Positions 1 through 64,000 of a DNA stretch of 64,000 nucleotides are shown here, piece by piece. The translations under genes and the position numbers were made by a program. Position 1 is the first letter of the stretch; each line of letters starts with the position of its first letter. Where the stretch lies: the NCBI RefSeq assembly GCF_002797675.1, contig NZ_PGEX01000001.1, positions 1,302,001 to 1,366,000 of the forward strand, given 5' to 3'. The notes under the pieces were generated by a model. The model worked only from the letters and a program-made list of their open reading frames with translations. It was not told the DNA's origin and did not search any database. Source of the stretch: Hallerella succinigenes. Lineage in GTDB: Bacteria > Fibrobacterota > Fibrobacteria > Fibrobacterales > Fibrobacteraceae.

Positions 1-419
1 CCCTTGTAAAGCTTAGCGATCAAATGGGCGATGACTTCCGTATCCGTTTCGGACTTGAATTCGACGCCTTCGGATTTGAGCTTGTTCTTGATCTGGACGT
101 AGTTTTCGATGATGCCGTTGTGTACCACCATGAACTTGCCGTCAAAGCTGACCTGCGGGTGAGCGTTCGCTTCGGAAGGGACGCCGTGCGTTGCCCAACG
201 GGTGTGCGCAATGCCGATGTTTGCGAAGAGAGGATGTTCTTTTAGTTTCTTTTCAAGTTCGACGATTTTACCCGTCGCCTTTTCGAGTTCAAGCGTTTTG
301 TTCGGATGCGCGACGGCGACTCCCGAGGAGTCGTATCCACGGTATTCCAAACGCTTCAGTCCGCTGACGAGAACGCCGATCGCGTCCCGGCTTCCGATGT
401 AGCCAACGATTCCGCACAT
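1..419 (-). CDS. glmS: Glutamine-fructose-6-phosphate aminotransferase, N-terminal part (runs off window)
   Basis: The gene makes glucosamine-6-phosphate from fructose-6-phosphate and glutamine, the first step towards UDP-GlcNAc for peptidoglycan and LPS. Translated from the ATG at 419 it opens MCGIVGYIG, with the catalytic Cys2 of class II glutamine amidotransferases exposed once Met is removed. It continues with the family blocks RLEYRGYDSSG, HTRWATHG and HNGIIENY. About 139 codons are visible, so only the glutaminase domain is here; the two isomerase (SIS) domains lie beyond base 1. It follows glmM on the same strand after an 11-base gap, so the two sequential amino-sugar enzymes are very probably co-transcribed. 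Confidence 0.95.
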   Translation of the reverse strand, partial: MCGIVGYIGSRDAIGVLVSGLKRLEYRGYDSSGVAVAHPNKTLELEKATGKIVELEKKLKEHPLFANIGIAHTRWATHGVPSEANAHPQVSFDGKFMVVHNGIIENYVQIKNKLKSEGVEFKSETDTEVIAHLIAKLYK

Positions 420-430
420 ATTCCAAACCC

Positions 431-1774
431 CTACTTGATCTTCGCTTCAACTCGAGCACAAAGTTCTTCGGCTTCGGCTTCCGTCGGAGCTTCCGAAATC
501 ACACGAATTACCGGTTCCGTATTGGAAGCTCGGACATGGACAAAGCTCTTGTCCTTTCCAAGCCAGAGACCGTCACGCGTATCTGCCGTCCAGTCCGAAA
601 AATCCTTCGCCACGGCGCTGAAGATTTCCTTCACCGGCTTATCGCCGAGCGGGAACTTCTTCTTCGGCATCGCATAGCTCGGATGTTCCGCTTTGAACTT
701 TTCCGGGCCACCGTTATTTTCAGCCATCCATGCGAGGACGAGAGCTGCAGAAACGAGAGAGTCGCGACCGTAGTGGAGCGCCGGCAAAATCACGCCGCCG
801 TTGCCTTCACCGCCAACGACACAGCCTTCCTTCATCATCTGGAGGCTCACATTTACTTCACCGACCTTGGCACGGGAGAATCCGACACCGAACTTTTCAG
901 CGACGTCCGCCGTCATGCGGGACGTAGAAAGATTCACGCAGACCGGGCCTTTCTTCTTTGAAAGAACACTTTCCGTTGCAATGGCAAGCGTATATTCTTC
1001 ACCGATTGCCACACCGTTACCGTCGACGAGAGCACAGCGATCCGCATCTGGGTCCACTGCAAAACCGACTGCGCAATGATGATCGCACACAGCTTTGCCC
1101 AAATCCACAAGATTCGAGGGAATAGGCTCCGGTCCTCGCGGGAACATACCATCCGGAGTGCAGTTCACACGCACGACTTCGCAGCCGAGCTTTTCAAGCA
1201 AGCGCGGAACAATGTAAGAGCCAGCACCGTTCACGGCGTCGACAGCTACCTTGAAACGCTTTGCACGGATCGCTTCGACATCTATAAACGGAATGGCGAG
1301 CGTATCGTCAATATGGAAAGCATCTGCATCCTTCAAAATTTCGACGGTACCCATCTGACGGTAATCCGGGTAAATAAACTTTCCCGAGTCCGCAATGGCA
1401 AAGAGTTCCTTGACTTCATCCGGTCCAAGGAAAATGCCCTTCTGATCGAGGAACTTGAGAGCATTCCATTCGAGCGGATTGTGGCTCGCCGTGATGATGA
1501 TACCTGCGTCTGCATGAAGACGGGTGACGTAGAGTTCCACGCTCGGAGTGGTCGCGAGGCCGACGTCGATCACGTCGGCACCGGCGAGGCGGCAGAGGCC
1601 CGAAACATACGAGACGATCGCATCGCCGGTCGGGCGGCTATCGCGACCGATCACGACTTTACGTGCACCGGTCACTTCCAAAAATGCTTTCACATGATTT
1701 GTCAAAACAGTCGGAGTCAGCGTATCACCAACGATACCGCGGATTCCTGAAACAGAGCGCATTAAAACGGACAT
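431..1774 (-). CDS. glmM: Phosphoglucosamine mutase / phosphohexomutase
   Basis: A 447-aa alpha-D-phosphohexomutase. Visible motifs are the N-terminal SGIRGIVGD block, the phosphoserine loop TASHNPLEWN with the active-site Ser near residue 97, the metal-binding DPDADR loop near residue 242, the sugar-binding GEGNGG block and the C-terminal phosphate loop RASNTEPVIRV. The N-terminus resembles the Bacteroidetes/archaeal-type enzymes more than E. coli GlmM. Lying directly upstream of glmS, it most likely converts GlcN-6-P to GlcN-1-P. Family members can be phosphomannomutases, so substrate assignment comes from context. The ATG at 1774 is preceded by a GGAAGG ribosome site. Confidence 0.88.
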   Translation of the reverse strand: MSVLMRSVSGIRGIVGDTLTPTVLTNHVKAFLEVTGARKVVIGRDSRPTGDAIVSYVSGLCRLAGADVIDVGLATTPSVELYVTRLHADAGIIITASHNPLEWNALKFLDQKGIFLGPDEVKELFAIADSGKFIYPDYRQMGTVEILKDADAFHIDDTLAIPFIDVEAIRAKRFKVAVDAVNGAGSYIVPRLLEKLGCEVVRVNCTPDGMFPRGPEPIPSNLVDLGKAVCDHHCAVGFAVDPDADRCALVDGNGVAIGEEYTLAIATESVLSKKKGPVCVNLSTSRMTADVAEKFGVGFSRAKVGEVNVSLQMMKEGCVVGGEGNGGVILPALHYGRDSLVSAALVLAWMAENNGGPEKFKAEHPSYAMPKKKFPLGDKPVKEIFSAVAKDFSDWTADTRDGLWLGKDKSFVHVRASNTEPVIRVISEAPTEAEAEELCARVEAKIK

Positions 1775-1846
1775 AGTATTCCTTCCAAATAACTTCCTCG
1801 TAAAGTTACAAAATTCCTATCCAACGTAAGTTTCTATTTTTGGCGC

Positions 1847-3610
1847 ATGGCTTTACTTTCCGTAAAAAATCTGACTCTCCGTTTTAGCGACCCGGCGCTT
1901 CTCGATTCCGTGTCGTTCGACATCAACGAAGGCGAACGCGTTTGTCTCATGGGCCGTAACGGAGAAGGAAAAAGCTCCCTTCTCAAAATCATCTCGGGCG
2001 AAATGGAAGCGAATTCGGGCGAAATCATCCGCAAGAACGGCTTGCGAGTCGCCCGATTGATTCAGGAAATCCCCGCCCACATCGAAGGCACTGTCCGCAA
2101 TATTGTGATCGGGAATACTGCGGAAAGGCACACCACCGGCGAAGACATTCTCGGAAAAACGGGCATTGATCCGGAAGCCCTTTACGACTCCCTTTCGGGC
2201 GGTCAAAAACGCCGCGTTCTTTTTGCAAAGGCAATCGCCCAAGAACCGGACCTGCTCTTGCTCGATGAACCGACCAACCACTTGGACATTCCAAGTATCC
2301 AATGGCTCGAAGGCGTGCTTGCACGCACCCAGCGCACCGTGCTTTTCATTAGTCACGACCGTGCCTTTGTCCGTAGACTCGCCACCCGCATTTTGGAACT
2401 CGACCGAGGCCGTGTCCGCTCCTGGGATTTTCCCTACGATGAATTTATCCGTCACCGGGACGCCGCTCTCGAAGAAGAAGAAAAAGCGAACCAATTATTC
2501 GACAAACGTCTCGCCGAAGAAGAAGTCTGGATTCGCAAAGGCATTCAGGCCCGCAGAACGCGCAACGAAGGCCGCGTCCGCGCCCTTATCCGCATGCGAA
2601 AGGAACGCGCCGACCGCAGAAACCGAATCGGCAATGTAAAAATGCAGATCACCGAAGCGGAACGCTCCGGAAGGCTCGTTGTGCGCGCCGAAAATATTTC
2701 GTACTCCTACGAAGGCAAGCCTTTGATTCAAAACTTCTCCACCGAAATTTCCCGTGGAGACCGCGTCGGTATCGTCGGTTCAAACGGTTGCGGCAAAACG
2801 ACCCTGCTCAAAATTCTTCTCGGAGAACTCGAACCGGCAACCGGTTCCGTTCGCCTCGGCACGAATCTGCAAATCGCCTACTTTGACCAAATGCGCACCC
2901 GCCTGCGCGAAGACAAATCCCTTATCGAAAATATTGGCGATGGCCAAGAATACGTTGTTTTGAACGGTCAAAAACGCCACGTCTTGAGCTACTTGCAAGA
3001 CTTCCTTTTTACAGCCCAACGTGCCCGCGGCCCGATCAGCGCCCTCTCCGGCGGAGAAAGAAACCGTCTGCTTCTCGCGTGCCTCTTTTCGCATCCGTCT
3101 AACGTTCTCGTTCTCGATGAACCGACAAATGATCTCGACATGGAAACCCTTGACCTCCTAGCGAACCTTCTCGCCGAATACAACGGCACGGTCATCACCG
3201 TAAGCCATGACCGAGATTTTCTCGATAACGTCGCCACGGAAATCATCGGCTTTGAAGGCGTCGGCAACATCCACGAAAATGTCGGCGGATACACCGATTA
3301 CGCCGACGCGAAAAAGCTCCGCGAAAAAGAAGCGGAAGCGATCATCACCGCAGCCAAACAAGAAAAAACCGCCCCCCGCGCCAAAGAAAAGAAAAAGCGC
3401 AGCTACAAGGAAGAGCGCGAATACCAGGCGCTACCCGAAACCATCGAAAATCTCGAAAACGAAATCACGGAACTGCAAACTCTCCTCGGAACCGAAGAGG
3501 TTTACACGAACGCGACAAAGCTCATCGAAGTTCAGGGTAAGCTCGCCGAAAAAGAAAAGCTCCTCGAAAACGCATACGAACGCTTTGAAATTCTCGATAA
3601 CATCGGCTAA
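1847..3610 (+). CDS. uup: ABC-F family ATPase, Uup type
   Basis: A 587-aa soluble protein with two ABC ATPase domains and no membrane segments. Walker A motifs are GRNGEGKSS (about residues 36-44) and GSNGCGKTT (about 310). LSGGQ-like signatures are LSGGQKRR and LSGGERNR, each followed by a DEPTN Walker B. The Lys/Arg-rich linker between the domains and the charged C-terminal coiled coil (about 510-587) are the hallmarks of Uup within ABC-F. Family members act on ribosomes or on branched DNA intermediates rather than in transport. It diverges from glmM across a 72-base gap, which must hold both promoters. Confidence 0.9.
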   Translation: MALLSVKNLTLRFSDPALLDSVSFDINEGERVCLMGRNGEGKSSLLKIISGEMEANSGEIIRKNGLRVARLIQEIPAHIEGTVRNIVIGNTAERHTTGEDILGKTGIDPEALYDSLSGGQKRRVLFAKAIAQEPDLLLLDEPTNHLDIPSIQWLEGVLARTQRTVLFISHDRAFVRRLATRILELDRGRVRSWDFPYDEFIRHRDAALEEEEKANQLFDKRLAEEEVWIRKGIQARRTRNEGRVRALIRMRKERADRRNRIGNVKMQITEAERSGRLVVRAENISYSYEGKPLIQNFSTEISRGDRVGIVGSNGCGKTTLLKILLGELEPATGSVRLGTNLQIAYFDQMRTRLREDKSLIENIGDGQEYVVLNGQKRHVLSYLQDFLFTAQRARGPISALSGGERNRLLLACLFSHPSNVLVLDEPTNDLDMETLDLLANLLAEYNGTVITVSHDRDFLDNVATEIIGFEGVGNIHENVGGYTDYADAKKLREKEAEAIITAAKQEKTAPRAKEKKKRSYKEEREYQALPETIENLENEITELQTLLGTEEVYTNATKLIEVQGKLAEKEKLLENAYERFEILDNIG

Positions 3611-3648
3611 AAGGAAAGTTTTTTTATTTTAAGCCCTGAGGTAGAAAC

Positions 3649-4632
3649 ATGAAAATTGCAGTCATCGGCGGTGCCGGCTATATTGGATCTCATACTGTAC
3701 GTGAACTTTTGGATGCAGGTCATAAAGTCCACGTTTTCGACAATCTTTCTTCCGGACTTGAACAGAACCTTTTCCCAGAAGCTGGATTTACAAAGGGTGA
3801 CATCTTAAGCCCGGCAGAACTCGACGCCTTCTTCAGCAGCTTTCAGCCAGAAGGCCTAGTGCACCTCGCCGCTTTCAAGGCAGCAGGCGAATCCATGACG
3901 AATCCGGAAAAGTACAGCGTGAACAACATCTCCGGTTCCGTGAACATTCTGAACGCCGCGTCCGCGCATCATGTGAAGTACATCGTTTTCTCGAGCTCCG
4001 CTGCCACCTACGGTTCTCCAAAGTACATGCCGGTCGACGAAAAACACCCGACCGATCCGGAAAACTATTACGGCTTTACGAAGCTCGCCATCGAAAAGTT
4101 CCTCAAGTGGTACGACGATTTGCGCGGCATCAAATTCGCCGCCCTCCGCTACTTTAACGCCGCAGGCTATGATGTCAAAGGTCGCATCAACGGTCTCGAA
4201 AAGAATCCGGCGAACCTCATCCCGGTCGTCATGGAAGCTTTGACCGGTAAGCGCAGTGAAGTACTCGTATTCGGTAACGACTACGACACCGCAGACGGAA
4301 CAGGCGTCCGTGATTACATCCACGTGAACGATCTAGCCCGCGGCCACAAGATGGCATTCGACTACTTGCAAAAGAACAACCAGAGCCTCGTCGTGAATCT
4401 CGGTACGCAGACTGGCGCAAGCGTTCTCGACATCATCCATGGCGCCGAAAAGGCTTCTGGCAAAAAGGTTCCTTACCGCATCGTGGAACGCCGCCCAGGC
4501 GACCCGGCAAGCCTGATTGCAAACCCGGCAAAGGCAAAGGAAATCCTCGGTTGGGAAGCCAAATATTCCGATCTCGACACGATCCTTTCCACAACCTGGA
4601 AAGCTTACCTCGCCAATGGACTCGGCAAGTAA
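3649..4632 (+). CDS. galE: UDP-glucose 4-epimerase
   Basis: A 327-aa extended short-chain dehydrogenase. The NAD-binding GGAGYIGSH motif is at residues 7-15, a FSSSAATYG block supplies the catalytic Ser near 116, and a YGFTK sequence gives the Tyr-x-x-x-Lys pair near residue 140. The length matches GalE. It interconverts UDP-glucose and UDP-galactose for surface glycans. It starts 38 bases after uup, with a GAGG ribosome site at 3640, and may share that transcript. A strong hairpin follows the stop codon. A related 4-epimerase specificity such as UDP-GlcNAc cannot be excluded from sequence alone. Confidence 0.92.
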   Translation: MKIAVIGGAGYIGSHTVRELLDAGHKVHVFDNLSSGLEQNLFPEAGFTKGDILSPAELDAFFSSFQPEGLVHLAAFKAAGESMTNPEKYSVNNISGSVNILNAASAHHVKYIVFSSSAATYGSPKYMPVDEKHPTDPENYYGFTKLAIEKFLKWYDDLRGIKFAALRYFNAAGYDVKGRINGLEKNPANLIPVVMEALTGKRSEVLVFGNDYDTADGTGVRDYIHVNDLARGHKMAFDYLQKNNQSLVVNLGTQTGASVLDIIHGAEKASGKKVPYRIVERRPGDPASLIANPAKAKEILGWEAKYSDLDTILSTTWKAYLANGLGK

Positions 4633-4655
4633 ATCCATTTTGAAATTCAAACAGA

Positions 4656-4684
4656 AAAGGCTCCCGAAACGGGAGCCTTTCTTG
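4656..4684. terminator. Bidirectional intrinsic terminator between galE and purM
   Basis: An 11-bp perfect stem (AAAGGCTCCCG pairing with CGGGAGCCTTT) closes on a three-base loop. It has T-rich sequence on the plus side and A-rich sequence on the other, so it can end both convergent transcripts. Confidence 0.85.
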
Positions 4685-4705
4685 TAAGCTTTCGAAATCT
4701 CGAAA

Positions 4706-5731
4706 TTAGTCGCGGAAGAGAACCTTCTTGGAACCTTCGACAACTTCACCGACATGGTAGAACGGTTCGTTCTTCGCCTTGAGGTGAGCTTCTACATCAG
4801 CCATGTTAGCGTCGTCCACGAAGAGGAGCATACCGATGCCCATGTTGAACGTGCTGTACATTTCGTCCTTTTCGACAGAGCCCGCTTCCTGGATGAGCTG
4901 GAAAATCTTCGGAACCTTCCAAGAGGTTCGATCGATCACGACGTCCACGTTGTCCGGGAGGATACGCGGAATGTTGCCCTGGAAGCCCGAACCCGTCACG
5001 TGTACGAGGCCGTCGAGCTTCTTCGCATTCGTGAGATCGATGAGACTCTTGTAATAGCTGCGGTGCGGAACCGTGAGAGCTTCGCCGATCGTCTTGTCGA
5101 GGCCTTCCACGCGGGAATCCACCTTGTAGCCGGCGACATCGAAGAGAGCCTTACGGGCGAGGGAGTAACCGTTCGTGTGAAGACCGGTAGACGGAAGACC
5201 GAGAATCTTTGTACCCGGATGAATGCGAGAGCCATCGATGATGTTTTCGCGTTCGACAACACCGACGATCGTGCCAGAAATATCGTAATCGCCGACCGTG
5301 TACATGCCCGGCATTTCAGCGGTTTCACCACCAATCAAGACCATGTCGTTTTCACGGCAAGCCTTGGACATGCCTTCCACGATGCCCGTCATCACCTGCG
5401 GGTCAAGAGCGCCCATGGCAACGTAGTCGAGGAAGAAGAGCGGACGTGCACCCTGAACGAGAATATCGTTGCAGCAGTGGTTCACAATGTCCTGGCCCGG
5501 GAGCGTCGGGGTGTTCATTTCGATGTCGACCTTGAGCTTCGTACCGACACCATCCACAGAGCTCACAAGGACCGGATCCTTGAGACCAAGATGCTTCAGA
5601 GTGAAGAGGCCACCGAAGTTGCCAACGTCACCCAGCACGCACTGGTTGAACGTGGAACGGACGGACTTCTTCACGCCGACCATTGCCTCGTCTGCACGAG
5701 AAAGGGAAACACCTGCGTCTGCATAATTCAT
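4706..5731 (-). CDS. purM: Phosphoribosylformylglycinamidine cyclo-ligase (AIR synthetase)
   Basis: A 341-aa PurM/SelD-fold ATP-dependent enzyme of purine synthesis that closes FGAM to AIR. It opens MNYADAGVSL, the near-invariant PurM start. It contains the VDGVGTK glycine-rich segment, the FFLDYVA block, the GGETAEMPGMY motif and the GIVGVVE-like central strand, with GLHTNGYSLAR after it. Length and motif order are normal. The neighbouring upstream gene is a cNMP-binding protein with no purine role, so purM seems to be a stand-alone housekeeping gene here. Confidence 0.95.
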   Translation of the reverse strand: MNYADAGVSLSRADEAMVGVKKSVRSTFNQCVLGDVGNFGGLFTLKHLGLKDPVLVSSVDGVGTKLKVDIEMNTPTLPGQDIVNHCCNDILVQGARPLFFLDYVAMGALDPQVMTGIVEGMSKACRENDMVLIGGETAEMPGMYTVGDYDISGTIVGVVERENIIDGSRIHPGTKILGLPSTGLHTNGYSLARKALFDVAGYKVDSRVEGLDKTIGEALTVPHRSYYKSLIDLTNAKKLDGLVHVTGSGFQGNIPRILPDNVDVVIDRTSWKVPKIFQLIQEAGSVEKDEMYSTFNMGIGMLLFVDDANMADVEAHLKAKNEPFYHVGEVVEGSKKVLFRD

Positions 5732-5752
5732 ACGATTTTTCCTTTGGTTGAA

Positions 5753-6553
5753 TTAATTCTTTTGCTGGGACTGCTTCTCGTCGATATTTCTCAAAGCGTC
5801 CAAAATTAAACTGGTCGTATCGGACTGCTGACTGATGTTGATCGTATCCGGCATCAGGTGCGTGTCCAACTTAAAAAGGGTATTATCGCTCCAAGAGAGC
5901 ATGAGTTCCAAAGCGTCCGGACCGGCAAGGCGTCCGCTCTTTGCACAGCAAATACGGCCTTCCTTGAACGCGATAAAGCCTGTTTCACCGTTGCATTCAA
6001 ACAGAACGGTACCCGTCACACGGCTCTTTTCGAGAGTTTGCGCAAAATCGATGAACGGAAGGACCTTGGCACTTGCGAGAAGGGAAAGGCTTTCGAATTC
6101 GTCGAGAGCCTGATTCTTGGCGCGGAGACGGTCTGCGGCAATCTTGTACAGGCAGACCATGATGCTCGGATTCTTTTCAAGGAACTTGATGAACGAATCG
6201 CGGGAAAGGTGCAACACGGTGCAGTCTTCCAAAGCGACGACGGTATTGCTCGTCTTCTCGTTGCAAAGAATCGACATTTCACCGAAGCATGCGCCCGCTT
6301 CGAGCCAGCCCAACGAATTACAACGTCCATTTGCCATCATTTGACCGCAAATTTGCGCACGGCCGCTCTGCAACACGCAGAACGATTCGCCTTCGCGATC
6401 GCCCGTAATAATCACATCACCCGCTTCATATTCACGAATCTGGGAATTCAGCAAAAAGAAGTCAGCGGATTCACGCGGAATCTGTTGCAGAAAGGGAACT
6501 TCTCTTTCATAAGAAGCTGAAATCCAATCACCGATACTAGAATGAGCTGTCAT
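5753..6553 (-). CDS. Cyclic-nucleotide-binding domain protein with C-terminal DUF4388 domain
   Basis: A 266-aa soluble protein. Residues of about 30-150 form a Crp-like cyclic nucleotide-binding fold, with GDVIITGDREGESFCVL-type turns and a GACFGEMSILCNEKTS phosphate-binding cassette. About 165-266 resembles DUF4388/PatA-N (a TGTVLFECNGETGFIAFKEG core followed by a helical tail), a module common in deltaproteobacterial and Fibrobacter signalling proteins. No DNA-binding helix-turn-helix follows the sensor, so it is not a classical Crp transcription factor; it more likely passes the signal through protein contacts. It begins 5 bases downstream of the binding-protein gene on the same strand, suggesting an operon. 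Confidence 0.75.
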   Translation of the reverse strand: MTAHSSIGDWISASYEREVPFLQQIPRESADFFLLNSQIREYEAGDVIITGDREGESFCVLQSGRAQICGQMMANGRCNSLGWLEAGACFGEMSILCNEKTSNTVVALEDCTVLHLSRDSFIKFLEKNPSIMVCLYKIAADRLRAKNQALDEFESLSLLASAKVLPFIDFAQTLEKSRVTGTVLFECNGETGFIAFKEGRICCAKSGRLAGPDALELMLSWSDNTLFKLDTHLMPDTINISQQSDTTSLILDALRNIDEKQSQQKN

Positions 6554-6558
6554 AGCAT

Positions 6559-7743
6559 CTAAATATTAGAAAGTTTACGATACCATTTGGACGGGATACT
6601 TTTAAAATATGCCGGATGAAGCATTTTCGCCACGTCTAACAATAGAGAATCCGGTTTTACGACGGCACTTTCGTAAAAATCAATCCCGCCTTCCGGTCCT
6701 TTTCGCAAATCGTACTCGTAAATTTCCCTCGATTTCCATACCGGCAAACGTTCCACACGAGAATCCCGCGCATAAATCTCTTGCATGTTCTTTGCCGCTC
6801 CCGGATTCAACCACATCTCCGCTTTCTGCGCATCAGCAAAAGCCTTTTCAAACGGAAGCGAAAAAGATGCGACCGAGGAATCCTCGTGCCACAGATATTC
6901 GCCACCCGCATCGTGGATCAAGTTCGCCATAAAGCTTTTACCCGGAGAAGCGTACCAAGTTCCCGAGGAAGGCGTTCCCGTCATCACCACCGGACGTTTT
7001 TCATTTTGCAAAAGCGAATCCAGCTTTGCCCGCAAGTCTTCGTAACGCTTGACCTTGTCGTTAAAGAGAGACTCCGCAAGCGTCTCCTTCCCCACAATCA
7101 GGCCAAAAAACTTGAGCCATTCCGCCTTGGAAAGCGGACTGTTTTCCGTCCATTCCGAAGTCAGCACCACGGACATTTTCAGCCGAGCGAGCTTCGGGAA
7201 CGCATCGTGAATCGACTCCCCCATCGAAAAGGCAAAGATTACATCGGAACGGGATTCATAAATCGCTTCCGCCGACATCGCCATGCCTTCGCCGGCTTCG
7301 ACAATTTTCAGAGAATCCACGCGGGCATAGAATTCCGGGTTCGCGATGTACTTCTTCACATCGATCACGCCCACGCGATTTTCCACGCCCAGTGCCGTCA
7401 AATATCCGAGATACGTCGAAGAGAGAATAGCAATGCGCTTCGCCGGGATTTCGACCACCGGAAGCTCTGCCAAATTCTGCGGTACGTTCTTCGGAGAAAG
7501 GGAATCCCTGAGCAGCCAACGGAGCGAATCCGCAGTCCCGTTCTTGACCCACAAAATGCGGAATTCTCCGCAACGGTTCACGCCAAAATTTTTAGCGTGG
7601 GAAAGCGTCATTTCCGGAACTTCGGCACAATCCTCCGCAAGTGTAGGAACGACCGCCTCGGGAAGCTTTAACTGGGCAAAGAATAAATAGAGGATTCCTG
7701 CGAGGACTAGGGCGAAAAACAGGCGGAGCAAATTTTTCTTCAT
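6559..7743 (-). CDS. Periplasmic substrate-binding protein, TroA/BtuF-like (iron-siderophore or cobalamin type)
   Basis: A 394-aa exported protein with an N-terminal hydrophobic segment (residues 5-22) and no lipobox Cys directly after it, so it is either cleaved or membrane-anchored. The body matches the PF01497 periplasmic-binding fold: PAKRIAILSSTYLGYLTALG at the start of lobe 1, a SRSDVIFAF strand, an EWLKFFGLIVGKE helix linking the lobes, and RPVVMTGTPSSGTWYASPGKSF in lobe 2. No permease or ATPase gene is adjacent, so it is an orphan receptor. The substrate cannot be told from sequence. Confidence 0.75.
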   Translation of the reverse strand: MKKNLLRLFFALVLAGILYLFFAQLKLPEAVVPTLAEDCAEVPEMTLSHAKNFGVNRCGEFRILWVKNGTADSLRWLLRDSLSPKNVPQNLAELPVVEIPAKRIAILSSTYLGYLTALGVENRVGVIDVKKYIANPEFYARVDSLKIVEAGEGMAMSAEAIYESRSDVIFAFSMGESIHDAFPKLARLKMSVVLTSEWTENSPLSKAEWLKFFGLIVGKETLAESLFNDKVKRYEDLRAKLDSLLQNEKRPVVMTGTPSSGTWYASPGKSFMANLIHDAGGEYLWHEDSSVASFSLPFEKAFADAQKAEMWLNPGAAKNMQEIYARDSRVERLPVWKSREIYEYDLRKGPEGGIDFYESAVVKPDSLLLDVAKMLHPAYFKSIPSKWYRKLSNI

Positions 7744-7814
7744 AGCCCAAACATAAAAAATTGGCGGGAAAAAGCATTAAAAGTCCGAATCAGCCATCTA
7801 AACGCCTCTCTTTC

Positions 7815-7842
7815 TTGGACTTTTCAAGTGGAATTTTATAGA
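7815..7842 (+). promoter_or_regulatory. Candidate sigma70-type promoter for the beta-barrel gene
   Basis: TTGGAC at 7815-7820 and TATAGA at 7837-7842 are separated by 16 bases, upstream of the ATG at 7882. This is judged by eye only. Confidence 0.4.
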
Positions 7843-7881
7843 GCCCTGTCCGTAAAAGGATTTTTAAGCTATTTTAATGTT

Positions 7882-8718
7882 ATGAAAAACAGAACACTTT
7901 CCATTCTTCTTTTCGTCGCAAGTCTTTGCGCTATAACGACTTCCGCATTTGCAGAGCCTGAAGAAGGTTTCTATGAAAAGCATGATATTCGCGGATTCAT
8001 TTCTTTTGGCGCAGACTACCGCGGCATGCGTAGCGCTTACGCAGACTACCTGAACAAGGTGCTTTTCAACAAGAACCAGGGCTACATGGTTCAAGAAGTC
8101 AATGCCGACGGCGACACCATAACAACGATCAAACCGGATGGTTCTATCGGAAGCTACGAACACTTCAACGACTACTACCTCGGTATGCACGTGGAAGTCG
8201 GTGCGCAGTACCACCAGTTCCTCACCTGGTTCGACATCAACTTTATGCCGACTCAGATCTCCGATAAGCCTTCTGCCAAGAGCAGCGCAAGCAAGGACCT
8301 TTACGATGTGAAGTGGTTCGCTTACGGCATCGATTGGATGTTCGGCTGGAAGCTCTTCGGCGAAAATACAGTCATCAACCTGATTCCCTCCTTCGGTATC
8401 GGTTTCAACCTCCTGAACATTCACCTCGCTTCCAATTATGATTTTGAATCGAGCGATGGCACTTATGTCAACGCTCGCAACCGCTACTACAGCGTCTTCT
8501 CCCCGACCTTCAACAGCGAACTCGAATTGCGTCTCGCCTTCGACCCGTTCTCGATTGGCGTCTACGGCGGTTACCGCGTCATCCGTTTCAACGAGTTTGA
8601 CGTGGAAGGCGCAAAGCTCGGCGATCCGGACAACAACGGAGACACCTACTTTATTGGCGCAAAGGTAACCTGGACGTTCCTCTCGGAAAACCAGAAGAAA
8701 CTTCGCGATAAGCTTTAA
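7882..8718 (+). CDS. Outer-membrane beta-barrel protein, unknown role
   Basis: A 278-aa exported protein. The chosen ATG gives a clear signal peptide (MKNRTLSILL core, cleavage near TTSAFA). An upstream in-frame GTG at 7828 would bury that signal, so it was rejected. The mature part is rich in alternating aromatic/polar strands (for example HVEVGAQYHQFLTWFDINF and IGVYGGYRVIRFNEF) and ends in a tyrosine-rich strand region, typical of a small porin-like barrel. I do not recognise a specific family. Its 3' end overlaps the convergent NYN gene by 68 bases, and its terminator lies inside that gene. Confidence 0.7.
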   Translation: MKNRTLSILLFVASLCAITTSAFAEPEEGFYEKHDIRGFISFGADYRGMRSAYADYLNKVLFNKNQGYMVQEVNADGDTITTIKPDGSIGSYEHFNDYYLGMHVEVGAQYHQFLTWFDINFMPTQISDKPSAKSSASKDLYDVKWFAYGIDWMFGWKLFGENTVINLIPSFGIGFNLLNIHLASNYDFESSDGTYVNARNRYYSVFSPTFNSELELRLAFDPFSIGVYGGYRVIRFNEFDVEGAKLGDPDNNGDTYFIGAKVTWTFLSENQKKLRDKL

Positions 8719-9364
8719 TCTTCAATCTCGGAGATAGAAAGAGTTCTTGAGCCAGCACATCGGTGCTGGCTTTTTTCATAATCTGTTCCATCGGTACAAA
8801 GTAAGTGGCGGCACGTCTCAAGTCCTGATCTGTGTGCCAGTGGACTTCGCGGTCGCGGTTGTGATAGACAAAGTTCCAGCCGAGCAGAAGCGTCTGGATT
8901 CCCATGGATGCAAGCGTCTGCGGAACGGTGGCGAACTGTCCTTGCGTACTTACAAGCACAAGAGCGTGTAGCTGATGGTACTGCGCATACAGCATTACAT
9001 CTTCTTTGAGTTCTAAGTTTGGGCAAAGGTCGTTCGCATAATTGACACCTGCGAAATGCACGTCGTAGCCAGCCTTCTTGAGCTCGTCCGAAAAGTACAT
9101 CATGCCGCGGTGGCGGTAATCGTTATCCTCTTCGGGATTGCGGTAGGGATGGTAATAATGCGCCATCATTTCGATTGCATGTCCGGGCCAAAAGTAGCGG
9201 CTCGCTTGAACGGCGACCCAATGCTTTAATCCTAAAAAGTTGATGCCCGAACATTCCGGATTTGCACTCCGGTAATATTCGTTGACCTTGCGCATGGTAA
9301 AGCCATCGACGAAAAGCCCCACTTTGAGCGGGGCTGTGTTACCTTGGAATTTGGATTCTAACAT
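8651..9364 (-). CDS. NYN/LabA-like (PIN-superfamily) domain protein
   Basis: A 237-aa soluble protein. The opening VGLFVDGFTMRKVNEYY carries the first acidic residue of the NYN nuclease fold. Later blocks YAQYHQLHALVLVSTQGQFATVPQTLASMG and IQTLLLGW fit the expected second acidic/Ser-rich loop and Rossmann-like strand of the LabA/DUF88 group. In the second loop, where active NYN nucleases usually have SGDxD, the sequence is STQGQF, so catalysis is doubtful. The last roughly 22 residues are read through the end of the beta-barrel gene. The ribosome site AAGGAGG sits in a hairpin. Confidence 0.65.
   Translation of the reverse strand: MLESKFQGNTAPLKVGLFVDGFTMRKVNEYYRSANPECSGINFLGLKHWVAVQASRYFWPGHAIEMMAHYYHPYRNPEEDNDYRHRGMMYFSDELKKAGYDVHFAGVNYANDLCPNLELKEDVMLYAQYHQLHALVLVSTQGQFATVPQTLASMGIQTLLLGWNFVYHNRDREVHWHTDQDLRRAATYFVPMEQIMKKASTDVLAQELFLSPRLKIKAYREVSSGFPRGTSRLPLRQ
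8750..8777 (+). terminator. Intrinsic terminator embedded in the convergent NYN gene
   Basis: The stem AGCCAGCAC pairs with GTGCTGGCT across a four-base loop and is followed by six T on the plus strand. The minus-strand side has no U run, so it should end only the beta-barrel transcript. The same bases encode a KKASTDVLAQE stretch of the NYN protein. Confidence 0.75.
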
Positions 9365-9367
9365 AAA

Positions 9368-9396
9368 AGGGTTCCCTCCTTGTAAAGTGGAACCCT
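9368..9396 (-). promoter_or_regulatory. Hairpin overlapping the Shine-Dalgarno of the NYN gene
   Basis: On the minus-strand RNA, AGGGTTCC pairs with GGAACCCT. The AAGGAGG ribosome site lies in the loop and runs into the 3' arm, 10 bases before the start codon. It could reduce translation or respond to a ligand or protein; no known element was recognised. Confidence 0.4.
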
Positions 9397-9413
9397 CTTA
9401 GGAATAAGACGTT

Positions 9414-9440
9414 TTTCGCTGTGATTTGTCCACCGCGAAA
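9414..9440 (-). terminator. Possible terminator hairpin after the lamin-tail lipoprotein gene
   Basis: TTTCGC and GCGAAA arms with an inner GTG/CAC pairing lie just downstream of the stop at 9448. The minus-strand side lacks a good U run, so this is only a weak candidate. Confidence 0.3.
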
Positions 9441-9447
9441 TAAAATT

Positions 9448-11010
9448 TTACAAAACGCCCGGAGTCGGCTCCTTCGCTTCCCAGTTCGAAGGTTCATAAC
9501 CCGAGATCGTGTAATCGATACGATTCAAGCTGTAACCTTTACCGTCCGCTTCTTCCGGCCAAAGGCCGCCGTCGGAGTAGAGGAGCGCATCGGAGACGTG
9601 GTAGTAGACAATCGTCGAATCCTTCAGGTCCTTTGCCACTTCGGAAGGTTCTTCGACCGAGACCTTTTCGCCGCGGTTCGAAAGCTTACCCGTATACTGG
9701 AAAACCTGAACGGAATCGGCAAGCACGCCTTCCCACTTTTTGCGGAATTCGTCTACAGTAATGCTCACCGACGTGTAACCGTCCGTATCCGTATAAGAAG
9801 ACGGGATAAGGACTGCGACTTCACCTGGTTCGAGCGTATGGTTCTCTCCAAATTCAAAGCCGACACCGCCGATTTTCCAGCCTTTGTAGCTCAAGTTGAG
9901 CATAGGGCGGAGCGTTACCGTCGAATCACCCTTGTTCACGATTTCAAGGAATTCCACGTCGCCGTCGAGCGGATTGTAGAAGACTTCGCTGATGTAAATC
10001 GGTCCGAGATCGATTTCGGAATTCCTAGCGCCTTCAGTCGGTTTCTGCAAAGTTCCCTGCTGGGTCGACCCGTCGGAAAGTTCGATTACGCCGGCAGAAA
10101 GCCCCGTCGGGACGGCGGAATATTCCATGCCCGATTCCACACCGGTCACTTCACCATCCTGCACTTCACGCAGGTAAACCGCTTCACCGCGGGCGACAAA
10201 AGAAACGCTTGACTCGTTACCGTCTTCCGTAAGGAGCGTGTGCAAAGAAAGGTAAGCGCCACCCGCAATCGTCGTTCCGCTCGGAATGTAACGGACGCTG
10301 TCTTTTGCGTCAGCACGGACAACCTTCCATCCGCTGATGTCCGTTTTCGAAGTTCCCGCATTGTAAAATTCAATCCAGGAGCCGGTTTCGTCGCTGTGGT
10401 ACGGCATGATTTCGTTGATGCGCACCGAGGAAGTTGCATAATAAGGATCTTCGGTCGAACCCGGATTTCCGTTCACGATCTTGCTCGCCGCCCAGGATTC
10501 CGCATAGGCAGGATTTTCTCCCATGTAAACGAGAGAGCTCCCATTGCCATCGGCAAGACTTGGCCAAGGAGGATTGTTGTCGTAACGGGCGTCAAAGTCG
10601 CCTTTACCGTCGAGCTTCACTTCCAACACGTCGCCCGAGTTCGAAAGCTTAAAGCCGGCGTCCCACTGGAACAGGCGCCCCTTGTAATCCGGATACTTTT
10701 CACGGAAAAGCGCCGAGTCTTCCGTCACCACGATGATTTCACCCTTGTCGAGTGCTTCATCGGGGAACGTAAATTCCACAGCGCCGTCCAAACGCAAATT
10801 CACGTTGGACATGCTGGAAAGGGATGTTCCCGAAAGGGTGAGTTCCACAAATTCCGGATAGCCGTCCGCCGGATGATACATGAGTTCCGTCACGGCCATC
10901 GCCGGGATCGAAACGGTACGCGTTTTTCCACTGCTGCTTTCGGAGCAGGCTGTCATGGAAAACGTAGAGAGCATGGCGGCGGAAACCGCCAAGGGTAATA
11001 TTTTTTTCAT
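9448..11010 (-). CDS. Lipoprotein with three lamin-tail-like domains
   Basis: A 520-aa envelope lipoprotein. It has a signal peptide with lipobox STACS-like TAC near residue 22, then three beta-sandwich repeats of the lamin-tail (LTD) type, each opening with an xITELMYHP / RINEIMPYH / YISEVFYNP strand and a following EFVEL / WIEFYNAG / EFLEIVNKG strand (about residues 35-130, 190-290 and 330-445). LTD modules are often linked to CotH-like or nuclease domains; here no kinase or nuclease follows. It is the last gene of a five-gene operon, overlapping the VTC gene by 4 bases (ATGA), so it is translationally coupled. It probably acts at the cell surface as a binding or scaffold partner of that system. 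Confidence 0.75.
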   Translation of the reverse strand: MKKILPLAVSAAMLSTFSMTACSESSSGKTRTVSIPAMAVTELMYHPADGYPEFVELTLSGTSLSSMSNVNLRLDGAVEFTFPDEALDKGEIIVVTEDSALFREKYPDYKGRLFQWDAGFKLSNSGDVLEVKLDGKGDFDARYDNNPPWPSLADGNGSSLVYMGENPAYAESWAASKIVNGNPGSTEDPYYATSSVRINEIMPYHSDETGSWIEFYNAGTSKTDISGWKVVRADAKDSVRYIPSGTTIAGGAYLSLHTLLTEDGNESSVSFVARGEAVYLREVQDGEVTGVESGMEYSAVPTGLSAGVIELSDGSTQQGTLQKPTEGARNSEIDLGPIYISEVFYNPLDGDVEFLEIVNKGDSTVTLRPMLNLSYKGWKIGGVGFEFGENHTLEPGEVAVLIPSSYTDTDGYTSVSITVDEFRKKWEGVLADSVQVFQYTGKLSNRGEKVSVEEPSEVAKDLKDSTIVYYHVSDALLYSDGGLWPEEADGKGYSLNRIDYTISGYEPSNWEAKEPTPGVL

Positions 11011-11849
11011 GCAAAGATCTCCTTCGAATCTTCAAAGTTACCTGCCAAATATGGGAAGCGCGCATCGCGGAAGTCCTTCGGCTTTTCGTAAACGCGTTTC
11101 CATTCGGCAGCTGCATTTCCGAACTTAGAAAATGCGCCATGCTTTAAATTAAAACGACGAATCAAATCGAGCATCCAATAAGGTACCTGCAAAGCCGGAC
11201 ATTTGAGTTCAAGCACAGCATTGCAGTCCTTTTGGAAGAATCTCGGAATACCCGTAGACCACATTTCCTGCGGATTCACGGTATAATCGAAGCCGTTTTC
11301 TTCGCGGAAGCGCATTCCCATATCGATCGTCACACGGGAATATTCTTCGCGAGTGCCGAACCAGGCGCGACGCTTGTACTGCGTGAGCAGTCTCGGATGT
11401 GCATTGTGCAGCCACGTCTTGTTCAAGAATTCGCGGATGTATTTGCGGTCCTGGTCCGTTTTGCACGGCCATTCCTCTTCCGGGTGTTCCCAGACAAAGG
11501 AAGGATTTACGCCTTTGATGGTTCCACGGCTCTTGTAGCAGACACGTCCGATTTTGCGTTTGCATTCAAAGTGAAAAAAGCCGTCATCGGCCGGATGTTC
11601 CCCATACGTGCGGACGCGCATGTTGAAACGGTCCAATAGCCCCGCCTTTTTCCAGCCGAGGAAAGTCCAGCGCGGCGAATCCAGGTACAAATTCGTAATC
11701 CAATAGAATTTACCCGGTGTGATTTTGGAATAGTAGTCCTCTTCACAGTACGGCTTCAAGAACTCGCCTATCTCGTCGGCGAGTGATACTGGAATATGAT
11801 ACTTGAGCTCGAATCTTTCGAGCAGGCTGAATCCGCGCGCTTCACTCAT
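11007..11849 (-). CDS. VTC-domain polyphosphate polymerase-like protein
   Basis: A 280-aa protein of the VTC/triphosphate-tunnel type. The signature RFELKYHIP is at residues 12-20, RVRTYG with two basic residues at 78-80, and ECKRK (Glu95, Lys97) follows. These are the charged residues that line the tunnel in TTM-fold enzymes. Yeast VTC4 makes polyphosphate from ATP, and bacterial homologues are annotated as polyphosphate polymerases. There is no signal peptide or membrane segment, so it would act on the cytoplasmic face. It overlaps both neighbours by 4 bases. The chain length and product are unknown. Confidence 0.8.
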   Translation of the reverse strand: MSEARGFSLLERFELKYHIPVSLADEIGEFLKPYCEEDYYSKITPGKFYWITNLYLDSPRWTFLGWKKAGLLDRFNMRVRTYGEHPADDGFFHFECKRKIGRVCYKSRGTIKGVNPSFVWEHPEEEWPCKTDQDRKYIREFLNKTWLHNAHPRLLTQYKRRAWFGTREEYSRVTIDMGMRFREENGFDYTVNPQEMWSTGIPRFFQKDCNAVLELKCPALQVPYWMLDLIRRFNLKHGAFSKFGNAAAEWKRVYEKPKDFRDARFPYLAGNFEDSKEIFA

Positions 11850-13153
11850 TTTGCAGGTCCCGCTTTCAAATGATTCGTCACATCGGTACGCGCAAGCGCA
11901 CCCATTCTGTCGAGCATATCCAAGTAGATGGTAAAGATGTCCATATCGAGCTGAACAATCTTCAGCTGGCTCTGCAAGGAGCTTTCCTTGGCGCGCAAAA
12001 GAAGAAGAGGATCGTTGCCCGCCTTCGTCGCAAAGTCTTCGAAGAGCGCGCCCTGGTCCACCTGTTCCACGAACTTCTGCTGCACATCGCGTTCCGCGAT
12101 TAAGCCGAGGATTTCTTCACGCAAGCGTTCCACCTTCTGGCTCAAATCGCGCTTCGCTTCCTGGTAGTCGCGTTCGCTTTCGAGAACGTCAATCTGGCGC
12201 TTGAGGTTTGAATTGTCGTTTCCCGAGAAGAACGGCAAACGAATAGCGACAGAGGCATAGAACTTGTCTTGAGTTCTGCGGTCGTCGTCGGTACGCTGCA
12301 ACTGCCATTCTTCTGTGCAAGAAGAACCAGAGCAGGACTGCGTCACCCATTTGTACTTGTACTTTGCATGCACGTACTTGTAGCCGACGCCGATCTTCGA
12401 AATGAAATTGCGTTCACCGGCCGCGTCCTGGCCCGCCTTCTTTTCGTTCACCAGCCACTTGGCTTTCGCGGCGGCGACGTCGGCGTACTTTTCCGCATCC
12501 ATCGGCATGTCCTTCAGAATACTCTTCAGCTCATCTATCGTCGGAAGAAAATTCGAATCGATCGAAACGGAATCGTATCCCTTCACAAACGAAAGGAGCT
12601 TGAGTTTCGAATCGTTCATCGAGTTCGAATCCGCCACGAGCTTTGCACTGATCGCAGCCTGTTCTTCCATCGCCGTCACCAGGTCCTGCAAACGAAAGGT
12701 TTCAGAACCCGCCAGCGCCTGCAAGACTTCAATGCGGTCCGCGGCGATCTGAGCGAGCTGTTCATGGATCAAACGGATCTGCTGGCGCAGCACGTAACGC
12801 AGAGCGTGTTCATAACGTTCAAACATCACTGCGGAACGGTCGTAGTTCATCAGCGCACGCTGATACTCCACCTGGCTCTTCCAGTAAGCTTCATCCGCGG
12901 ATCCTTCGCCAAACGCCTTCGGCTTGATCTTCAACTCGAAATCATGTTCAAGGAATCCAAAACCGTCGAGCGTATATTCAAACTCGAGATCATCCCAAAG
13001 TCTGGTGCAAGAACGGCCCCCGATAGCAGTCTGCTTCTTTTGCGAAGCCTGAATAACGGGATCTTCATCCGCAGACGCAACGAGCTTGTCCCACGTGAGA
13101 GGCTCCGCGACAGCGCATGCCACGAGAATCCCGCACCAAGCTAAAGTTTTCAT
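11846..13153 (-). CDS. TolC-family outer-membrane efflux protein
   Basis: A 435-aa exported protein with a short signal peptide (MKTLAWCGILVACAVA). The rest is mostly long amphipathic helices with two repeat-like halves, for example MNYDRSAVMFERYEHALRYV and KLKRQIDVLESERDYQEAKR-type coils, as in TolC/OprM channel proteins. A strand-forming segment with FYASVAIRLPFFSG lies near residue 290, typical of the membrane-spanning barrel. A Cys pair in TQSCSGSSC (near 270) is unusual. It sits immediately after the HlyD-type gene with a 4-base overlap, so the two should form an envelope-spanning pair. Confidence 0.75.
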   Translation of the reverse strand: MKTLAWCGILVACAVAEPLTWDKLVASADEDPVIQASQKKQTAIGGRSCTRLWDDLEFEYTLDGFGFLEHDFELKIKPKAFGEGSADEAYWKSQVEYQRALMNYDRSAVMFERYEHALRYVLRQQIRLIHEQLAQIAADRIEVLQALAGSETFRLQDLVTAMEEQAAISAKLVADSNSMNDSKLKLLSFVKGYDSVSIDSNFLPTIDELKSILKDMPMDAEKYADVAAAKAKWLVNEKKAGQDAAGERNFISKIGVGYKYVHAKYKYKWVTQSCSGSSCTEEWQLQRTDDDRRTQDKFYASVAIRLPFFSGNDNSNLKRQIDVLESERDYQEAKRDLSQKVERLREEILGLIAERDVQQKFVEQVDQGALFEDFATKAGNDPLLLLRAKESSLQSQLKIVQLDMDIFTIYLDMLDRMGALARTDVTNHLKAGPAK

Positions 13154-14250
13154 TCCTGACCTCCCTGGATCGCAGAGTTTTCCAAGATCTTCGGCATTTT
13201 GCTTTTTTCCGCAATCGTCACTTTTTCGCCGAGAAGGAGACCGTTCTTGTCCGGAACGCGAATCATCACTTCACGACCGTAGAGCGGCATATCGACCATC
13301 TTAAGCAAACGGATCGGATACGGAACGATGCGGCTCGACATTCCAAGCACTTCACCATCCATGCGTTCACCGGAACCGCTGATCACTTCGATCGCGTCAC
13401 CGACCTGGATGCGGGTGTACACCTTTTCGTTGATGTAGCCGCGCACGAGAGTCACCGCCTTGTGCGTCAAAGTGATGATCGGGTTGTAGCTCGAAATTTT
13501 TTCGCCGTCACGCGCTTCCACAGTCGCCACGACCCAGCCTTCCTTGGCGATGATCGTCAGTTCCTGCTGTTGCTGCTTCAGGATGTCCATTTCGCGGCGG
13601 AGCGCTTCGGCTTCCGTCTTGTTGCTGGACTTTGCAAGGCCCTTGCTACCGCGCAGAAGACGGATCTGGGAAGCGGCATTCGATTCCGCAATTTTCAATT
13701 CCTGCTTCAGATTGCGAATGGAAAGCAGAATACCATTCGAGCTGTCTGTCTTGATCGAAGTCGAAATGCTCTTGAGCTTCGAAGAAATCGCCTTGTTCTG
13801 TTCGTACTGCTGACTGAGCTTGTCAATTTCAAGAAGAATCGTATTGCGCTTGATGTTCAAATCCGATTGAATGCTCGCCACTTTCTGATCGATGTCCGCC
13901 GAATTCAAATTGGTACGGCCTTCGAGAGCGTCGAGTTCACGGGTAAGCTCGTTCATACGCACAGCAAGATCCGGACGGCTGAGTTCCACAAGCGTATCGC
14001 CCGCCTGAACTTCCTGACCAGGAATCACGTGAATTTTCACGACTTCTACCGCTTCCGGCATACTGACAGTCGTTTCCGCAGCTTCCGCAATACCCGAGAA
14101 CACAATCTTCTGACCGTGGAAAAAATAACCGAGGGCAATAATCGACGCGACCGCAAAAATCCAAGCGATAAGCATCTTGTGCGATTCGATTGCATGAAAA
14201 CGCGAAGAGTTCAGATCTGCCAATTCGTCTAATTTTTTAGAGAAACCCAT
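13150..14250 (-). CDS. HlyD/RND-type periplasmic adaptor (membrane fusion) protein
   Basis: A 366-aa protein. One N-terminal membrane helix (about 28-47) is followed by a split lipoyl/barrel-sandwich motif (HVIPGQEVQAGDTLVELSRP near 120 and a second half near 240), separated by a long coiled coil of about 110 residues. A beta-barrel follows with the YINEKVYTRIQVGDAIEVI strand. This is the architecture of HlyD/EmrA adaptors. The expected inner-membrane partner, an ABC or MFS pump, is missing from the operon; the DUF4956 membrane protein takes that position 9 bases upstream. Confidence 0.82.
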   Translation of the reverse strand: MGFSKKLDELADLNSSRFHAIESHKMLIAWIFAVASIIALGYFFHGQKIVFSGIAEAAETTVSMPEAVEVVKIHVIPGQEVQAGDTLVELSRPDLAVRMNELTRELDALEGRTNLNSADIDQKVASIQSDLNIKRNTILLEIDKLSQQYEQNKAISSKLKSISTSIKTDSSNGILLSIRNLKQELKIAESNAASQIRLLRGSKGLAKSSNKTEAEALRREMDILKQQQQELTIIAKEGWVVATVEARDGEKISSYNPIITLTHKAVTLVRGYINEKVYTRIQVGDAIEVISGSGERMDGEVLGMSSRIVPYPIRLLKMVDMPLYGREVMIRVPDKNGLLLGEKVTIAEKSKMPKILENSAIQGGQE

Positions 14251-14259
14251 GATAGCCTC

Positions 14260-14943
14260 CTACACTTCCGTCGTCGCGTCTTGCATCATGAAGTGAATGT
14301 CCGAAATGCCCGGGACCAGAGTCAGCTCCTTCAGCACTTCATTTGCCGGGCGCTTGCGGCGCAGTCGAACCTGGTAGGCTACATCAATGCGTTCTCCTCC
14401 GTCCACCTCTCGCATCGTAATCAGCACAAATGTCTTGATATTCGCCCGCATAATCTTTTCTAACTGAGCGCGGGATTCCGAATTATTCGGCATTGCAAAA
14501 CGGAGCATACCGTCGAAGAAATTCTTGGTACCGAGTCCCGAACGGGAAAGCACAAAAGCGATTACACAAAAGGTCAAGGTTCCACCCGCAGCGATACCCC
14601 AGGCAAACACACCGCAGCCGATGCCCGCGCCGAGTGCCGCAAACAGGAACATGATATCGCGCGGATCCTTGAAGCTCGTTCTGAATCGAACGATGGAAAG
14701 CGCACCGAGCATACCGAGACCACGACCCACATTATCACCGATCGCCTGCATCACCGTAGCTGCTACCACGGAGCTCAACACGAGCGCCTGCACAAAATTC
14801 CTCGAATACGAAAGACCGAGGAAGGTATGTTCATAGGTAAAACCAATCGCTGTAGAACAGACGAAAGCGAGAAGCAGCGTGTACGCCATCGTAATAACGG
14901 TCGGATAAGCTGCGCTAGATTGGACTGTGAGAAGATCTAACAT
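14260..14943 (-). CDS. DUF4956 multi-spanning membrane protein
   Basis: A 227-aa protein with about four membrane helices in the first 140 residues, then a soluble ferredoxin-like C-terminal domain. The block GRGLGMLGALSIVRFRTSFKDPRDIMFLF is characteristic of DUF4956, which genomes often pair with VTC-domain and CotH or LTD genes. The start chosen is the ATG at 14943 with GGAG six bases upstream; an upstream TTG at 14955 would lack a ribosome site. It is the first gene of the operon and may be a membrane channel or sensor for the VTC partner. A hairpin (CCTGAA/TTCAGG, 14966-14983) lies in its leader. Confidence 0.8.
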   Translation of the reverse strand: MLDLLTVQSSAAYPTVITMAYTLLLAFVCSTAIGFTYEHTFLGLSYSRNFVQALVLSSVVAATVMQAIGDNVGRGLGMLGALSIVRFRTSFKDPRDIMFLFAALGAGIGCGVFAWGIAAGGTLTFCVIAFVLSRSGLGTKNFFDGMLRFAMPNNSESRAQLEKIMRANIKTFVLITMREVDGGERIDVAYQVRLRRKRPANEVLKELTLVPGISDIHFMMQDATTEV

Positions 14944-15172
14944 AATGCACTCCAAAAGGTTATACCCTGAAATTAGATTCAGGCAAAACGGAACGCATCC
15001 AAATAAAAGTTTAAAAAGCGCATTTTCACCCCATTCCGTAGGTCAAAAAGCGCCCTTCGGGATTTTTCATCCCTTTTACATTCAACTTTCTGAAATTTCG
15101 CAAGAAAAGGAGCGACAAATCCGCCCCTTTTCCCACAAAACCATCCCGATTTGGAACTTTTACGCCCAGTCG
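14944..15172. other. Intergenic leader between nhaA and the DUF4956 operon
   Basis: This 229-base gap has no credible gene. It holds the 14966-14983 leader hairpin and a GGGATTTTTCATCCC hairpin near 15059 that may end nhaA transcription. It must also contain the operon promoter, which I could not place with confidence. Confidence 0.4.
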
Positions 15173-16552
15173 TTAAACGGGTTCCACGGCGTCACTGCTG
15201 GATTCCTCAGGCGTGTTCGTCGGCTTCGAAACAATCTTCATAAAGAGGATGCCGAAAATCGCCGAAGCAAAGCTGCCTGTCAAGATACCGACCTTCGCAC
15301 CGGCAAGATACGTCGCATGCGCCGGATCGCCAAAGGCAAGGCCTGCCACAAAGAGAGACATCGTAAAGCCGATACCCGCAAGCATACCGCCACCCAAAAG
15401 GATTTTCCAGTTCACACCGGTCGGAAGCATACAGATCTTCGCCTTGATCGCAGCAAAAGACACAAGGAAAATGCCGAGCGGCTTACCGATCACAAGGCCT
15501 AGCGCCACGGAAAGCGTAACGAGGCTCACCGCGCTCGGTTCAATAACCACGCCCGCATTCGCCAAAGCGAAGAGCGGCATAATCACAAAGTTCACCCACG
15601 GCTGCAAATGCGTATTCAAACGGCCCTGCAACGAACCGCTTTCACGGGAAGTCTTTTCGAGCATCGCAAGCACTTCCTTACGCTGGTCGTTTGTCATCGG
15701 GCGGTTTTCCTTCACCGCGTCGCCAACCGTCACAATCAACTGATCCATGTAAGCGCGCTTCACCATCGGAGCCACCGGAGTCAAAAGACCAATGATCACA
15801 CCGCAAATGGTCGGATGCACACCGCTCTGCACAAAGCAGAACCAAGAGATAACCGCCAGTACGCCGTGCACAAACAGGTTGCGAATGCCCAAGCGGAACG
15901 AAAGCCAGGTCAAAGTGAGGAAGATAACGGCAATGCCCAAGGCGCTCCACTGCACACCGCTCGAATAACCCACAGCCACCACGATAATCGAACCGATATC
16001 GTCCGCAATCGCAAGCGTCAAAATCATCACTCGCAAACCATGCGGAATACGCGTACCGAGAAGCGCCATACAGCCGACCGTAAACGCAATATCCGTCGCC
16101 ATCGGAATGCCCCAACCGTGGTGAGCTTCACCCGGGCAAATCACCAAGTAGATAACCGCCGGGAATATCATACCGCCGATTGCCGCGAGCACAGGCAAAA
16201 GAGCCTTGCGCATATCGTGCAATTCACCGTGAACGATTTCGCCTTTCACTTCAAGGCCGACCGAGAAGAAGAAAATCGTCATCAAGGCATCGTTCACAAG
16301 CCAGCCGAGGGTCGGCGCATGGTGAAGAGCCTTATCGATGCTCCACGGTCCAATCGTAAAATTGAACGGAAGTGACCAAAAAGCGAGATACGTTTCATTT
16401 GAAAGGTTCGCCCACAAAAGCGCGATAATCGTCACGGCAATGAGACCGATACCAGCCGTCGATTCAATTTTCAAGAATCGCTGCACCGGCGCCACGAACT
16501 TGTCGATTGCCTGCAACGGAACCTTTGTACCAAGGACTTCTTTTTCTTCCAT
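15173..16552 (-). CDS. nhaA: Na+/H+ antiporter NhaA
   Basis: A 459-aa inner-membrane antiporter with about 12 helices. The MATDIAFTVG helix and the ILTLAIADDIGSIIVV helix carry the paired Asp residues (about 182-183) that bind Na+ and protons in NhaA. The start is the ATG at 16552, with AGGAAG upstream; reading further upstream gives a hydrophobic extension without a ribosome site. The C-terminus carries a short acidic tail ending near SSSDAVEPV. It likely exports sodium in the bicarbonate- and sodium-rich rumen and helps pH balance. Confidence 0.93.
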   Translation of the reverse strand: MEEKEVLGTKVPLQAIDKFVAPVQRFLKIESTAGIGLIAVTIIALLWANLSNETYLAFWSLPFNFTIGPWSIDKALHHAPTLGWLVNDALMTIFFFSVGLEVKGEIVHGELHDMRKALLPVLAAIGGMIFPAVIYLVICPGEAHHGWGIPMATDIAFTVGCMALLGTRIPHGLRVMILTLAIADDIGSIIVVAVGYSSGVQWSALGIAVIFLTLTWLSFRLGIRNLFVHGVLAVISWFCFVQSGVHPTICGVIIGLLTPVAPMVKRAYMDQLIVTVGDAVKENRPMTNDQRKEVLAMLEKTSRESGSLQGRLNTHLQPWVNFVIMPLFALANAGVVIEPSAVSLVTLSVALGLVIGKPLGIFLVSFAAIKAKICMLPTGVNWKILLGGGMLAGIGFTMSLFVAGLAFGDPAHATYLAGAKVGILTGSFASAIFGILFMKIVSKPTNTPEESSSDAVEPV

Positions 16553-16614
16553 TCTGTTAAACTTCCTTATATGAAAAGAACAACGGGGCGTTAAAATTAC
16601 AAAAAAAACAAGAG

Positions 16615-16648
16615 CATAAAAAAAGGCCTCATGAAACATGAAGCCTTT
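16615..16648 (-). terminator. Intrinsic terminator downstream of the PRPP synthetase gene
   Basis: A stem of AAAGGC-TTCATG pairing with CATGA-GCCTTT (one mismatch) is followed on the minus strand by a run of seven U. Confidence 0.8.
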
Positions 16649-16656
16649 AGAACAAA

Positions 16657-17823
16657 TTAATACATGTGCGGAGGCGGCCAACGCGGATTCTTAGAACTCA
16701 TATCGACCTTATAGAAGTTCTTGTCGAAACGACCGTCATCTTCACCATAGAGGCGCATCACGTAACGAGACATCCACTTCGCGATTTTCAGAACGGTGAG
16801 CTTGTGACGCAGACGGCCCTGGCAGTCACGGTTCATAATATCCGGGATAGTGTTCGTCGTAAGGATTTCATCGATAGCCGGACTGTTGAGCTTTTCACGG
16901 GCTTCCGGGCTAGAATTGAAGTGAGACACGCAAAAGCAAACGCGGTTCGGCTTGCCGGTCTTCAGGTAGTCGCAGCATCGCACGATTGTAGAACCGGTAC
17001 GGACCATATCGTCGAACACAATCACGTCCTTGCCCTTGAGGTAGTCGAGCTGGACTTCACTTTCCGGAGAAAGGGACATGCTGACTTCACGTTCGCCAGT
17101 ACGAACCTTGCTCATGATCACGCGTTTGCACTTCGGCAGCTGGAGAGCGTCGAACATTGCGTTCACAAACGGAGTTGCACCTTTATCCGGTGCGACGATG
17201 ACGAGGTTATCGCCGTCCTTCCCGGTCTGCACAAAGTTAGAAGTCTTGATGTAGTGGGCATACATTTCCGTCGGAATCATGTTGTGGAAATGACCACCGA
17301 AAATTTCGCTGTAAAGGTTCTGGACCTTGACCGAGTGGTTATGCACTGTCACGACTTCGTCCACGCCCGCTTCCTTGAGGAGCTGAGCAAAGAGAAGAGC
17401 GGTAAACGGCTGACCGTCAAACTTCTTCAGGTCTGCAACCGGACGATCCTTTTCGAGATCGCCGACGCGGTGGGCTCCGCGGTCCTGGGCACTGTAGAAC
17501 AGGTCCGGTTCCACGAGAACAACGCCTTCGGCGCCATTTTCCTTAGCGGCACGGGCCAAAATGCAGACGCGCATGGCAAGGTCGTTACGGCTCCACTCGT
17601 GAGAAGTCGACGAGCAGATGAGGACGATCTTGCCCTTGAGGCGCTTACCGATGTTTTCGTCATCGTAAACGTCGAGCATGTAACGTGGACAGAATTCGGT
17701 GTTCGCATAGGTTTTGAGCGAAACCGTATCGGAAATGTCTTCACGAAGGCCGATGTATTGAGCAATGTCAATCGCAAACGGGTCGTCAGTGAAGGTTCCA
17801 GTAACAATGAATCGATCTTGCAT
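16657..17823 (-). CDS. prs: Ribose-phosphate pyrophosphokinase, long variant
   Basis: A 388-aa enzyme making PRPP from ribose-5-phosphate and ATP. Recognisable parts are the FYSAQDRGAHRVGDLEKDRPV stretch (flexible/regulatory loop region), VIVAPDKGATPFV, KVRTGEREVSMSL (catalytic flexible loop) and the PRPP-binding loop VIVFDDMVRTGSTIV. Usual bacterial Prs is about 315 aa, so this one is longer at both ends and its PRPP loop differs from the common DDMIDTAGT form. It could be a divergent class with a different allosteric response. The ATG at 17823 has AAGGA upstream; an upstream extension to 17931 has no ribosome site. Confidence 0.85.
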   Translation of the reverse strand: MQDRFIVTGTFTDDPFAIDIAQYIGLREDISDTVSLKTYANTEFCPRYMLDVYDDENIGKRLKGKIVLICSSTSHEWSRNDLAMRVCILARAAKENGAEGVVLVEPDLFYSAQDRGAHRVGDLEKDRPVADLKKFDGQPFTALLFAQLLKEAGVDEVVTVHNHSVKVQNLYSEIFGGHFHNMIPTEMYAHYIKTSNFVQTGKDGDNLVIVAPDKGATPFVNAMFDALQLPKCKRVIMSKVRTGEREVSMSLSPESEVQLDYLKGKDVIVFDDMVRTGSTIVRCCDYLKTGKPNRVCFCVSHFNSSPEAREKLNSPAIDEILTTNTIPDIMNRDCQGRLRHKLTVLKIAKWMSRYVMRLYGEDDGRFDKNFYKVDMSSKNPRWPPPHMY

Positions 17824-17851
17824 CCAAGAATCCTTTTTTGGGGGTATCCTA

Positions 17852-17880
17852 AAGATAGAAAATGATTTCTTTTGTGTTAA
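17852..17880 (-). promoter_or_regulatory. Candidate sigma70-type promoter for the PRPP synthetase gene
   Basis: TTAACA (17875-17880) and TATCTT (17852-17857) on the minus strand are separated by 17 bases, about 30 bases before the start codon. Confidence 0.5.
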
Positions 17881-17965
17881 GGCAAAAGCTTCGCACGAAA
17901 GACTTTCACAAAAATGTCGATTTTTATACAAAAAAGGGAAGATGCAACGAACAATCCAAAACCCA

Positions 17966-18040
17966 TAAAAACGAACCCGCCGGCATAGCCGGCGAGTTTG
18001 AATACATATAAAAAGGCCCAGGCAAATGCCTGAGCCTTTC
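17966..18040 (-). terminator. Tandem intrinsic terminators after the cellulase gene
   Basis: The first hairpin (AAAGGCTCAGGCA with its partner, 18012-18039) and the second (CGCCGGC/GCCGGCG, 17974-17999) each run into U-rich sequence on the minus strand. Two in series fit a strongly expressed gene. Confidence 0.8.
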
Positions 18041-18056
18041 GTTGCAACTTTTCGAA

Positions 18057-20177
18057 TTACTTCAAATTGATGCGAGCCGTGTACTTCTGGCTGCCCTGCT
18101 TGACAATCAAGAATGCCGGGCCGCGGAATCCGGTAGAGAGCTGAACGCTATTCGTGCCAGCCTTACCTGCGAAGTTCTGCTGAGAAACAACCTGGCCCAG
18201 ACCGTTCAAGAGAAGAGCCTGGCCCTTCGCTGCACTCGAAGCGGTGAACATCGCCGTGACCGTGCCACGCTGAATATTCACATGCATCTTGGCAGGGACT
18301 GACGCTGCCTGCTTCTGAATGCCTTGTGTTCCCAAAGAACCGACCGTCAGAATCTTAGCCGGAAGTTCCGGAACCACCAATTCCGCATTCTTAATAATGC
18401 CTTCCGTTTCGCCCGTCACCGACTTGTTAAAGGTGGCGAGAGTATCTGCAGAACCGTCTTTCTTCAGAAGCACGATGTTATCGATCGTAACCGTTCCCGT
18501 CACCTGCGTGCCGTAAACGTTGATACCAAAAGCCTGAACGTTTGTCGGCGTTGCAAGATCCATTCCGTTCGAGCTCAGCGGGAACACATAATTCGCCCAC
18601 TGCCCATCCAGGATATCGTCTGTCGAAAAGTTGAAATCGCTCCACGCCCAATTCGTGCCGGACATGGCAAACGGGCTAAGAGCGATCCAGCCATAAGATT
18701 CTCCCTTCAGAGGGGCATAGTCCAAATCCACCTTAGCGAGGAAGGAAACGCCTACATAGTTGCTCCAATCCTTACCGCCGACATTCAAACGGAATGTACC
18801 CGTTTCGTTCGTATCCGAACTAGCTTTCGTATAAGTCAATTGAACCGCACGGTTAGAAACGTCGAGGCTTGCCGTCACGAGGGAGTCAATGATGTCGCCT
18901 TCCAAAGTGTCAAGACCGTAAGCAGAACGCATCGCATTCAAAACGTTGTAATCGTAAATGCCGCTGTGGCCATTCTGACGCAAAATAATCGTGTGATCGG
19001 CATCTCCTTCAGCACCGATATCCCATGCGAACGGAACAAAGCCATACTGGTTCGAAAGTTCGTTCACTCGCTTGTACCAAGTGACTCGGGAATTCAAATG
19101 TTTGCGAAGGTTTTCGCCCGAAAGTTGCGGGCGTTTGATCACCGCATATTCACCGATGACCACCGGGTAACCCTTATCGACAAAGGCAGCCTTGATAGCC
19201 GCGAAGACAGAGTCCGTATAAGCCGGACCTGCATACTGATTTTCGTTCAGCACATAAGTCGTATCGTTTCCAGAGATCACCTTTTGACGGTTTGCATTGT
19301 GAGCGATATCCGTCGTGGAATAGTTTTCTTCGCCCCAGTAATAGAAGCAGTTGCCCCAGTATTCATCTTGTTTCATCAAAGAGAACTGATACGGATAGAA
19401 GTGGAATTCCGCCATCAAATAACCAACGCCCGCCGGATCGCGCGGCATGTTATTGGCAAAAAGGGAAAGCATCAAAGCTTCATCGGTACGCGGAGCCTGC
19501 ACGACGATCGTACGGGTTGCGTTGTTTCCGCCCGTAGAGCGGACTGCGTTAATCATCGTTTCATGATAGCGATTCAACAAAGCCACACGTTCTGCAGTAA
19601 ACTGGACCTGGCCAGACGAAAGCCAAACGTCATTCACGCCCGGTTCGTTTGCACTGCCGAAAAGCACATGTTCGTCGAAATCCTTGAACTTGTTTGCAAT
19701 CTGCGTCCAGAACTGGCCCTGGAGCTTGTTCACCAAGGCAGAGTCCGTCGTTGCGGTAGACGATTCACCCGTAGGATGGGAACCCGCAAAAACATTGTCT
19801 TCAAGCCAACCGGTATCCCAGTGGCTGTTGAGGAAGGCATACATGCCGTTGTCGACAACCATCTTCACGACGGTGTAAACAGAGTCGAGCCAACCTTCGT
19901 TAATGGTACCCGTCGTCGGATCGGCATGGGTATACCAAGCCGTCGGAATACGCACCGACGAAAAACCCGCCTTTGCAATATCCTGAATGTACTGTTCAGT
20001 CGGGAACGAGTTGCCCCAGCAATTCATATTGGTGCAAGAGCTTGTAATAGGCACTTCCATCGTGTTACCGATGTTAATACCAAAGCCCATACTCTGCTGG
20101 ATGGTAGCCGCATTCGGAAGAGCCCACGCCTGAGCGGCAAGAGCCGTTGCAGCCATCAACGGAATCAAGTTTCTCAT
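18057..20177 (-). CDS. Secreted GH5 endoglucanase with CBM11-like module and C-terminal tail domain
   Basis: A 706-aa cellulase. The signal peptide is residues 1-19. The GH5 barrel (about 25-420) has SVRIPTAWYTH, an NSHWDTGW loop, the acid/base Glu178 in SANEPGVND, HFYPYQF and the nucleophile Glu343 in VVIGEYAVI. A beta-sandwich of CBM11/CIA30 type covers about 430-590 (WSDFNFS, TVTIDNIVLLKK). The final 90 residues (about 615-706) form an Ile/Gly-rich strand domain ending KYTARINLK, resembling C-terminal sorting domains of Fibrobacter-Bacteroidetes secreted enzymes. It cuts beta-1,4-glucan outside the cell. It is transcribed alone with tandem terminators. Confidence 0.88.
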   Translation of the reverse strand: MRNLIPLMAATALAAQAWALPNAATIQQSMGFGINIGNTMEVPITSSCTNMNCWGNSFPTEQYIQDIAKAGFSSVRIPTAWYTHADPTTGTINEGWLDSVYTVVKMVVDNGMYAFLNSHWDTGWLEDNVFAGSHPTGESSTATTDSALVNKLQGQFWTQIANKFKDFDEHVLFGSANEPGVNDVWLSSGQVQFTAERVALLNRYHETMINAVRSTGGNNATRTIVVQAPRTDEALMLSLFANNMPRDPAGVGYLMAEFHFYPYQFSLMKQDEYWGNCFYYWGEENYSTTDIAHNANRQKVISGNDTTYVLNENQYAGPAYTDSVFAAIKAAFVDKGYPVVIGEYAVIKRPQLSGENLRKHLNSRVTWYKRVNELSNQYGFVPFAWDIGAEGDADHTIILRQNGHSGIYDYNVLNAMRSAYGLDTLEGDIIDSLVTASLDVSNRAVQLTYTKASSDTNETGTFRLNVGGKDWSNYVGVSFLAKVDLDYAPLKGESYGWIALSPFAMSGTNWAWSDFNFSTDDILDGQWANYVFPLSSNGMDLATPTNVQAFGINVYGTQVTGTVTIDNIVLLKKDGSADTLATFNKSVTGETEGIIKNAELVVPELPAKILTVGSLGTQGIQKQAASVPAKMHVNIQRGTVTAMFTASSAAKGQALLLNGLGQVVSQQNFAGKAGTNSVQLSTGFRGPAFLIVKQGSQKYTARINLK

Positions 20178-20253
20178 AGACCAACCTCTATATATAGTGA
20201 CAGCCTAAATCTAAATTTCTATGCGTCCAAACACCCGAATGTAAACTTTTGTT

Positions 20254-20275
20254 AATTGCAAAATCTTTTGCAATT
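20254..20275. promoter_or_regulatory. 22-bp perfect AT-rich palindrome between pyrC and the cellulase gene
   Basis: AATTGCAAAA and TTTTGCAATT arms surround a TC centre. It lies 77 bases upstream of the cellulase start and 9 bases after the pyrC stop. It may be a factor-independent terminator for pyrC or an operator for the cellulase gene. Confidence 0.45.
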
Positions 20276-20283
20276 TAGTTAGA

Positions 20284-21285
20284 TCACTCCATTCGCTTCC
20301 ATTTTAGCGATTTTCCCGCAAAAAGGGGAACAGCACCATCTACAATCTCCGGAACCGTCCACGGGTCTTCGACATAGACGACCTTTTTTGTCTGTCGCGG
20401 AATCCGGTAAAAATCCGCACCAAAAGCGCCGATAAAGTTCGAAAGTTTGTCGAGTTCACCGGCTTCTTCAAAAATCTGGATCAAAGCTGGGACGGCGACC
20501 GGAGCCGTATAGACGCCTGCCGCACCACAGCAACATTCCTTTTTGCTCTGAGCGTGAGGTGCCGAATCCGAGCCGAAGAAGAACTTCGGATTTCCGCTGA
20601 ACGCCGCTTTTCGAAGCGCTTCGCGGTCTTCCGGGCGTTTAGGCGTCGGCTTGCAAAAGTGATGCGGCTGAAGGGAACCGCCGATGATATCGTCCAAGGT
20701 GTGCAACAGATGGTGCACCGTGATCGTCGCCGCCACGTTCTGCGGCAAGCGAAGGACCTCTTCCACGGAAGCCTTGGTCGAAAGATGTTCAAAAACGATG
20801 CGCAGTTTCGGAAAATGTTCTGCCAGGTATTCCACGCGGCGGATAAATTCCTTTTCGCGGTCGAGGCAGAAAGCGGTCGGTTCTTCACCGTGAATGCACA
20901 GCACCAGTCCGAGTTTTTCCATTTCGGCGACGACAGGGAGAATGGAATCGAAGTCCGAGACGCCGTCTTCGCTGTTCGTGGTGACGCCCGCCGGATAATA
21001 CTTTCCGGCAACGGCACCCGCTTCTTTCATCTGCTTTAGATCTTCCGGGGTGAATTTCGCATTCAGTTTGAACGTCAAAAGCAAATCGAGGCCCGGAGCG
21101 GCCTGCTGAATCTGGGATCGGTAATCCTGAATTTGTGCAGCACTTGTAATCGGCGGAACCGTATTCGGCATCACGAGAATGCGGCCAAATTCCTTCGCAA
21201 TAGACTTTGCATAGTTTTCTAGCAACACGCCTTGGCGAAGGTGTACATGGAAATCATCGGGTAACGGAAGTTCTAACATTTTCAT
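20284..21285 (-). CDS. pyrC: Dihydroorotase (class II, PyrC type)
   Basis: A 333-aa metal-dependent amidohydrolase that closes carbamoyl-aspartate to dihydroorotate in pyrimidine synthesis. The metal-binding DDFHVHLRQG motif is near residue 15, with PNTVPPI and GVTTNSEDG (the KYYPAGVTT carbamylated Lys region), then the CIHGEE, FEHLSTK, TVHHLLHT and FFGSDSAPH ligand blocks. This order matches E. coli-type PyrC. The start is uncertain: ATGs at 21303, 21285 and 21279 are all in frame and none has a clear ribosome site; 21285 fits the usual N-terminal length best. Confidence 0.93.
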   Translation of the reverse strand: MKMLELPLPDDFHVHLRQGVLLENYAKSIAKEFGRILVMPNTVPPITSAAQIQDYRSQIQQAAPGLDLLLTFKLNAKFTPEDLKQMKEAGAVAGKYYPAGVTTNSEDGVSDFDSILPVVAEMEKLGLVLCIHGEEPTAFCLDREKEFIRRVEYLAEHFPKLRIVFEHLSTKASVEEVLRLPQNVAATITVHHLLHTLDDIIGGSLQPHHFCKPTPKRPEDREALRKAAFSGNPKFFFGSDSAPHAQSKKECCCGAAGVYTAPVAVPALIQIFEEAGELDKLSNFIGAFGADFYRIPRQTKKVVYVEDPWTVPEIVDGAVPLFAGKSLKWKRME

Positions 21286-21323
21286 CACAAAAGAAAATAG
21301 CATTTTTAATATATATTAAGGTC

Positions 21324-22811
21324 ATGATTCCCCTCCGCAAACTTCTCGTTCCCCTGTCTTCCATCGCCGTCCTCTGTTCTTGCAGCGTAGAATTTGATAC
21401 CCGCGGAGCCGAACGCCTGCAGTTCAGCTACACAAATCCGCCCAACATCAAAACGGACTATGAAGTTCTCCTGGGAAATCTCGAAGCGAAAAAGTATCAA
21501 GACATTCACGGGCCAGTTAAACACATTTCCCAAAAGAACTACGTCATCGCCAAAGACGCCGACGGCAATCTACTCGAGCCCCATTTTTCGGGAACCGTCG
21601 AAATCCACCACCTGCCGACAGGCGAAATGGCAGATTTCGCAAGCTATGACAGCACAGGCAGCTTAACGAGCCTTGCCCAAGTGATTCACAAGGCAAACCG
21701 TCGCGAAATCTACGTCCACGTTTTTGATTCAAACCGAGACTACGTTTACTTCCTCGGAAACGACAACCGCATTGTCGAAGAAACGGGAACGCCTTTCTAC
21801 CGTCAAAGCCCGGTCGACCATTCCTGGAATTCCGCAGACGGGCATCTCTCCTGGGAAGAAAACAGCAAGCATCAGATTATAGCCGCCTCGGGCAACACGC
21901 CGAGCGTCCAGTTCCGCCATCTGTACGAATATGGCGAAAACGACTCCCTTGTCCGCATTGTCGCTATGGATGCAAACGGCAAAAAAATCGGTTCGATCAA
22001 ACGGGAATTTCAAGATTCCCTTTTAAAGAAAGTGGAATTCCGATTTGATGAGCGTCTGTTCTACCCCGATCTTTTGAATTATACCGAAACGTACCAGTAC
22101 GACTCCAAAGGCCGTTTAACGCATCTCATCACCCAGCATTCCAAAGCCTGGTCCCCCAAGAACGACACCGTCCTTTATGTTTACCGCGACAGTGCCGACA
22201 TTTCGGAACGTACCGTTTACCGCCACGGCGAAAAGGAATCCCGCACCGTTTACGACTCCCACGGAAACGCCGTCCTGATCGAAACACACGGATCCTTTGT
22301 GTATGAAGGCGCTGACGGTACCGCAGAATCCTACGATGTTGAACGCCTTGTCCGCAAAATCGAATATTACGAGTCGCCCGCAAAAAAGGATTCCACGGCA
22401 ACGGACTCCGTGGCACAAGTGCCCCAGGAAAAGCAGGACTTCATTTCTCTTTCCGCAGACGAATTCTTCCGCGAAACCAAAGACTCTTCCGTTTATTACT
22501 GCATTCCTTCCAAGGGTCGCATTTTCTGCCGTACCTTGAACAAAGTTCCGGGAACGCTCTTTTTAAACTTTATCGAAAGCATCACCTATAAAAATACAAG
22601 CGAAGTCTTCCTCAAAAAGAATGCGGCAAAGCCGACAAGTCCGCGCCTTGTTTCGGGCGGTAAATGCGCTTTGGTTTTGAACACGAGCGTAGAAGACAAC
22701 GGGATTCTCTTTACCAATTCCCTCGTAAAGATGAAGCGGAATCCCTACTCGCAATTCTTTGGAGATACACTTTCGTTCTCCACCCAAAAATTCCCCTGCA
22801 AATTGAAATAA
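21324..22811 (+). CDS. Lipoprotein with YD-repeat-like strands, unknown role
   Basis: A 495-aa predicted lipoprotein. The ATG at 21324 gives a signal peptide ending in a VLCSC lipobox. The mature chain contains spaced YDS-G strand repeats (YDSKGRLTHL, YDSHGNAVLIE, YDVERLVRKIEYY) and similar GE-D-SY turns, resembling RHS/YD or MORN-like beta repeats. No toxin or protease core is visible. It diverges from pyrC with only 38 bases between the starts, so both promoters must overlap that gap. An earlier in-frame start at 21207 would overlap pyrC and remove the signal peptide position, so it was not used. Confidence 0.65.
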   Translation: MIPLRKLLVPLSSIAVLCSCSVEFDTRGAERLQFSYTNPPNIKTDYEVLLGNLEAKKYQDIHGPVKHISQKNYVIAKDADGNLLEPHFSGTVEIHHLPTGEMADFASYDSTGSLTSLAQVIHKANRREIYVHVFDSNRDYVYFLGNDNRIVEETGTPFYRQSPVDHSWNSADGHLSWEENSKHQIIAASGNTPSVQFRHLYEYGENDSLVRIVAMDANGKKIGSIKREFQDSLLKKVEFRFDERLFYPDLLNYTETYQYDSKGRLTHLITQHSKAWSPKNDTVLYVYRDSADISERTVYRHGEKESRTVYDSHGNAVLIETHGSFVYEGADGTAESYDVERLVRKIEYYESPAKKDSTATDSVAQVPQEKQDFISLSADEFFRETKDSSVYYCIPSKGRIFCRTLNKVPGTLFLNFIESITYKNTSEVFLKKNAAKPTSPRLVSGGKCALVLNTSVEDNGILFTNSLVKMKRNPYSQFFGDTLSFSTQKFPCKLK

Positions 22812-22824
22812 GAAACCCCAAAAA

Positions 22825-23046
22825 TCAGTCGTCGATTTCGACAACCTTTCGGCTATTGGTAGAACCCATCGCAACGCGGACCGCGCTTTTGGGCTTTTTG
22901 AAATATTCTGCGATGACTTTACAGACAGCTTCGTTCGCCTTGCCTTCAACGGGAGGCGCTTTCACGTCAACTTTGTAGGAGCCGTCGGGTTGCGGAACAA
23001 CGCTTTCGCGTTTGCTCCGAGCATGGACTTTTATCTGGATCTTCAT
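22825..23046 (-). CDS. DUF167 / YggU family protein
   Basis: A 73-aa protein with the complete family pattern: KVHARSKRES near the start, a VDVKAPPVEGKANEAV core and a terminal GSTNSRKVVEI strand. The function of the family is unknown; it is often next to DivIVA/YggT-type genes, as here. It overlaps the DivIVA-like gene by 4 bases and is probably translated from the same message. Confidence 0.88.
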   Translation of the reverse strand: MKIQIKVHARSKRESVVPQPDGSYKVDVKAPPVEGKANEAVCKVIAEYFKKPKSAVRVAMGSTNSRKVVEIDD

Positions 23047-23516
23047 TCCGGAAATTCCGGAGCCTGTTCCTTTTCCATCGCGGCAAGCAGGTCGGACTGG
23101 CTCTTGATCATAGCGCGGATGCGGATAAAATAGTTCGTGCGGAGCTGCTTCAGCTGTTCGATTTCAGAGCGGAGATCTTCGGCTTCGCGCTTCGTATTTT
23201 CCACTTCGTGCTGGGCGCGGGTCTTTGCTTCGGCAACAATCAGTTCGCCTTCCTTTTCGGCGTTGCGCTTGATCTCTTCCATCGTGCGCTGCATTGTGAC
23301 CGCCGCATCCTGAATCGTCTTTTCGATTTGCTTGTAATAGTTCACACGTTCTTCTGCAATTTTCAAACGTTCCGTGAGCTCGGTACGGTTACGACCGGAT
23401 TCTTCAAAAGCCTTGGCGGCCGTTTCGAGAAAAGCCTTGACCTCTTCCGGGTCAAAACCGCCAAAGCGTTTGGTGTGGAAAGTCTGGTTGCGGATGTCGA
23501 GCGGCGTGAGTTCCAT
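23043..23516 (-). CDS. divIVA: DivIVA-domain coiled-coil protein
   Basis: A 157-aa protein. The N-terminal block LTPLDIRNQTFHTKRFGGFDPEEVKAFLE is the DivIVA membrane-binding lipid-insertion domain, followed by a long coiled coil (about 35-150) with KRNAEKEGELIVAEAKTRA heptads. DivIVA proteins bind curved membrane and guide polar growth or division. In Gram-negative bacteria the family is less studied. The symbol is by homology only, and it is shorter than Bacillus DivIVA. Confidence 0.82.
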   Translation of the reverse strand: MELTPLDIRNQTFHTKRFGGFDPEEVKAFLETAAKAFEESGRNRTELTERLKIAEERVNYYKQIEKTIQDAAVTMQRTMEEIKRNAEKEGELIVAEAKTRAQHEVENTKREAEDLRSEIEQLKQLRTNYFIRIRAMIKSQSDLLAAMEKEQAPEFPE

Positions 23517-23584
23517 GAAATAAACCTCTGATTACCCATAATATAGGATTTAAATTTTAGGCGGAATGTGGAGTGAGATAAAAA

Positions 23585-23730
23585 CCATCCCTAAAACCGA
23601 ACAACCGCATTTACTCCGCCACGCTTTTCGATAAAATTGAGTTCGGGGAAAATCATCAATTGCAGCGCACTGGATTCGCCACCGCGCTTTCGCAGCTTAT
23701 AACGATCGAGCGCAGCTTGGTATTCATCGC
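23585..23730. repeat. Direct repeat copy 1 (shared 3' end of A genes)
   Basis: A 146-base block that codes the last 45 or so residues of gene A1 and the start of the following B-type frame. It matches 24381-24526 with about one mismatch and 26674-26819 with about three. Confidence 0.85.
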
Positions 23731-24118
23731 GCTTATTGGCATGTCCTTTGTGGACAATATACTTGTAAGTGTTGTACGAAAGAACAGGAATACCCACGCC
23801 AAGAAAAGGGATGGAAGTTAATAGGCTTAAAGATCCTAAAACATTCCCGGCAACATTCTCGTAAGGATCGTTTGAATTGTACAATATGGCGTATAGTCCA
23901 AACCCGACAAGAGCCCCCCCTACAACGGTCAAACTCCCCCCTGCAATCATTCCAATCACATTTGGCCTGGAGTACGCCTGGTAGTTTTCTTCCGCAATCA
24001 AGTCATAATATATCTTGGCGCTATCGATCGTTGATTGAGGCGAAGTAATCTCGTGACCAAAACTGAAATTATATGAAACGGCAAAAAAGAATGCGACTAT
24101 AATTTTCTTTAAATTCAT
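23591..24118 (-). CDS. Family A membrane protein, copy A1 (tandem paralogue)
   Basis: A 175-aa protein of unknown function. It has an N-terminal signal-like segment (MNLKKIIVAFFFAVSY), two Gly-rich membrane helices (about 55-80 and 90-115) and a basic segment DRYKLRKRGG. The C-terminal strand ends NAVVRF, an aromatic end like that of barrel proteins. The start overlaps the stop of B1 by 4 bases (ATGA). It is the last and intact member of the array. AT-rich codon use differs from flanking housekeeping genes and suggests acquisition. Confidence 0.7.
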   Translation of the reverse strand: MNLKKIIVAFFFAVSYNFSFGHEITSPQSTIDSAKIYYDLIAEENYQAYSRPNVIGMIAGGSLTVVGGALVGFGLYAILYNSNDPYENVAGNVLGSLSLLTSIPFLGVGIPVLSYNTYKYIVHKGHANKRDEYQAALDRYKLRKRGGESSALQLMIFPELNFIEKRGGVNAVVRF

Positions 24119-24406
24119 TGCTCTAGCTTCCCGTCCAACATCTTTTCAATTGTTATAATTCCTCCATGCTTTGTTTTAACGGTCCATTGAAAAATCACGA
24201 TGTTCAATCGAATATTTTATTGATGTTGGTTCTTCCTCGCATATTTCGTAAAGATCGAAATCCTTTTTTATTTCAAGCGGGATGTTTTTACATGATCTCA
24301 AGACCGAACCAATCATCATGGAACTATTCGGCAACAGCCGATAATTAATTTTTGTTATTTGAGCTTGAATTAAAATTTTACCATCCCTAAAACCGAACAA
24401 CCGCAT
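24115..24406 (-). pseudogene. Family B gene copy B1, frameshifted
   Basis: The reading frame starts MRLFGFRDGKIL at 24406 inside the end of A2, as in copy B2, but 5 bases (TATAT in the plus strand, present in B2 and B3) are missing near 24182. This gives a premature stop after SMDR at 24176. The original last codons still exist in another frame, down to the A1 start. Confidence 0.8.
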
Positions 24407-24526
24407 TTACTCCGCCACGTTTTTCGATAAAATTGAGTTCGGGGAAAATCATCAATTGCAGCGCACTGGATTCGCCACCGCGCTTTCGCAGCTTATAACG
24501 ATCGAGCGCAGCTTGGTATTCATCGC
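24381..24526. repeat. Direct repeat copy 2 (shared 3' end of A genes)
   Basis: The same 146-base block at the 3' end of A2, differing from copy 1 by about one base. Confidence 0.85.
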
Positions 24527-24850
24527 TTTTTCTAAGATGACCTTTATGGACATTGTATTGATAGATATTATATATTAAAATGGGAGTTCCAATAAGGTAA
24601 AAAGGAACTGATATGGCAAGCATAATGCTACCGGCTATTGTCGTAAAAATCTCATCGGTTGCATCACCGTTTTTGTAATTCATCCCATATATTCCTCCGA
24701 CCAAGAAAAATGTACCTACTCCCATAATTCCACCTCCAACAATCATGCCGACAATATTTGGCTTGTAATCAGAATTATAATAGTCGTCCCTTAAAATCCC
24801 GCCCAGCCCGCATAACTATTGGGAAAAACTGATTTCTACCCTGTGAAAAT

Positions 24851-24895
24851 ATTGCAAGGTTTTCTAAAATATGATTGAAAACCTTGCAATTTTTT
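24851..24895 (+). terminator. Terminator-like hairpin directly before the transposase start (copy 1)
   Basis: A perfect 14-bp stem (24851-24864 with 24877-24890) is followed by six T that end at the base before the ATG. It should stop outside transcription entering the transposase gene. Confidence 0.7.
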
Positions 24896-26248
24896 ATGTA
24901 CAGACCGCCAAAATCCCACGCACAGACAAGCCTTTTCTGTTCCCTTGAGGAGCAGTTGAACCACAAGCATTCCCTCTACGTTCTCGCGAACAAGATTGAC
25001 TGGAACAAGTTCGAGACCGAGTTTTCGAAACGGTTTGACGACAAAATGGGTGCGCCGAACAAGCCGATCCGTCTCATGACCGGGCTCATCATCCTGAAGC
25101 ACATCCGCAACGTATCGGACGAGTCCGTCGTGGAGCAGTTTCAGGAAAACGCCTATTACCAGTATTTTTGCGGAGAACGGTTCTTCTCGACGGAGCAACC
25201 CTGCGACCCGAGCGAACTTGTTCACTTCCGGCACATGATTGGCGAAGCGGGCATGGACATGATCCTCAAGGAAAGTATCCTCGTCAACGATGACCACGAT
25301 AAACAAGGACCGACAGGATGCGGCACGGTCTTTCTTGACACGACCGTGCAGGAAAAGAACATCACGTTCCCTACAGACGCCAAACTTGCGAACAAGATAA
25401 TAGAACAGGTACAGAGGATCGTGGAAGAGCATGATCTTCCGCAAAGACAGTCCTACAAGAGAACCTTGAAGAAGGTCCATCGTGACCAGCGTTTCCGCAA
25501 TCACCCGAAGAACGGCAAGAAGGCTCACAAGGCAGATCGCAGGCTGAAGACAATCGCGGGACGGCTCGTCCGTGAATTAGAGCGAAATCTCGCCAGCAAG
25601 AACTTGTTGAACACGTACAAAGAAAAAATCGAGCTTTTCAAAAAAGTTCTGGCACAGAAGAAATGCGACAAGGACAAGGTCTATTCGCTTCACGAACCCG
25701 AAGTAAAATGCATCGGCAAGGGCAAGGAACACAAGAAATACGAGTTCGGCAACAAGGTGTCAATCGCCCGGAGCTACAGCGGCATCATTGTCGGCGCGGT
25801 CTCGTTCCGGGACGAGTATGACGGACATACGATAGACGATACGCTTGACCATGTTGAACAAATGCTTGGATTCAGGCCGAGCCAGGCCGCATGCGACCGA
25901 GGCTACCGCGGACAAAAGGAATCCGGAACGACAAAGATCGTGATACCGGACGTCCCGAAGAAAAACGCGACTTACTACCAGAAGGAAAAGGCTCACAAGC
26001 TTTTTTGCAAGAGGGCAGGCATCGAGCCTATCAACGGCCACCTGAAAAGCGACCACCGTATGGGTAGAAATTTCTACAAGGGAATCTTTGGCGACATGCT
26101 CAATGCAAAGCTTGCAGCAGCGGCGTTCAACTTCAAGAGGGCCATGAGGCGCTTTTTTGTCCTGTTGGAATGGCTATACTGTTGCTTCCTTTGCCGGGAA
26201 GGGGTGAATAAAAACGGCGAACCTCCTTATCCTGCGCTCGCGAAGTGA
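24896..26248 (+). CDS. DDE transposase of insertion sequence copy 1
   Basis: A 450-aa transposase counting from the ATG at 24896. An N-terminal InsH-like/DUF772 domain (GAPNKPIRLMTGLIILKH, FSTEQPCDPSELVHFRHMIG) precedes the DDE core. LDTTVQEKNITFPTDAKL holds the first Asp, CDRGYRGQ the second, and PINGHLKSDHRMGRNFYKG the terminal Glu/Lys-Arg region (normally RxxE-IxG-LK). A TTG at 24875 inside the hairpin could extend it by 7 residues. No ribosome site precedes the ATG, so translation is expected to be weak. Confidence 0.88.
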   Translation: MYRPPKSHAQTSLFCSLEEQLNHKHSLYVLANKIDWNKFETEFSKRFDDKMGAPNKPIRLMTGLIILKHIRNVSDESVVEQFQENAYYQYFCGERFFSTEQPCDPSELVHFRHMIGEAGMDMILKESILVNDDHDKQGPTGCGTVFLDTTVQEKNITFPTDAKLANKIIEQVQRIVEEHDLPQRQSYKRTLKKVHRDQRFRNHPKNGKKAHKADRRLKTIAGRLVRELERNLASKNLLNTYKEKIELFKKVLAQKKCDKDKVYSLHEPEVKCIGKGKEHKKYEFGNKVSIARSYSGIIVGAVSFRDEYDGHTIDDTLDHVEQMLGFRPSQAACDRGYRGQKESGTTKIVIPDVPKKNATYYQKEKAHKLFCKRAGIEPINGHLKSDHRMGRNFYKGIFGDMLNAKLAAAAFNFKRAMRRFFVLLEWLYCCFLCREGVNKNGEPPYPALAK

Positions 26249-26402
26249 CTTTTTAAGGGTCAACTATAATACTCTTTAGTAATCAATTCGTGGTATATTT
26301 GAACGCTATCCACATTCGTTGATTGAGGCGAGATCACCTCGTTGCCAAAGCTTAAGCTATATGAAACGGCAAAAAAGAATGCGACTATAATTTTCTTTAA
26401 AT

Positions 26403-26699
26403 TCATTGCTCTAGTTTCCTATCCAACATCTTTTCAATTGTTATAATTCCTCCATGCTTTGTTTTAACGGTTATATCCATTGAAAAATCACGAAGTTCAA
26501 TCGAATATTTTATTGATGTTGGTTCTTCCTCGCATATTTCGTAAAGATCGAAATCCTTTTTTATTTCAAGCGGGATGTTTTTACATGATCTCAAGACCGA
26601 ACCAATCATCATGGAACGATTCGGCCACAGCCGATAATTAATTTTTGTTATTTGAGCTTGAATTAAAATTTTACCATCCCTAAAACCGAACAACCGCAT
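26403..26699 (-). CDS. Family B protein, copy B2 (intact)
   Basis: A 98-aa soluble protein of unknown function with no signal peptide or membrane helix. It starts with MRLFGFRDGK in a frame overlapping the last 20 bases of A3, and its stop overlaps the start of A2 (ATGA). The sequence has alternating strands and a Cys-containing SVLRSCKN, plus acidic EICEEEP and a C-terminal TVKTKHGGIITIEK strand pair. Coupled translation with A genes suggests that A and B products act together. Confidence 0.65.
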   Translation of the reverse strand: MRLFGFRDGKILIQAQITKINYRLWPNRSMMIGSVLRSCKNIPLEIKKDFDLYEICEEEPTSIKYSIELRDFSMDITVKTKHGGIITIEKMLDRKLEQ

Positions 26700-26819
26700 T
26701 TACTCCGCCACGCTTTTCGATAAAATTGAGTTCGGGGAAAATCATCAATTGCAGCGCACTGGATGCGCCACCGCGCTTTCGCAACTTATAACGATCGAGC
26801 GCAGCTTGGTATTCATCAC
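26674..26819. repeat. Direct repeat copy 3 (shared 3' end of A genes)
   Basis: The same 146-base block at the 3' end of A3, with about three differences from the other copies. Confidence 0.85.
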
Positions 26820-27210
26820 GCTTATTGGCATGTCCTTTGTGGACAATATACTTGTAAGTGTTGTACGAAAGAACAGGAATACCCACGCCAAGAAAAGGGA
26901 TGGATGCGCAAATGAATAATCCACCAACAGCTCTACCAAGAGCATCGCCAAAGGTTTGAGGATTTGAAGCATCTAATATGGCGTATAGTCCAAACCCGAC
27001 AAGAGCCCCCCCCACAACGGTCAAACTCCCCCCTGCAATCATTCCAATCACATTTGGCCTGGAGTACGCCTGGTAGTTTTCTTCCGCAATCAAGTCATAA
27101 TATATCTTGGCGCTATCGATCGTTGATTGAGGCGAGATCACCTCGTCGCCAAAGCTTAAGCTATATGAAACGGCAAAAAAGAATGCGACTATAATTTTCT
27201 TTAAATTCAT
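26680..27210 (-). CDS. Family A membrane protein, copy A3
   Basis: A 176-aa paralogue of A1. Signal-like start, two membrane helices and the same C-terminus ending NAVVRF. It differs from A1 mainly between residues 80 and 105 (ASNPQTFGDALGRAVGG in place of the A1 segment). The start overlaps the preceding B-type stop by 4 bases. The function is unknown; as with A1, small envelope protein is as far as the sequence allows. Confidence 0.68.
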   Translation of the reverse strand: MNLKKIIVAFFFAVSYSLSFGDEVISPQSTIDSAKIYYDLIAEENYQAYSRPNVIGMIAGGSLTVVGGALVGFGLYAILDASNPQTFGDALGRAVGGLFICASIPFLGVGIPVLSYNTYKYIVHKGHANKRDEYQAALDRYKLRKRGGASSALQLMIFPELNFIEKRGGVNAVVRF

Positions 27211-27362
27211 TGCTCTAGCTTCCCGTCCAACATCTTTTCAATTGTTATAATTCCTCCATGCTTTGTTTTAACGGTTATATCCATTGAAAAATCACGAAGT
27301 TCAATCGAATATTTTATTGATGTTGGTTCTAAAATCTGGGCATATAAAGCTGTATCTTGCAT
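27207..27362 (-). CDS. Family B-derived short ORF, copy B3 (truncated or chimeric)
   Basis: A 51-codon frame starting MQDTALYAQIL and joining in frame at 27330 to the last 40 residues of family B (EPTSIKYSIEL onwards). The first 55 or so residues of a normal B protein are missing, so a deletion or recombination joined it to other sequence. Its stop overlaps the A3 start by 4 bases, keeping translational coupling. Whether it is expressed is unclear, as only a weak ribosome site is present and IS copy 2 lies 17 bases upstream. Confidence 0.4.
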   Translation of the reverse strand: MQDTALYAQILEPTSIKYSIELRDFSMDITVKTKHGGIITIEKMLDGKLEQ

Positions 27363-27394
27363 ACCCGAAATTTAAGTAGTTGACCCTTAAAAAG

Positions 27395-28747
27395 TCACTT
27401 CGCGAGCGCAGGATAAGGAGGTTCGCCGTTTTTATTCACCCCTTCCCGGCAAAGGAAGCAACAGTATAGCCATTCCAACAGGACAAAAAAGCGCCTCATG
27501 GCCCTCTTGAAGTTGAACGCCGCTGCTGCAAGCTTTGCATTGAGCATGTCGCCAAAGATTCCCTTGTAGAAATTTCTACCCATACGGTGGTCGCTTTTCA
27601 GGTGGCCGTTGATAGGCTCGATGCCTGCCCTCTTGCAAAAAAGCTTGTGAGCCTTTTCCTTCTGGTAGTAAGTCGCGTTTTTCTTCGGGACGTCCGGTAT
27701 CACGATCTTTGTCGTTCCGGATTCCTTTTGTCCGCGGTAGCCTCGGTCGCATGCGGCCTGGCTCGGCCTGAATCCAAGCATTTGTTCAACATGGTCAAGC
27801 GTATCGTCTATCGTATGTCCGTCATACTCGTCCCGGAACGAGACCGCGCCGACAATGATGCCGCTGTAGCTCCGGGCGATTGACACCTTGTTGCCGAACT
27901 CGTATTTCTTGTGTTCCTTGCCCTTGCCGATGCATTTTACTTCGGGTTCGTGAAGCGAATAGACCTTGTCCTTGTCGCATTTCTTCTGTGCCAGAACTTT
28001 TTTGAAAAGCTCGATTTTTTCTTTGTACGTGTTCAACAAGTTCTTGCTGGCGAGATTTCGCTCTAATTCACGGACGAGCCGTCCCGCGATTGTCTTCAGC
28101 CTGCGATCTGCCTTGTGAGCCTTCTTGCCGTTCTTCGGGTGATTGCGGAAACGCTGGTCACGATGGACCTTCTTCAAGGTTCTCTTGTAGGACTGTCTTT
28201 GCGGAAGATCATGCTCTTCCACGATCCTCTGTACCTGTTCTATTATCTTGTTCGCAAGTTTGGCGTCTGTAGGGAACGTGATGTTCTTTTCCTGCACGGT
28301 CGTGTCAAGAAAGACCGTGCCGCATCCTGTCGGTCCTTGTTTATCGTGGTCATCGTTGACGAGGATACTTTCCTTGAGGATCATGTCCATGCCCGCTTCG
28401 CCAATCATGTGCCGGAAGTGAACAAGTTCGCTCGGGTCGCAGGGTTGCTCCGTCGAGAAGAACCGTTCTCCGCAAAAATACTGGTAATAGGCGTTTTCCT
28501 GAAACTGCTCCACGACGGACTCGTCCGATACGTTGCGGATGTGCTTCAGGATGATGAGCCCGGTCATGAGACGGATCGGCTTGTTCGGCGCACCCATTTT
28601 GTCGTCAAACCGTTTCGAAAACTCGGTCTCGAACTTGTTCCAGTCAATCTTGTTCGCGAGAACGTAGAGGGAATGCTTGTGGTTCAACTGCTCCTCAAGG
28701 GAACAGAAAAGGCTTGTCTGTGCGTGGGATTTTGGCGGTCTGTACAT
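27395..28747 (-). CDS. DDE transposase of insertion sequence copy 2
   Basis: A 450-aa protein identical to the copy 1 transposase, with the same DDE motifs. The absence of any amino-acid change between copies points to recent transposition or gene conversion. Start and missing ribosome site are as in copy 1. Confidence 0.88.
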   Translation of the reverse strand: MYRPPKSHAQTSLFCSLEEQLNHKHSLYVLANKIDWNKFETEFSKRFDDKMGAPNKPIRLMTGLIILKHIRNVSDESVVEQFQENAYYQYFCGERFFSTEQPCDPSELVHFRHMIGEAGMDMILKESILVNDDHDKQGPTGCGTVFLDTTVQEKNITFPTDAKLANKIIEQVQRIVEEHDLPQRQSYKRTLKKVHRDQRFRNHPKNGKKAHKADRRLKTIAGRLVRELERNLASKNLLNTYKEKIELFKKVLAQKKCDKDKVYSLHEPEVKCIGKGKEHKKYEFGNKVSIARSYSGIIVGAVSFRDEYDGHTIDDTLDHVEQMLGFRPSQAACDRGYRGQKESGTTKIVIPDVPKKNATYYQKEKAHKLFCKRAGIEPINGHLKSDHRMGRNFYKGIFGDMLNAKLAAAAFNFKRAMRRFFVLLEWLYCCFLCREGVNKNGEPPYPALAK

Positions 28748-28792
28748 AAAAAATTGCAAGGTTTTCAATCATATTTTAGAAAACCTTGCAAT
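28748..28792 (-). terminator. Terminator-like hairpin before the transposase start (copy 2)
   Basis: Mirror of the copy 1 hairpin: a 14-bp perfect stem followed by six U next to the start codon. Confidence 0.7.
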
Positions 28793-28971
28793 ATTTTCAC
28801 AGGGTAGAAATCAGTTTTTCCCAATAGTTATGCGGGCTGGGCGGGATTTTAAGGGACGACTAAGTAAATTACGCCAAGAGAGGGTTCAATTTACCCACAC
28901 ATATTCGGGAAGAGATTACAAATTTAGCGGATTCCAAATTTTTCGTCGATGAAAGACGATTTCAAACAAGT

Positions 28972-29182
28972 TAAATTTTAGTCCCGATCTCTTCCAGAAT
29001 AGCACAAAGGACTCTTCTGGCTTCGGGTTGGATATTTGCCGGAACAATTTCCTTTCTCCAGTTTTCAAGACATTGTTCCGAAGGCATTTCCAAATCAAGC
29101 ATATAGCGTGGACTATGTGTAATTGCCACATCTGCCCTTGTTCTTGGTGTGTCTGAAAAAATGGTCGCTCCCCAAAAACCGC
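28972..29182 (-). pseudogene. Probable remnant of an unknown gene
   Basis: An open frame of about 70 codons without an ATG near its beginning. It reads coding-like sequence (ADVAITHSPRYMLDLEMPSE and LENWRKEIVPANIQPEARRV), ending at a TAA at 28972. It abuts the stop of the ABC permease. No family was recognised. The stretch 28867-28971 next to it holds no gene that I can see. Confidence 0.35.
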
Positions 29183-30397
29183 CTATTCAAACCGCAACGC
29201 TTCGATGGGGTCGAGCCGAGAGGCTTTTCTCGCCGGATACCAGCCGAAGAAAACGCCCGTGGCAAAGCAAACGCCAAAGCTTACCACGACGCTCGAAAGG
29301 GTAATGCTCATCGGCCAGTTCAAGAAGAGCTTCACCCCGGTCGTCGCAAGCACGCCGAGCAAAATACCCACCAGGCCGCCAAGAAGACTAATCATCACCG
29401 ATTCAAAAAGGAACTGCAATAGGATATCCCAACCGCGTGCACCAATCGCCATGCGAAGGCCGATTTCACGGGTACGTTCTGTCACCGAAACATACATGAT
29501 GTTCATAATGCCGATACCGCCCACGAGAAGGCTAATTCCGGCGATTGCCGTCAGCACAAGCGAAAGCAAATCCGAAGTGCTCGTAATCATTTCGATCATT
29601 TCTTCCTGCGTGCGTACGCGGAACGGATCCCTCGGTTCTTTCCACGAACGACGTTCCTTGAGAATTTTCATGATCTCTTCGCTTGCAAGGCTCGCATAGC
29701 CTTCGCCGATCGAGTTCGCGTAGATAGTGCGAATGTTCGTCGTCGCATTAAAGCGTTTCATCACCGTCTGGTACGGAGTAAAGATGACTTCATCCTGGTC
29801 CTGCCCGAAGTCGCTCGAACCTTTTGCCTTTAACGTGCCTATCACTTTGAGCGGAATGTTTTTATAACGGATCGTTTTGCCAATCGGGTCCGTATCCGGG
29901 AAAAGCGTCGAGACGACCGTCTGCCCGATGACGCAAACCTTTGCCATGCGATCCGCCTTGTCGTCAAACATCACACCCTGATCGATTTCATAATTGCGAA
30001 TCTTCAAATAATCGGAGCTGATGCCCGAAAGCGAAACGGCTTCATTCTTGTTGCCGACAATCGCTTGCCCGCTCGCTGTCACCATCGGAGAAACCCCGTT
30101 GATGTACTGCGCCTTTTCACGAAGCGCAATCACGTCCGCTTCTTCAAGCGTCACGGTCGAAGAGTTCGCATCGAGCTGTACACCGCCACGGAAAGAAGAA
30201 CTAGGCATAATCGTAATCGCATTCGTTCCCATCGCCGAGATCTTCGACTTGATCGACTGTTTGGAACCTTCGCCCATCGCAACCATCGTAATGACCGCCG
30301 CGACTCCAATCACAATGCCGAGCACCGAAAGGAAAGTGCGCATGCGATTGCGGAGTAATGCGCGGAATGCAATTTTGATGAGGGTGAAAGGACTCAT
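29183..30397 (-). CDS. MacB-type ABC transporter permease
   Basis: A 404-aa inner-membrane protein with the MacB/FtsX layout: one N-terminal helix (RTFLSVLGIVIGVAAVITMV), a large periplasmic domain of about 230 residues, then three helices (LVLTAIAGISLLVGGIGIMNIMYVSVTERTREIG onward, and two near the end). The ERTREIG(L)R motif after helix 2 is conserved in MacB. It ends with the usual YPARKASRLDPIEALR-like sequence. It overlaps its ATPase gene by 4 bases. Likely a mechanotransmission exporter or a lipoprotein/peptide/antibiotic efflux unit; no TolC or MacA-type adaptor gene is adjacent. Confidence 0.88.
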   Translation of the reverse strand: MSPFTLIKIAFRALLRNRMRTFLSVLGIVIGVAAVITMVAMGEGSKQSIKSKISAMGTNAITIMPSSSFRGGVQLDANSSTVTLEEADVIALREKAQYINGVSPMVTASGQAIVGNKNEAVSLSGISSDYLKIRNYEIDQGVMFDDKADRMAKVCVIGQTVVSTLFPDTDPIGKTIRYKNIPLKVIGTLKAKGSSDFGQDQDEVIFTPYQTVMKRFNATTNIRTIYANSIGEGYASLASEEIMKILKERRSWKEPRDPFRVRTQEEMIEMITSTSDLLSLVLTAIAGISLLVGGIGIMNIMYVSVTERTREIGLRMAIGARGWDILLQFLFESVMISLLGGLVGILLGVLATTGVKLFLNWPMSITLSSVVVSFGVCFATGVFFGWYPARKASRLDPIEALRFE

Positions 30398-31161
30398 ACG
30401 GACTCATCCTCATCGTCAAAAGTTTCCGGAGGCGGAAGCGCCATAAAGGCTTCATGCGCATTCTGGACATCTCCATTCGGCGTATCGCGCTTGATCTGTC
30501 CATCGCGTAAAACGATTGTGCGGCTGCTGAAAGTCGCAATGTCCGGTTCGTGCGTCACAAAGACGATCGTCTTTCCACGGGAATTCAGCTCCTGAAAAAT
30601 TTCCATGATTTCATAGCTTGTACGCGTATCCAAGTTTCCTGTCGCTTCATCGGCAAGAAGGATCACCGGGTCGTTCACCAGGGCGCGCGCAATCGCGACT
30701 CTCTGCTGCTGACCGCCCGAAAGCTGATTTGGCAAATGGTTCATACGCGATTCGAGGCCGACACGTTTTAACGCTTCGACAGCGCGGTCGTGACGTTCGG
30801 ACGCAGAAATTTTGGAATTGTAAAGGAGCGGAAGTTCAACATTTTCAATCGCCGTGGTGCGGGCGAGAAGATTGTAGCTCTGAAAAACAAATCCGAGCTT
30901 ACGGCTTCGAATACGCGCCAAAGCATCGGACTTGAGTTTTTCAATATGGTTCCCGTCGAGAATGTATTCGCCAGAAGTCGGCTTGTCCATGCATCCCAAA
31001 ATGTTCAGCATGGTACTTTTTCCCGAACCGCTCGTTCCCATGATCGTCAAAAATTCTCCCGAGTATACATCAAAGCTCACGCCCCGCAGAGCGTGAACCG
31101 TTTCGTCGCCCATTTTAAAATCACGACGGAGATGCAGAATCGAGAGAATCGGATCGTTCAT
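30394..31161 (-). CDS. MacB/LolD-type ABC transporter ATP-binding protein
   Basis: A 255-aa ATPase. Walker A GTSGSGKST near residue 43, the LGFVFQSYNLL Q-loop, the LSGGQQQRVAIARAL signature and LLADEATGNLD Walker B are all present, with the FVTHEPDIA switch. The sequence is typical of the MacB/LolD/FtsE group. The last 30 residues (acidic, Pro-rich) extend beyond the usual core. It lies first in the two-gene operon. Confidence 0.9.
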   Translation of the reverse strand: MNDPILSILHLRRDFKMGDETVHALRGVSFDVYSGEFLTIMGTSGSGKSTMLNILGCMDKPTSGEYILDGNHIEKLKSDALARIRSRKLGFVFQSYNLLARTTAIENVELPLLYNSKISASERHDRAVEALKRVGLESRMNHLPNQLSGGQQQRVAIARALVNDPVILLADEATGNLDTRTSYEIMEIFQELNSRGKTIVFVTHEPDIATFSSRTIVLRDGQIKRDTPNGDVQNAHEAFMALPPPETFDDEDESV

Positions 31162-31221
31162 AGCTTCCTATTGTCTGCCTTATAGGTTAGATGCTTCAGA
31201 ACGTAGCCGGTTGCATCGAAA

Positions 31222-32955
31222 TTAAAGTTTCTTCACGACGAAGAGATGGCCCGGAGCCTTATTCGGATCGAGACGCACAAAATTCTGCGAACCGCGCCAA
31301 ACATAGGATTCATCCGTAATCAAATCCTTCACAAAGAAGAATGCGTCTTCCGCAAGGCCGAGCTTCGACATATTCAAAGCGATTGTGCCTTCCTGCGGAT
31401 TATGCATGTCCATATTCGCTACGCAAAGAATCGTATCGTCATCCTTCTTCTTCGAGTACACCATCAAATTGGAATTTTCCGCATAGTGGAATTCCAAGTT
31501 ATCGTATTCCTGAAGAGCCGGGTGATTGAGCTTTGCCATATTCACGCGACGGACAAAGTCGTGGATGTTCACCGGGGAATCCCAGTGGTGCACCTTGTAC
31601 TGGTACTTTTCACTGTCCCAAAGTTCTTCCTTGACCGGAGAGGCGACATTTTCGCATAGTTCATAACCGTTGTACATACCGGTCAAGCTCGAAAGCGTAC
31701 CGGCGAGGAAGTAACGCTGCTTGAACTGTGCCGGGCCCTGACTTGCCAAGTACTTCGGGAAAATATCCGGAGTCGTCGGAAAGAGAATGCCGCGCATGTA
31801 TTCTTTGGCATTGCTCTGGGTGAGTTCCTTGAAGTATTCTTCAAATTCCCACTTCTGTTCACGCCATGCGAAGTACGTGTAGCTCATATCGAAGCCGGCT
31901 TTCGCCAAACGGTGCATCATCTTCGGACGGGTAAAGGCTTCTGCAAGGAACACGAGTTCCGGGCGCTTTTCCTTGACTTCGCGCACGAGCCATTCCCAGA
32001 ACGGGAACGGTTTCGTATGCGGGTTGTCGATGCGGAAAATTTCGATTCCCTTGTCGGCCCAGAAAAGAATGATGTCGCGAATCTCTTTCCAGAGAGCCTT
32101 GTAATTCCTGTTGTAGTAATCAAACGGATAAATGTCTTCGTACTTCTTCGGCGGGTTTTCGGCAAACTTGATCGATCCGTCCGGTTCGTGGTAGAACCAT
32201 TCCTGATGCTTCTTCGCATACGGATGGTCCGGGGAACAGTTGAGAGCGATATCGAGAGCGAGGCGAAGTCCCTTGGAACGGGCGGCCTTGGCGAAGTGTT
32301 CGAAGTCCTTCATCGTGCCGAGTTCCGGGTCCACGTCGAAGTGGCCGCCGAACTTGTTGCCGACTGCATACGGGCAGCCCGGTTCAAGCGGTTTGCCGTT
32401 CTTGTCGACCTTCGCGTGCAGGGCGTTGTTTGCGCCTTTACGGTTCGTGATTCCGATTGGATGAATCGGGACGAGATAGACCGTATCGAATCCGAGGTCG
32501 CGGATATAATCCAAGCGAGCTTCGCAATCCTTGAAGGTAGCGCTCTTCGTCGGATCGTTACCCTGGCTCTTCGGCCACATTTCGTACCACGTACCGGTGC
32601 GGGCGTAAACCGGATCCACGCGGAGTTCGTAGACCGGGCTTTCTGTCGGAACGTCTTCCGGGGAAATGGTCCAGGCGATGATCTTGTAATCGTAATAGCC
32701 GATGCTATTAACAACAAATTCACCTTCCCACATGTCGTTATCGACAAAATGCATCGGGACTTTACGCCAACGCCGTTCCGAGCGGTGCTTATACACAATC
32801 GCCGCATCGTACTTTTCATGGCTATGACGGAAGATGTCCGCCGTAATTTTTACCGTGTCGCCCGGTTCACGCTTCAACGCGAAGCGGCCCGCATCCACGG
32901 AAGGTTGAATGTTTTCGATAACGAGATTGTCTTTTTTCGAAGGGATTTCAGCCAT
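31222..32955 (-). CDS. glgE: Alpha-1,4-glucan:maltose-1-phosphate maltosyltransferase
   Basis: A 577-aa GH13_3 enzyme. The N-terminal beta-sandwich opens IENIQPSVDAGRFALKREPGD, the usual GlgE start. The barrel has FDTVYLVPIHPIG, LRLALDIALNCSPDHP, the nucleophile block EIFRIDNPHTKPFPFWEWL (Asp near 309) and the acid/base VFLAEAFTRPKMM (Glu near 338). GlgE moves maltosyl units from maltose-1-phosphate to alpha-glucan. It is about 100 residues shorter than the Streptomyces enzyme. No treS, pep2 or glgB is nearby, so the source of maltose-1-phosphate is open. Confidence 0.9.
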   Translation of the reverse strand: MAEIPSKKDNLVIENIQPSVDAGRFALKREPGDTVKITADIFRHSHEKYDAAIVYKHRSERRWRKVPMHFVDNDMWEGEFVVNSIGYYDYKIIAWTISPEDVPTESPVYELRVDPVYARTGTWYEMWPKSQGNDPTKSATFKDCEARLDYIRDLGFDTVYLVPIHPIGITNRKGANNALHAKVDKNGKPLEPGCPYAVGNKFGGHFDVDPELGTMKDFEHFAKAARSKGLRLALDIALNCSPDHPYAKKHQEWFYHEPDGSIKFAENPPKKYEDIYPFDYYNRNYKALWKEIRDIILFWADKGIEIFRIDNPHTKPFPFWEWLVREVKEKRPELVFLAEAFTRPKMMHRLAKAGFDMSYTYFAWREQKWEFEEYFKELTQSNAKEYMRGILFPTTPDIFPKYLASQGPAQFKQRYFLAGTLSSLTGMYNGYELCENVASPVKEELWDSEKYQYKVHHWDSPVNIHDFVRRVNMAKLNHPALQEYDNLEFHYAENSNLMVYSKKKDDDTILCVANMDMHNPQEGTIALNMSKLGLAEDAFFFVKDLITDESYVWRGSQNFVRLDPNKAPGHLFVVKKL

Positions 32956-32978
32956 AACTTAAACCTTCTTTACGTGAA

Positions 32979-35672
32979 TTACTTACCCGGTTTAACAACA
33001 AAGTTCACGAGCTTACCTGGAACGGCAATCGTCTTCACGATCGCGACGTCGGTGAGGTAAGTTTGAATTCGTTCATTCTGCTTTGCAAGTTCGATCATCT
33101 GATCCTTGGTCGCATCCTTCGGCATCGAAACCTTGGCGCGAAGCTTGCCGTTCACCTGGAACACGACTTCGACTGTCGAATCCACAGCCTTGGATTCATC
33201 GGCAGACGGCCATGCGACGTAGGCGAGGCATTCCTTGTGACCGAGCTTTTCCCACATTTCTTCGGCGAGGTGCGGAGCAAACGGCTGAAGGAGCTGTGCA
33301 AAAATTTCACAGGCTTCGCGATAACGTTCCTGAGTCTTCGTAAGTTCGTTGTTGAAGATCATGAGCTGGCTGATCGCCGTGTTGAAGCTCAGTTTTTCGA
33401 TAGCGTCCGTGACCTTGATGATGCTCTGGTGCATCACCTTCGAAAGATCTTCCGGCATCGAAGCATCCGAATACGTCACGGAATCTTCTTCGCCGATTAC
33501 CGCACGGTAAGCGCGGGAAAGGAAGCGGAACATGCCTTCAATACCCTGGGTCTGCCACGGCTTCACCGCATCGAGAGGGCCCATGAACATTTCGTAAAGG
33601 CGGAGGGAATCGGCGCCGTACTTTTGAACGACGTCATCCGGATTCACCACGTTCTTCAAAGACTTACTCATCTTGGCGACAATCTGGTGAAGTTCCTTGC
33701 CCGTGCCTTTTTCGAAGAACTTGCCGTCCTTGTTTTCCACCTGGTCCACAGGGACCTTCGAGCCCGCAGCGTCTTCGTAGGCGTAGGCAAGGATCATGCC
33801 CTGGTTGTAGAGCTTGTGGAATGGTTCATCCGTCGAAACGAGTCCAAGGTCAAAAAGAACCTTGTGCCAGAAACGGCTGTACAACAGGTGAAGCACCGCA
33901 TGTTCTGCACCGCCGATATAAAGGTCTACCGGCATCCAGTACTTTTCAAGTTCTTTCGCCACAAATGCGTCACCGTTGCACGCATCGATATAGCGGAGAT
34001 AGTACCAGCAAGAACCTGCCCACTGCGGCATCGTGTTCGTTTCACGGATACCCTTGCGACCGTTCTTGTCGACCACGTTCAGCCATTTCGTCGCACCTGC
34101 AAGCGGAGACTGTCCGCCGTCGCCCGGCTTAAAGTTTTCGACTTCCGGAAGGAGCACCGGAAGATCCTTGTCGTCCACGGTCGAAATTTCGCCATCTTCC
34201 CAGTGGATAATCGGGAACGGTTCGCCCCAGTAACGCTGACGGCTGAACAGCCAGTCACGAATCTTGTAATTGACAGTCGCCTTGCCTATCTTGTTCGCTT
34301 CGAGCCATTCGATCATCTTCTTGATGCCTTCCTTCTTGGAAAGGCCGTTCAAAGAGAGCGTTTCGTTCGAGCTCTGAATGTACTTGCCATCTGCCGGCCA
34401 GCAAGCTTCACCCTTGAGGACGAGTTCCTTCGTTTCTGCCGGGCAAGAAGCGTCCGGATCCATGATGCAGATAATCGGAAGATTGAACTTCTTGGCGAAG
34501 TCGAAGTCACGCGTATCGTGAGCCGGGACCGCCATGATAGCGCCCGTGCCATAACCCGTGAGAACGTAGTCCGCAATCCAGATAGGGATCCTTGTGCCGG
34601 TGAGCGGGTTCACCGCGTAAGAGCCGGAGAATACGCCTGTCTTTTCCTTGGCGAGTTCCGTGCGGTCCATATCGCTCTTGAGAGCGGCGGCGTGAACATA
34701 AGCGGCGACCGTTTCCTTGTTTTCTGCGGTCGTGAGTTCATTCACCATTTCGTGTTCCGGAGCGATTACCATGTAGGTCGCGCCAAAGAGCGTATCGCAA
34801 CGGGTCGTGTAAACGCGGAGATGCTTTTCGGTTGGCTTGCCATCCTTATCAGCAATAGCGAAGTCCACTTCAGCGCCTTGGCTCTTACCGATCCAATTCT
34901 TCTGCATGTCCTTCACGCCTTGCGGCCAATCGAGATCGTCGAGGCCCTTGAGCAGGCGTTCCGCATAAAGCGGTATGCGCATGAGCCACTGCTTCAGGTT
35001 CCGGCGTTCGACTTCCTTCTTGCCGCACTTTTCATGGGAACCGTCCGCAAGGACTTCTTCGTTTGCGCAGACGATCTTGCAGTGTTTGCACCACCAGACC
35101 TGAGCGTCGGCGTAGTAAGCGAGACGCTTGGAGTCGCGGTACTGGCGGACGGCGCTTGCTCCGAGAGCCTGAACATCGGCAGGAATCGGAAGTTCCGAAA
35201 TCGGTCGGCCCTTCTGTTCTACCTCATCAAACCAAGTGTTGTAAAGACGGGTAAAGATCCACTGCGTCCACTTGTAATACTTCGGATCGGTCGTGTTGAT
35301 TTCCTTGTCCCAGTCATAGGAAAGTCCAAGGCGCTTAATCTGGCGACGGAAGTTATCGCAGTTTTTCTGAGTCGTCACCGCCGGATGTGTACCGGTCTGA
35401 ATAGCATACTGTTCCGCAGGCAGACCAAACGCGTCCCAGCCCATCGGATGAAGGACGTTGAAACCACGATTACGCTTATAACGGCAGATGATATCTGTTG
35501 CGGTATAGCCTTCCGGGTGACCCACGTGAAGGCCCGCGCCCGAAGGATACGGGAACATATCCAAGCAGTAGTACTTCGGCTTGGACATATCGGTTCCGGT
35601 TTTAAAAGTCTTATTAGAATCCCAGTAAGACTGCCACTTGGTTTCAATCTGTTGCGGATCGTATTTAGCCAT
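32979..35672 (-). CDS. leuS: Leucyl-tRNA synthetase
   Basis: A 897-aa class I synthetase. The HIGH-like [12 protein letters not shown] is near residue 48, the KMSKSLKN loop near 667, and the editing-domain block containing [19 protein letters not shown] is near 380. Zn-type ligands appear in [14 protein letters not shown]. It has the bacterial domain order and normal length, and is an essential housekeeping gene. No T-box-like leader is visible in the short 5' region. Confidence 0.96.
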
Positions 35673-35771
35673 TTTGTGAAACTCCGATTTTAAATCGCTC
35701 TTTACACATTTTTACGGACTCAATTTAACAAAACGAGGCTCTCCCCACAAATCTTTTATAAATTTCTCACT

Positions 35772-36614
35772 ATGAAAAAGCTGATTACAGGATTCGTTTT
35801 CCTGAGCCTTGCGCTCGCATGCCCCGCTACCATTTTTGCGCAGTCCAGCAGCACGTTCGACTACGAAGAAAATACAGACGAAGACGATTTTGAAAACGAT
35901 GACGTTTCGCGTACATACGTGGATGAGGATGGCGTGACCCATTTCCGTTCTGCCGAACAGATTCAGGAAGAAGAATTTTCCCGTGACACCCGCGAAGAAG
36001 ACGCCCGGCGCCGTGCCGAATCGGAAGCTCGTCTTGAAAACTGGACGGCTCCGGTCACCTTCGGCGTTCGCGCAAGTATCGGCTTAAACTGGCTCGCTGG
36101 CGGTGACGCCGACACCTGGGGCTGGGAGACGGGCTTTGAATTCAGTGCCGGCGGCATTATGTCCATCAACCTTTCGAGCATGCTCCACATCGTCCCGGAA
36201 GTGGCAATCGCCTACCGCATGAACTCTTACGAATACACCTCCGAAAACATCACCACGTCAGGTGACATTTCCGCATGGGAAATCGACGTGCCGTTGCTCG
36301 TGCGCGTAGACCTTCCGGAAGGCACCGAAATTTTAGAAGACATGTTCATCGAAGCGGGTCCGCAACTCAGTCTCAACCTTTCGAGCAGTGACTCTTATGA
36401 ATTCGGCAATTACGAAGGCGAAGACATCATCACGCCGGCCACTCTCGAAGCAGGCATCGCCATCGGCGTCGGCTACGCACTTTCCCGTGAAATGGCTGTG
36501 GATTTAAGATTCTATCGCGCTTTCACCGACTTCGCTAAAAAGACGAAAATCTTCAACAACAAGCGCAGCTATTCGACAATGCAGATCAACGCAGGCTTTT
36601 CTTACATGTTCTAG
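35772..36614 (+). CDS. Outer-membrane beta-barrel protein (PorT/OmpA-like barrel), acidic N-terminus
   Basis: A 280-aa exported protein. Signal peptide cleavage is likely near residue 23 (TIFAQ). Residues of about 27-80 are very acidic (EENTDEDDFENDD) and helix-forming. The rest is a repeated strand pattern ending in SYSTMQINAGFSYMF, an outer-membrane barrel ending in Phe. Specific role unknown. The 3' end overlaps the convergent M48 gene by 29 bases. Confidence 0.72.
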   Translation: MKKLITGFVFLSLALACPATIFAQSSSTFDYEENTDEDDFENDDVSRTYVDEDGVTHFRSAEQIQEEEFSRDTREEDARRRAESEARLENWTAPVTFGVRASIGLNWLAGGDADTWGWETGFEFSAGGIMSINLSSMLHIVPEVAIAYRMNSYEYTSENITTSGDISAWEIDVPLLVRVDLPEGTEILEDMFIEAGPQLSLNLSSSDSYEFGNYEGEDIITPATLEAGIAIGVGYALSREMAVDLRFYRAFTDFAKKTKIFNNKRSYSTMQINAGFSYMF

Positions 36615-37167
36615 AAATGCGGCCTAAACGCATCTGCGCAGTCGGATGCGTTCTGTACACATACGCAAAAAGAGAGGTCCTTGGAAATTCCTTTAACAAA
36701 AGGGATTCTAAGGCGCGTATGGCGACACCCCGCTGCACGCGTTTTGCCGCCACAAAATCCGCTTCATATTCTTCCGCAAAACAGATCATGTGAAAGCCAA
36801 GCTTCGCCACGGCAAAGATCAAATGGAACAACAGCAACAGTTCTACCAGATTGAATCTCAAATAAACGCCTGCCGCTCCCAGAGTAAGCACACAAAGCAA
36901 CGCAAATCCGCCCTGCAACGAACGGCGCACAATGCCATGATGGAGTTCCGCATGCGCCTTTTCATGCGCATTCACAAAGGCTCCGCCGTGATCACTTGTA
37001 AAGTTCGCTTCCGCAGGGAAAACGTCATTCACAATCGGCAAAATTCGGAAAAACGTAAAACGGTCCAGCTTGCCGTTCATGCGACGCACTTCCCGAACTT
37101 CGAGAAGAACGCGCAAAACAAATTCCACGACAAGCGCAGAGATCAAGATCCATTCGGCAAAAGACAT
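36586..37167 (-). CDS. Minimal M48-like membrane metallopeptidase
   Basis: A 193-aa protein with membrane helices near 5-22, 85-105 and 110-130. The zinc site HEKAH (residues about 68-72, HExxH variant with Lys) and the EEYEADFVAAKR block supply the third Glu ligand, with THPTAQMRLGRI near the end. This is the order of M48 HtpX/Ste24 peptidases, but the chain is far shorter than usual (about 280-300). The start codon overlaps the stop of the DUF4954 gene by one base (TAATG), so the two are translated together. Catalysis is plausible but not proven. Confidence 0.65.
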   Translation of the reverse strand: MSFAEWILISALVVEFVLRVLLEVREVRRMNGKLDRFTFFRILPIVNDVFPAEANFTSDHGGAFVNAHEKAHAELHHGIVRRSLQGGFALLCVLTLGAAGVYLRFNLVELLLLFHLIFAVAKLGFHMICFAEEYEADFVAAKRVQRGVAIRALESLLLKEFPRTSLFAYVYRTHPTAQMRLGRISRTCKKSLR

Positions 37168-38999
37168 TAGCCTTCGACCTTCAATTCCTTCAGAAGCACC
37201 GTCGAACGGCGCACGAAGTCTTCAAAACGCGCCTTTTCCCAGTCGATAAAAGCCTGGTCAATCGGATGCGATTCGTCGTAATCGTCAAAAATTCGACGGC
37301 CGCGAACAAAGTCCTTATCTGTTCCGTGGACAACCGCTTCCGACCACTGTTTTTCGATCACGCGAAGACGCTTGACCAAATCGCTGAATGTATCCGGCAG
37401 CGGAATGTCCTTGATGAGTTCCTTGAAAAGATCTCCCGGGAAATTCTTGCGAACGTCGTTCGGATTCAACGCAAGAAGCGTATGGTCCGTTTCGGTGGCA
37501 AGGAAAATCTTCATCAGCATGTAACGTTCGAGGAATCCCTTGTAAATAATTTCCGCCAAATGACGGGAAGATTCCTTGAGGTAGTTACTGCCGAGCCCTG
37601 GAATATCCTCTTCCGTATAAATTTCTTGAATTTGCGCAGCCTGTAGACGGCGGAGCGCATCCACCACGAGAATCGCATTCTTATCGCTCAAAACCTGGGA
37701 TTCTTCAGGCGCCACAAACCCCTTTCCGCGAATCGCATACTTGTAAGCGTTACGCGCGACGGCATAAGCGTTCTTTCCGTAGCACCATCCCGGACGCAGT
37801 TCGTTCAAAGAAGGGCTTACGCTGTGCACGCGCGGATTGTTCGGAAGAATCAAGCTGAAGGGAAATTTGAGGCGCTGCGGCGAAGCGGTGACGCCTGTCG
37901 AAATGACCGTGTACGGAGATTCCGAAAAGTTCGCAGGGAACTTGATACTAGAACCGAGGCCGAAGAACATTCCAAGGCCCGGCATGATTTCCTGATCGGG
38001 CATACGGCTTGTATGGTTCGAGCCTACGTTTGCACCGTATCCGAGGTTTCCATGACCTTCCGGCCAAATCGCCGCGATGAGCAAAGAGTGGTGATGCATC
38101 TGGGTCAAAGGGCCCACAAAGCTGTGGGTGACTTCCGCTTCATCGATATGGACGCACGGGCAGATGATCGAAGAATTCACAATCGCCTTGTTGCCGATTT
38201 TGGTACGACGCATCAGCACGGAATCTTTGAGAAGAGCCGTCGAATGGAGCTTTGCCCCTTCCTGCACACAGCTGTTTTCAAGAATCACGCCATCATAAAT
38301 GTACGTCGGTTCTTCAAGGCTTCCCAGCACGACCGTATTGCGAATTTTTGAAGCGCCGTCAATGCGCACATGTTCGCCAATCCAGGAATTGCGCACAATG
38401 TTCGTATTCGCAACGATGGCGTTTTTTCCAACAATGCCATACGGCACCAAAACTTCTTCGCGCCAAGCGTTCATCTGCGAAACAAAGGCGCTCATCGTTT
38501 CGGCATCGGTCTTGGTGAAGAGCTGCATTTTCACAAGTTCCGGGGTAATGTCGGGGAAAATTCTCACCGGGCGTCCGCCCATTTCATTTCCCACGCAAAC
38601 CTCCGCGGCTATCTGGTAATGCGACTTTCCATTGGCGACGATCGAGCCCACATTCTGCACGACTGCTCCCTGCGAAACCCAGATGTTCGACATCAGGCTT
38701 GCATGGTGAATCAAAGAGTTTTCAATCCAGCAATCGTGAATGGCACTCGAATAAATGCCCGTCGGAGCAGCGACATCTCCCGGCATCAAAAGTGTGCCGT
38801 AAAACGCAGGCAAATGAACCCGTCCCGAAAAAGAAGAACTAAAAATTCGGCCCGGAGTGAAAAGCATATCGACAGTCACCAAAGACCAGTCCGAACTGCG
38901 GTTGCCGTTTTTTTCCAAGGTTTCGATTTCTTGCGGCGAAAGGGCGCGTTCTTTGGCAGCGGCACGACCTGTCTGGAAGAGCTCCGCATAAGAATTCAT
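37167..38999 (-). CDS. DUF4954 family protein (left-handed beta-helix type)
   Basis: About 610 aa. The sequence is dominated by hexapeptide-like strand repeats (SIVANGKSHYQIAAEV, IGEHVRIDGASKIRNTVVLG, IGNKAIVNSSIICPCVHID) with a helical C-terminal third, as expected for DUF4954. The repeats resemble acyltransferase or nucleotidyltransferase-type beta-helices, but no known active-site His pattern could be assigned. The start is the ATG at 38999 with AAGG eight bases upstream; an in-frame ATG at 39044 adds 15 basic residues but lacks a ribosome site. Confidence 0.75.
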   Translation of the reverse strand: MNSYAELFQTGRAAAKERALSPQEIETLEKNGNRSSDWSLVTVDMLFTPGRIFSSSFSGRVHLPAFYGTLLMPGDVAAPTGIYSSAIHDCWIENSLIHHASLMSNIWVSQGAVVQNVGSIVANGKSHYQIAAEVCVGNEMGGRPVRIFPDITPELVKMQLFTKTDAETMSAFVSQMNAWREEVLVPYGIVGKNAIVANTNIVRNSWIGEHVRIDGASKIRNTVVLGSLEEPTYIYDGVILENSCVQEGAKLHSTALLKDSVLMRRTKIGNKAIVNSSIICPCVHIDEAEVTHSFVGPLTQMHHHSLLIAAIWPEGHGNLGYGANVGSNHTSRMPDQEIMPGLGMFFGLGSSIKFPANFSESPYTVISTGVTASPQRLKFPFSLILPNNPRVHSVSPSLNELRPGWCYGKNAYAVARNAYKYAIRGKGFVAPEESQVLSDKNAILVVDALRRLQAAQIQEIYTEEDIPGLGSNYLKESSRHLAEIIYKGFLERYMLMKIFLATETDHTLLALNPNDVRKNFPGDLFKELIKDIPLPDTFSDLVKRLRVIEKQWSEAVVHGTDKDFVRGRRIFDDYDESHPIDQAFIDWEKARFEDFVRRSTVLLKELKVEG

Positions 39000-39105
39000 C
39001 GAACTTGCCTTGAGGGCCTTTTTCAATTTGAACAGACGTTGCATATTTGCAATTAAAAATACTATTTTCCCTGTCGAAGCAATTCTTTTATCTTAAATTC
39101 GTAAT

Positions 39106-39561
39106 ATGATTCCTGAATTTTTCCATCGTTATATCAAGAAGCAGAAAAACGGAGTGGTACTCTATCCGAACGATCTGTTCGACCAGCGCGTTCAAGAAGA
39201 AATGATCCGTGCCGACGAATACAAGAGCTATTTCGTCTACGCGGAAATCGATTTTGACTCTATCCGCAACGCTCTTCCGAAAGATCAAGAGGAAAAATTC
39301 TGGGAAGCGGTGTTTAAGAGTTTTGCCACCAAGGGTCGCGGTTCCGATGTTCTCGGCCTCCTCGAAAACGAATCCGGTGTCGGCATTATTATGCTCGATT
39401 CCACGATGGACGGTTGGGACCGTCTCGTTGGTCGTATCAAGGAATTCTCCAAAAATTTCATCACCGATTTCGGCAAGCCTTTGAGCACCATCAAAGCGTT
39501 TGTCTATCCGGCTTACCTCGATTCCAAAACCCCTGCCGCAGCCCAAGAAAACCACGCATGA
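39106..39561 (+). CDS. Degenerate GGDEF-like protein
   Basis: A 151-aa soluble protein. The pattern YFVYAEIDFDSIRNAL (usual DxDxFKxIND region), then RGSDVLGLLENESGVGIIML (usual RxGGDEF region) and a final helix resembles the diguanylate cyclase fold, but the GGDEF loop is missing, so it cannot make c-di-GMP. It might bind a ligand or be a regulatory partner. Its stop overlaps the next start by 4 bases. The assignment is structural guesswork. Confidence 0.5.
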   Translation: MIPEFFHRYIKKQKNGVVLYPNDLFDQRVQEEMIRADEYKSYFVYAEIDFDSIRNALPKDQEEKFWEAVFKSFATKGRGSDVLGLLENESGVGIIMLDSTMDGWDRLVGRIKEFSKNFITDFGKPLSTIKAFVYPAYLDSKTPAAAQENHA

Positions 39562-40733
39562 AAGTTCTCGTTGTAGGATCAGTCTACCCTCGTTTTCCAG
39601 AAGACAATGAAGTTCCCTGGCTTCGCAAGTCCGTCGCCACTCTCCGCGATGCAGGCGTTGAAGTCGAAGTCATGGCTCCGTCCTACAAAGGTTTAAAATC
39701 GCACACAATCGACGGTGTACCCGTTCATCGTTTCCGTTACGCCGTCAAAAATCTCGAAATTTTGACGCACGACGAAGGCGCTCCGACCAAGATGGCGAAG
39801 CACCCGTCCATGCAGCTGCTTGCGATTCCCTACTGCATCAGCGGATTCTTCAAATGCCTTTGGCTTGCGAAGAAGAAAAAGTTCGACGTGATCCATGCTC
39901 ACTGGCCGTTTCCCCATGCGCTGATCGTACTTGGAGCCTGCAAGCTGTTCCGCATTCCGCTGGTGTTGAATTTCCACGGCGCAGAACTTTTGCTCATCCG
40001 CAAAAAAAAGTGGATCCGCCCGATCATGAAGTTTATCATTGGGCAGGCAAATGCGATTTTTGCGAACAGCCGTTTTACCGCTTCCAAAATTTCGGCACTT
40101 CGCCCGGCCAAGATCGAGTGGAGCCCTTATGGATCTCCGCTTTCTTCGGGAAAAGTTCCGCCACATGCACGTGGCGAACGTTACAAGATTCTTTTTGTCG
40201 GACGGCACATTGAACGCAAAGGCATTGAATATTTGATCCAGGCGGCAAAACTTTTGGATCCGAAAAAATTTGAAGTCCGCATTGTCGGAAAGGGGAACCT
40301 GACGGAATCTTTGAAAAATCTTGCAAAAAAGATTCAAACGGAAAACGTCACCTTTACCGGTCCGCTTTCTCCCGACGATCTGCGCAAGGAATATCAGGAA
40401 AGTAACTGCTTTGTACTGCCTGCGATCGTCGATTCCAAAGGCGACACCGAAGGCTTAGGAGTCGTACTGATCGAAGCCATGCAGTATGGGCTTCCGGTCG
40501 TCGCATCGAATGTGGGCGGCATCCCGGACGTTGTTGTTGACGGAGAAACGGGCATTCTCGTTCCCGAAAAAAATCCCGAAGCTCTTGCAGCCGCATTCCA
40601 AAAGCTCGAAAGCGATCCCGCTTACGAAACCGAACTTTTGAAGGGCGCAGAAAAAAGAATCAACGACTGTTTCAACTGGGAAAAAATCGCGAAAAAACAG
40701 ATTGCGGTGTACGAGAAGTTGATTGGCAAATAA
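39558..40733 (+). CDS. Group 1 glycosyltransferase (GT4 family)
   Basis: A 391-aa GT-B enzyme. KVLVVGSVYPRFPEDNEVPW opens the N-terminal domain, HAHWPFPHA and LVLNFHGAELLL follow, and the C-terminal domain has FVGRHIERKGIEYLI and the donor-binding EGLGVVLIEAMQYGLPVVAS (EX7E motif). It likely adds sugar to a lipid or polysaccharide at the inner membrane. The start at 39558 gives a 4-base overlap with the GGDEF-like gene. The acceptor is unknown. Confidence 0.85.
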   Translation: MKVLVVGSVYPRFPEDNEVPWLRKSVATLRDAGVEVEVMAPSYKGLKSHTIDGVPVHRFRYAVKNLEILTHDEGAPTKMAKHPSMQLLAIPYCISGFFKCLWLAKKKKFDVIHAHWPFPHALIVLGACKLFRIPLVLNFHGAELLLIRKKKWIRPIMKFIIGQANAIFANSRFTASKISALRPAKIEWSPYGSPLSSGKVPPHARGERYKILFVGRHIERKGIEYLIQAAKLLDPKKFEVRIVGKGNLTESLKNLAKKIQTENVTFTGPLSPDDLRKEYQESNCFVLPAIVDSKGDTEGLGVVLIEAMQYGLPVVASNVGGIPDVVVDGETGILVPEKNPEALAAAFQKLESDPAYETELLKGAEKRINDCFNWEKIAKKQIAVYEKLIGK

Positions 40734-40738
40734 CCATT

Positions 40739-41632
40739 TTACTTCTTCTTTTTCCTTCCACACATCCAGCTGAGCACCAAATTCTGCCAAATCACATAGC
40801 ACGTCGGAGCGATTGCCGCCACCGGACCCGCATACAAGCTCGAAATCCAGATTACGAGAGTCGTATTCTTCTGTCCCATGCTCTGCGAACTTTCAATCGG
40901 GTGTTTCTTATCGCTGAACCATCCGACGGTGAACTGCACAATGCAAAGGATCAACGCAACGAGCGCAAGCATCGAAAGCTTTCCGCTGTTCCAGAGTTCC
41001 GCAAATCCCATTTCCCGAATGTCATAGCTCGCCTTGGCAAGAATCAAAAACACGGAAATCGTCCACACGAGCAGCGTGTACTTCTGAAAGCGAACCGCCT
41101 TGTCCGCAAGTTCCGGGTAAAAGGCTCGCAAGCCTAAAGCGATGGCGAGCGGAATCGAAATGATCGGCTGAATGGAATTAAAAATTTTCATGGCGACTTC
41201 GGCAAAGCTCGCATCGGCTCCCGTCAAATATCCATAAATCAACGGAATGCTAAAGCATGCAATGATATTTCCGCTCAAAAAAATCTTGAGCGCGAGCACC
41301 GGATTTCCACCGAGCACTTTTGCCATCGCAGGCGCCGCATTGGCAGGCGGGCACAGGCAAATAATCGCGCCGCCCAAAAGAACTTCACGCGGCAGCTGGA
41401 AAAACTCCACAACACCCCACAAAACGGCAAGCATCACAAGGCTCGCTAAGAACGCCTTGACTTCAATCTTAAAAGTATAGCCGTGTTGTTGAGGCGGCAC
41501 TTTTCCCACAAACGAGAGAAACATCATCAGTCCAATCATAAAGGGCAACGCGGGGGAAAGAACATGCGCCTGTGGCAGTAAAATGCCCAAAAGAATGGCC
41601 ACCGGCATCAAAATAGATCTCAATTTCGCCAT
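40739..41632 (-). CDS. Bile acid:sodium symporter (BASS)-like transporter
   Basis: A 297-aa inner-membrane protein with about nine to ten helices. IGLMMFLSFVGK and LGGAIICLCPPANAAPAMAKVLGGNPVLALKIF match the SBF/BASS core, with the second internal repeat near 160-290. BASS members carry organic anions with Na+; the ArsB/ACR3-like branch is also possible. The ATG at 41632 is used; an upstream frame to 41731 overlaps the ktrB promoter region and lacks a ribosome site. Its start and that of ktrB are 34 bases apart. Confidence 0.75.
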   Translation of the reverse strand: MAKLRSILMPVAILLGILLPQAHVLSPALPFMIGLMMFLSFVGKVPPQQHGYTFKIEVKAFLASLVMLAVLWGVVEFFQLPREVLLGGAIICLCPPANAAPAMAKVLGGNPVLALKIFLSGNIIACFSIPLIYGYLTGADASFAEVAMKIFNSIQPIISIPLAIALGLRAFYPELADKAVRFQKYTLLVWTISVFLILAKASYDIREMGFAELWNSGKLSMLALVALILCIVQFTVGWFSDKKHPIESSQSMGQKNTTLVIWISSLYAGPVAAIAPTCYVIWQNLVLSWMCGRKKKK

Positions 41633-41666
41633 GGTAGAGCCAAAGTTAGTAAATTGGAGGTCGAAG

Positions 41667-43058
41667 ATGTTACTCTCGCGATACAAGGACATTCCGGTCG
41701 ACAGACCCGTTTTTAAGAAGAAGAACTCCAACCCGATGCTCTTCCTCGTGAAAGGCTATTTGGCGGTCATCGCCCTCGGAACGATCCTTCTCAGTTGCCC
41801 TTTTTCCCTCCAAAAGGATCTTTCGATTCTAGACGCCTTTTTCACGGCGACTTCCGCCGTCTGCGTCACGGGCCTTTCCGTCATCGACATCGGAACGACC
41901 TTTACCCATGCGGGCCTCTGGATTCTTGCCGCTCTCATCCAAATCGGCGGTCTCGGCATCATGACTTTTTCTACGGCAATCCTGCTCCTTTCCGGAATGA
42001 AACCGGGATTTAACCAGCAGGCTCTCTTTAAATCGGGCTTTACCACCGAAGGTAGCATTGAACCGAAAAAAATTCTCTCCGCCGTCCTCCCATTTACGGT
42101 TGTCCTGGAAGGGCTCGGCATGACGGCGCTCTTTACGCAGTTCGACCATTTGCCCTTGAACGAGCGCATTCTTTATTCCGTCTTTCACGCGATCAGCGCC
42201 TTCTGCAATGCGGGATTTTCCCCGCTTCCGAACTCGCTCGTGAGTTACCAGTTCAATCCGGTCGTTTGCCTCGTGGTCATTCTTCTTGTGCTCGCAGGCG
42301 GCATCGGATTTCTCTCCATGTCCGAAATCAAAAACCTTTTCGACTTTAAAACGCGGACCATCCAAAAGATATCACTCCACACCAAAATCGCCCTCAGCGC
42401 AACCCTTATCATTTCCTTGATTGAAATGTTCAGCGTTCTCCTCATCGAATGGAACGGAGCCTTTGACGGGCAAAGCTGGGCAGAAAAGCTGCTTTCGGGC
42501 GCATTTGTCGCCCTGTCTTCCCGCACCGCAGGATTCAACACGATCGATCCTTTGAGCCTTCGCGAAACAAGTACGATCATCATCATCATTGCAATGTTCA
42601 TCGGGGCAAGCCCCGGTAGCTGCGGCGGAGGCTTAAAAACGACGACCGCTGCGGTCATCACCCTTCTCGGCATCAACCGTCTTTTGGGACGCGATAAGAC
42701 CCAGGCGATGGGCAGAACCATCCCGGAAGAAACGGTGGACAAGGCCCTGCGAATCTTTATCGTTTACGCGGTCCTCGCACTTGTCGGGACGCTCACGCTT
42801 CTCTTTACGGAATACCCGGCCGGAGCGATCGGAAGTACCCATTCACACTTTGTATTCGTTTTCTTTGAAGTCGCGAGCGCCCTTTCAACCTGCGGACTTT
42901 CCCTTGGTCTCACCCCGGAGCTTACCGCTTCCGGCAGAATCTTTATTTGTATCTTTATGTTCGTAGGCCGTATGGGCGCCCTCTTCCTCATCTCCGCCGT
43001 GGTGAAGAAAAAGGATGCGGGAACCTGGTACGCAGAAGAAGACATCATGGTGGGTTAA
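41667..43058 (+). CDS. ktrB: Trk/Ktr-type potassium transporter membrane subunit
   Basis: A 463-aa K+ channel-like transporter with four membrane-pore-membrane repeats. Each selectivity filter Gly lies in TSAVCVTGLS, ISAFCNAGFS, LSSRTAGFNT and ASALSTCGLS. GASPGSCGGGLKTTT is the characteristic repeat-3 helix. The start ATG at 41667 has GGAGG six bases upstream. It pairs with the KtrA-type gene 3 bases downstream. The symbol could equally be trkG or trkH. Confidence 0.9.
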   Translation: MLLSRYKDIPVDRPVFKKKNSNPMLFLVKGYLAVIALGTILLSCPFSLQKDLSILDAFFTATSAVCVTGLSVIDIGTTFTHAGLWILAALIQIGGLGIMTFSTAILLLSGMKPGFNQQALFKSGFTTEGSIEPKKILSAVLPFTVVLEGLGMTALFTQFDHLPLNERILYSVFHAISAFCNAGFSPLPNSLVSYQFNPVVCLVVILLVLAGGIGFLSMSEIKNLFDFKTRTIQKISLHTKIALSATLIISLIEMFSVLLIEWNGAFDGQSWAEKLLSGAFVALSSRTAGFNTIDPLSLRETSTIIIIIAMFIGASPGSCGGGLKTTTAAVITLLGINRLLGRDKTQAMGRTIPEETVDKALRIFIVYAVLALVGTLTLLFTEYPAGAIGSTHSHFVFVFFEVASALSTCGLSLGLTPELTASGRIFICIFMFVGRMGALFLISAVVKKKDAGTWYAEEDIMVG

Positions 43059-43061
43059 AAA

Positions 43062-43715
43062 ATGGCAAAGAAGCAGTTCATCATCATCGGACTTGGCAAC
43101 ACGGGAATCTTTCTCGCCAACCATCTGACGAGCCTCGGCAGTGAAGTGCTCGCTGTAGACAACACGCCGGACAAAGTGCAGGACATCACCCCGAACGTCG
43201 CCCATGCAGTTGTCGCCGACACAACCCGCAAGCAGCAACTCGCAGCGCTTCCGGTGACGAAGGTCGACGCGGTCATCTGCTGCATCGGCGCAGACCTCGA
43301 AGCTTCGCTCCTCACCATTTTGAACTTGAAAGAACTCGGCGTCAAGCATATCATCGCCAAGAGTTCCAGTTCCCAGCATACGTCGATCCTCGAACGTTTT
43401 GGCGTCTCGGACATTTTCCAGCCGGAACGCGACATGGCGATTTCCATTGCGGAACGCCTGACTCACCCGAACATGCTCGACCGCTTACCATTCCTCGACG
43501 GCTTCTCGATCATCGAGGTCCTTTGTCCGAGCAAGTTCATCGGCAAGACTTTGAAGGAACTTTCCTTGACGTCCAAATACGGCATCCAGATTATCGCAAT
43601 TCGCGATCCGCTACAGCCACAGGCTTTGATCGGAAACCTCGCCGATTACCCACTCAAGGAAAACGATATTCTGTTTATTCTCGGACCGAACGACATACTC
43701 GAAGACTTCGGATAA
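43062..43715 (+). CDS. ktrA: Potassium channel regulatory RCK subunit KtrA/TrkA type
   Basis: A 217-aa RCK-domain protein. The nucleotide-binding IIIGLGNTGIFLANHL (GxGxxG) and AVDNTPDKVQ give the ATP/NAD-binding pocket. An RCK_C lobe follows (IEVLCPSKFIGKTLKELSL). It is a single-RCK form, so it is closer to KtrA than double-domain TrkA. It gates the preceding KtrB. Confidence 0.9.
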   Translation: MAKKQFIIIGLGNTGIFLANHLTSLGSEVLAVDNTPDKVQDITPNVAHAVVADTTRKQQLAALPVTKVDAVICCIGADLEASLLTILNLKELGVKHIIAKSSSSQHTSILERFGVSDIFQPERDMAISIAERLTHPNMLDRLPFLDGFSIIEVLCPSKFIGKTLKELSLTSKYGIQIIAIRDPLQPQALIGNLADYPLKENDILFILGPNDILEDFG

Positions 43716-43721
43716 TTTCGT

Positions 43722-44179
43722 CTAGACTTCGTTCATCACCTTCTTGATTTCATCCTGGCATTTCACAAACGCTTCGACAATTTCCGGGTCGAAGTGGGTT
43801 CCACTTTCTTCCTGGATAATCGCCACAGCCTTTTCGAACGCAACGCTCGAAATGAACAAAAGCCAAGTCACCTGAGCCTCTAAAGAATGGAAATCGACTT
43901 ATCCGAAATTTCCGCACAGAAATCGGCAAAGATCTGCGCCAGCAGAACTGGGAATCCCTTGCTGTGCTAGGATTCCGCAATCGGTGTCACCACGTTCTGC
44001 GCAATCTGAAAATCGAACAGGAAGCCCGAAAGGAAGGCGCACGGAATGCCCAGAAGCATTAAAAAGAAGAGCCGCTTCGGCAGACGGATGAGTGAGAAAT
44101 CCGACGATTGCACCCGGGCAGAAATCCACCCAGGACCGTTGCGTAGATTGTTATATGTTTTTTTTCGAGCATTTTTCAT
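43722..44179 (-). pseudogene. Decayed membrane HD-GYP phosphodiesterase gene
   Basis: The C-terminal end of an HD-GYP domain is readable (AVAIIQEESGTHFDPEIVEA and then FVKCQDEIKKVMNEV, stop at 43722). The other end, from 44179, reads MKNARKKTYNN and an LFFLMLLGIPCAFLSGFLF membrane helix before a stop. Between them are stops and frame changes, so most of the gene (the HD and GYP core) is lost. It probably was a membrane-bound c-di-GMP phosphodiesterase. Confidence 0.6.
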
Positions 44180-44210
44180 CAAAATCCGTGTTTTTGTATA
44201 GTTTAAGAAT

Positions 44211-45986
44211 ATGCAAGAATCGCTTAGACTCAAATCCATTACCATCCGGAATCTTCGCTCTATTCGAGAGGAGACGTTTCCGCTAAGCGATTTTACAGCC
44301 TTGATCGGTTACAACAATGCGGGAAAAACGACCATTTTGATGGGAATCCGCTGGCTTTTGTACCGTTCTTCGCTGGACAATTCCTATTTCGATAATCCCG
44401 ATTTGCCGGTAGAAGCGGAAGGACTTTTTGCAGGTATCACCGATTCTATTTTGAGCAAGCTCGAAGTCTCCCAGCAAGAAGTCATCAAGCCTTTCCTCAA
44501 AAATGGAAAGCTGCGCGTGCAACGTTCCCAGCGTGTGCCGGGAGAAAACGCGTCAGATGTAGAATTCTGGGTTTTGGACTGGAACGGAGACAACGGTCAC
44601 GGAGAATGGATCAAGGCGCCTTACGGATTTGAAGACATCTTCAACGTGTTTTTTCCGCACCCGATCCAGATTTGGGATTTTGAAGGGGACAAGGCCTTCA
44701 CCAAACTTTTGAACGAAATCTTTAAGCCGTTGCAGCGCAGACTCGGTAAGGATTTCAACGAGCTGATCCAGCGCTTCGCTTCCCTGCTCGATGCGCATAG
44801 CGATTCCCGTGCGCAGGAATTTGAACTTTTTGAACGCGGATTGAATCAAAAGCTCCGTCCGCTGTTCCCCTCGGTGAACGTGCGGATCGACATTCCAACG
44901 CCGAGCCTTGCATCGTTTCTTTCGACTGCAAAGCTGAACGTCTATGACGAAGACGACGGCTTTGAACGCGACATCCATTCGATGGGCGCAGGTTCCAAGC
45001 GCGCCATTCAGATGGCGCTTGTGCGTTACCTCGACGAAGTCAAACGGCATCATCACAATCATTATTTGAGTCGGACGCTTTTGCTCATCGATTCCCCGGA
45101 ACTCTTTTTGCATCCGCAAGCCGTGGAACTTGTGCGCGTCGCCCTCAAGAACCTTTCTCGCGAAGGCTACCAGGTAATTTTTGCGACGCATTCCGCGCAA
45201 ATGGTCACCAGTGAAGATGTGAGCACCTCCCTTCTCATTCGAAAGAACAAGGAACGTGGCACGTTCATGCGCCGCCGAATGGAAGACGCGGTTCACGCGG
45301 TGATTACCGATGCACAGGCGCAGCTGCAAATGCTCTTCTCGCTTTCGAATTCAAACGAACTTCTGTTCGCCGACTATGTGCTTTTGACCGAAGGTAAAAC
45401 GGAATGGCGTGTGCTTCCGACGCTCTTTGAAAAGATGTCCGGAATGTCCTTTGCGCTCATCCGCTGTGCGCTCGTCCACCAGGGCGGCGTGAGCAATACG
45501 CGCAAAAGTATGCAGGTCTTAACCGCCATGGATTTGCCCGTGCGCGCAATCGTCGATTTGGATTATGCCTTCAACAATGCGCAGCAAGACGGCTTCTTAG
45601 AAAAGGACGATCCCGATATCGAATTCTGCAAGGATCTTTTCCGTGAGCTTTCGCTGCAGGAACACATTCGCCTGGTGCACGGAATTCCGGTCAGCAAAAA
45701 GAGCCGTATCTCGGCAAGCGAAGCCTATGCGATGATGGCCGCCATGCCCGAAGCGCGCAAACCTTTGCAAAACATCCACGACAAACTTTCCAAGGTCGGC
45801 ATCTGGGTCTGGACACGTGGAGCGATCGAACAGCATTTAGGTCTAGAAGGCAAAAACGAACGCGCCTGGCACCACTTTATTGAACGCGTCCACAACGAAG
45901 ATCCGCACCGTTTCTTGCCGGATTACGAAGACATTCACCGTCTTTGCGCTTGGATCATCGAAGGCTCTCACGAGTCGGACGTCTAA
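44211..45986 (+). CDS. OLD-type ATP-dependent nuclease (AAA ATPase with TOPRIM domain)
   Basis: A 591-aa protein. SITIRNLRSIREETFPLSDFT followed by GYNNAGKTT (Walker A, about residues 33-41) is the RecF/OLD N-lobe; MGAGSKRAIQMAL is the ABC signature and LLIDSPELFLHP the Walker B. After residue 385 a TOPRIM block begins (LLTEGKTEWRVL with Glu near 394, and IVDLDYAF near 447). This is the layout of single-gene OLD nucleases, some of which defend against phage. No GajB-type helicase is adjacent. Defence is a possibility, not shown. Confidence 0.82.
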   Translation: MQESLRLKSITIRNLRSIREETFPLSDFTALIGYNNAGKTTILMGIRWLLYRSSLDNSYFDNPDLPVEAEGLFAGITDSILSKLEVSQQEVIKPFLKNGKLRVQRSQRVPGENASDVEFWVLDWNGDNGHGEWIKAPYGFEDIFNVFFPHPIQIWDFEGDKAFTKLLNEIFKPLQRRLGKDFNELIQRFASLLDAHSDSRAQEFELFERGLNQKLRPLFPSVNVRIDIPTPSLASFLSTAKLNVYDEDDGFERDIHSMGAGSKRAIQMALVRYLDEVKRHHHNHYLSRTLLLIDSPELFLHPQAVELVRVALKNLSREGYQVIFATHSAQMVTSEDVSTSLLIRKNKERGTFMRRRMEDAVHAVITDAQAQLQMLFSLSNSNELLFADYVLLTEGKTEWRVLPTLFEKMSGMSFALIRCALVHQGGVSNTRKSMQVLTAMDLPVRAIVDLDYAFNNAQQDGFLEKDDPDIEFCKDLFRELSLQEHIRLVHGIPVSKKSRISASEAYAMMAAMPEARKPLQNIHDKLSKVGIWVWTRGAIEQHLGLEGKNERAWHHFIERVHNEDPHRFLPDYEDIHRLCAWIIEGSHESDV

Positions 45987-46008
45987 AGCATTTTTCATTT
46001 TCAAATAC

Positions 46009-46038
46009 AAAAAAGCGACGGTCATCCGTCGCTTTTTT
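46009..46038. terminator. Bidirectional intrinsic terminator between OLD gene and dnaN
   Basis: AAAAAAGCGACGG pairs with CCGTCGCTTTTTT over a TCAT loop, with T and A runs on both sides. Confidence 0.85.
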
Positions 46039-46054
46039 GTTTTGCAATAATCGT

Positions 46055-47176
46055 TTAATCTTCGACCAAACGAAGCGGCATGAGCAAGAACATGCAGTCC
46101 ATGTCGGAACCGACCGGTTCTATCACGCAAGCGGCCACAGGACCGTTCATCTTGAGGATCACGTCATCGCTTTGACAAAGCTTCAAGACATCCAACATGT
46201 AAAGTCCGTTGAAACCGATGCTGAACACGTCTTCGCCTTCGTGAATCACCGAAAGAGCTTCCGTCGAATCGCCACCCACGTTCGGGTCGTTTGCGGAAAG
46301 TTCCATCTGGTTGCCGTCGAGCTGCAAGCGGATCATGCGCGTGCGAGCGTTAGCCATGGAAATCACCGTCGTGATCTTGTTGAAGAGATCTGCGCGATTC
46401 ACCTGGACCGTGCGCTGGAAATTCGTAGGGATCACCGCTTCGTACTTCGGATACGGGCCTTCGATCAGCTTGGAAATGATCTGCACGCCTTCGCTTGCAA
46501 AGAGAACGTAGGTATCGGAAATGCGAACTTCGATTGTCGATTCACCCGAAACGCTCTTGAGCGCGTACTGGATTGCCTTCGGCGGAACGATGACTCCCTT
46601 TCCCAAGGTACAGTTTTCAATGTCCACGTAAGCCTTGCCCAGACGGTGACCATCGGTCGCCACCATAATGAGCTTGCCTTCCTTCGTTTCCATATAAGCA
46701 CCGTTCAGGCTCATACGGGTCAGGTCGTTCGAAACCGCAAAAAGCGTTTTGCCGGCGAGGAAGTCAAGTTCGCTCTTGCCGAGCTGGAACACGCAGCCGT
46801 CTGCCACATCCGGAAGCGGCGGGAAGTCGCTCACGTCAAAGCCCGTAATGGAAGCCTTGCCGCGTTCGCTCCAACGCACTGTCACGAGGTAATCGACGAC
46901 TTCAATAGAAATGTTCACGATCTTCGGATCGATCAAGCTCTTGACCAAGTCCAAAAGCTTGCGAGCGTTGACCACTACGGCACCGTCGGATTCACCCTGG
47001 ACATCGAGCATCACCCTAATCCCCAAGTCGAGGTCAGTCGCGCTGATTTCTAAGGAATTGCCTTCCAAGCGGATGGCAAAGTTGTTCAAAACCTGAATGG
47101 TAGCCTTGTTCGGCACTGCCCCGATGACCATGTTCAAGGCACTGAGGAATTTCGCTTTTTCAATTTGAAATCTCAT
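46055..47176 (-). CDS. dnaN: DNA polymerase III beta sliding clamp
   Basis: A 373-aa clamp with three repeated domains. Visible blocks are RFQIEKAKFLSALN at the start, VNARKLLDLVKSL, IMVATDGHRLG, and the C-terminal CMFLLMPLRL, which is the family ending (usually YVVMPMRL). It forms the ring that holds polymerase on DNA. It is not beside dnaA or recF here. It follows a 47-aa membrane-protein gene by 11 bases. Confidence 0.95.
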   Translation of the reverse strand: MRFQIEKAKFLSALNMVIGAVPNKATIQVLNNFAIRLEGNSLEISATDLDLGIRVMLDVQGESDGAVVVNARKLLDLVKSLIDPKIVNISIEVVDYLVTVRWSERGKASITGFDVSDFPPLPDVADGCVFQLGKSELDFLAGKTLFAVSNDLTRMSLNGAYMETKEGKLIMVATDGHRLGKAYVDIENCTLGKGVIVPPKAIQYALKSVSGESTIEVRISDTYVLFASEGVQIISKLIEGPYPKYEAVIPTNFQRTVQVNRADLFNKITTVISMANARTRMIRLQLDGNQMELSANDPNVGGDSTEALSVIHEGEDVFSIGFNGLYMLDVLKLCQSDDVILKMNGPVAACVIEPVGSDMDCMFLLMPLRLVED

Positions 47177-47187
47177 AGCGCCTTACC

Positions 47188-47331
47188 TTAGTTTCTAGCC
47201 ATGACAAAAGCAATCCATGCGGCAACGGCGATCACAGCGAGAATCGTCACGCCGACAGAACTCATCTTGTTCTTCTTAGGCGTGAAATTCTTTGCATCCT
47301 GCATCGCTTTTCTACGGTCTCTACGGCTCAT
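47188..47331 (-). CDS. Small single-pass membrane protein upstream of dnaN
   Basis: A 47-aa frame: a basic N-terminus (MSRRDRRKAMQDAKNF) followed by one membrane helix (VGVTILAVIAVAAWIAFVMA). GGAG eight bases before the ATG and an 11-base gap to dnaN support co-expression. I know no named family for it. Confidence 0.6.
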   Translation of the reverse strand: MSRRDRRKAMQDAKNFTPKKNKMSSVGVTILAVIAVAAWIAFVMARN

Positions 47332-47406
47332 AAAAAATCTCCATTGTTTTTTACGAGTAAAAACTATTATTTTATGTTCGAAAGGATTTGCAAGGAATTG
47401 AAATTT

Positions 47407-47676
47407 ATGGCAGAAAACACGTTAAATAAGATCAAAAATGGTGCATTGAGTTGCGCATGCTCCGTGCTGAACAAGATCAACATCGCCACGGAAGAATCCC
47501 GTTTGAAGGCAAAATACGAGTCCCTAGGCCGTCGCCTTCTGCCGGCACTTGAAAAAGACGCCTTGGACGAACTCAAAAACGACCCAGAAGTCGTCGAACT
47601 CGTCGGAAACATTTCTGAAATCCGCGCCCGTATCCGCGACATGAAGAAGCGGGAACAGAAAGGCTTTCAAGCTTAA
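47407..47676 (+). CDS. Small helical protein, unknown
   Basis: An 89-aa soluble protein with strongly helical, charged sequence (MAENTLNKIKNGALSCACSV start, then KAKYESLGRRLLPALEKDAL and RARIRDMKKREQ). The chosen ATG has AAGGA upstream; an in-frame ATG at 47374 has none. It precedes an M23 peptidase gene by 9 bases. Confidence 0.6.
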   Translation: MAENTLNKIKNGALSCACSVLNKINIATEESRLKAKYESLGRRLLPALEKDALDELKNDPEVVELVGNISEIRARIRDMKKREQKGFQA

Positions 47677-47685
47677 GGTTCCACG

Positions 47686-48516
47686 TTGAAAAAACTGAAT
47701 CTTCAGCTCTTTTACGAAAAAACCGGAAAATCAAAATCTTCCCAGGTTTCTTTGTGGAAGCCAATCCTTTGGACCATCGGCGCAGTCATCGCGATTTGCG
47801 GGTTTATCTTCTTTTCGCCTCTCGAAATTTACAACAAATTAAGCGACGGCACATTGCTGGATCTACGGGCGCAAAACCGCGAAATCAAGCAGAACGTGAA
47901 AGCCCTCAAAGCGGACAACGACAGCGCAGAACTTTACTTGAACCGAACCAAGGCGCACCAGGATAGCATTTACAAGATCGGCGGCATCAAAAACGTCGTC
48001 CCTTCGGAAAGCGCGGACTCGATTCACAAGGCAGAACGCACCGAAGCTCTCTTTGAAACATACACGACCTATTCCATCTTCCGCGATTCGCTTCTTGCAA
48101 ATCCGAAACTTGCCGAAGCCGTCCCCGTTCTGCATCCGATTAAAAAACATTCCGTGATTACGAATCACTTTGGCATGATCCAGGATCATTTTACAGACCA
48201 GCAGCTTCCTCACCGCGGCGTGGACTTTTTTGCCGAGGAAGGGGATACGGTCATCGCCACCGGAGCGGGAAAAGTCATCGAAGCTCGCACGCACCAAGGC
48301 TTTGGGCAAACGGTCAAGATTCAGCACTCCGATCACATTCGCACTTTCTATGCGCATCTTGAAAAGGCTTTAGTCAAGAAAGGGCAAACGGTCAAGCGTG
48401 GCGATCCAATCGCTCTCGCAGGACGTTCCGGACGTACCGCAGGCACCGTTTTGCATTATGAAATTCGTATCGATGGGGAATCGGTCAATCCGGAAGATTA
48501 CTTCATCATTCCCTGA
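47686..48516 (+). CDS. M23-family peptidoglycan endopeptidase, membrane-anchored
   Basis: A 276-aa protein with a TTG start (AAGG seven bases upstream). One membrane helix (about 26-44), a coiled-coil linker (about 60-130) and the LytM domain with HRGVDFFAEEGDTVIATGAG (first zinc His and Asp), TFYAHLEKAL and LHYEIRIDG. The full zinc set (HxxxD, HxH) is present apart from the spacing of the last pair, so it could cut cross-links or act as an activator. It follows the small helical protein gene. Confidence 0.85.
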   Translation: MKKLNLQLFYEKTGKSKSSQVSLWKPILWTIGAVIAICGFIFFSPLEIYNKLSDGTLLDLRAQNREIKQNVKALKADNDSAELYLNRTKAHQDSIYKIGGIKNVVPSESADSIHKAERTEALFETYTTYSIFRDSLLANPKLAEAVPVLHPIKKHSVITNHFGMIQDHFTDQQLPHRGVDFFAEEGDTVIATGAGKVIEARTHQGFGQTVKIQHSDHIRTFYAHLEKALVKKGQTVKRGDPIALAGRSGRTAGTVLHYEIRIDGESVNPEDYFIIP

Positions 48517-48522
48517 GGTTTT

Positions 48523-49485
48523 ATGGACAACTCAAGACCTTTTGAACAAAACATCATTGCCATGGTCTGGGATTTTGACAAGACGCTCATTTCGGGCTAC
48601 ATGCAAGATCCTCTTTTTAAGCGCTACGCGATCGACGCCAAACAGTTTTGGAAAGAGGTCAACGCCCTTCCCGCCTACTATGCAAAGTTCGGCATTCAAA
48701 TCAACCGGGACACCTCTTATCTGAATCACATTCTGACCTATGTGAAGGCCGGAAAACTAAAGGGACTTTCGAACAAGATCTTACGCGAATGCGGAAAGGA
48801 ACTCGGATTTTACCCGGGCCTTCCAGAATTTTTCCCGAAAGTTAAAAAGCTCATCGAAGAAAATCCCGTGTACCAGAATGCGGGCATTCGCTTAGAGCAT
48901 TACGTGGTGAGCACCGGTTTTGCAGAAACGATCCGCGGCAGCATCATTGCCCCGTATCTCGACGGAATCTTTGGTTGTGAATTCATCGAAGCGCCTGCTC
49001 AGCCCGGCTATTTAGACAATAGCTTTGACCCGCAAGAAGGTGAAATTTCACAGGTGGCAATCGCCCTCGACAACACTTCGAAAACGCGTTACCTGTTTGA
49101 AATCAACAAAGGTTCAAATAAGTTCCCCGACACGATCGATGTGAATTCGCAGATCGACAAGAACAATCGTCGCATTCCATTCGAAAACATGATCTACATT
49201 GCAGACGGTCCTTCCGACGTTCCCGCGTTCAGCATTTTGAATCAGCACGGCGGCGCAACCTATGCGATTTACCCCGCAAAAGACCGCATCGCCATGCGAC
49301 AGGTCGATTCCCTGCGCCGCGACCATCGCATTCAGATGTACGGCGAAGCGGACTACCGCGAAGATTCCATGACGTGGATGTGGCTTTCGGAGCAGGTTTC
49401 TCATATAGCGGACAACCTTGTGCAAAAGCAGCGGGAAATCATCCGCCAAAGCGCCTCAAGACCGCCGGAGCACCTGAATTCCTAG
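48523..49485 (+). CDS. HAD-superfamily phosphatase-like protein
   Basis: A 320-aa soluble protein. The first HAD motif is VWDFDKTLISGYM (nucleophile Asp near 17, DxDxT), motif II is in HYVVSTGFAE, and motif III/IV is in ENMIYIADGPSDVPAF (Asp pair). A large helical cap lies between motifs I and II, as in phosphoserine phosphatase-like members. The substrate is unknown. Confidence 0.8.
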   Translation: MDNSRPFEQNIIAMVWDFDKTLISGYMQDPLFKRYAIDAKQFWKEVNALPAYYAKFGIQINRDTSYLNHILTYVKAGKLKGLSNKILRECGKELGFYPGLPEFFPKVKKLIEENPVYQNAGIRLEHYVVSTGFAETIRGSIIAPYLDGIFGCEFIEAPAQPGYLDNSFDPQEGEISQVAIALDNTSKTRYLFEINKGSNKFPDTIDVNSQIDKNNRRIPFENMIYIADGPSDVPAFSILNQHGGATYAIYPAKDRIAMRQVDSLRRDHRIQMYGEADYREDSMTWMWLSEQVSHIADNLVQKQREIIRQSASRPPEHLNS

Positions 49486-49490
49486 TCATT

Positions 49491-49522
49491 TTCCACGGTT
49501 TTAAAATCGCTGAACCGTGGAA
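49491..49522 (+). terminator. Possible terminator after the HAD gene
   Basis: TTCCACGGTT pairs with AACCGTGGAA across a 12-base loop; the following T run is weak. Confidence 0.45.
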
Positions 49523-49556
49523 TTCTTATATTGCTACTACCCAAAATTTTAGAGGT

Positions 49557-49577
49557 TCCCGTTCCTTTTGAACGGGA
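49557..49577 (+). promoter_or_regulatory. Hairpin in the RNase G/E leader
   Basis: TCCCGTTC pairs with GAACGGGA, 40 bases before the start. RNase E in E. coli is autoregulated through its leader; this hairpin could serve a similar role. Confidence 0.35.
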
Positions 49578-49616
49578 CTGATAGATTTTATTGTTTTTGT
49601 CCATTTAGGAGTTTTA

Positions 49617-51155
49617 ATGGCTATTCAGAATACGAAGCGTGGCATTTTGATTAGCATGACGCCGTACGAAAAGAGAATTGCCGTAATGGAAGGTGGAGAC
49701 CTCGCTGAACTCGTTGTCGAGAGCGCAGAGTCGAACCGAGTCCTGGGTAATATCTACAAAGGCGTCGTGCAGAAAGTGCTTCCCGCGCTGAAAGCCGCGT
49801 TTATTGACATCGGGCTTGAAAAGGCCGGTTTCCTTCACCAGGAAGATGCAATAGACCGGAACATCCTCCTTTCCCGCGAATACGGCGATAAGGATGATGA
49901 AGAAACAGTCGGCGAAGAACTTTCGATTGATCAGATCTTGCACGAAGGTCAGGAAATCATGGTGCAGGTAGTGAAAGAACCGATCAGTACCAAGGGTGCT
50001 CGTTTGACGACACACTTGAGCTTTGCCGGTCGATTCCTCGTCTGCATGCCGAATACAAACTTTGTCGGCGTCTCGAAGCGTGAACGCGATCCGAAGAAAC
50101 GTCGCGAATTCAAGAAAGTCGTTCGCCGTCTCAAAGGACCGGATGTGGGCTACATCGTCCGCACGAACGGCCTTTCCGAAAGCGAACTTGAAATTTCGAA
50201 GCAGATGCGTGAACTGGAAGCAAAGTGGGATGCCACAAAGTACAATTTCCAGCATCAGCCTGCCGAAACTTGCATTTACAAAGAATCGGATTCCGTCAAT
50301 CAGACAATCCGCGAATACTTCAGCGATAACACCGACTACGTATATGTCGATAACCGCGAAGAATATTTCGCCATCCGTGAAGAACTGCAGAAGCTCTCTT
50401 CCGATAAGATCAACAAGGTGAAGCTCTGGAGCTCCAAGGAAAGCCTTTTCGAATACTTCAAGATTGAAGACGATTATGCGCGTTCCCTGCAGCGTTCCGT
50501 TCCGTTGCCTCATGGCGGCAACCTGGTAATCGATCAGACCGAAGCTCTCGTCGCCATCGACGTGAACACCGGTCCTAAGGTCCACGGTAAGGATCAGGAA
50601 AAGATCATTTTCGAAACGAACGTCGACGCTTGCTACGAAATCGCAAAGCAGCTCCGCTTGCGCGATATCGGCGGTCTTGTGGTAATCGACTTCATCGATA
50701 TGGAACTCCAAGAAAATCGCGACGCTCTGTACCAGGAATTCCGTAAGGCAATTCGCAAGGACAAGGCTCCGATTACGCCGACACCGCTCAGCCAGTTCGG
50801 CCTCATGGAAGTGACCCGCAAGCGCGTGCGCACAAACCTCATGACCGAAAAGACTCACGTCTGCCCGGTCTGCCGCGGCACCGGTCACGTGTTCCGATTG
50901 GAAACGACCCTTTCCGCCATCGACCGTTGGCTCTCTCGCGCCCGCACCAAGGGACGCATCAAGAAGGTCAAGATGGTCGTGAGCAGCGAAATGGTTGATC
51001 TCCTTTGCAAGGATATGGCCCGTATGTTCCACTACTTGGAATACAAGCACGAAATGTCGATCGAACTCGTGGAAGACGACAAGATGTTCCCGAACCAGTT
51101 CTACATGTTCAATGACAAGGACGAGGACATCACGGAAGAATACAACTTCGCCTAA
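49617..51155 (+). CDS. rng: Ribonuclease G/E family endoribonuclease
   Basis: A 512-aa protein. The S1 RNA-binding domain is near 39-110 (NIYKGVVQKVLPALKAAFID). The catalytic DNase I-like domain holds ALVAIDVNTG (Asp near 315) and VVIDFIDM (Asp near 356), and the Zn-link CPVCRGTG is near 415. It lacks the long RNase E C-terminal scaffold, so it is RNase G-like in size. AGGAG six bases upstream of the ATG. Confidence 0.92.
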   Translation: MAIQNTKRGILISMTPYEKRIAVMEGGDLAELVVESAESNRVLGNIYKGVVQKVLPALKAAFIDIGLEKAGFLHQEDAIDRNILLSREYGDKDDEETVGEELSIDQILHEGQEIMVQVVKEPISTKGARLTTHLSFAGRFLVCMPNTNFVGVSKRERDPKKRREFKKVVRRLKGPDVGYIVRTNGLSESELEISKQMRELEAKWDATKYNFQHQPAETCIYKESDSVNQTIREYFSDNTDYVYVDNREEYFAIREELQKLSSDKINKVKLWSSKESLFEYFKIEDDYARSLQRSVPLPHGGNLVIDQTEALVAIDVNTGPKVHGKDQEKIIFETNVDACYEIAKQLRLRDIGGLVVIDFIDMELQENRDALYQEFRKAIRKDKAPITPTPLSQFGLMEVTRKRVRTNLMTEKTHVCPVCRGTGHVFRLETTLSAIDRWLSRARTKGRIKKVKMVVSSEMVDLLCKDMARMFHYLEYKHEMSIELVEDDKMFPNQFYMFNDKDEDITEEYNFA

Positions 51156-51187
51156 TCGGCAAGTGAAAATTCCAAGCCATTCGAAAG

Positions 51188-51213
51188 CTCCGCAGAAAAC
51201 TGCGGAGTTTTTT
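51188..51213 (+). terminator. Intrinsic terminator after rng
   Basis: CTCCGCAG pairs with CTGCGGAG over AAAA and is followed by six T. Confidence 0.88.
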
Positions 51214-51260
51214 GTATCCCTCCTGTAGTCATTTTGGGAAAAAGGCTCGGGAGATTTTCA

Positions 51261-51300
51261 TCACAAAAAAGCTCCGCAGCAATTCTACCGCGGAGCTTTT
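51261..51300 (-). terminator. Intrinsic terminator downstream of the CIA30-like lipoprotein gene
   Basis: AAAAGCTCCG pairs with CGGAGCTTTT on the minus strand and six U follow; a weaker plus-strand function is possible. Confidence 0.7.
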
Positions 51301-51388
51301 GGTGTGTTGTGTTGGATGATGGAATACTCCTTTCCGTTTAAAGTATCATCCGTATTGATGAAAGTCTCTAGGCGAGGAAAAACTCCCG

Positions 51389-51406
51389 TGGACATATTGT
51401 CCAAAC
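51389..51406. promoter_or_regulatory. Operator-like palindrome, site 1 (TGGAC-N5-GTCCA)
   Basis: TGGACATATTGTCCAAAC matches site 2 at 53136-53153 at 16 of 18 bases, with identical arm length and spacing. Confidence 0.5.
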
Positions 51407-51506
51407 TACATCCTGAATTCAAACAACACAACCACAGCCCGCCCCACCACATTCTGGAGCGTTTTAACACCAGACGACAGCCAAAAAGCCAAGGTAAGAT
51501 GAGCGA

Positions 51507-52637
51507 TTATTCCCAATCGACACCATAAAATACGATTTCATCGATCCAGAATTCACCGTCCTTTCCACCAAAGATCGACAGATTCGTCACATGATCCTTG
51601 ATCGCATCCCAGCCGATATTTCCACCGATGCTATCCGCAGCGAGAAGCGAATCCGGTGTCACCACGATACGGCTCCATTCCGACGGAACATCGATATGGA
51701 TCCAGGACTTTCCGCTTGTATAAGCCGAAGTGCTGTCAGCCAAAACATCGAAAGCAAAGCTGATGTAATTGTCTACGCTGCCGCGGACCCAGAACGAAAC
51801 GGAATCGAGCGCGCTCAAATCCACTTCCTTTCCCAAATAATGGCCCATCAGTGCCCAGCCCCCCACGGAATCATTTTGAGAAGTAAAGTGGGCAGCCATC
51901 CCTTCACGGCCTTCGCCCGCCTCCACTCTTTCCAAGGACGCCGTCGCATATTCCGAATAAGAAACATACCAGGCAAACGAGCTGTCTTCAAAATCTTCCA
52001 ACAGGAATTCACGCACAAGCGTATCTGTTAAGACAAGCGATTCATTTTCTTCATCGGCCTTCACCGAATCCGAAGCGATGACCTGATTTTTGTATACAAG
52101 GAGAATTTCAAAATCGCCCTGCGGAATCTGCATCGAGAAATTCCCGGTCGCATTCACCGCCTGCACGTGGCGCGTTCCCCGCACAATCACATAAGCAGGT
52201 GACATGTCCGTTTCCACATGGCCCGAAAGCGTTCTCGGTGCGTCCACCTGCACCGAAATCGGAATGCTCGTGTCCGGAAGAACCGCCGGGATCATCACTT
52301 TCGTCGCCCCTAAAAGAATCGATTCATCTTCCCGATTCGTCTGGGCTTCCACAATATAATCGCCCGGTTTCAAATCTTTCAATGTCAAAACGCCGGCATC
52401 ATCCGTTTCATAGGACTCTCCTACATCGGAAAGTCCCGTTCCTAGGAAATTGACAAAGGCATCCTTTTCGCAGACCTGCACGTGGCTATAAGCCGCAGGA
52501 GTCCCGTCCGCGTGCAAAACAACAACCGTCGCTACGGAATTTTCCGTTTCAAAGGTCGAACCCGCCGTTTTTTCGGAGCAAGCCGCCAAGACACCACTCA
52601 AAGCAGCCGCTAATCCCATCATCCAACTCCACTTCAT
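51507..52637 (-). CDS. Lipoprotein with regulatory-like and CIA30/CBM11-like domains
   Basis: A 376-aa lipoprotein (lipobox LAAC near residue 20). A carboxypeptidase-regulatory-like beta-sandwich (GTGLSDVGESYETDDAGVLT, about 30-200) precedes a CIA30/CBM11-like sandwich (about 210-370: LDSVSFWVRGSVDNYISFAF and FGGKDGEFWIDEIVFYG). It probably binds carbohydrate at the cell surface. It lies 51 bases downstream of the TIGR02147-type regulator gene on the same strand, a pairing I associate with Fibrobacter polysaccharide genes. Confidence 0.75.
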   Translation of the reverse strand: MKWSWMMGLAAALSGVLAACSEKTAGSTFETENSVATVVVLHADGTPAAYSHVQVCEKDAFVNFLGTGLSDVGESYETDDAGVLTLKDLKPGDYIVEAQTNREDESILLGATKVMIPAVLPDTSIPISVQVDAPRTLSGHVETDMSPAYVIVRGTRHVQAVNATGNFSMQIPQGDFEILLVYKNQVIASDSVKADEENESLVLTDTLVREFLLEDFEDSSFAWYVSYSEYATASLERVEAGEGREGMAAHFTSQNDSVGGWALMGHYLGKEVDLSALDSVSFWVRGSVDNYISFAFDVLADSTSAYTSGKSWIHIDVPSEWSRIVVTPDSLLAADSIGGNIGWDAIKDHVTNLSIFGGKDGEFWIDEIVFYGVDWE

Positions 52638-52688
52638 TGATTCCTCACCCTTACCACTGGATAAAACGCCATCGAAAGTCGCACAACC

Positions 52689-53078
52689 CTATCCGGATAC
52701 TTTACTGAATCTACTCTTTTTTGGACGAGTCGGCGAAACATTGCGTTCATTTACAAGCACATTATCCAAAGCTTCGATTGCCAAATTCAACGTCTGCTTT
52801 CGAAAATTTCGCACTGCCAAAGCCTTTTCCGGGCCGCCCACGGTCAAATGCGCATCCATCAGGGAAAGCTTCCCCGAGGCGAGTTTTTCTTTTGCCTTTT
52901 GCAGGGCATGCACCGGCAGGCGATGCTTCTTTTGCAACACGCGGAATAAAAAGCTCGAATCCAGTCCGAGCTTTTCTCCCATCATTCTGTACGAATAGAG
53001 CGGCATCTCTTTTTTGCGCCGTTCATAGTAGGACTTTAACAGGTCGCGGTAATCCGCTGTGTCCAAAAACAAATTCAT
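52689..53078 (-). CDS. Shortened TIGR02147-type regulator
   Basis: A 129-aa protein. Residues 1-60 are the usual N-terminal part (SYRMMGEKLGLDSSFLFRVL helix-turn-helix-like), but the normal family length is about 270-280. The sequence jumps to the C-terminal region DAHLTVGGPEKALAVRNFRK and then ends with a short Lys-rich tail (TRPKKSRFSKVSG). An internal deletion plus loss of the end is the simplest reading. It may be a non-functional remnant or a trimmed DNA-binding form. Family members are thought to regulate neighbouring genes. Confidence 0.6.
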   Translation of the reverse strand: MNLFLDTADYRDLLKSYYERRKKEMPLYSYRMMGEKLGLDSSFLFRVLQKKHRLPVHALQKAKEKLASGKLSLMDAHLTVGGPEKALAVRNFRKQTLNLAIEALDNVLVNERNVSPTRPKKSRFSKVSG

Positions 53079-53135
53079 CCCATTTAAAATACACTGAGAT
53101 TATCGATTCGAGGATTGCAAAAAAGCCAAATTCCA

Positions 53136-53153
53136 TGGACTTTTTGTCCAAAC
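53136..53153. promoter_or_regulatory. Operator-like palindrome, site 2 (TGGAC-N5-GTCCA)
   Basis: TGGACTTTTTGTCCAAAC lies 57 bases upstream of the TIGR02147-type gene start and matches site 1. Confidence 0.5.
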
Positions 53154-53157
53154 CCAG

Positions 53158-53194
53158 CAAAAAAAAACCGCCCTGGGAATTCCCAAAGCGGTTT
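53158..53194 (-). terminator. Intrinsic terminator after the carboxyltransferase gene
   Basis: AAACCGC-CTGGG pairs with CCCA-GCGGTTT around AATT; the minus strand then has nine U. Confidence 0.8.
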
Positions 53195-53213
53195 GTAGAT
53201 ATCCTTAAAAGGG

Positions 53214-54818
53214 TTACTTGCTGAGGGTGCTGACCTGAACATCCCAGCTCTGACCGTTGACGGCCACGCGGTAGGTGTTCGTTCCAGCCACCTTCATGCC
53301 TGCGGTATTGACAGCTCCAACAGCCGGTTTTGCAGCGGCAGGAGCCGGAGCATTCGGATCCTTCTTCGGCACGCCAATGTGACGATTACCCTTGAGGAAG
53401 TCGATACCCTTGTTGCCGCCCTTCGTCTGGAGGCAGCCCGTGATAAAGATGTTTTCATCCGTCACCGGGAGATTGTTTTCTTCGAGGAGCTTCTTCGCCT
53501 GAGGAATACCCGGTTCAATGATTTCAGCAGCGCACTTGACGCCCGGATGAACCTTCGCAAACGGTTCCTTGCCCATCTGTTCGGCAGCGATCTTCACGAG
53601 TTCGGCATCCGGCTCGCACGGAGTCTTACCGAGGTAGCCGAGGATCATGTTGCCGTAGCCTTCCGTAATCTTGTGCCAGGTGTCAAGGCCCTTGCTCTTG
53701 TTTACCGTATTGACATAAGCCTGCTGGAAATAGTACTGGGAAACCGGCGTCACGGAAGAAGCAAAGCCACCACGGCGCACGCATTCGGACATGTTCGCAA
53801 TCACCTGCGGATACAGGTGGAACGTCTTCGTTTCGCGCATCATGAGGGTATTGGCCGTGAGAGCGCCACCCGGCATCGGGGAGAACACCACATCAGAAGA
53901 AATCTGACGGGATTCCGGCGGGAAGTTGTAATCCTTGAGGCATTCCACAGCCACGTTGTTCGCTTCCATGAGCTTAGGAATTGCATTTTCATCCACAATG
54001 CCGTCTTCGCCGAGAGCGAGAGCGTAATCCGTACCCTTGAGAGCATGGAACATGCTGAAGAGATCCGGCTGGGAAGTACCGCCAGAAAGCGGCTTACGAG
54101 CAAGGTCGATTCCATCAGCACCACCGTCGATTGCAGCGAGGTACTGGCGAAGGCCCGTACCGCAAGTTTCGTGAGAGTGAATGCGGAGTTCCACCTTGTC
54201 GCCAAGGAGCTTGCGAGCCCGCTTGAACGTTTCGTAAACCTTCATCGGGTTAGCGGTACCGGAAGCATCCTTGAAGCACACAGACACGAACGGAACGCCT
54301 GCGTCGAGAATGCTTCTCAAAGTCTTTTCGTAGAATTCCGGATCGTGTGCACCGGTGCAGCCGAGCGGAAGTTCCATCATGGTGACGACGACTTCGTGTT
54401 CGAGGCCTGCGTCCGTGATGCACTTACCCGAATAGATCAGGTTGTTCACGTCGTTCAAGGCGTCGAAATTACGAATACGGGTCATGCCGTGCTTCTTGAA
54501 CATGTCCGCGTGGAGCTTAATCATGTCGTACGGCTGCGGAGCGAGAGCCACCACGTTAATACCACGGGCGAGAGTCTGCAAACGAGCCTTCGGGCCAACC
54601 GTCTTGCGGAAGGTATCCATCATATCGAACGCATCTTCACCGCAGTTCTGATAGAGAGCCTGGAAACGTGCGCCACCACCCGCTTCGAAATGGGTGATGC
54701 CTGCCTGGGCAGCCGCTTCAACTGCCGGCATAAAGTCCTTTGTAAAGACTCGGGCGCCAAAGATGGACTGGAAGCCATCACGGAAAGACGTATCTTGGAA
54801 TAGGATTTTCTTTTTCAT
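53214..54818 (-). CDS. oadA: Oxaloacetate decarboxylase alpha / pyruvate carboxylase subunit B-type carboxyltransferase
   Basis: A 534-aa enzyme. It opens ILFQDTSFRDGFQS, the metal-binding start of the carboxyltransferase barrel. GMTRIRNFDALNDVNNL, the VCFKDASGTANP block (Lys near 185) and the HSHETCGTGL metal block follow, with a PYC-OADA-conserved segment near 300-450. After an Ala/Pro linker (about 490) only the first strands of a biotinyl domain remain (YRVAVNGQSWDVQV); the AMKM biotin motif is absent. Biotin would have to be on another subunit outside this window. It fits carbon flow between PEP/pyruvate and oxaloacetate towards succinate. Confidence 0.88.
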   Translation of the reverse strand: MKKKILFQDTSFRDGFQSIFGARVFTKDFMPAVEAAAQAGITHFEAGGGARFQALYQNCGEDAFDMMDTFRKTVGPKARLQTLARGINVVALAPQPYDMIKLHADMFKKHGMTRIRNFDALNDVNNLIYSGKCITDAGLEHEVVVTMMELPLGCTGAHDPEFYEKTLRSILDAGVPFVSVCFKDASGTANPMKVYETFKRARKLLGDKVELRIHSHETCGTGLRQYLAAIDGGADGIDLARKPLSGGTSQPDLFSMFHALKGTDYALALGEDGIVDENAIPKLMEANNVAVECLKDYNFPPESRQISSDVVFSPMPGGALTANTLMMRETKTFHLYPQVIANMSECVRRGGFASSVTPVSQYYFQQAYVNTVNKSKGLDTWHKITEGYGNMILGYLGKTPCEPDAELVKIAAEQMGKEPFAKVHPGVKCAAEIIEPGIPQAKKLLEENNLPVTDENIFITGCLQTKGGNKGIDFLKGNRHIGVPKKDPNAPAPAAAKPAVGAVNTAGMKVAGTNTYRVAVNGQSWDVQVSTLSK

Positions 54819-54851
54819 AAGTTATCCATTTGGGGGAATTTCACCCCCTGT

Positions 54852-54974
54852 CTAAGGTTCAAACGATCGATTTGTTACAATATAGAAAAGCAAAGAGCCC
54901 GCACCACATTTCTTGAAGGCTTTCTGGATAAAGCCCTTAGAAATATCTTGCTCGAGTTCTTCGCCGTGTGACAT
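54852..54974 (-). CDS. Possible 40-aa small protein
   Basis: A frame reading MSHGEELEQDISKGFIQKAF and on, ending at 54852. There is no ribosome site and no family, so it may be chance. It lies between the carboxyltransferase start and the small lipoprotein. Confidence 0.25.
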   Translation of the reverse strand: MSHGEELEQDISKGFIQKAFKKCGAGSLLFYIVTNRSFEP

Positions 54975-54976
54975 AA

Positions 54977-55168
54977 TTATTCTAACGACGTATCGTCTTC
55001 TGAATTATCTGGTTTTGTATTGTCAATGCAGTTGATGGAACCCGGATCAACCGTGCATTCATCCGTGATATCATTTTCTGCTTCCGTGCTGCTGGAACCG
55101 CAAGCGGTCAAAACGGAGGCGAACAAAGCCAAAAGTGCAAAAACAAATAAGCCAAATCTCTTTTTCAT
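54977..55168 (-). CDS. Small lipoprotein
   Basis: A 63-aa predicted lipoprotein: MKKRFGLFVFALLALFASVL, lipobox LTACG near residue 22, then a Ser/Asp-rich acidic tail with two more Cys (DECTVDPGSINCIDN). The function is unknown. Confidence 0.6.
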   Translation of the reverse strand: MKKRFGLFVFALLALFASVLTACGSSSTEAENDITDECTVDPGSINCIDNTKPDNSEDDTSLE

Positions 55169-55295
55169 AGCATTATTATAGATTTTTTTTCGACAAAAAG
55201 GTAAAAAAAAGCCCCTTATATTCGCCGAAGGCTCCAAATTCACACGCCAAAATTGTCACCCAAAATTCAAAACATGACATTTTCGCTACAAAAGC

Positions 55296-55320
55296 AAAAA
55301 ACCCATCCAAGGGACGGGTT
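55296..55320 (-). terminator. Intrinsic terminator after the HU gene
   Basis: AACCCGTCC pairs with GGATGGGTT (one G-U pair) and runs into a U tract on the minus strand. Confidence 0.65.
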
Positions 55321-55355
55321 CTTTACAAACTTTACAGTATCAGCCGTAAACGAAA

Positions 55356-55652
55356 TTACTTCTTAGCGGCCTTAGACTTCTTAGCGGTAGCCTTGAGTTC
55401 TGCACCGACCTTGAAGGAAACGACCTTCGTAGCCTTGATCTTGATCTTTTCGCCGGTGAGCGGATTGCGGCCCTGACGAGCAGCGCGTTCCTTCACGCTG
55501 AAGGTGCCGAAGCCGATCAACTGGACCGGGCCACCCTTCTTGATGCCTTCCGAGATACCGTCGAGAACGGCATTCACTGCAGCAGTAGCAGCCACTTTCG
55601 TTTCGATGCCAGCAGCCTTCTGGACGTATTCAACGAGTTCTTGCTTATTCAT
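55356..55652 (-). CDS. hup: HU-family DNA-binding protein
   Basis: A 98-aa protein. MNKQELVEYVQKAAGIETK starts the helical dimer domain, followed by IGFGTFSVKERAARQGRNPLTG, the DNA-binding arm with its Pro, and a Lys/Ala-rich tail (KATAKKSKAAKK). The tail is longer than in E. coli HU, as in some other phyla. The ATG at 55652 has AAGGAG ten bases upstream; an upstream extension to 55736 is not supported. Confidence 0.93.
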   Translation of the reverse strand: MNKQELVEYVQKAAGIETKVAATAAVNAVLDGISEGIKKGGPVQLIGFGTFSVKERAARQGRNPLTGEKIKIKATKVVSFKVGAELKATAKKSKAAKK

Positions 55653-55695
55653 GGATTTATTTCTCCTTAAGTGTATTTTTGAATTCGATACATTT

Positions 55696-55723
55696 ATTAT
55701 ACTTTTTTTTCTGTGCAAAACAA
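55696..55723 (-). promoter_or_regulatory. Candidate promoter for the HU gene
   Basis: TATAAT at 55696-55701 (minus strand) with TTGTTT at 55718-55723, 16-base spacer, beside an A tract that may act as an UP-like element. Confidence 0.55.
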
Positions 55724-55760
55724 GAGTTTTTGACAAAATATTTTTCCGTGAGCCCTTATT

Positions 55761-56978
55761 TTATGGGACTTCTCTCCCTTTGGGAACAACCTCTTCCCGG
55801 CGGCGACGGGGGAACAGACGGTGTTCCACATACTGCTGAAAAATCGCTATCACGATGCAGGTGAACGGAATCGCGCACACAAGGCCGATAAAACCTAAGA
55901 GTTTGCCCCACACGGAGATAGAAAGCAGTATCAACACCGGCGGAAGGTTCATTTCCGTGCCTACGATCCTCGGGATAATGAGCATATCTTCGACAATCTG
56001 GATAATCAAATAGATTGCAGTAATCACCAAGAGCACTTGCCAATACGGCATTCCCGTGTCGAGAGAATAAATGATTCCGAGAAAGGCTGCGATAGGCATA
56101 CTCGCCGCCTGCAGGTACGGAACCATGTTCAAAATACCGATAAACATCCCAAACGCAATCCCCATCGGAAAGCCGATAACAGCAAAAGAGACCGCATACA
56201 GACCGCCCACGATGAAGGCGACAAGGCTCTGGCTGCGGAAATAGGCCTTCATCAAAAGGTTCGTCTTGCGCAAAATATCCGGACGATCATCCGATTCAAG
56301 CGGAATCAGAATACGCACCTTACGGGTGATTTTCGGCATATCAAGCATTAAGAAGGTCGTGTACATTGCAATAAAAACAATGCTCACCAAGGTCAACACC
56401 ACCGTCGCCGTCCCCGAAAGCACGCCCAATGCACCCGGCAAAAGTTTGGCGATCATCGACTGCAAAGTTTCCCAGAAGTCAATGCTCTGCAAAGTATTGA
56501 CAAGCTCCGTGCCCACCGTCATGTTTTGCAGTTCCGCACGCCAATCCGAAGGGACAATCGAAAGAACCGGTTGCAACCAGGCGCTGTCCGACATAAACTT
56601 TTTTACAAGCGTCACGAAACGGCTGCATTCCGCCGTCACCTGCGGAATAAAAATCAGGCAGAAAACGGTAATCGCAAGGCACATCAAGAGCAAGGTCGCA
56701 AGAGTCGCCACGATTCTCGCCACCCTTTTAGGCACCGCAGAAAAACGCGGTTTGCGAAGACACAGGCGTACCCAGAATTCGATCTTGTCCACAACCGGGT
56801 TCACCACATAGGCGATTAAAAACGCGCCGACAAACGGAGCGAGAACGCCTCTTAAATAATAGACAAGAGCAATCGCACACAGGGCGATGATCAAGATCGT
56901 GATGTACTTCAGCTTAAGCCGAGTGCTTGCCGAGACGGTCGTCGCGATTGTTTTTTCGATTTGAGGATCCTTTTCCAT
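55761..56978 (-). CDS. AI-2E family transporter (DUF20/PF01594)
   Basis: A 405-aa inner-membrane protein with about eight helices and the TMD arrangement ITILIIALCAIALVYYLRG, then FVGAFLIAYVVNPVVDKIE. The signature GVLAPF-type start and the PxxxxPQIVE-like PRIVGTEMNLPPVLILLSI segment near 340 fit the family. Members export or exchange small signals or ions. The substrate is unknown. Its start overlaps the end of the preceding sandwich-domain gene by 65 bases. Confidence 0.85.
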   Translation of the reverse strand: MEKDPQIEKTIATTVSASTRLKLKYITILIIALCAIALVYYLRGVLAPFVGAFLIAYVVNPVVDKIEFWVRLCLRKPRFSAVPKRVARIVATLATLLLMCLAITVFCLIFIPQVTAECSRFVTLVKKFMSDSAWLQPVLSIVPSDWRAELQNMTVGTELVNTLQSIDFWETLQSMIAKLLPGALGVLSGTATVVLTLVSIVFIAMYTTFLMLDMPKITRKVRILIPLESDDRPDILRKTNLLMKAYFRSQSLVAFIVGGLYAVSFAVIGFPMGIAFGMFIGILNMVPYLQAASMPIAAFLGIIYSLDTGMPYWQVLLVITAIYLIIQIVEDMLIIPRIVGTEMNLPPVLILLSISVWGKLLGFIGLVCAIPFTCIVIAIFQQYVEHRLFPRRRREEVVPKGREVP

Positions 56979-57693
56979 AAACTTTTATCGTCCCCCAGAT
57001 ATAAATTCCTGTTACAACAATCAATATACATAGGCTCAATCGGAGAATTTGGTCATTCGTCCCCAAAAACTCCAATTTTTCAATTTCGATTTCAGTCGGA
57101 AGCCCCAAAAGAGAGCCCCTTCCCGTTTCCACGGCGACTTGAACCACGTGATCCAAGTGCAAAAGCGAGTCCGGTTCCACCCCGCGGATATCAAACCAAA
57201 TCTTGTTCGTTCGCGCCTTGGAAAGCCCTTCGCGGTGTTCCGTGTAATGGCGCGTCGCCGGAATGTCGAGGCGCACCGGGCGCAGACTCAAAGCGTCTCC
57301 CACCTTGGATGCAACCGGATCCGCCGTGTACAGTACAAGCGCAATGTCGGCGTTTGAGCGGAACGTAATCGCGACCGAGTCCATGTGGGAAAAATCCCGG
57401 CCTTCTAACGAAAGCGCTTCGAAGCCTTGGGCAAGCGGAAATTCGATGCCCGCATGCGGGTGATACAGGCCCGAATTCAAAGTCGCCCGCATCGCGATCG
57501 CACTGTCGCTTTCAAAAAATTCGGCAGTCGAGAATCCCCCTTCGCGGATGTCGGTATAGATTCGCGGATTTCCCAAGGCTTTGTTCTGAGGCCAAAGGAC
57601 GAGCGATTCCGTGTGAAAGCGGAAAAAGAACAAAGCGATAGCGAAAAGGCAAAGGAGGTACGCAAGCGTGAAGCGCAAAGAAAGGCTTTTCAT
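56914..57693 (-). CDS. Membrane-anchored sandwich-domain protein 1
   Basis: A 259-aa protein with helices near 8-25 and 225-245. Between them lies a beta-sandwich of the CIA30/CBM11 look (GFEALSLEGRDFSHMDSVAI, TFRSNADIALVLYTAD). The ATG at 57693 overlaps the stop of the upstream paralogue by 4 bases (ATGA). The 3' end runs into the AI-2E gene for 65 bases. It may sense sugars at the periplasmic face. Confidence 0.6.
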   Translation of the reverse strand: MKSLSLRFTLAYLLCLFAIALFFFRFHTESLVLWPQNKALGNPRIYTDIREGGFSTAEFFESDSAIAMRATLNSGLYHPHAGIEFPLAQGFEALSLEGRDFSHMDSVAITFRSNADIALVLYTADPVASKVGDALSLRPVRLDIPATRHYTEHREGLSKARTNKIWFDIRGVEPDSLLHLDHVVQVAVETGRGSLLGLPTEIEIEKLEFLGTNDQILRLSLCILIVVTGIYIWGTIKVYGKGSSNRKNNRDDRLGKHSA

Positions 57694-58406
57694 TTTTTCT
57701 TCAAAAATCCAAAAATGACGATGATGATCGAAAGACACGCGCCGAGGAAAATCGCAAGTTCAAGCGACCCCGTTCCCTTGACCGCAATCTGCGAAATGCG
57801 AATGTGCAAAGGTTCGCCACGTTTCACGTTCCATCCCGGCGTAATTTCAAAACGGGCGGCGTGTTCCTTGTGACGCTGTGAAAGATCCTTGGCGGCGCCG
57901 GTCTGCTCAAACCAAAATTCCGGAACGTAAAAATCTTCGAAGGGAAGTGTAATCGTATTTTCACCCTTCTCTAACGGAATTTCTTTGAGCATCTGACGGA
58001 AGGTGTGCAGGGAATCTTCTTGCGTCACATCCGGATCGAATGTCCACACCTTTGCAATGATTTCCGTTTTCTCTTCTGCAAAGATTTTGAATACGACGGA
58101 ATCGACAAGACTCCAGTTTTCGTAACGGTTCTTGGCCGTATCTTCCCCGCTAAAGGTCCAAATCAGTCCGCACCATGCGCCTTTGGAAGTGTCCATACCG
58201 AGCGTGCAGTGAAAATCCAAAATGGAATCCGAAAACTCCATTTTCGAAATGGAAGACCCCCCATCCGAAAGGTCGTCGTACACCATCAAAGTTTCATGCG
58301 CCCGCAACGGGAATATGTCTATCGAAAATTCACGCTTCGGAATAAAAACAAAAGCGATGAACAAGCAGATAATCGCGATGCATAAGATTGCGACGCGTTT
58401 TGCCAT
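57690..58406 (-). CDS. Membrane-anchored sandwich-domain protein 2
   Basis: A 238-aa protein with a helix at 5-22 and another at the C-terminus (ELAIFLGACLSIIIVIFGFL). The same topology as protein 1, with a central domain DSILDFHCTLGMDTSKGAWCG and NTITLPFEDFYVPEFWF. It is coupled to protein 1 by overlap. The family is unknown; a sugar-binding sensor is a guess. Confidence 0.6.
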   Translation of the reverse strand: MAKRVAILCIAIICLFIAFVFIPKREFSIDIFPLRAHETLMVYDDLSDGGSSISKMEFSDSILDFHCTLGMDTSKGAWCGLIWTFSGEDTAKNRYENWSLVDSVVFKIFAEEKTEIIAKVWTFDPDVTQEDSLHTFRQMLKEIPLEKGENTITLPFEDFYVPEFWFEQTGAAKDLSQRHKEHAARFEITPGWNVKRGEPLHIRISQIAVKGTGSLELAIFLGACLSIIIVIFGFLKKK

Positions 58407-58414
58407 CGTATCTC

Positions 58415-58936
58415 CTAGTGTTTTTCGAGGATATCCTTGAACTTCAAATTATACTGCATAAGTTCAAACGCATCTTCTTCCGGATCGCCCGAACCCAAAA
58501 TTTTGTCCACCATCTTCCCCAGAAACACGATGAAGCCGAAATGTTCCTTCTTTTTTGTGGAAAGGAGCATTCCGTCCGAAGGCGTCCCGACCATGCGACG
58601 CAGCAAAACATCCATTGTCGAAGCCGGTAACTGGAACATGCCGCAACACGTGGCAACCTTCCCCGGATTTCCATAATCTGGAAGCTTGCCGTCCACGAGC
58701 TTTTCCCCGTGATCAATACAACAGGTATTTTCATCCGGTTCAACCCAATCCGCCTTACGCGCTTCCAAAGTCTGAAGCCAAAGAATACGGGTTTTGTCGA
58801 AAATTTCCCTGCGGAACGCCATCGTCTTATCGCTCGGGAAAAAAGTCCCTAGGCAATGCGGACAAATGCGCAAGTCCAAGTGGGAAAGCTCGACTTTTTT
58901 TGTTTCGGATTTGCAGAAGGGGCATGTAGAGTTCAT
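58415..58936 (-). CDS. Zinc-ribbon protein, unknown
   Basis: A 173-aa protein. MNSTCPFCKSETKK and ICPHCLGTFFP form a CxxC-CxxC zinc ribbon (TFIIB-like) in the first 35 residues. A helical body follows with another Cys pair (TCCIDHGEKLV and ATCCGMFQLP). The ATG at 58936 is used. It is 29 bases from the divergent thioredoxin-TPR gene. Confidence 0.6.
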   Translation of the reverse strand: MNSTCPFCKSETKKVELSHLDLRICPHCLGTFFPSDKTMAFRREIFDKTRILWLQTLEARKADWVEPDENTCCIDHGEKLVDGKLPDYGNPGKVATCCGMFQLPASTMDVLLRRMVGTPSDGMLLSTKKKEHFGFIVFLGKMVDKILGSGDPEEDAFELMQYNLKFKDILEKH

Positions 58937-58965
58937 CGTCTTTAGAAAATAGTAAATTTTAAGGT

Positions 58966-59790
58966 ATGGCAAAAATTATCCAAGTTACAATCGAAAATTT
59001 CCAGACCGAGCTGATGCAAGAGGCAGAAAATCGCCCGGTCGTCCTGACATTTGCCTCTTCCCAGATGCCGGATTGCGCATCTTACAATGCGATTCTTGAG
59101 AAACTCTCTTCCGAGCTGGACTTTACGCTCGGCGAAGTCAACCTGGACATTCCGGAAAATATGGCATTTGTCCAGACCTTCCGTCTGCAGTCGCTCCCGT
59201 TTGTCGTCGTGCTGCACAATGGCCAAATGGAGGATGCCATTCAGGGAAAGCTTTCGGAAGACGAACTGAAAAAACGCCTTTCCAAGTTCTTCATATCGGA
59301 CGAAGACCGCGCAAAGCAAGAAGCCGAAGATGCGATTGCAGAAGGCAACTTCGCTGCCGCTAAACCGATTCTCGAAGGGCTCATCGCAAAAACTCCGAAC
59401 GAAGACCATTTTAAGGTTCTTCTCGCCAAATGCGAACTCGGCATGGGCGATCCCGAAAAGTCCAAGGAAATCCTAAAGCAGATTTCGAACAACAGCGCCG
59501 AATATGCAAACGCAAAGTCTCTTCTCGACCTGATGGATCTTCTCGTTGAAGCAGCCAAGACGGATTCTGTCGAAGGCGACGCCAAGGCGTTCCGTGAAGC
59601 TTGCAAGGACGCAGAACGCAAAGATTACCGTTCGGCACTCGAAGGTTTTTTCCATTTGGCGCTTTCCAATCCGGACTTTAAAGACGGCGCTGCGAAAAAG
59701 TCCATGCTGATCCTTTTCGGCGTACTCGGTCCCAAGGACCCACTGACGTGGGAATACCGCTCCAAGCTGAATACGTTCCTCTTTATTTAA
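58966..59790 (+). CDS. Thioredoxin-TPR protein (CnoX/YbbN-like), no active CxxC
   Basis: A 274-aa soluble protein. The N-terminal 105 residues keep the thioredoxin fold (VVLTFASSQMPDCASYNAIL and the cis-Pro segment SLPFVVVLHNG) but the CxxC is replaced (SSQMPDC). The rest is TPR-like helices (AAKPILEGLIAKTPNEDHFK, LLAKCELGMGDPEKSKEIL), as in CnoX. It is likely a holdase for stressed proteins rather than a reductase. The M16 peptidase gene follows by 13 bases. Confidence 0.85.
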   Translation: MAKIIQVTIENFQTELMQEAENRPVVLTFASSQMPDCASYNAILEKLSSELDFTLGEVNLDIPENMAFVQTFRLQSLPFVVVLHNGQMEDAIQGKLSEDELKKRLSKFFISDEDRAKQEAEDAIAEGNFAAAKPILEGLIAKTPNEDHFKVLLAKCELGMGDPEKSKEILKQISNNSAEYANAKSLLDLMDLLVEAAKTDSVEGDAKAFREACKDAERKDYRSALEGFFHLALSNPDFKDGAAKKSMLILFGVLGPKDPLTWEYRSKLNTFLFI

Positions 59791-59803
59791 TTCTTGGAAG
59801 ATC

Positions 59804-61258
59804 ATGAAACTGAAACTGATTTCGACTCTTCTATTGGCTTCGGCGACGCTCTTTGCCGCCGAATTCCCGATTCACAAAGAAGTTCTCGACAACGGAATGA
59901 CCGTACTCCTGTATCCGAACAAGCAGGCGCCTACCGTCAGTTGCAGACTTTTTTATGTGACAGGTTCCATTCACGAAGTTCCGGGAAGCTCGGGCCTTGC
60001 CCACATTCTCGAACATGAACTTTTCAAGGGAACAAAGAAGGTCGGCGTCACCGACTTTGCCAAAGACTCCGTGTTGATGGTAAAAGAAGATTCCGTGATG
60101 GCACTTTCTCACAAGTCCGCGTTAGCAGGAGATTCCGCCCGTGCGAAAAAGTACCGTGCCGAATACGATTCTCTGGTGAACGTCGAAAGACAGTACATGA
60201 TCAAAGAAGAAATCTGGTCCGCTTACCAGCAGGCAGGCGGCACCGGACTCAACGCATTTACAACGGACCTTGCAACTGCATACTTTGTAACGCTTCCGAA
60301 GAACCGCATCGAGCTTTTCCTTTACCTCGAATCCGACAGAATGCAGAATGCGATTCTGCGCGAATTCTACTCGGAACGCGACGTGGTGCGCGAGGAACGT
60401 CGCATGCGTTATGACGACCGCCCCACGGGCCGCTACTTCGAAACGCTGAACGGCATCATCTACGAGGCTTTCCCCTACCGCATCCCGACCATCGGTTGGC
60501 CGTCGGACATTATGAACCTGACCCGTGAACAGGCTGCGGAACATTACCGCAAGTATTACAAGCCTCGCAATTCGATTCTCGTTCTCGCCGGCGACTTGGA
60601 AATCGAGCCGACGATGCAACTCGTGAAAAAGTACTTTGCCGAAATTCCGGCGGGAGAAGCCTTTGCGCCACTCGTCGTCCGCGACCCGGAACAGGCCGGA
60701 GAAAAGCGCCTGACCGTTTACCGTCCCGATGCACCGCACCGTGTGGACATCATTTTTAAAACGCCAGCCGCAGGAGACGAATCGCTCTACGCTTTGGATA
60801 TTGCCGAAGGCGTTCTGAATGGACGTTCCGGTCGCCTGTATAAGAAACTCGTGGAAGAAAAGAAACTCGCCGTTTCTGTCCGCGCCGGGAATTCTATCAA
60901 CAAGTACATGTCGGAATTTGCAATCCACATTTCGCTTCGCCCAGATGCAAATCCGGATTCCGCAGAAGCCGTAGTATGGGAAGAACTCGAAAAGCTCAAG
61001 AACGAACCGGTTTCCGAACGTGAATTGCAAAAGGTCAAGAACCGTGCCATGATGAGCCTTGTCGAAAGTTTTCTCGACATGGAAAACGTCGCTACGCAGC
61101 TCGCCTTCTACGAAATTTTTGGCGATTATCGCTTGCTCCTCGACTGGCCGAAAAAACTCGAAACCGTGACCCCTGCCGACGTGCAAGAAGCGGCAAAGAA
61201 GACGTTCAAGCACAAAGGCGTCACCGTCGGACGCTTGCTCAAAGGGGAGGAACGCTAA
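59804..61258 (+). CDS. M16-family zinc peptidase, active type
   Basis: A 484-aa exported peptidase with a signal peptide (MKLKLISTLLLASATLFA). HILEH at 67-71 (HxxEH) binds zinc, and REERRMR near 195 gives the third Glu. The two-domain M16B layout with an R-Y-type second half fits. It abuts the second M16 gene. Confidence 0.9.
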   Translation: MKLKLISTLLLASATLFAAEFPIHKEVLDNGMTVLLYPNKQAPTVSCRLFYVTGSIHEVPGSSGLAHILEHELFKGTKKVGVTDFAKDSVLMVKEDSVMALSHKSALAGDSARAKKYRAEYDSLVNVERQYMIKEEIWSAYQQAGGTGLNAFTTDLATAYFVTLPKNRIELFLYLESDRMQNAILREFYSERDVVREERRMRYDDRPTGRYFETLNGIIYEAFPYRIPTIGWPSDIMNLTREQAAEHYRKYYKPRNSILVLAGDLEIEPTMQLVKKYFAEIPAGEAFAPLVVRDPEQAGEKRLTVYRPDAPHRVDIIFKTPAAGDESLYALDIAEGVLNGRSGRLYKKLVEEKKLAVSVRAGNSINKYMSEFAIHISLRPDANPDSAEAVVWEELEKLKNEPVSERELQKVKNRAMMSLVESFLDMENVATQLAFYEIFGDYRLLLDWPKKLETVTPADVQEAAKKTFKHKGVTVGRLLKGEER

Positions 61259-62803
61259 ATGAAGATTCGTCATTCCATTTTCGCCTTGACAGCGACCGCA
61301 TCGCTCATCGCTTGCGCAAGTACCGCTGAACAAAAAGCAGAACCCGTCCATAACGCACGGTCGACCGTACAAGCTGAAAATTCAGTTTCAGTCGAAAGCG
61401 CCACAGCCACTGCAAACATTTCCGCTCCGAGCGCAAAAAAAGATTCCTTCCCAGCCACGTATAAAGACATCGTCTTCCCGGAATTCAAGTACGTTGCCCC
61501 GAATGCATCCGACGCCCGCATCAAGCTTTCGGAAAACGTTACGGGCTACGTGATCGAAGACAAAACGCTTCCGCTCGTTCACTTCAACATCTTCTTTGAA
61601 GAGCCTTATGTGAACGACAAGATTGAAAACGAAGCCGCCTTTGAATTGCTTTCTGCAATGTTCCGCCGCGGTGGCTCCACCAAACTTTCTCCGCAGGCAT
61701 TAGACGATTCTCTCGAATTCATCGCAGCTTCTCTTGTGGGATCCGTCGGAACTTTCACAAGCGTCATCAGCGTCGAATGCATGACGAAGGATTTTCCGCA
61801 AATGCTTGCGCTTGCCAAGGAAGTCTTCCTTTCCCCGGCATTTGACGCCCAGGCTTTGGAAATTCAAAAAGCAAATGCGGCGAACGCTTACGAGCATCGC
61901 TATGACAATCCGGCATCCGTACTGAATGCGTTAGAAGAATACGCAAACTACAAGCCGAATCCGCGCCTCTGGAACGCGACCGCCGAAGAATTCCGCAAGG
62001 TCAAACGGGAAGACTTGGTGAAGCTCGCCAAGGGACGTTTCCAAAGCGGGAATATCATTTTTGCGATTTCCGGTGACTTCAGCAAAGATTCCATGGTAAC
62101 AGAACTCAAAAAGTATTTCGAAACCTGGCCGTCAAATGCGAAGAACACGACAGTCGTACCGCCGATGACCCACAAGAACAAGCCCGGCATTTACCTTGTA
62201 GATAAAGACATAACGCAGGCGAACATTTCCATTTTAGCGCCATTCGTCAAACGTCCACACGCAGACTACTACCCGACCGCAGTCGCAAGCTTTATCCTCG
62301 GCGGCGGAAGCTTCTCTTCCCGTCTCATGACGCGCGTCCGCTCCGATAACGGTCTCGCTTACAGCATTCACAGCCACGCAGGAAATGATTACCGCGACAC
62401 ATCTTATGTCTATATCCGTTTGCAAACAAAGGTTGAAAGCGCACCTCTCGCTTTGAAACTTATCCAGGAAGAAATCGACAAGCTCGCCAAGGAAGGCCCG
62501 ACCGACGAAGAGCTTGCCCACGCGAAAAAGACTTTGATCGAAAGCCTCCCGAGCCTTTTCGACTCGCCGGAAAATTCCACAATTCTCTTCGCCCGAGATC
62601 AGATGCTCGGCAAAAAGGATTCTCATTACATCGATTACGTAAACGAAATCAACGCGGTCACCAAGGAACAGGTGAAGGCGATGATTGCCAAGTATTTTGA
62701 CGCAAGCAAGATGACAACGAGCATCGTCGGCCCCAAGGACAAGTTGAAGGACATCGGAAACTTTACGCTCGTTCCGATCGACAGTCTTGACTTCCGAAAG
62801 TGA
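61259..62803 (+). CDS. M16-family partner without the zinc motif, lipoprotein
   Basis: A 514-aa lipoprotein (lipobox IACAS). At the HxxEH position it reads FELLSAMFRRGGSTKLSP, so it cannot bind zinc; the substrate-binding SDNGLAYSIHSHAGNDYRD pair (R/Y) is kept. M16 enzymes commonly work as such active/inactive pairs. It starts one base after the active gene's stop. Confidence 0.88.
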   Translation: MKIRHSIFALTATASLIACASTAEQKAEPVHNARSTVQAENSVSVESATATANISAPSAKKDSFPATYKDIVFPEFKYVAPNASDARIKLSENVTGYVIEDKTLPLVHFNIFFEEPYVNDKIENEAAFELLSAMFRRGGSTKLSPQALDDSLEFIAASLVGSVGTFTSVISVECMTKDFPQMLALAKEVFLSPAFDAQALEIQKANAANAYEHRYDNPASVLNALEEYANYKPNPRLWNATAEEFRKVKREDLVKLAKGRFQSGNIIFAISGDFSKDSMVTELKKYFETWPSNAKNTTVVPPMTHKNKPGIYLVDKDITQANISILAPFVKRPHADYYPTAVASFILGGGSFSSRLMTRVRSDNGLAYSIHSHAGNDYRDTSYVYIRLQTKVESAPLALKLIQEEIDKLAKEGPTDEELAHAKKTLIESLPSLFDSPENSTILFARDQMLGKKDSHYIDYVNEINAVTKEQVKAMIAKYFDASKMTTSIVGPKDKLKDIGNFTLVPIDSLDFRK

Positions 62804-62810
62804 GAATCCA

Positions 62811-63770
62811 TTGAAACGTGATACGTTCCTATTTGCCCTTCTCTTTTGTACGGTCGCTTTCGCCGCTCCGACAAAGGACGAGCTGCGCCATAACGCTTGC
62901 GCCGCTACCAAAAAATGCTTAGACGTGATTCTCCCGGGATGCTCCGAACAGGAACTTTCTCCGGTAGAAGATGTGAAATACGACGGTGAATTCTGCTCGA
63001 TTTTTCACGATTTAAAAAATCGAGGAATCGATATGAGAAGCCCTGTCACCAAGGAAATGTTCGGACACTTGGGAAGTCGTTACCGCGTGACCTACGAGAA
63101 CACGGGAACGCTTCCGGTTTCCGGTTCGATGATGAGCTATCTCTTTGACCATTTCCCGTTCACGACCGTTCTTGTGAACGTGTTCCAAGAGACGCATTAC
63201 ACAATCCATTACAACTCTCCGGACCACCGTCTTTTTAGCGGGAATAACGGTGGAAATCTCTTTGGCGATTTTTACTGGGCCTTGCAAGATAGCGCAGGCG
63301 TTGGCAAAGGATTTCACGACGTCTTCTACGGCAGCGGTCGATGCAAAATTCTCCGCTGGAATCTGCACGGAATCGCAATCGCGATTCTCGATATGTACCC
63401 GGAAGGCAACAAGACCCATTACAAGTTCCGCGCGATCGTCTTCCCCGCGAACGCCGTCCTCAATTCCATTATGAAGATGGGCGTCTTCCGCGATGTGGTG
63501 AACTCCAAGATTGGAGAAATCATCCACAATATTTCCGAATCCTCGGAAAGCTATGTATCCGGCAATCATACGCCGGTCGATACGTCCACCATCATCCGAA
63601 AGAAGTACGCCAAGGAACTCGAAGAATTCAAGGAAGTCGCCGCCGGCAAGCGCAACTGGACTCTTGGCGACGCTGTGGAACAGGAACGCGCCGAAGCACG
63701 CAAACACAAACCTGTTTTCGTTACAGAAACTCCCATGATCTTTAAACAAACCAAGCCCGCAGGAAAATAA
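62811..63770 (+). CDS. Secreted protein, unknown
   Basis: A 319-aa exported protein with a TTG start at 62811 (signal peptide KRDTFLFALLFCTVAFAAPT). An earlier TTG at 62787 overlaps the previous stop. Four Cys lie within residues 25-60 (NACAATKKCLDVILPGC, GEFCSIF), possibly disulphide-linked. No family recognised; it continues the M16 operon after 7 bases. Confidence 0.65.
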   Translation: MKRDTFLFALLFCTVAFAAPTKDELRHNACAATKKCLDVILPGCSEQELSPVEDVKYDGEFCSIFHDLKNRGIDMRSPVTKEMFGHLGSRYRVTYENTGTLPVSGSMMSYLFDHFPFTTVLVNVFQETHYTIHYNSPDHRLFSGNNGGNLFGDFYWALQDSAGVGKGFHDVFYGSGRCKILRWNLHGIAIAILDMYPEGNKTHYKFRAIVFPANAVLNSIMKMGVFRDVVNSKIGEIIHNISESSESYVSGNHTPVDTSTIIRKKYAKELEEFKEVAAGKRNWTLGDAVEQERAEARKHKPVFVTETPMIFKQTKPAGK

Positions 63771-63776
63771 AAGTCT

Positions 63777-64000
63777 ATGGAAAACTACGTCTACTCTTCC
63801 CCGGAAATGCAGGAAAAAATCGAAGCCTATCTTCCGCGCATTACCGAACACCGTCGCGACCTTTTGGTGAAAGTCGTGCAGAACCGCACCCGTCACTTTT
63901 GCATGGTGCTTGAAGATCTTTTTGACCCGCACAACATTTCGGCTGTGATCCGTACCGCCGAAGTCTTTGGCTTGGAAGACGTCCATGTGATTGAAGAAGT
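63777..64000 (+). CDS. TrmH-family RNA 2'-O-methyltransferase, N-terminal part (runs off window)
   Basis: About 74 codons from the ATG at 63777. The sequence RTRHFCMVLEDLFDPHNISA then VIRTAEVFGLEDVHVIEE is the conserved SPOUT N-terminal region with the Asn-Arg catalytic set (HNxSAxxRT). The rest, including the AdoMet knot, lies beyond the window. A tRNA Gm18 (trmH) or rRNA role cannot be separated here. Confidence 0.88.
   Translation, partial: MENYVYSSPEMQEKIEAYLPRITEHRRDLLVKVVQNRTRHFCMVLEDLFDPHNISAVIRTAEVFGLEDVHVIEE

Follow-up and report, generated by a model that had tools for sequence, protein, structure and literature searches.

In Gram-positive bacteria, cotH, a VTC-type gene (PPP) and a DUF4956 gene adjoin pel genes (PMC7112168), and in Streptococcus intermedius both the level of Pel and aggregation were altered when either the DUF4956 gene or cotH was deleted, whereas Pel persisted after deletion of the VTC gene (PMC12345266). 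In the yeast VTC complex, synthesis is coupled to passage of the chain through a membrane channel with a positively charged lining (PMC9911596). Literature searches on bacterial VTC, on VTC with Fibrobacter and on polyphosphate export via TolC returned nothing relevant; no polymerase activity of any bacterial VTC was found in the searchable literature, and no assigned function for bacterial VTC or DUF4956 proteins was found. We know of no established dedicated exporter for bacterial extracellular polyphosphate. Here we describe a cassette in Hallerella succinigenes, within a window of 64,000 nucleotides, in which the VTC-DUF4956 pair is joined to a periplasmic adaptor, an outer-membrane channel and a lipoprotein, and of which a literature search found no published description.

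The operon and its inheritance

The five genes lie on the minus strand between 14943 and 9448 and encode, in order, a DUF4956 inner-membrane protein (14260..14943), a HlyD-type adaptor (13150..14250), a TolC-type channel (11846..13153), a VTC-type polyphosphate polymerase (11007..11849) and a lamin tail domain (LTD) lipoprotein (9448..11010). The original prediction of five coupled genes is borne out at these coordinates, with a 9-bp gap between the DUF4956 and HlyD genes, in which AGGAGG lies 6 nt upstream of the HlyD ATG, and a 4-bp overlap at each of the other three junctions. The DUF4956 start is the ATG at 14943, which is conserved in alignments (MLDLLTVQ); the TTG at 14955 marks only the longest open reading frame. 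A strong terminator-like hairpin with a T-rich tail (9364..9400, minus strand; -20.8 kcal/mol, z -3.3) is positioned just 3' of the operon and overlaps the Shine-Dalgarno sequence of the next ORF. Scans for promoter-like sites (1 against 4.1 expected) and terminator-like sites (9 against 8.3 expected) returned no more than chance. The operon is flanked by NhaA upstream and by a weak NYN-like ORF downstream.

A search of other genomes for the predicted gene order shows that the block is widespread. Of 76 loci with HlyD relatives, a partly redundant set, 62 contain all five genes and eight the four-gene core; five more are cut by contig ends, leaving one exception. The core occurs in Fibrobacterota, Desulfobacterales, Calditrichota and Woeseia, with further carriers in Desulfobacterota and Gammaproteobacteria, such that four to five genes are held together in at least four phyla. 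Members outside the phylum are mostly MAGs, so host names on short contigs could be wrong, but the Woeseia core sits on a 3.6-Mb contig and is safe. Sequence identity in pairwise comparisons co-varies among the four core proteins (r 0.94-0.97). The operon is more than a chance arrangement, since its order is kept across the phylum and in other phyla while the flanks change, and each of its five genes shows purifying selection, with dN/dS between 0.01 and 0.16; an assembly accident is rejected because the block is present in many genomes. In one cassette a PHO4-family anion permease gene, whose score as a sulfate permease of the CysP type exceeds that as PitA, is inserted between the OEP (outer-membrane factor) and VTC genes.

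Polymerase, membrane protein and conduit

The VTC protein (280 aa; PF09359, 103.5 bits, cut-off 23) is the only one in the genome and is a soluble VTC-type (TTM) polymerase consisting of the VTC domain only, without SPX and without transmembrane (TM) helices (highest 19-residue hydropathy 0.96). A phmmer search with the single sequence against the PDB gave no match, and a profile was needed to recover yeast Vtc4 structures (3g3q, E 1e-8). Residues K16, R78, R80, K97, K106, R160, R172, E214, S241 and K242 are invariant in 20 cassette VTCs, as are the positions of Vtc4 R264, R266 and E426 in the profile alignment. Equivalents of Vtc4 K281, K294, R361, R373 and K458, which we take to be further catalytic residues, are likewise invariant in the 20 proteins; the column of K455, a residue presumably of catalytic weight but not taken here as a defining one, is not conserved. 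Yeast VTC is inactivated by substituting R264, R266 and E426 (PMC9911596). Homology and intact catalytic residues together suggest that the cassette VTC polymerises phosphate from ATP. The genome also encodes PPK1, and VTC is therefore not the sole polyphosphate synthase there.

DUF4956 (227 aa; PF16316, 54 bits, cut-off 30.6) is the most conserved member, with dN/dS of 0.013-0.02 and a mean column identity of 61% in the alignment. An AF2 model of medium confidence (pLDDT 71) has four TM helices followed by a ferredoxin/ACT-like domain, presumably on the cytosolic side. A profile search against the PDB found no solved relative, and the best PDB matches to the model in Foldseek include the MgtC C-terminal domains 2lqj and 7qa5 (best E 1.5e-3); the NCBIfam MgtC/SapB model is matched at 4.6e-5, yet far under its cut-off. 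A regulatory role is usually ascribed to MgtC proteins. The motif R86-x-R88 is invariant in 52/52 distinct DUF4956 proteins compared and, being present in all of them, is not specific to VTC; residues that are invariant and cassette-specific cluster in the TM1-TM2 loop (T40, G43, L44, S45, R48, N49, Q52). One Sinorhizobium DUF4956 gene adjoins another gene with no VTC nearby, and this, together with the confidence of the model and the regulatory type of ACT match, means that the protein does not have to act as a channel for a polymer. A channel role is unproven, the closest solved fold to the predicted structure being the MgtC ACT domain. A Hymenobacter plasmid carries adaptor, DUF4956 and TolC genes, with VTC absent from that record, and DUF4956 may thus be the membrane partner of the adaptor.

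The adaptor (366 aa; PF13437 (HlyD_3), 26.1 bits, cut-off 22.2) has one N-terminal TM segment (about residues 26-44, by hydropathy), a lipoyl/barrel-sandwich domain, a coiled coil and a family-specific C-terminal motif in the alignment, GSRIVxxPxRLRK...WGREV...LLGEKV; it is most EmrA-like, and its profile matches EmrA structures 4tko and 8zar. A profile of the channel protein (435 aa; PF02321, 28.9 bits, cut-off 22) found no sequence match in the PDB and a fold search was needed; the AF2 model (pLDDT 84.8) matches TolC in Foldseek (E 1e-13, TM 0.68), and the 44 matches at E<=0.001 are outer-membrane factors, so that the modelled TolC fold is confirmed. Neither the operon nor the genes directly beside it include a pump. 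The absence was correctly noted as unusual, but it is a fixed rule in this family and not an oddity of one genome; no pump gene is a constant cassette member in any of the four phyla.

The lipoprotein (520 aa; three copies of PF00932, 110 bits, cut-off 34.3) has the lipobox ...SMTAC-S, and type I secretion was rejected because of this lipoprotein signal. The operon contains no CotH gene and four are found elsewhere in the genome; CotH genes flank or enter many distant cassettes (ten loci), and at one further locus an LTD-CotH fusion lies upstream of the cassette. The clustering of VTC, DUF4956 and CotH/LTD genes was rightly noted, with VTC and DUF4956 sharing the operon and CotH joining in distant relatives. 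The same phylum has a second type of VTC-DUF4956 locus in which a Porin_O/P-like barrel replaces HlyD-TolC, and monoderm loci have VTC-DUF4956-CotH only, as would be expected if the added parts form an outer-membrane exit.

A proposed export route and its alternatives

A plausible scenario, to which we assign a probability of about one half, is that the cassette is a co-inherited machine in which a phosphate polymer made in the cytosol is exported directly across both membranes. The best reading is that a bacterial VTC-DUF4956 module has been extended across the outer membrane, with synthesis probably coupled to export through DUF4956. What the sequences and models establish are the genes with their order and linkage, the conserved residues, the folds of two components and the lack of a pump in the cassette, whereas the nature of the polymer and its transport are inferred. 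VTC would polymerise phosphate from ATP in the cytosol while bound to the cytosolic side of DUF4956, which would be the inner-membrane translocation module and do the job of the yeast Vtc1/3/4 membrane helices, its invariant RxR facing the chain. The adaptor may dock on the cassette-specific TM1-TM2 loop and so link DUF4956 to the TolC-type channel. By analogy with yeast VTC, polymerisation and membrane potential would drive the anionic chain outward, and a separate pump would then be unneeded. On the outer surface, the LTD lipoprotein, and CotH in distant relatives, might be partners by which the product is held or used. The original prediction, that polyphosphate is exported or displayed and that DUF4956 is its channel in the inner membrane, fits all of the findings and is partly supported, indirectly, by co-inheritance of the core in four phyla, the intact catalytic residues of VTC, the Hymenobacter locus and the lack of an EmrB-type pump over cut-off in 12 cassette genomes. 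We advance only tentatively the fuller version, a pump-less TolC conduit across both membranes in which synthesis by VTC would act as motor and DUF4956 as inner-membrane gate, HlyD-TolC forming the exit, with surface polyphosphate held or used by LTD/CotH, perhaps as extracellular phosphate donor for CotH kinases.

Several observations bear on what the polymer is. VTC and DUF4956 could instead serve an exopolysaccharide or a phosphate-decorated glycan rather than free polyphosphate, with HlyD-TolC exporting that phosphate-containing surface polymer. The pel neighborhood in Gram-positives and the Pel phenotypes of the DUF4956 and cotH deletions in S. intermedius point this way, as do a glycosyltransferase in a Planococcus plasmid locus (VTC-DUF4956-CotH-hyp-HEAT-glycosyltransferase), one locus in the phylum beside genes that, by eye, look like chain-length and sugar-transferase genes, and the Cthe_2159 carbohydrate-binding lipoproteins of the second-type loci. 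However, in the window no glycosyltransferase lies within the cassette or directly beside it, nor is one a constant neighbor elsewhere, and loss of VTC did not stop Pel in S. intermedius; we consider a glycan product unlikely.

That HlyD-TolC uses a pump encoded elsewhere, DUF4956 being an MgtC-like ACT-sensor regulator of a VTC that fills a cytosolic polyphosphate store, is quite unlikely. Although MFS relatives are present in the genome, an EmrB partner was rejected as none scored over cut-off, either in this genome or in any of 12 cassette genomes, in a search confined to EmrB-type pumps. An ABC-2-like exporter operon, its permeases judged from sequence, lies directly downstream in F. succinogenes, but it was rejected because it has its own HlyD and TolC and is lineage-specific, other genera lacking it at this position. 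The MgtC-like ACT domain agrees with a regulator, whereas adjacency of the four genes in four phyla, with no constant pump, argues against this reading as a whole. Very unlikely is a static envelope-spanning tether, or a carrier of protein or lipid, linked to VTC and DUF4956 only for phosphate-status co-regulation. In its favor are the one HlyD-propeller-OEP-LTD locus without VTC or DUF4956 (L116) and a beta-propeller-like domain in or beside HlyD in several relatives (weak phytase-like, SdiA-regulated and DUF3616 matches). Against it, the LTD protein has its own lipoprotein signal and needs no conduit, the MAG holding L116 also carries a full cassette (L122), and linkage is otherwise invariable.

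Comparison with known systems

The occurrence of VTC and DUF4956 with a full adaptor-channel conduit in four phyla provides a testable four-gene hypothesis for polyphosphate export and offers DUF4956 a candidate role. If export is the function, the cassette would represent a TolC system that works with no pump, and an ancient polyphosphate synthase would be linked to CotH/LTD surface proteins.

The cassette shares with the Gram-positive pel-locus set the VTC-DUF4956 adjacency, CotH in many distant cassettes and the CotH-LTD link, but differs in its fixed HlyD and TolC, its diderm hosts and its lack of pel or glycosyltransferase genes, and it has an LTD lipoprotein at the place at which CotH is added in distant relatives. 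As in the eukaryotic Vtc1/3/4 complex, a Vtc4-like TTM domain with its catalytic residues kept is paired with a membrane protein; however, the cassette VTC lacks SPX and TM helices, the membrane partner is DUF4956/MgtC-like and not Vtc1, and an adaptor and outer-membrane channel are added. The second Fibrobacterota type (Cthe_2159-VTC-DUF4956-Porin_O/P-like) is also diderm and combines the VTC-DUF4956 pair with an outer-membrane protein, but that protein is a beta-barrel (sub-threshold PF07396) and its DUF4956 belongs to another subfamily. With EmrAB-TolC and HlyBD-TolC the cassette has in common an EmrA-like adaptor and a TolC-fold channel, whereas an MFS, ABC or RND motor is absent from it, and DUF4956 (and VTC) occupy the motor's place.

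Organization and distribution of the five-gene operon

The minus-strand operon encodes DUF4956 (14943-14260), a HlyD periplasmic adaptor (14250-13150), a TolC-type outer-membrane channel (OEP; 13153-11846), a VTC-type polyphosphate polymerase (11849-11007) and a lamin-tail-domain (LTD) lipoprotein (11010-9448), each an open reading frame above its Pfam cut-off and positioned as in the original prediction. The junctions agree with the coupling it claimed, with three 4 bp overlaps and one 9 bp gap, and there is indeed no pump gene in the operon or in the adjoining flanks, which by Pfam contain an NhaA antiporter gene upstream and a weak NYN-like ORF (8651-9364) downstream. A strong hairpin directly 3' of the LTD gene (9364-9400, minus strand; -20.8 kcal/mol, z -3.3) would cover the Shine-Dalgarno of the NYN-like ORF and is a candidate terminator, attenuator or RBS-hiding element. 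The 3.127-Mb contig has just this one VTC gene, and the closest named relative of the cassette is that of Fibrobacter intestinalis.

VTC was found in 121 of 151 Fibrobacterota scanned, and gene order was read in forty regions. The five-gene order is identical in those genera of the same family that have this cassette type and recurs in further classes of the phylum, with neighbors that vary. A HlyD profile identified 56 loci among 84,980 species genomes, including Desulfobacterales, Calditrichota and Woeseia. Among 76 loci with the cassette HlyD, which are partly redundant in that some represent one genome reached twice, 62 have all five genes and eight the four-gene core (DUF4956, HlyD, OEP and VTC); five are truncated where a contig stops, and VTC and DUF4956 are missing from one (L116). 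Five further loci outside the phylum all have HlyD, a gene in the OEP position (a weak match in L143, E 3.6e-5) and VTC, and four have DUF4956; the contig of the fifth (L140) stops 0.9 kb past VTC. When the four core proteins are compared by pairwise identity, the values show correlations of 0.94-0.97, as co-inheritance would predict, with a contribution from common ancestry. The cassette is rare outside Fibrobacterota (4/297 genomes in the Desulfobacterales phylum sample, 1/39 Calditrichota, 3/369 in the Woeseia class), which suggests some horizontal transfer.

Cassette variants and related loci

Distant cassettes have CotH kinase genes inside or directly upstream, and in L117 and L142 an LTD-CotH protein is encoded upstream. 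A beta-propeller-like domain is fused C-terminally to HlyD at eight loci (L050, L061, L066, L116, L127, L142, L143 and L144) and is a separate gene after HlyD in L065 and L119; its matches (phytase-like, SdiA-regulated, DUF3616) are all weak. L116 (4055-9501, plus strand), encoding HlyD-propeller, OEP and LTD, is preceded by a two-component system and comes from a Chitinispirillaceae MAG in which a full cassette (L122) occurs as well. In the gammaproteobacterial-class cassette L143, a PHO4-family permease gene (4245-5834, minus strand) lies between OEP and VTC, overlapping OEP by 8 bp; its NCBIfam score is nearer the CysP sulfate permease than PitA.

A second Fibrobacterota locus type (L041, L042, L046, L057, L069, L071 and others) has the order Cthe_2159 lipoprotein-VTC-DUF4956-Porin_O/P-like barrel, the barrel's porin match falling slightly below the cut-off. 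On a Hymenobacter plasmid (L145, 4757-8012, plus strand), genes for a HlyD-like adaptor, DUF4956 and a TolC family protein are in tandem, with no VTC in the record, and DUF4956 alone is possibly the inner-membrane partner of a conduit. On Sinorhizobium meliloti pSymA (L148, 5308-7678, plus strand), a DUF4956 gene lies right behind a gene that appears caspase-like by eye, with no VTC, an arrangement pointing to other partners for DUF4956.

Protein features

A profile of 20 cassette VTC sequences matches yeast Vtc4 structures (1e-8), and the same alignment has K16, R78, R80, K97, K106, R160, R172, E214, S241 and K242 among its invariant residues. R78, R80 and E214 occupy the positions of R264, R266 and E426, three residues that were replaced in yeast to inactivate its VTC (PMC9911596); the Vtc4 K455 position is not conserved in this profile, and hydropathy indicates no transmembrane segment. 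This genome encodes PPK1, as do two others of ten checked, so here the cassette does not simply stand in for PPK1; several carriers may nevertheless rely on it as their main source of polyphosphate, within the limits of MAG incompleteness and other synthases.

DUF4956 is modeled as a ferredoxin/ACT-like domain with four transmembrane helices (pLDDT 71), its top solved fold matches including MgtC protein C-terminal domains at a modest E of 1.5e-3. All 52 distinct proteins aligned have R86 and R88, and the residues that are invariant specifically in cassette members are concentrated in the TM1-TM2 loop. With a cytosolic ACT domain, as MgtC would suggest, this loop would be periplasmic and the natural docking site for HlyD. 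DUF4956 has a dN/dS of 0.013-0.02 among near relatives, and the other four proteins 0.04-0.16. The OEP model (pLDDT 84.8) has a TolC fold (E 1e-13), HlyD has a single transmembrane segment and is most similar to EmrA, and the LTD protein is a lipoprotein with three LTDs (sequence, Pfam).

A candidate export system and its known relatives

The analysis establishes the genes, their order and linkage, the invariant residues and two folds; the cassette's activity, contacts, direction and product are inferred. The simplest reading is synthesis-coupled export through both membranes, given a Vtc4-like enzyme, an adjacent membrane protein and a complete conduit with no motor. One main rival is that the product is instead a phosphate-linked glycan. 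The other, that a remote pump serves the conduit and DUF4956 is a regulator, is opposed by the lack of any EmrB above cut-off in 12 cassette genomes; an operon directly downstream of the cassette in F. succinogenes-type genomes, and not seen in other genera, does encode two ABC-2-like permeases (L036, 885-6104, minus strand), but it already has a TolC and HlyD of its own. With this cassette, both the export of polyphosphate by bacteria and the function of DUF4956 can be tested directly.

VTC-DUF4956-CotH clustering is already known from Gram-positive pel loci (PMC7112168), and Pel in S. intermedius is modulated by the DUF4956 and CotH genes but does not require them (PMC12345266). The three-gene order was reported as not found beyond Pel loci (PMC12345266), but a plasmid of the monoderm Planococcus carries VTC-DUF4956-CotH only, with no pel gene annotated in the 12 kb read. 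Of a form that crosses the envelope by means of HlyD and TolC we found no description in the open-licence literature searched. The monoderm loci have no adaptor-channel conduit, whereas the cassette has a complete one. Yeast VTC synthesizes its polyphosphate in the cytosol, passing the nascent chain into a positively lined membrane channel (PMC9911596), and the cassette combines a Vtc4-like enzyme with a membrane protein beside it.
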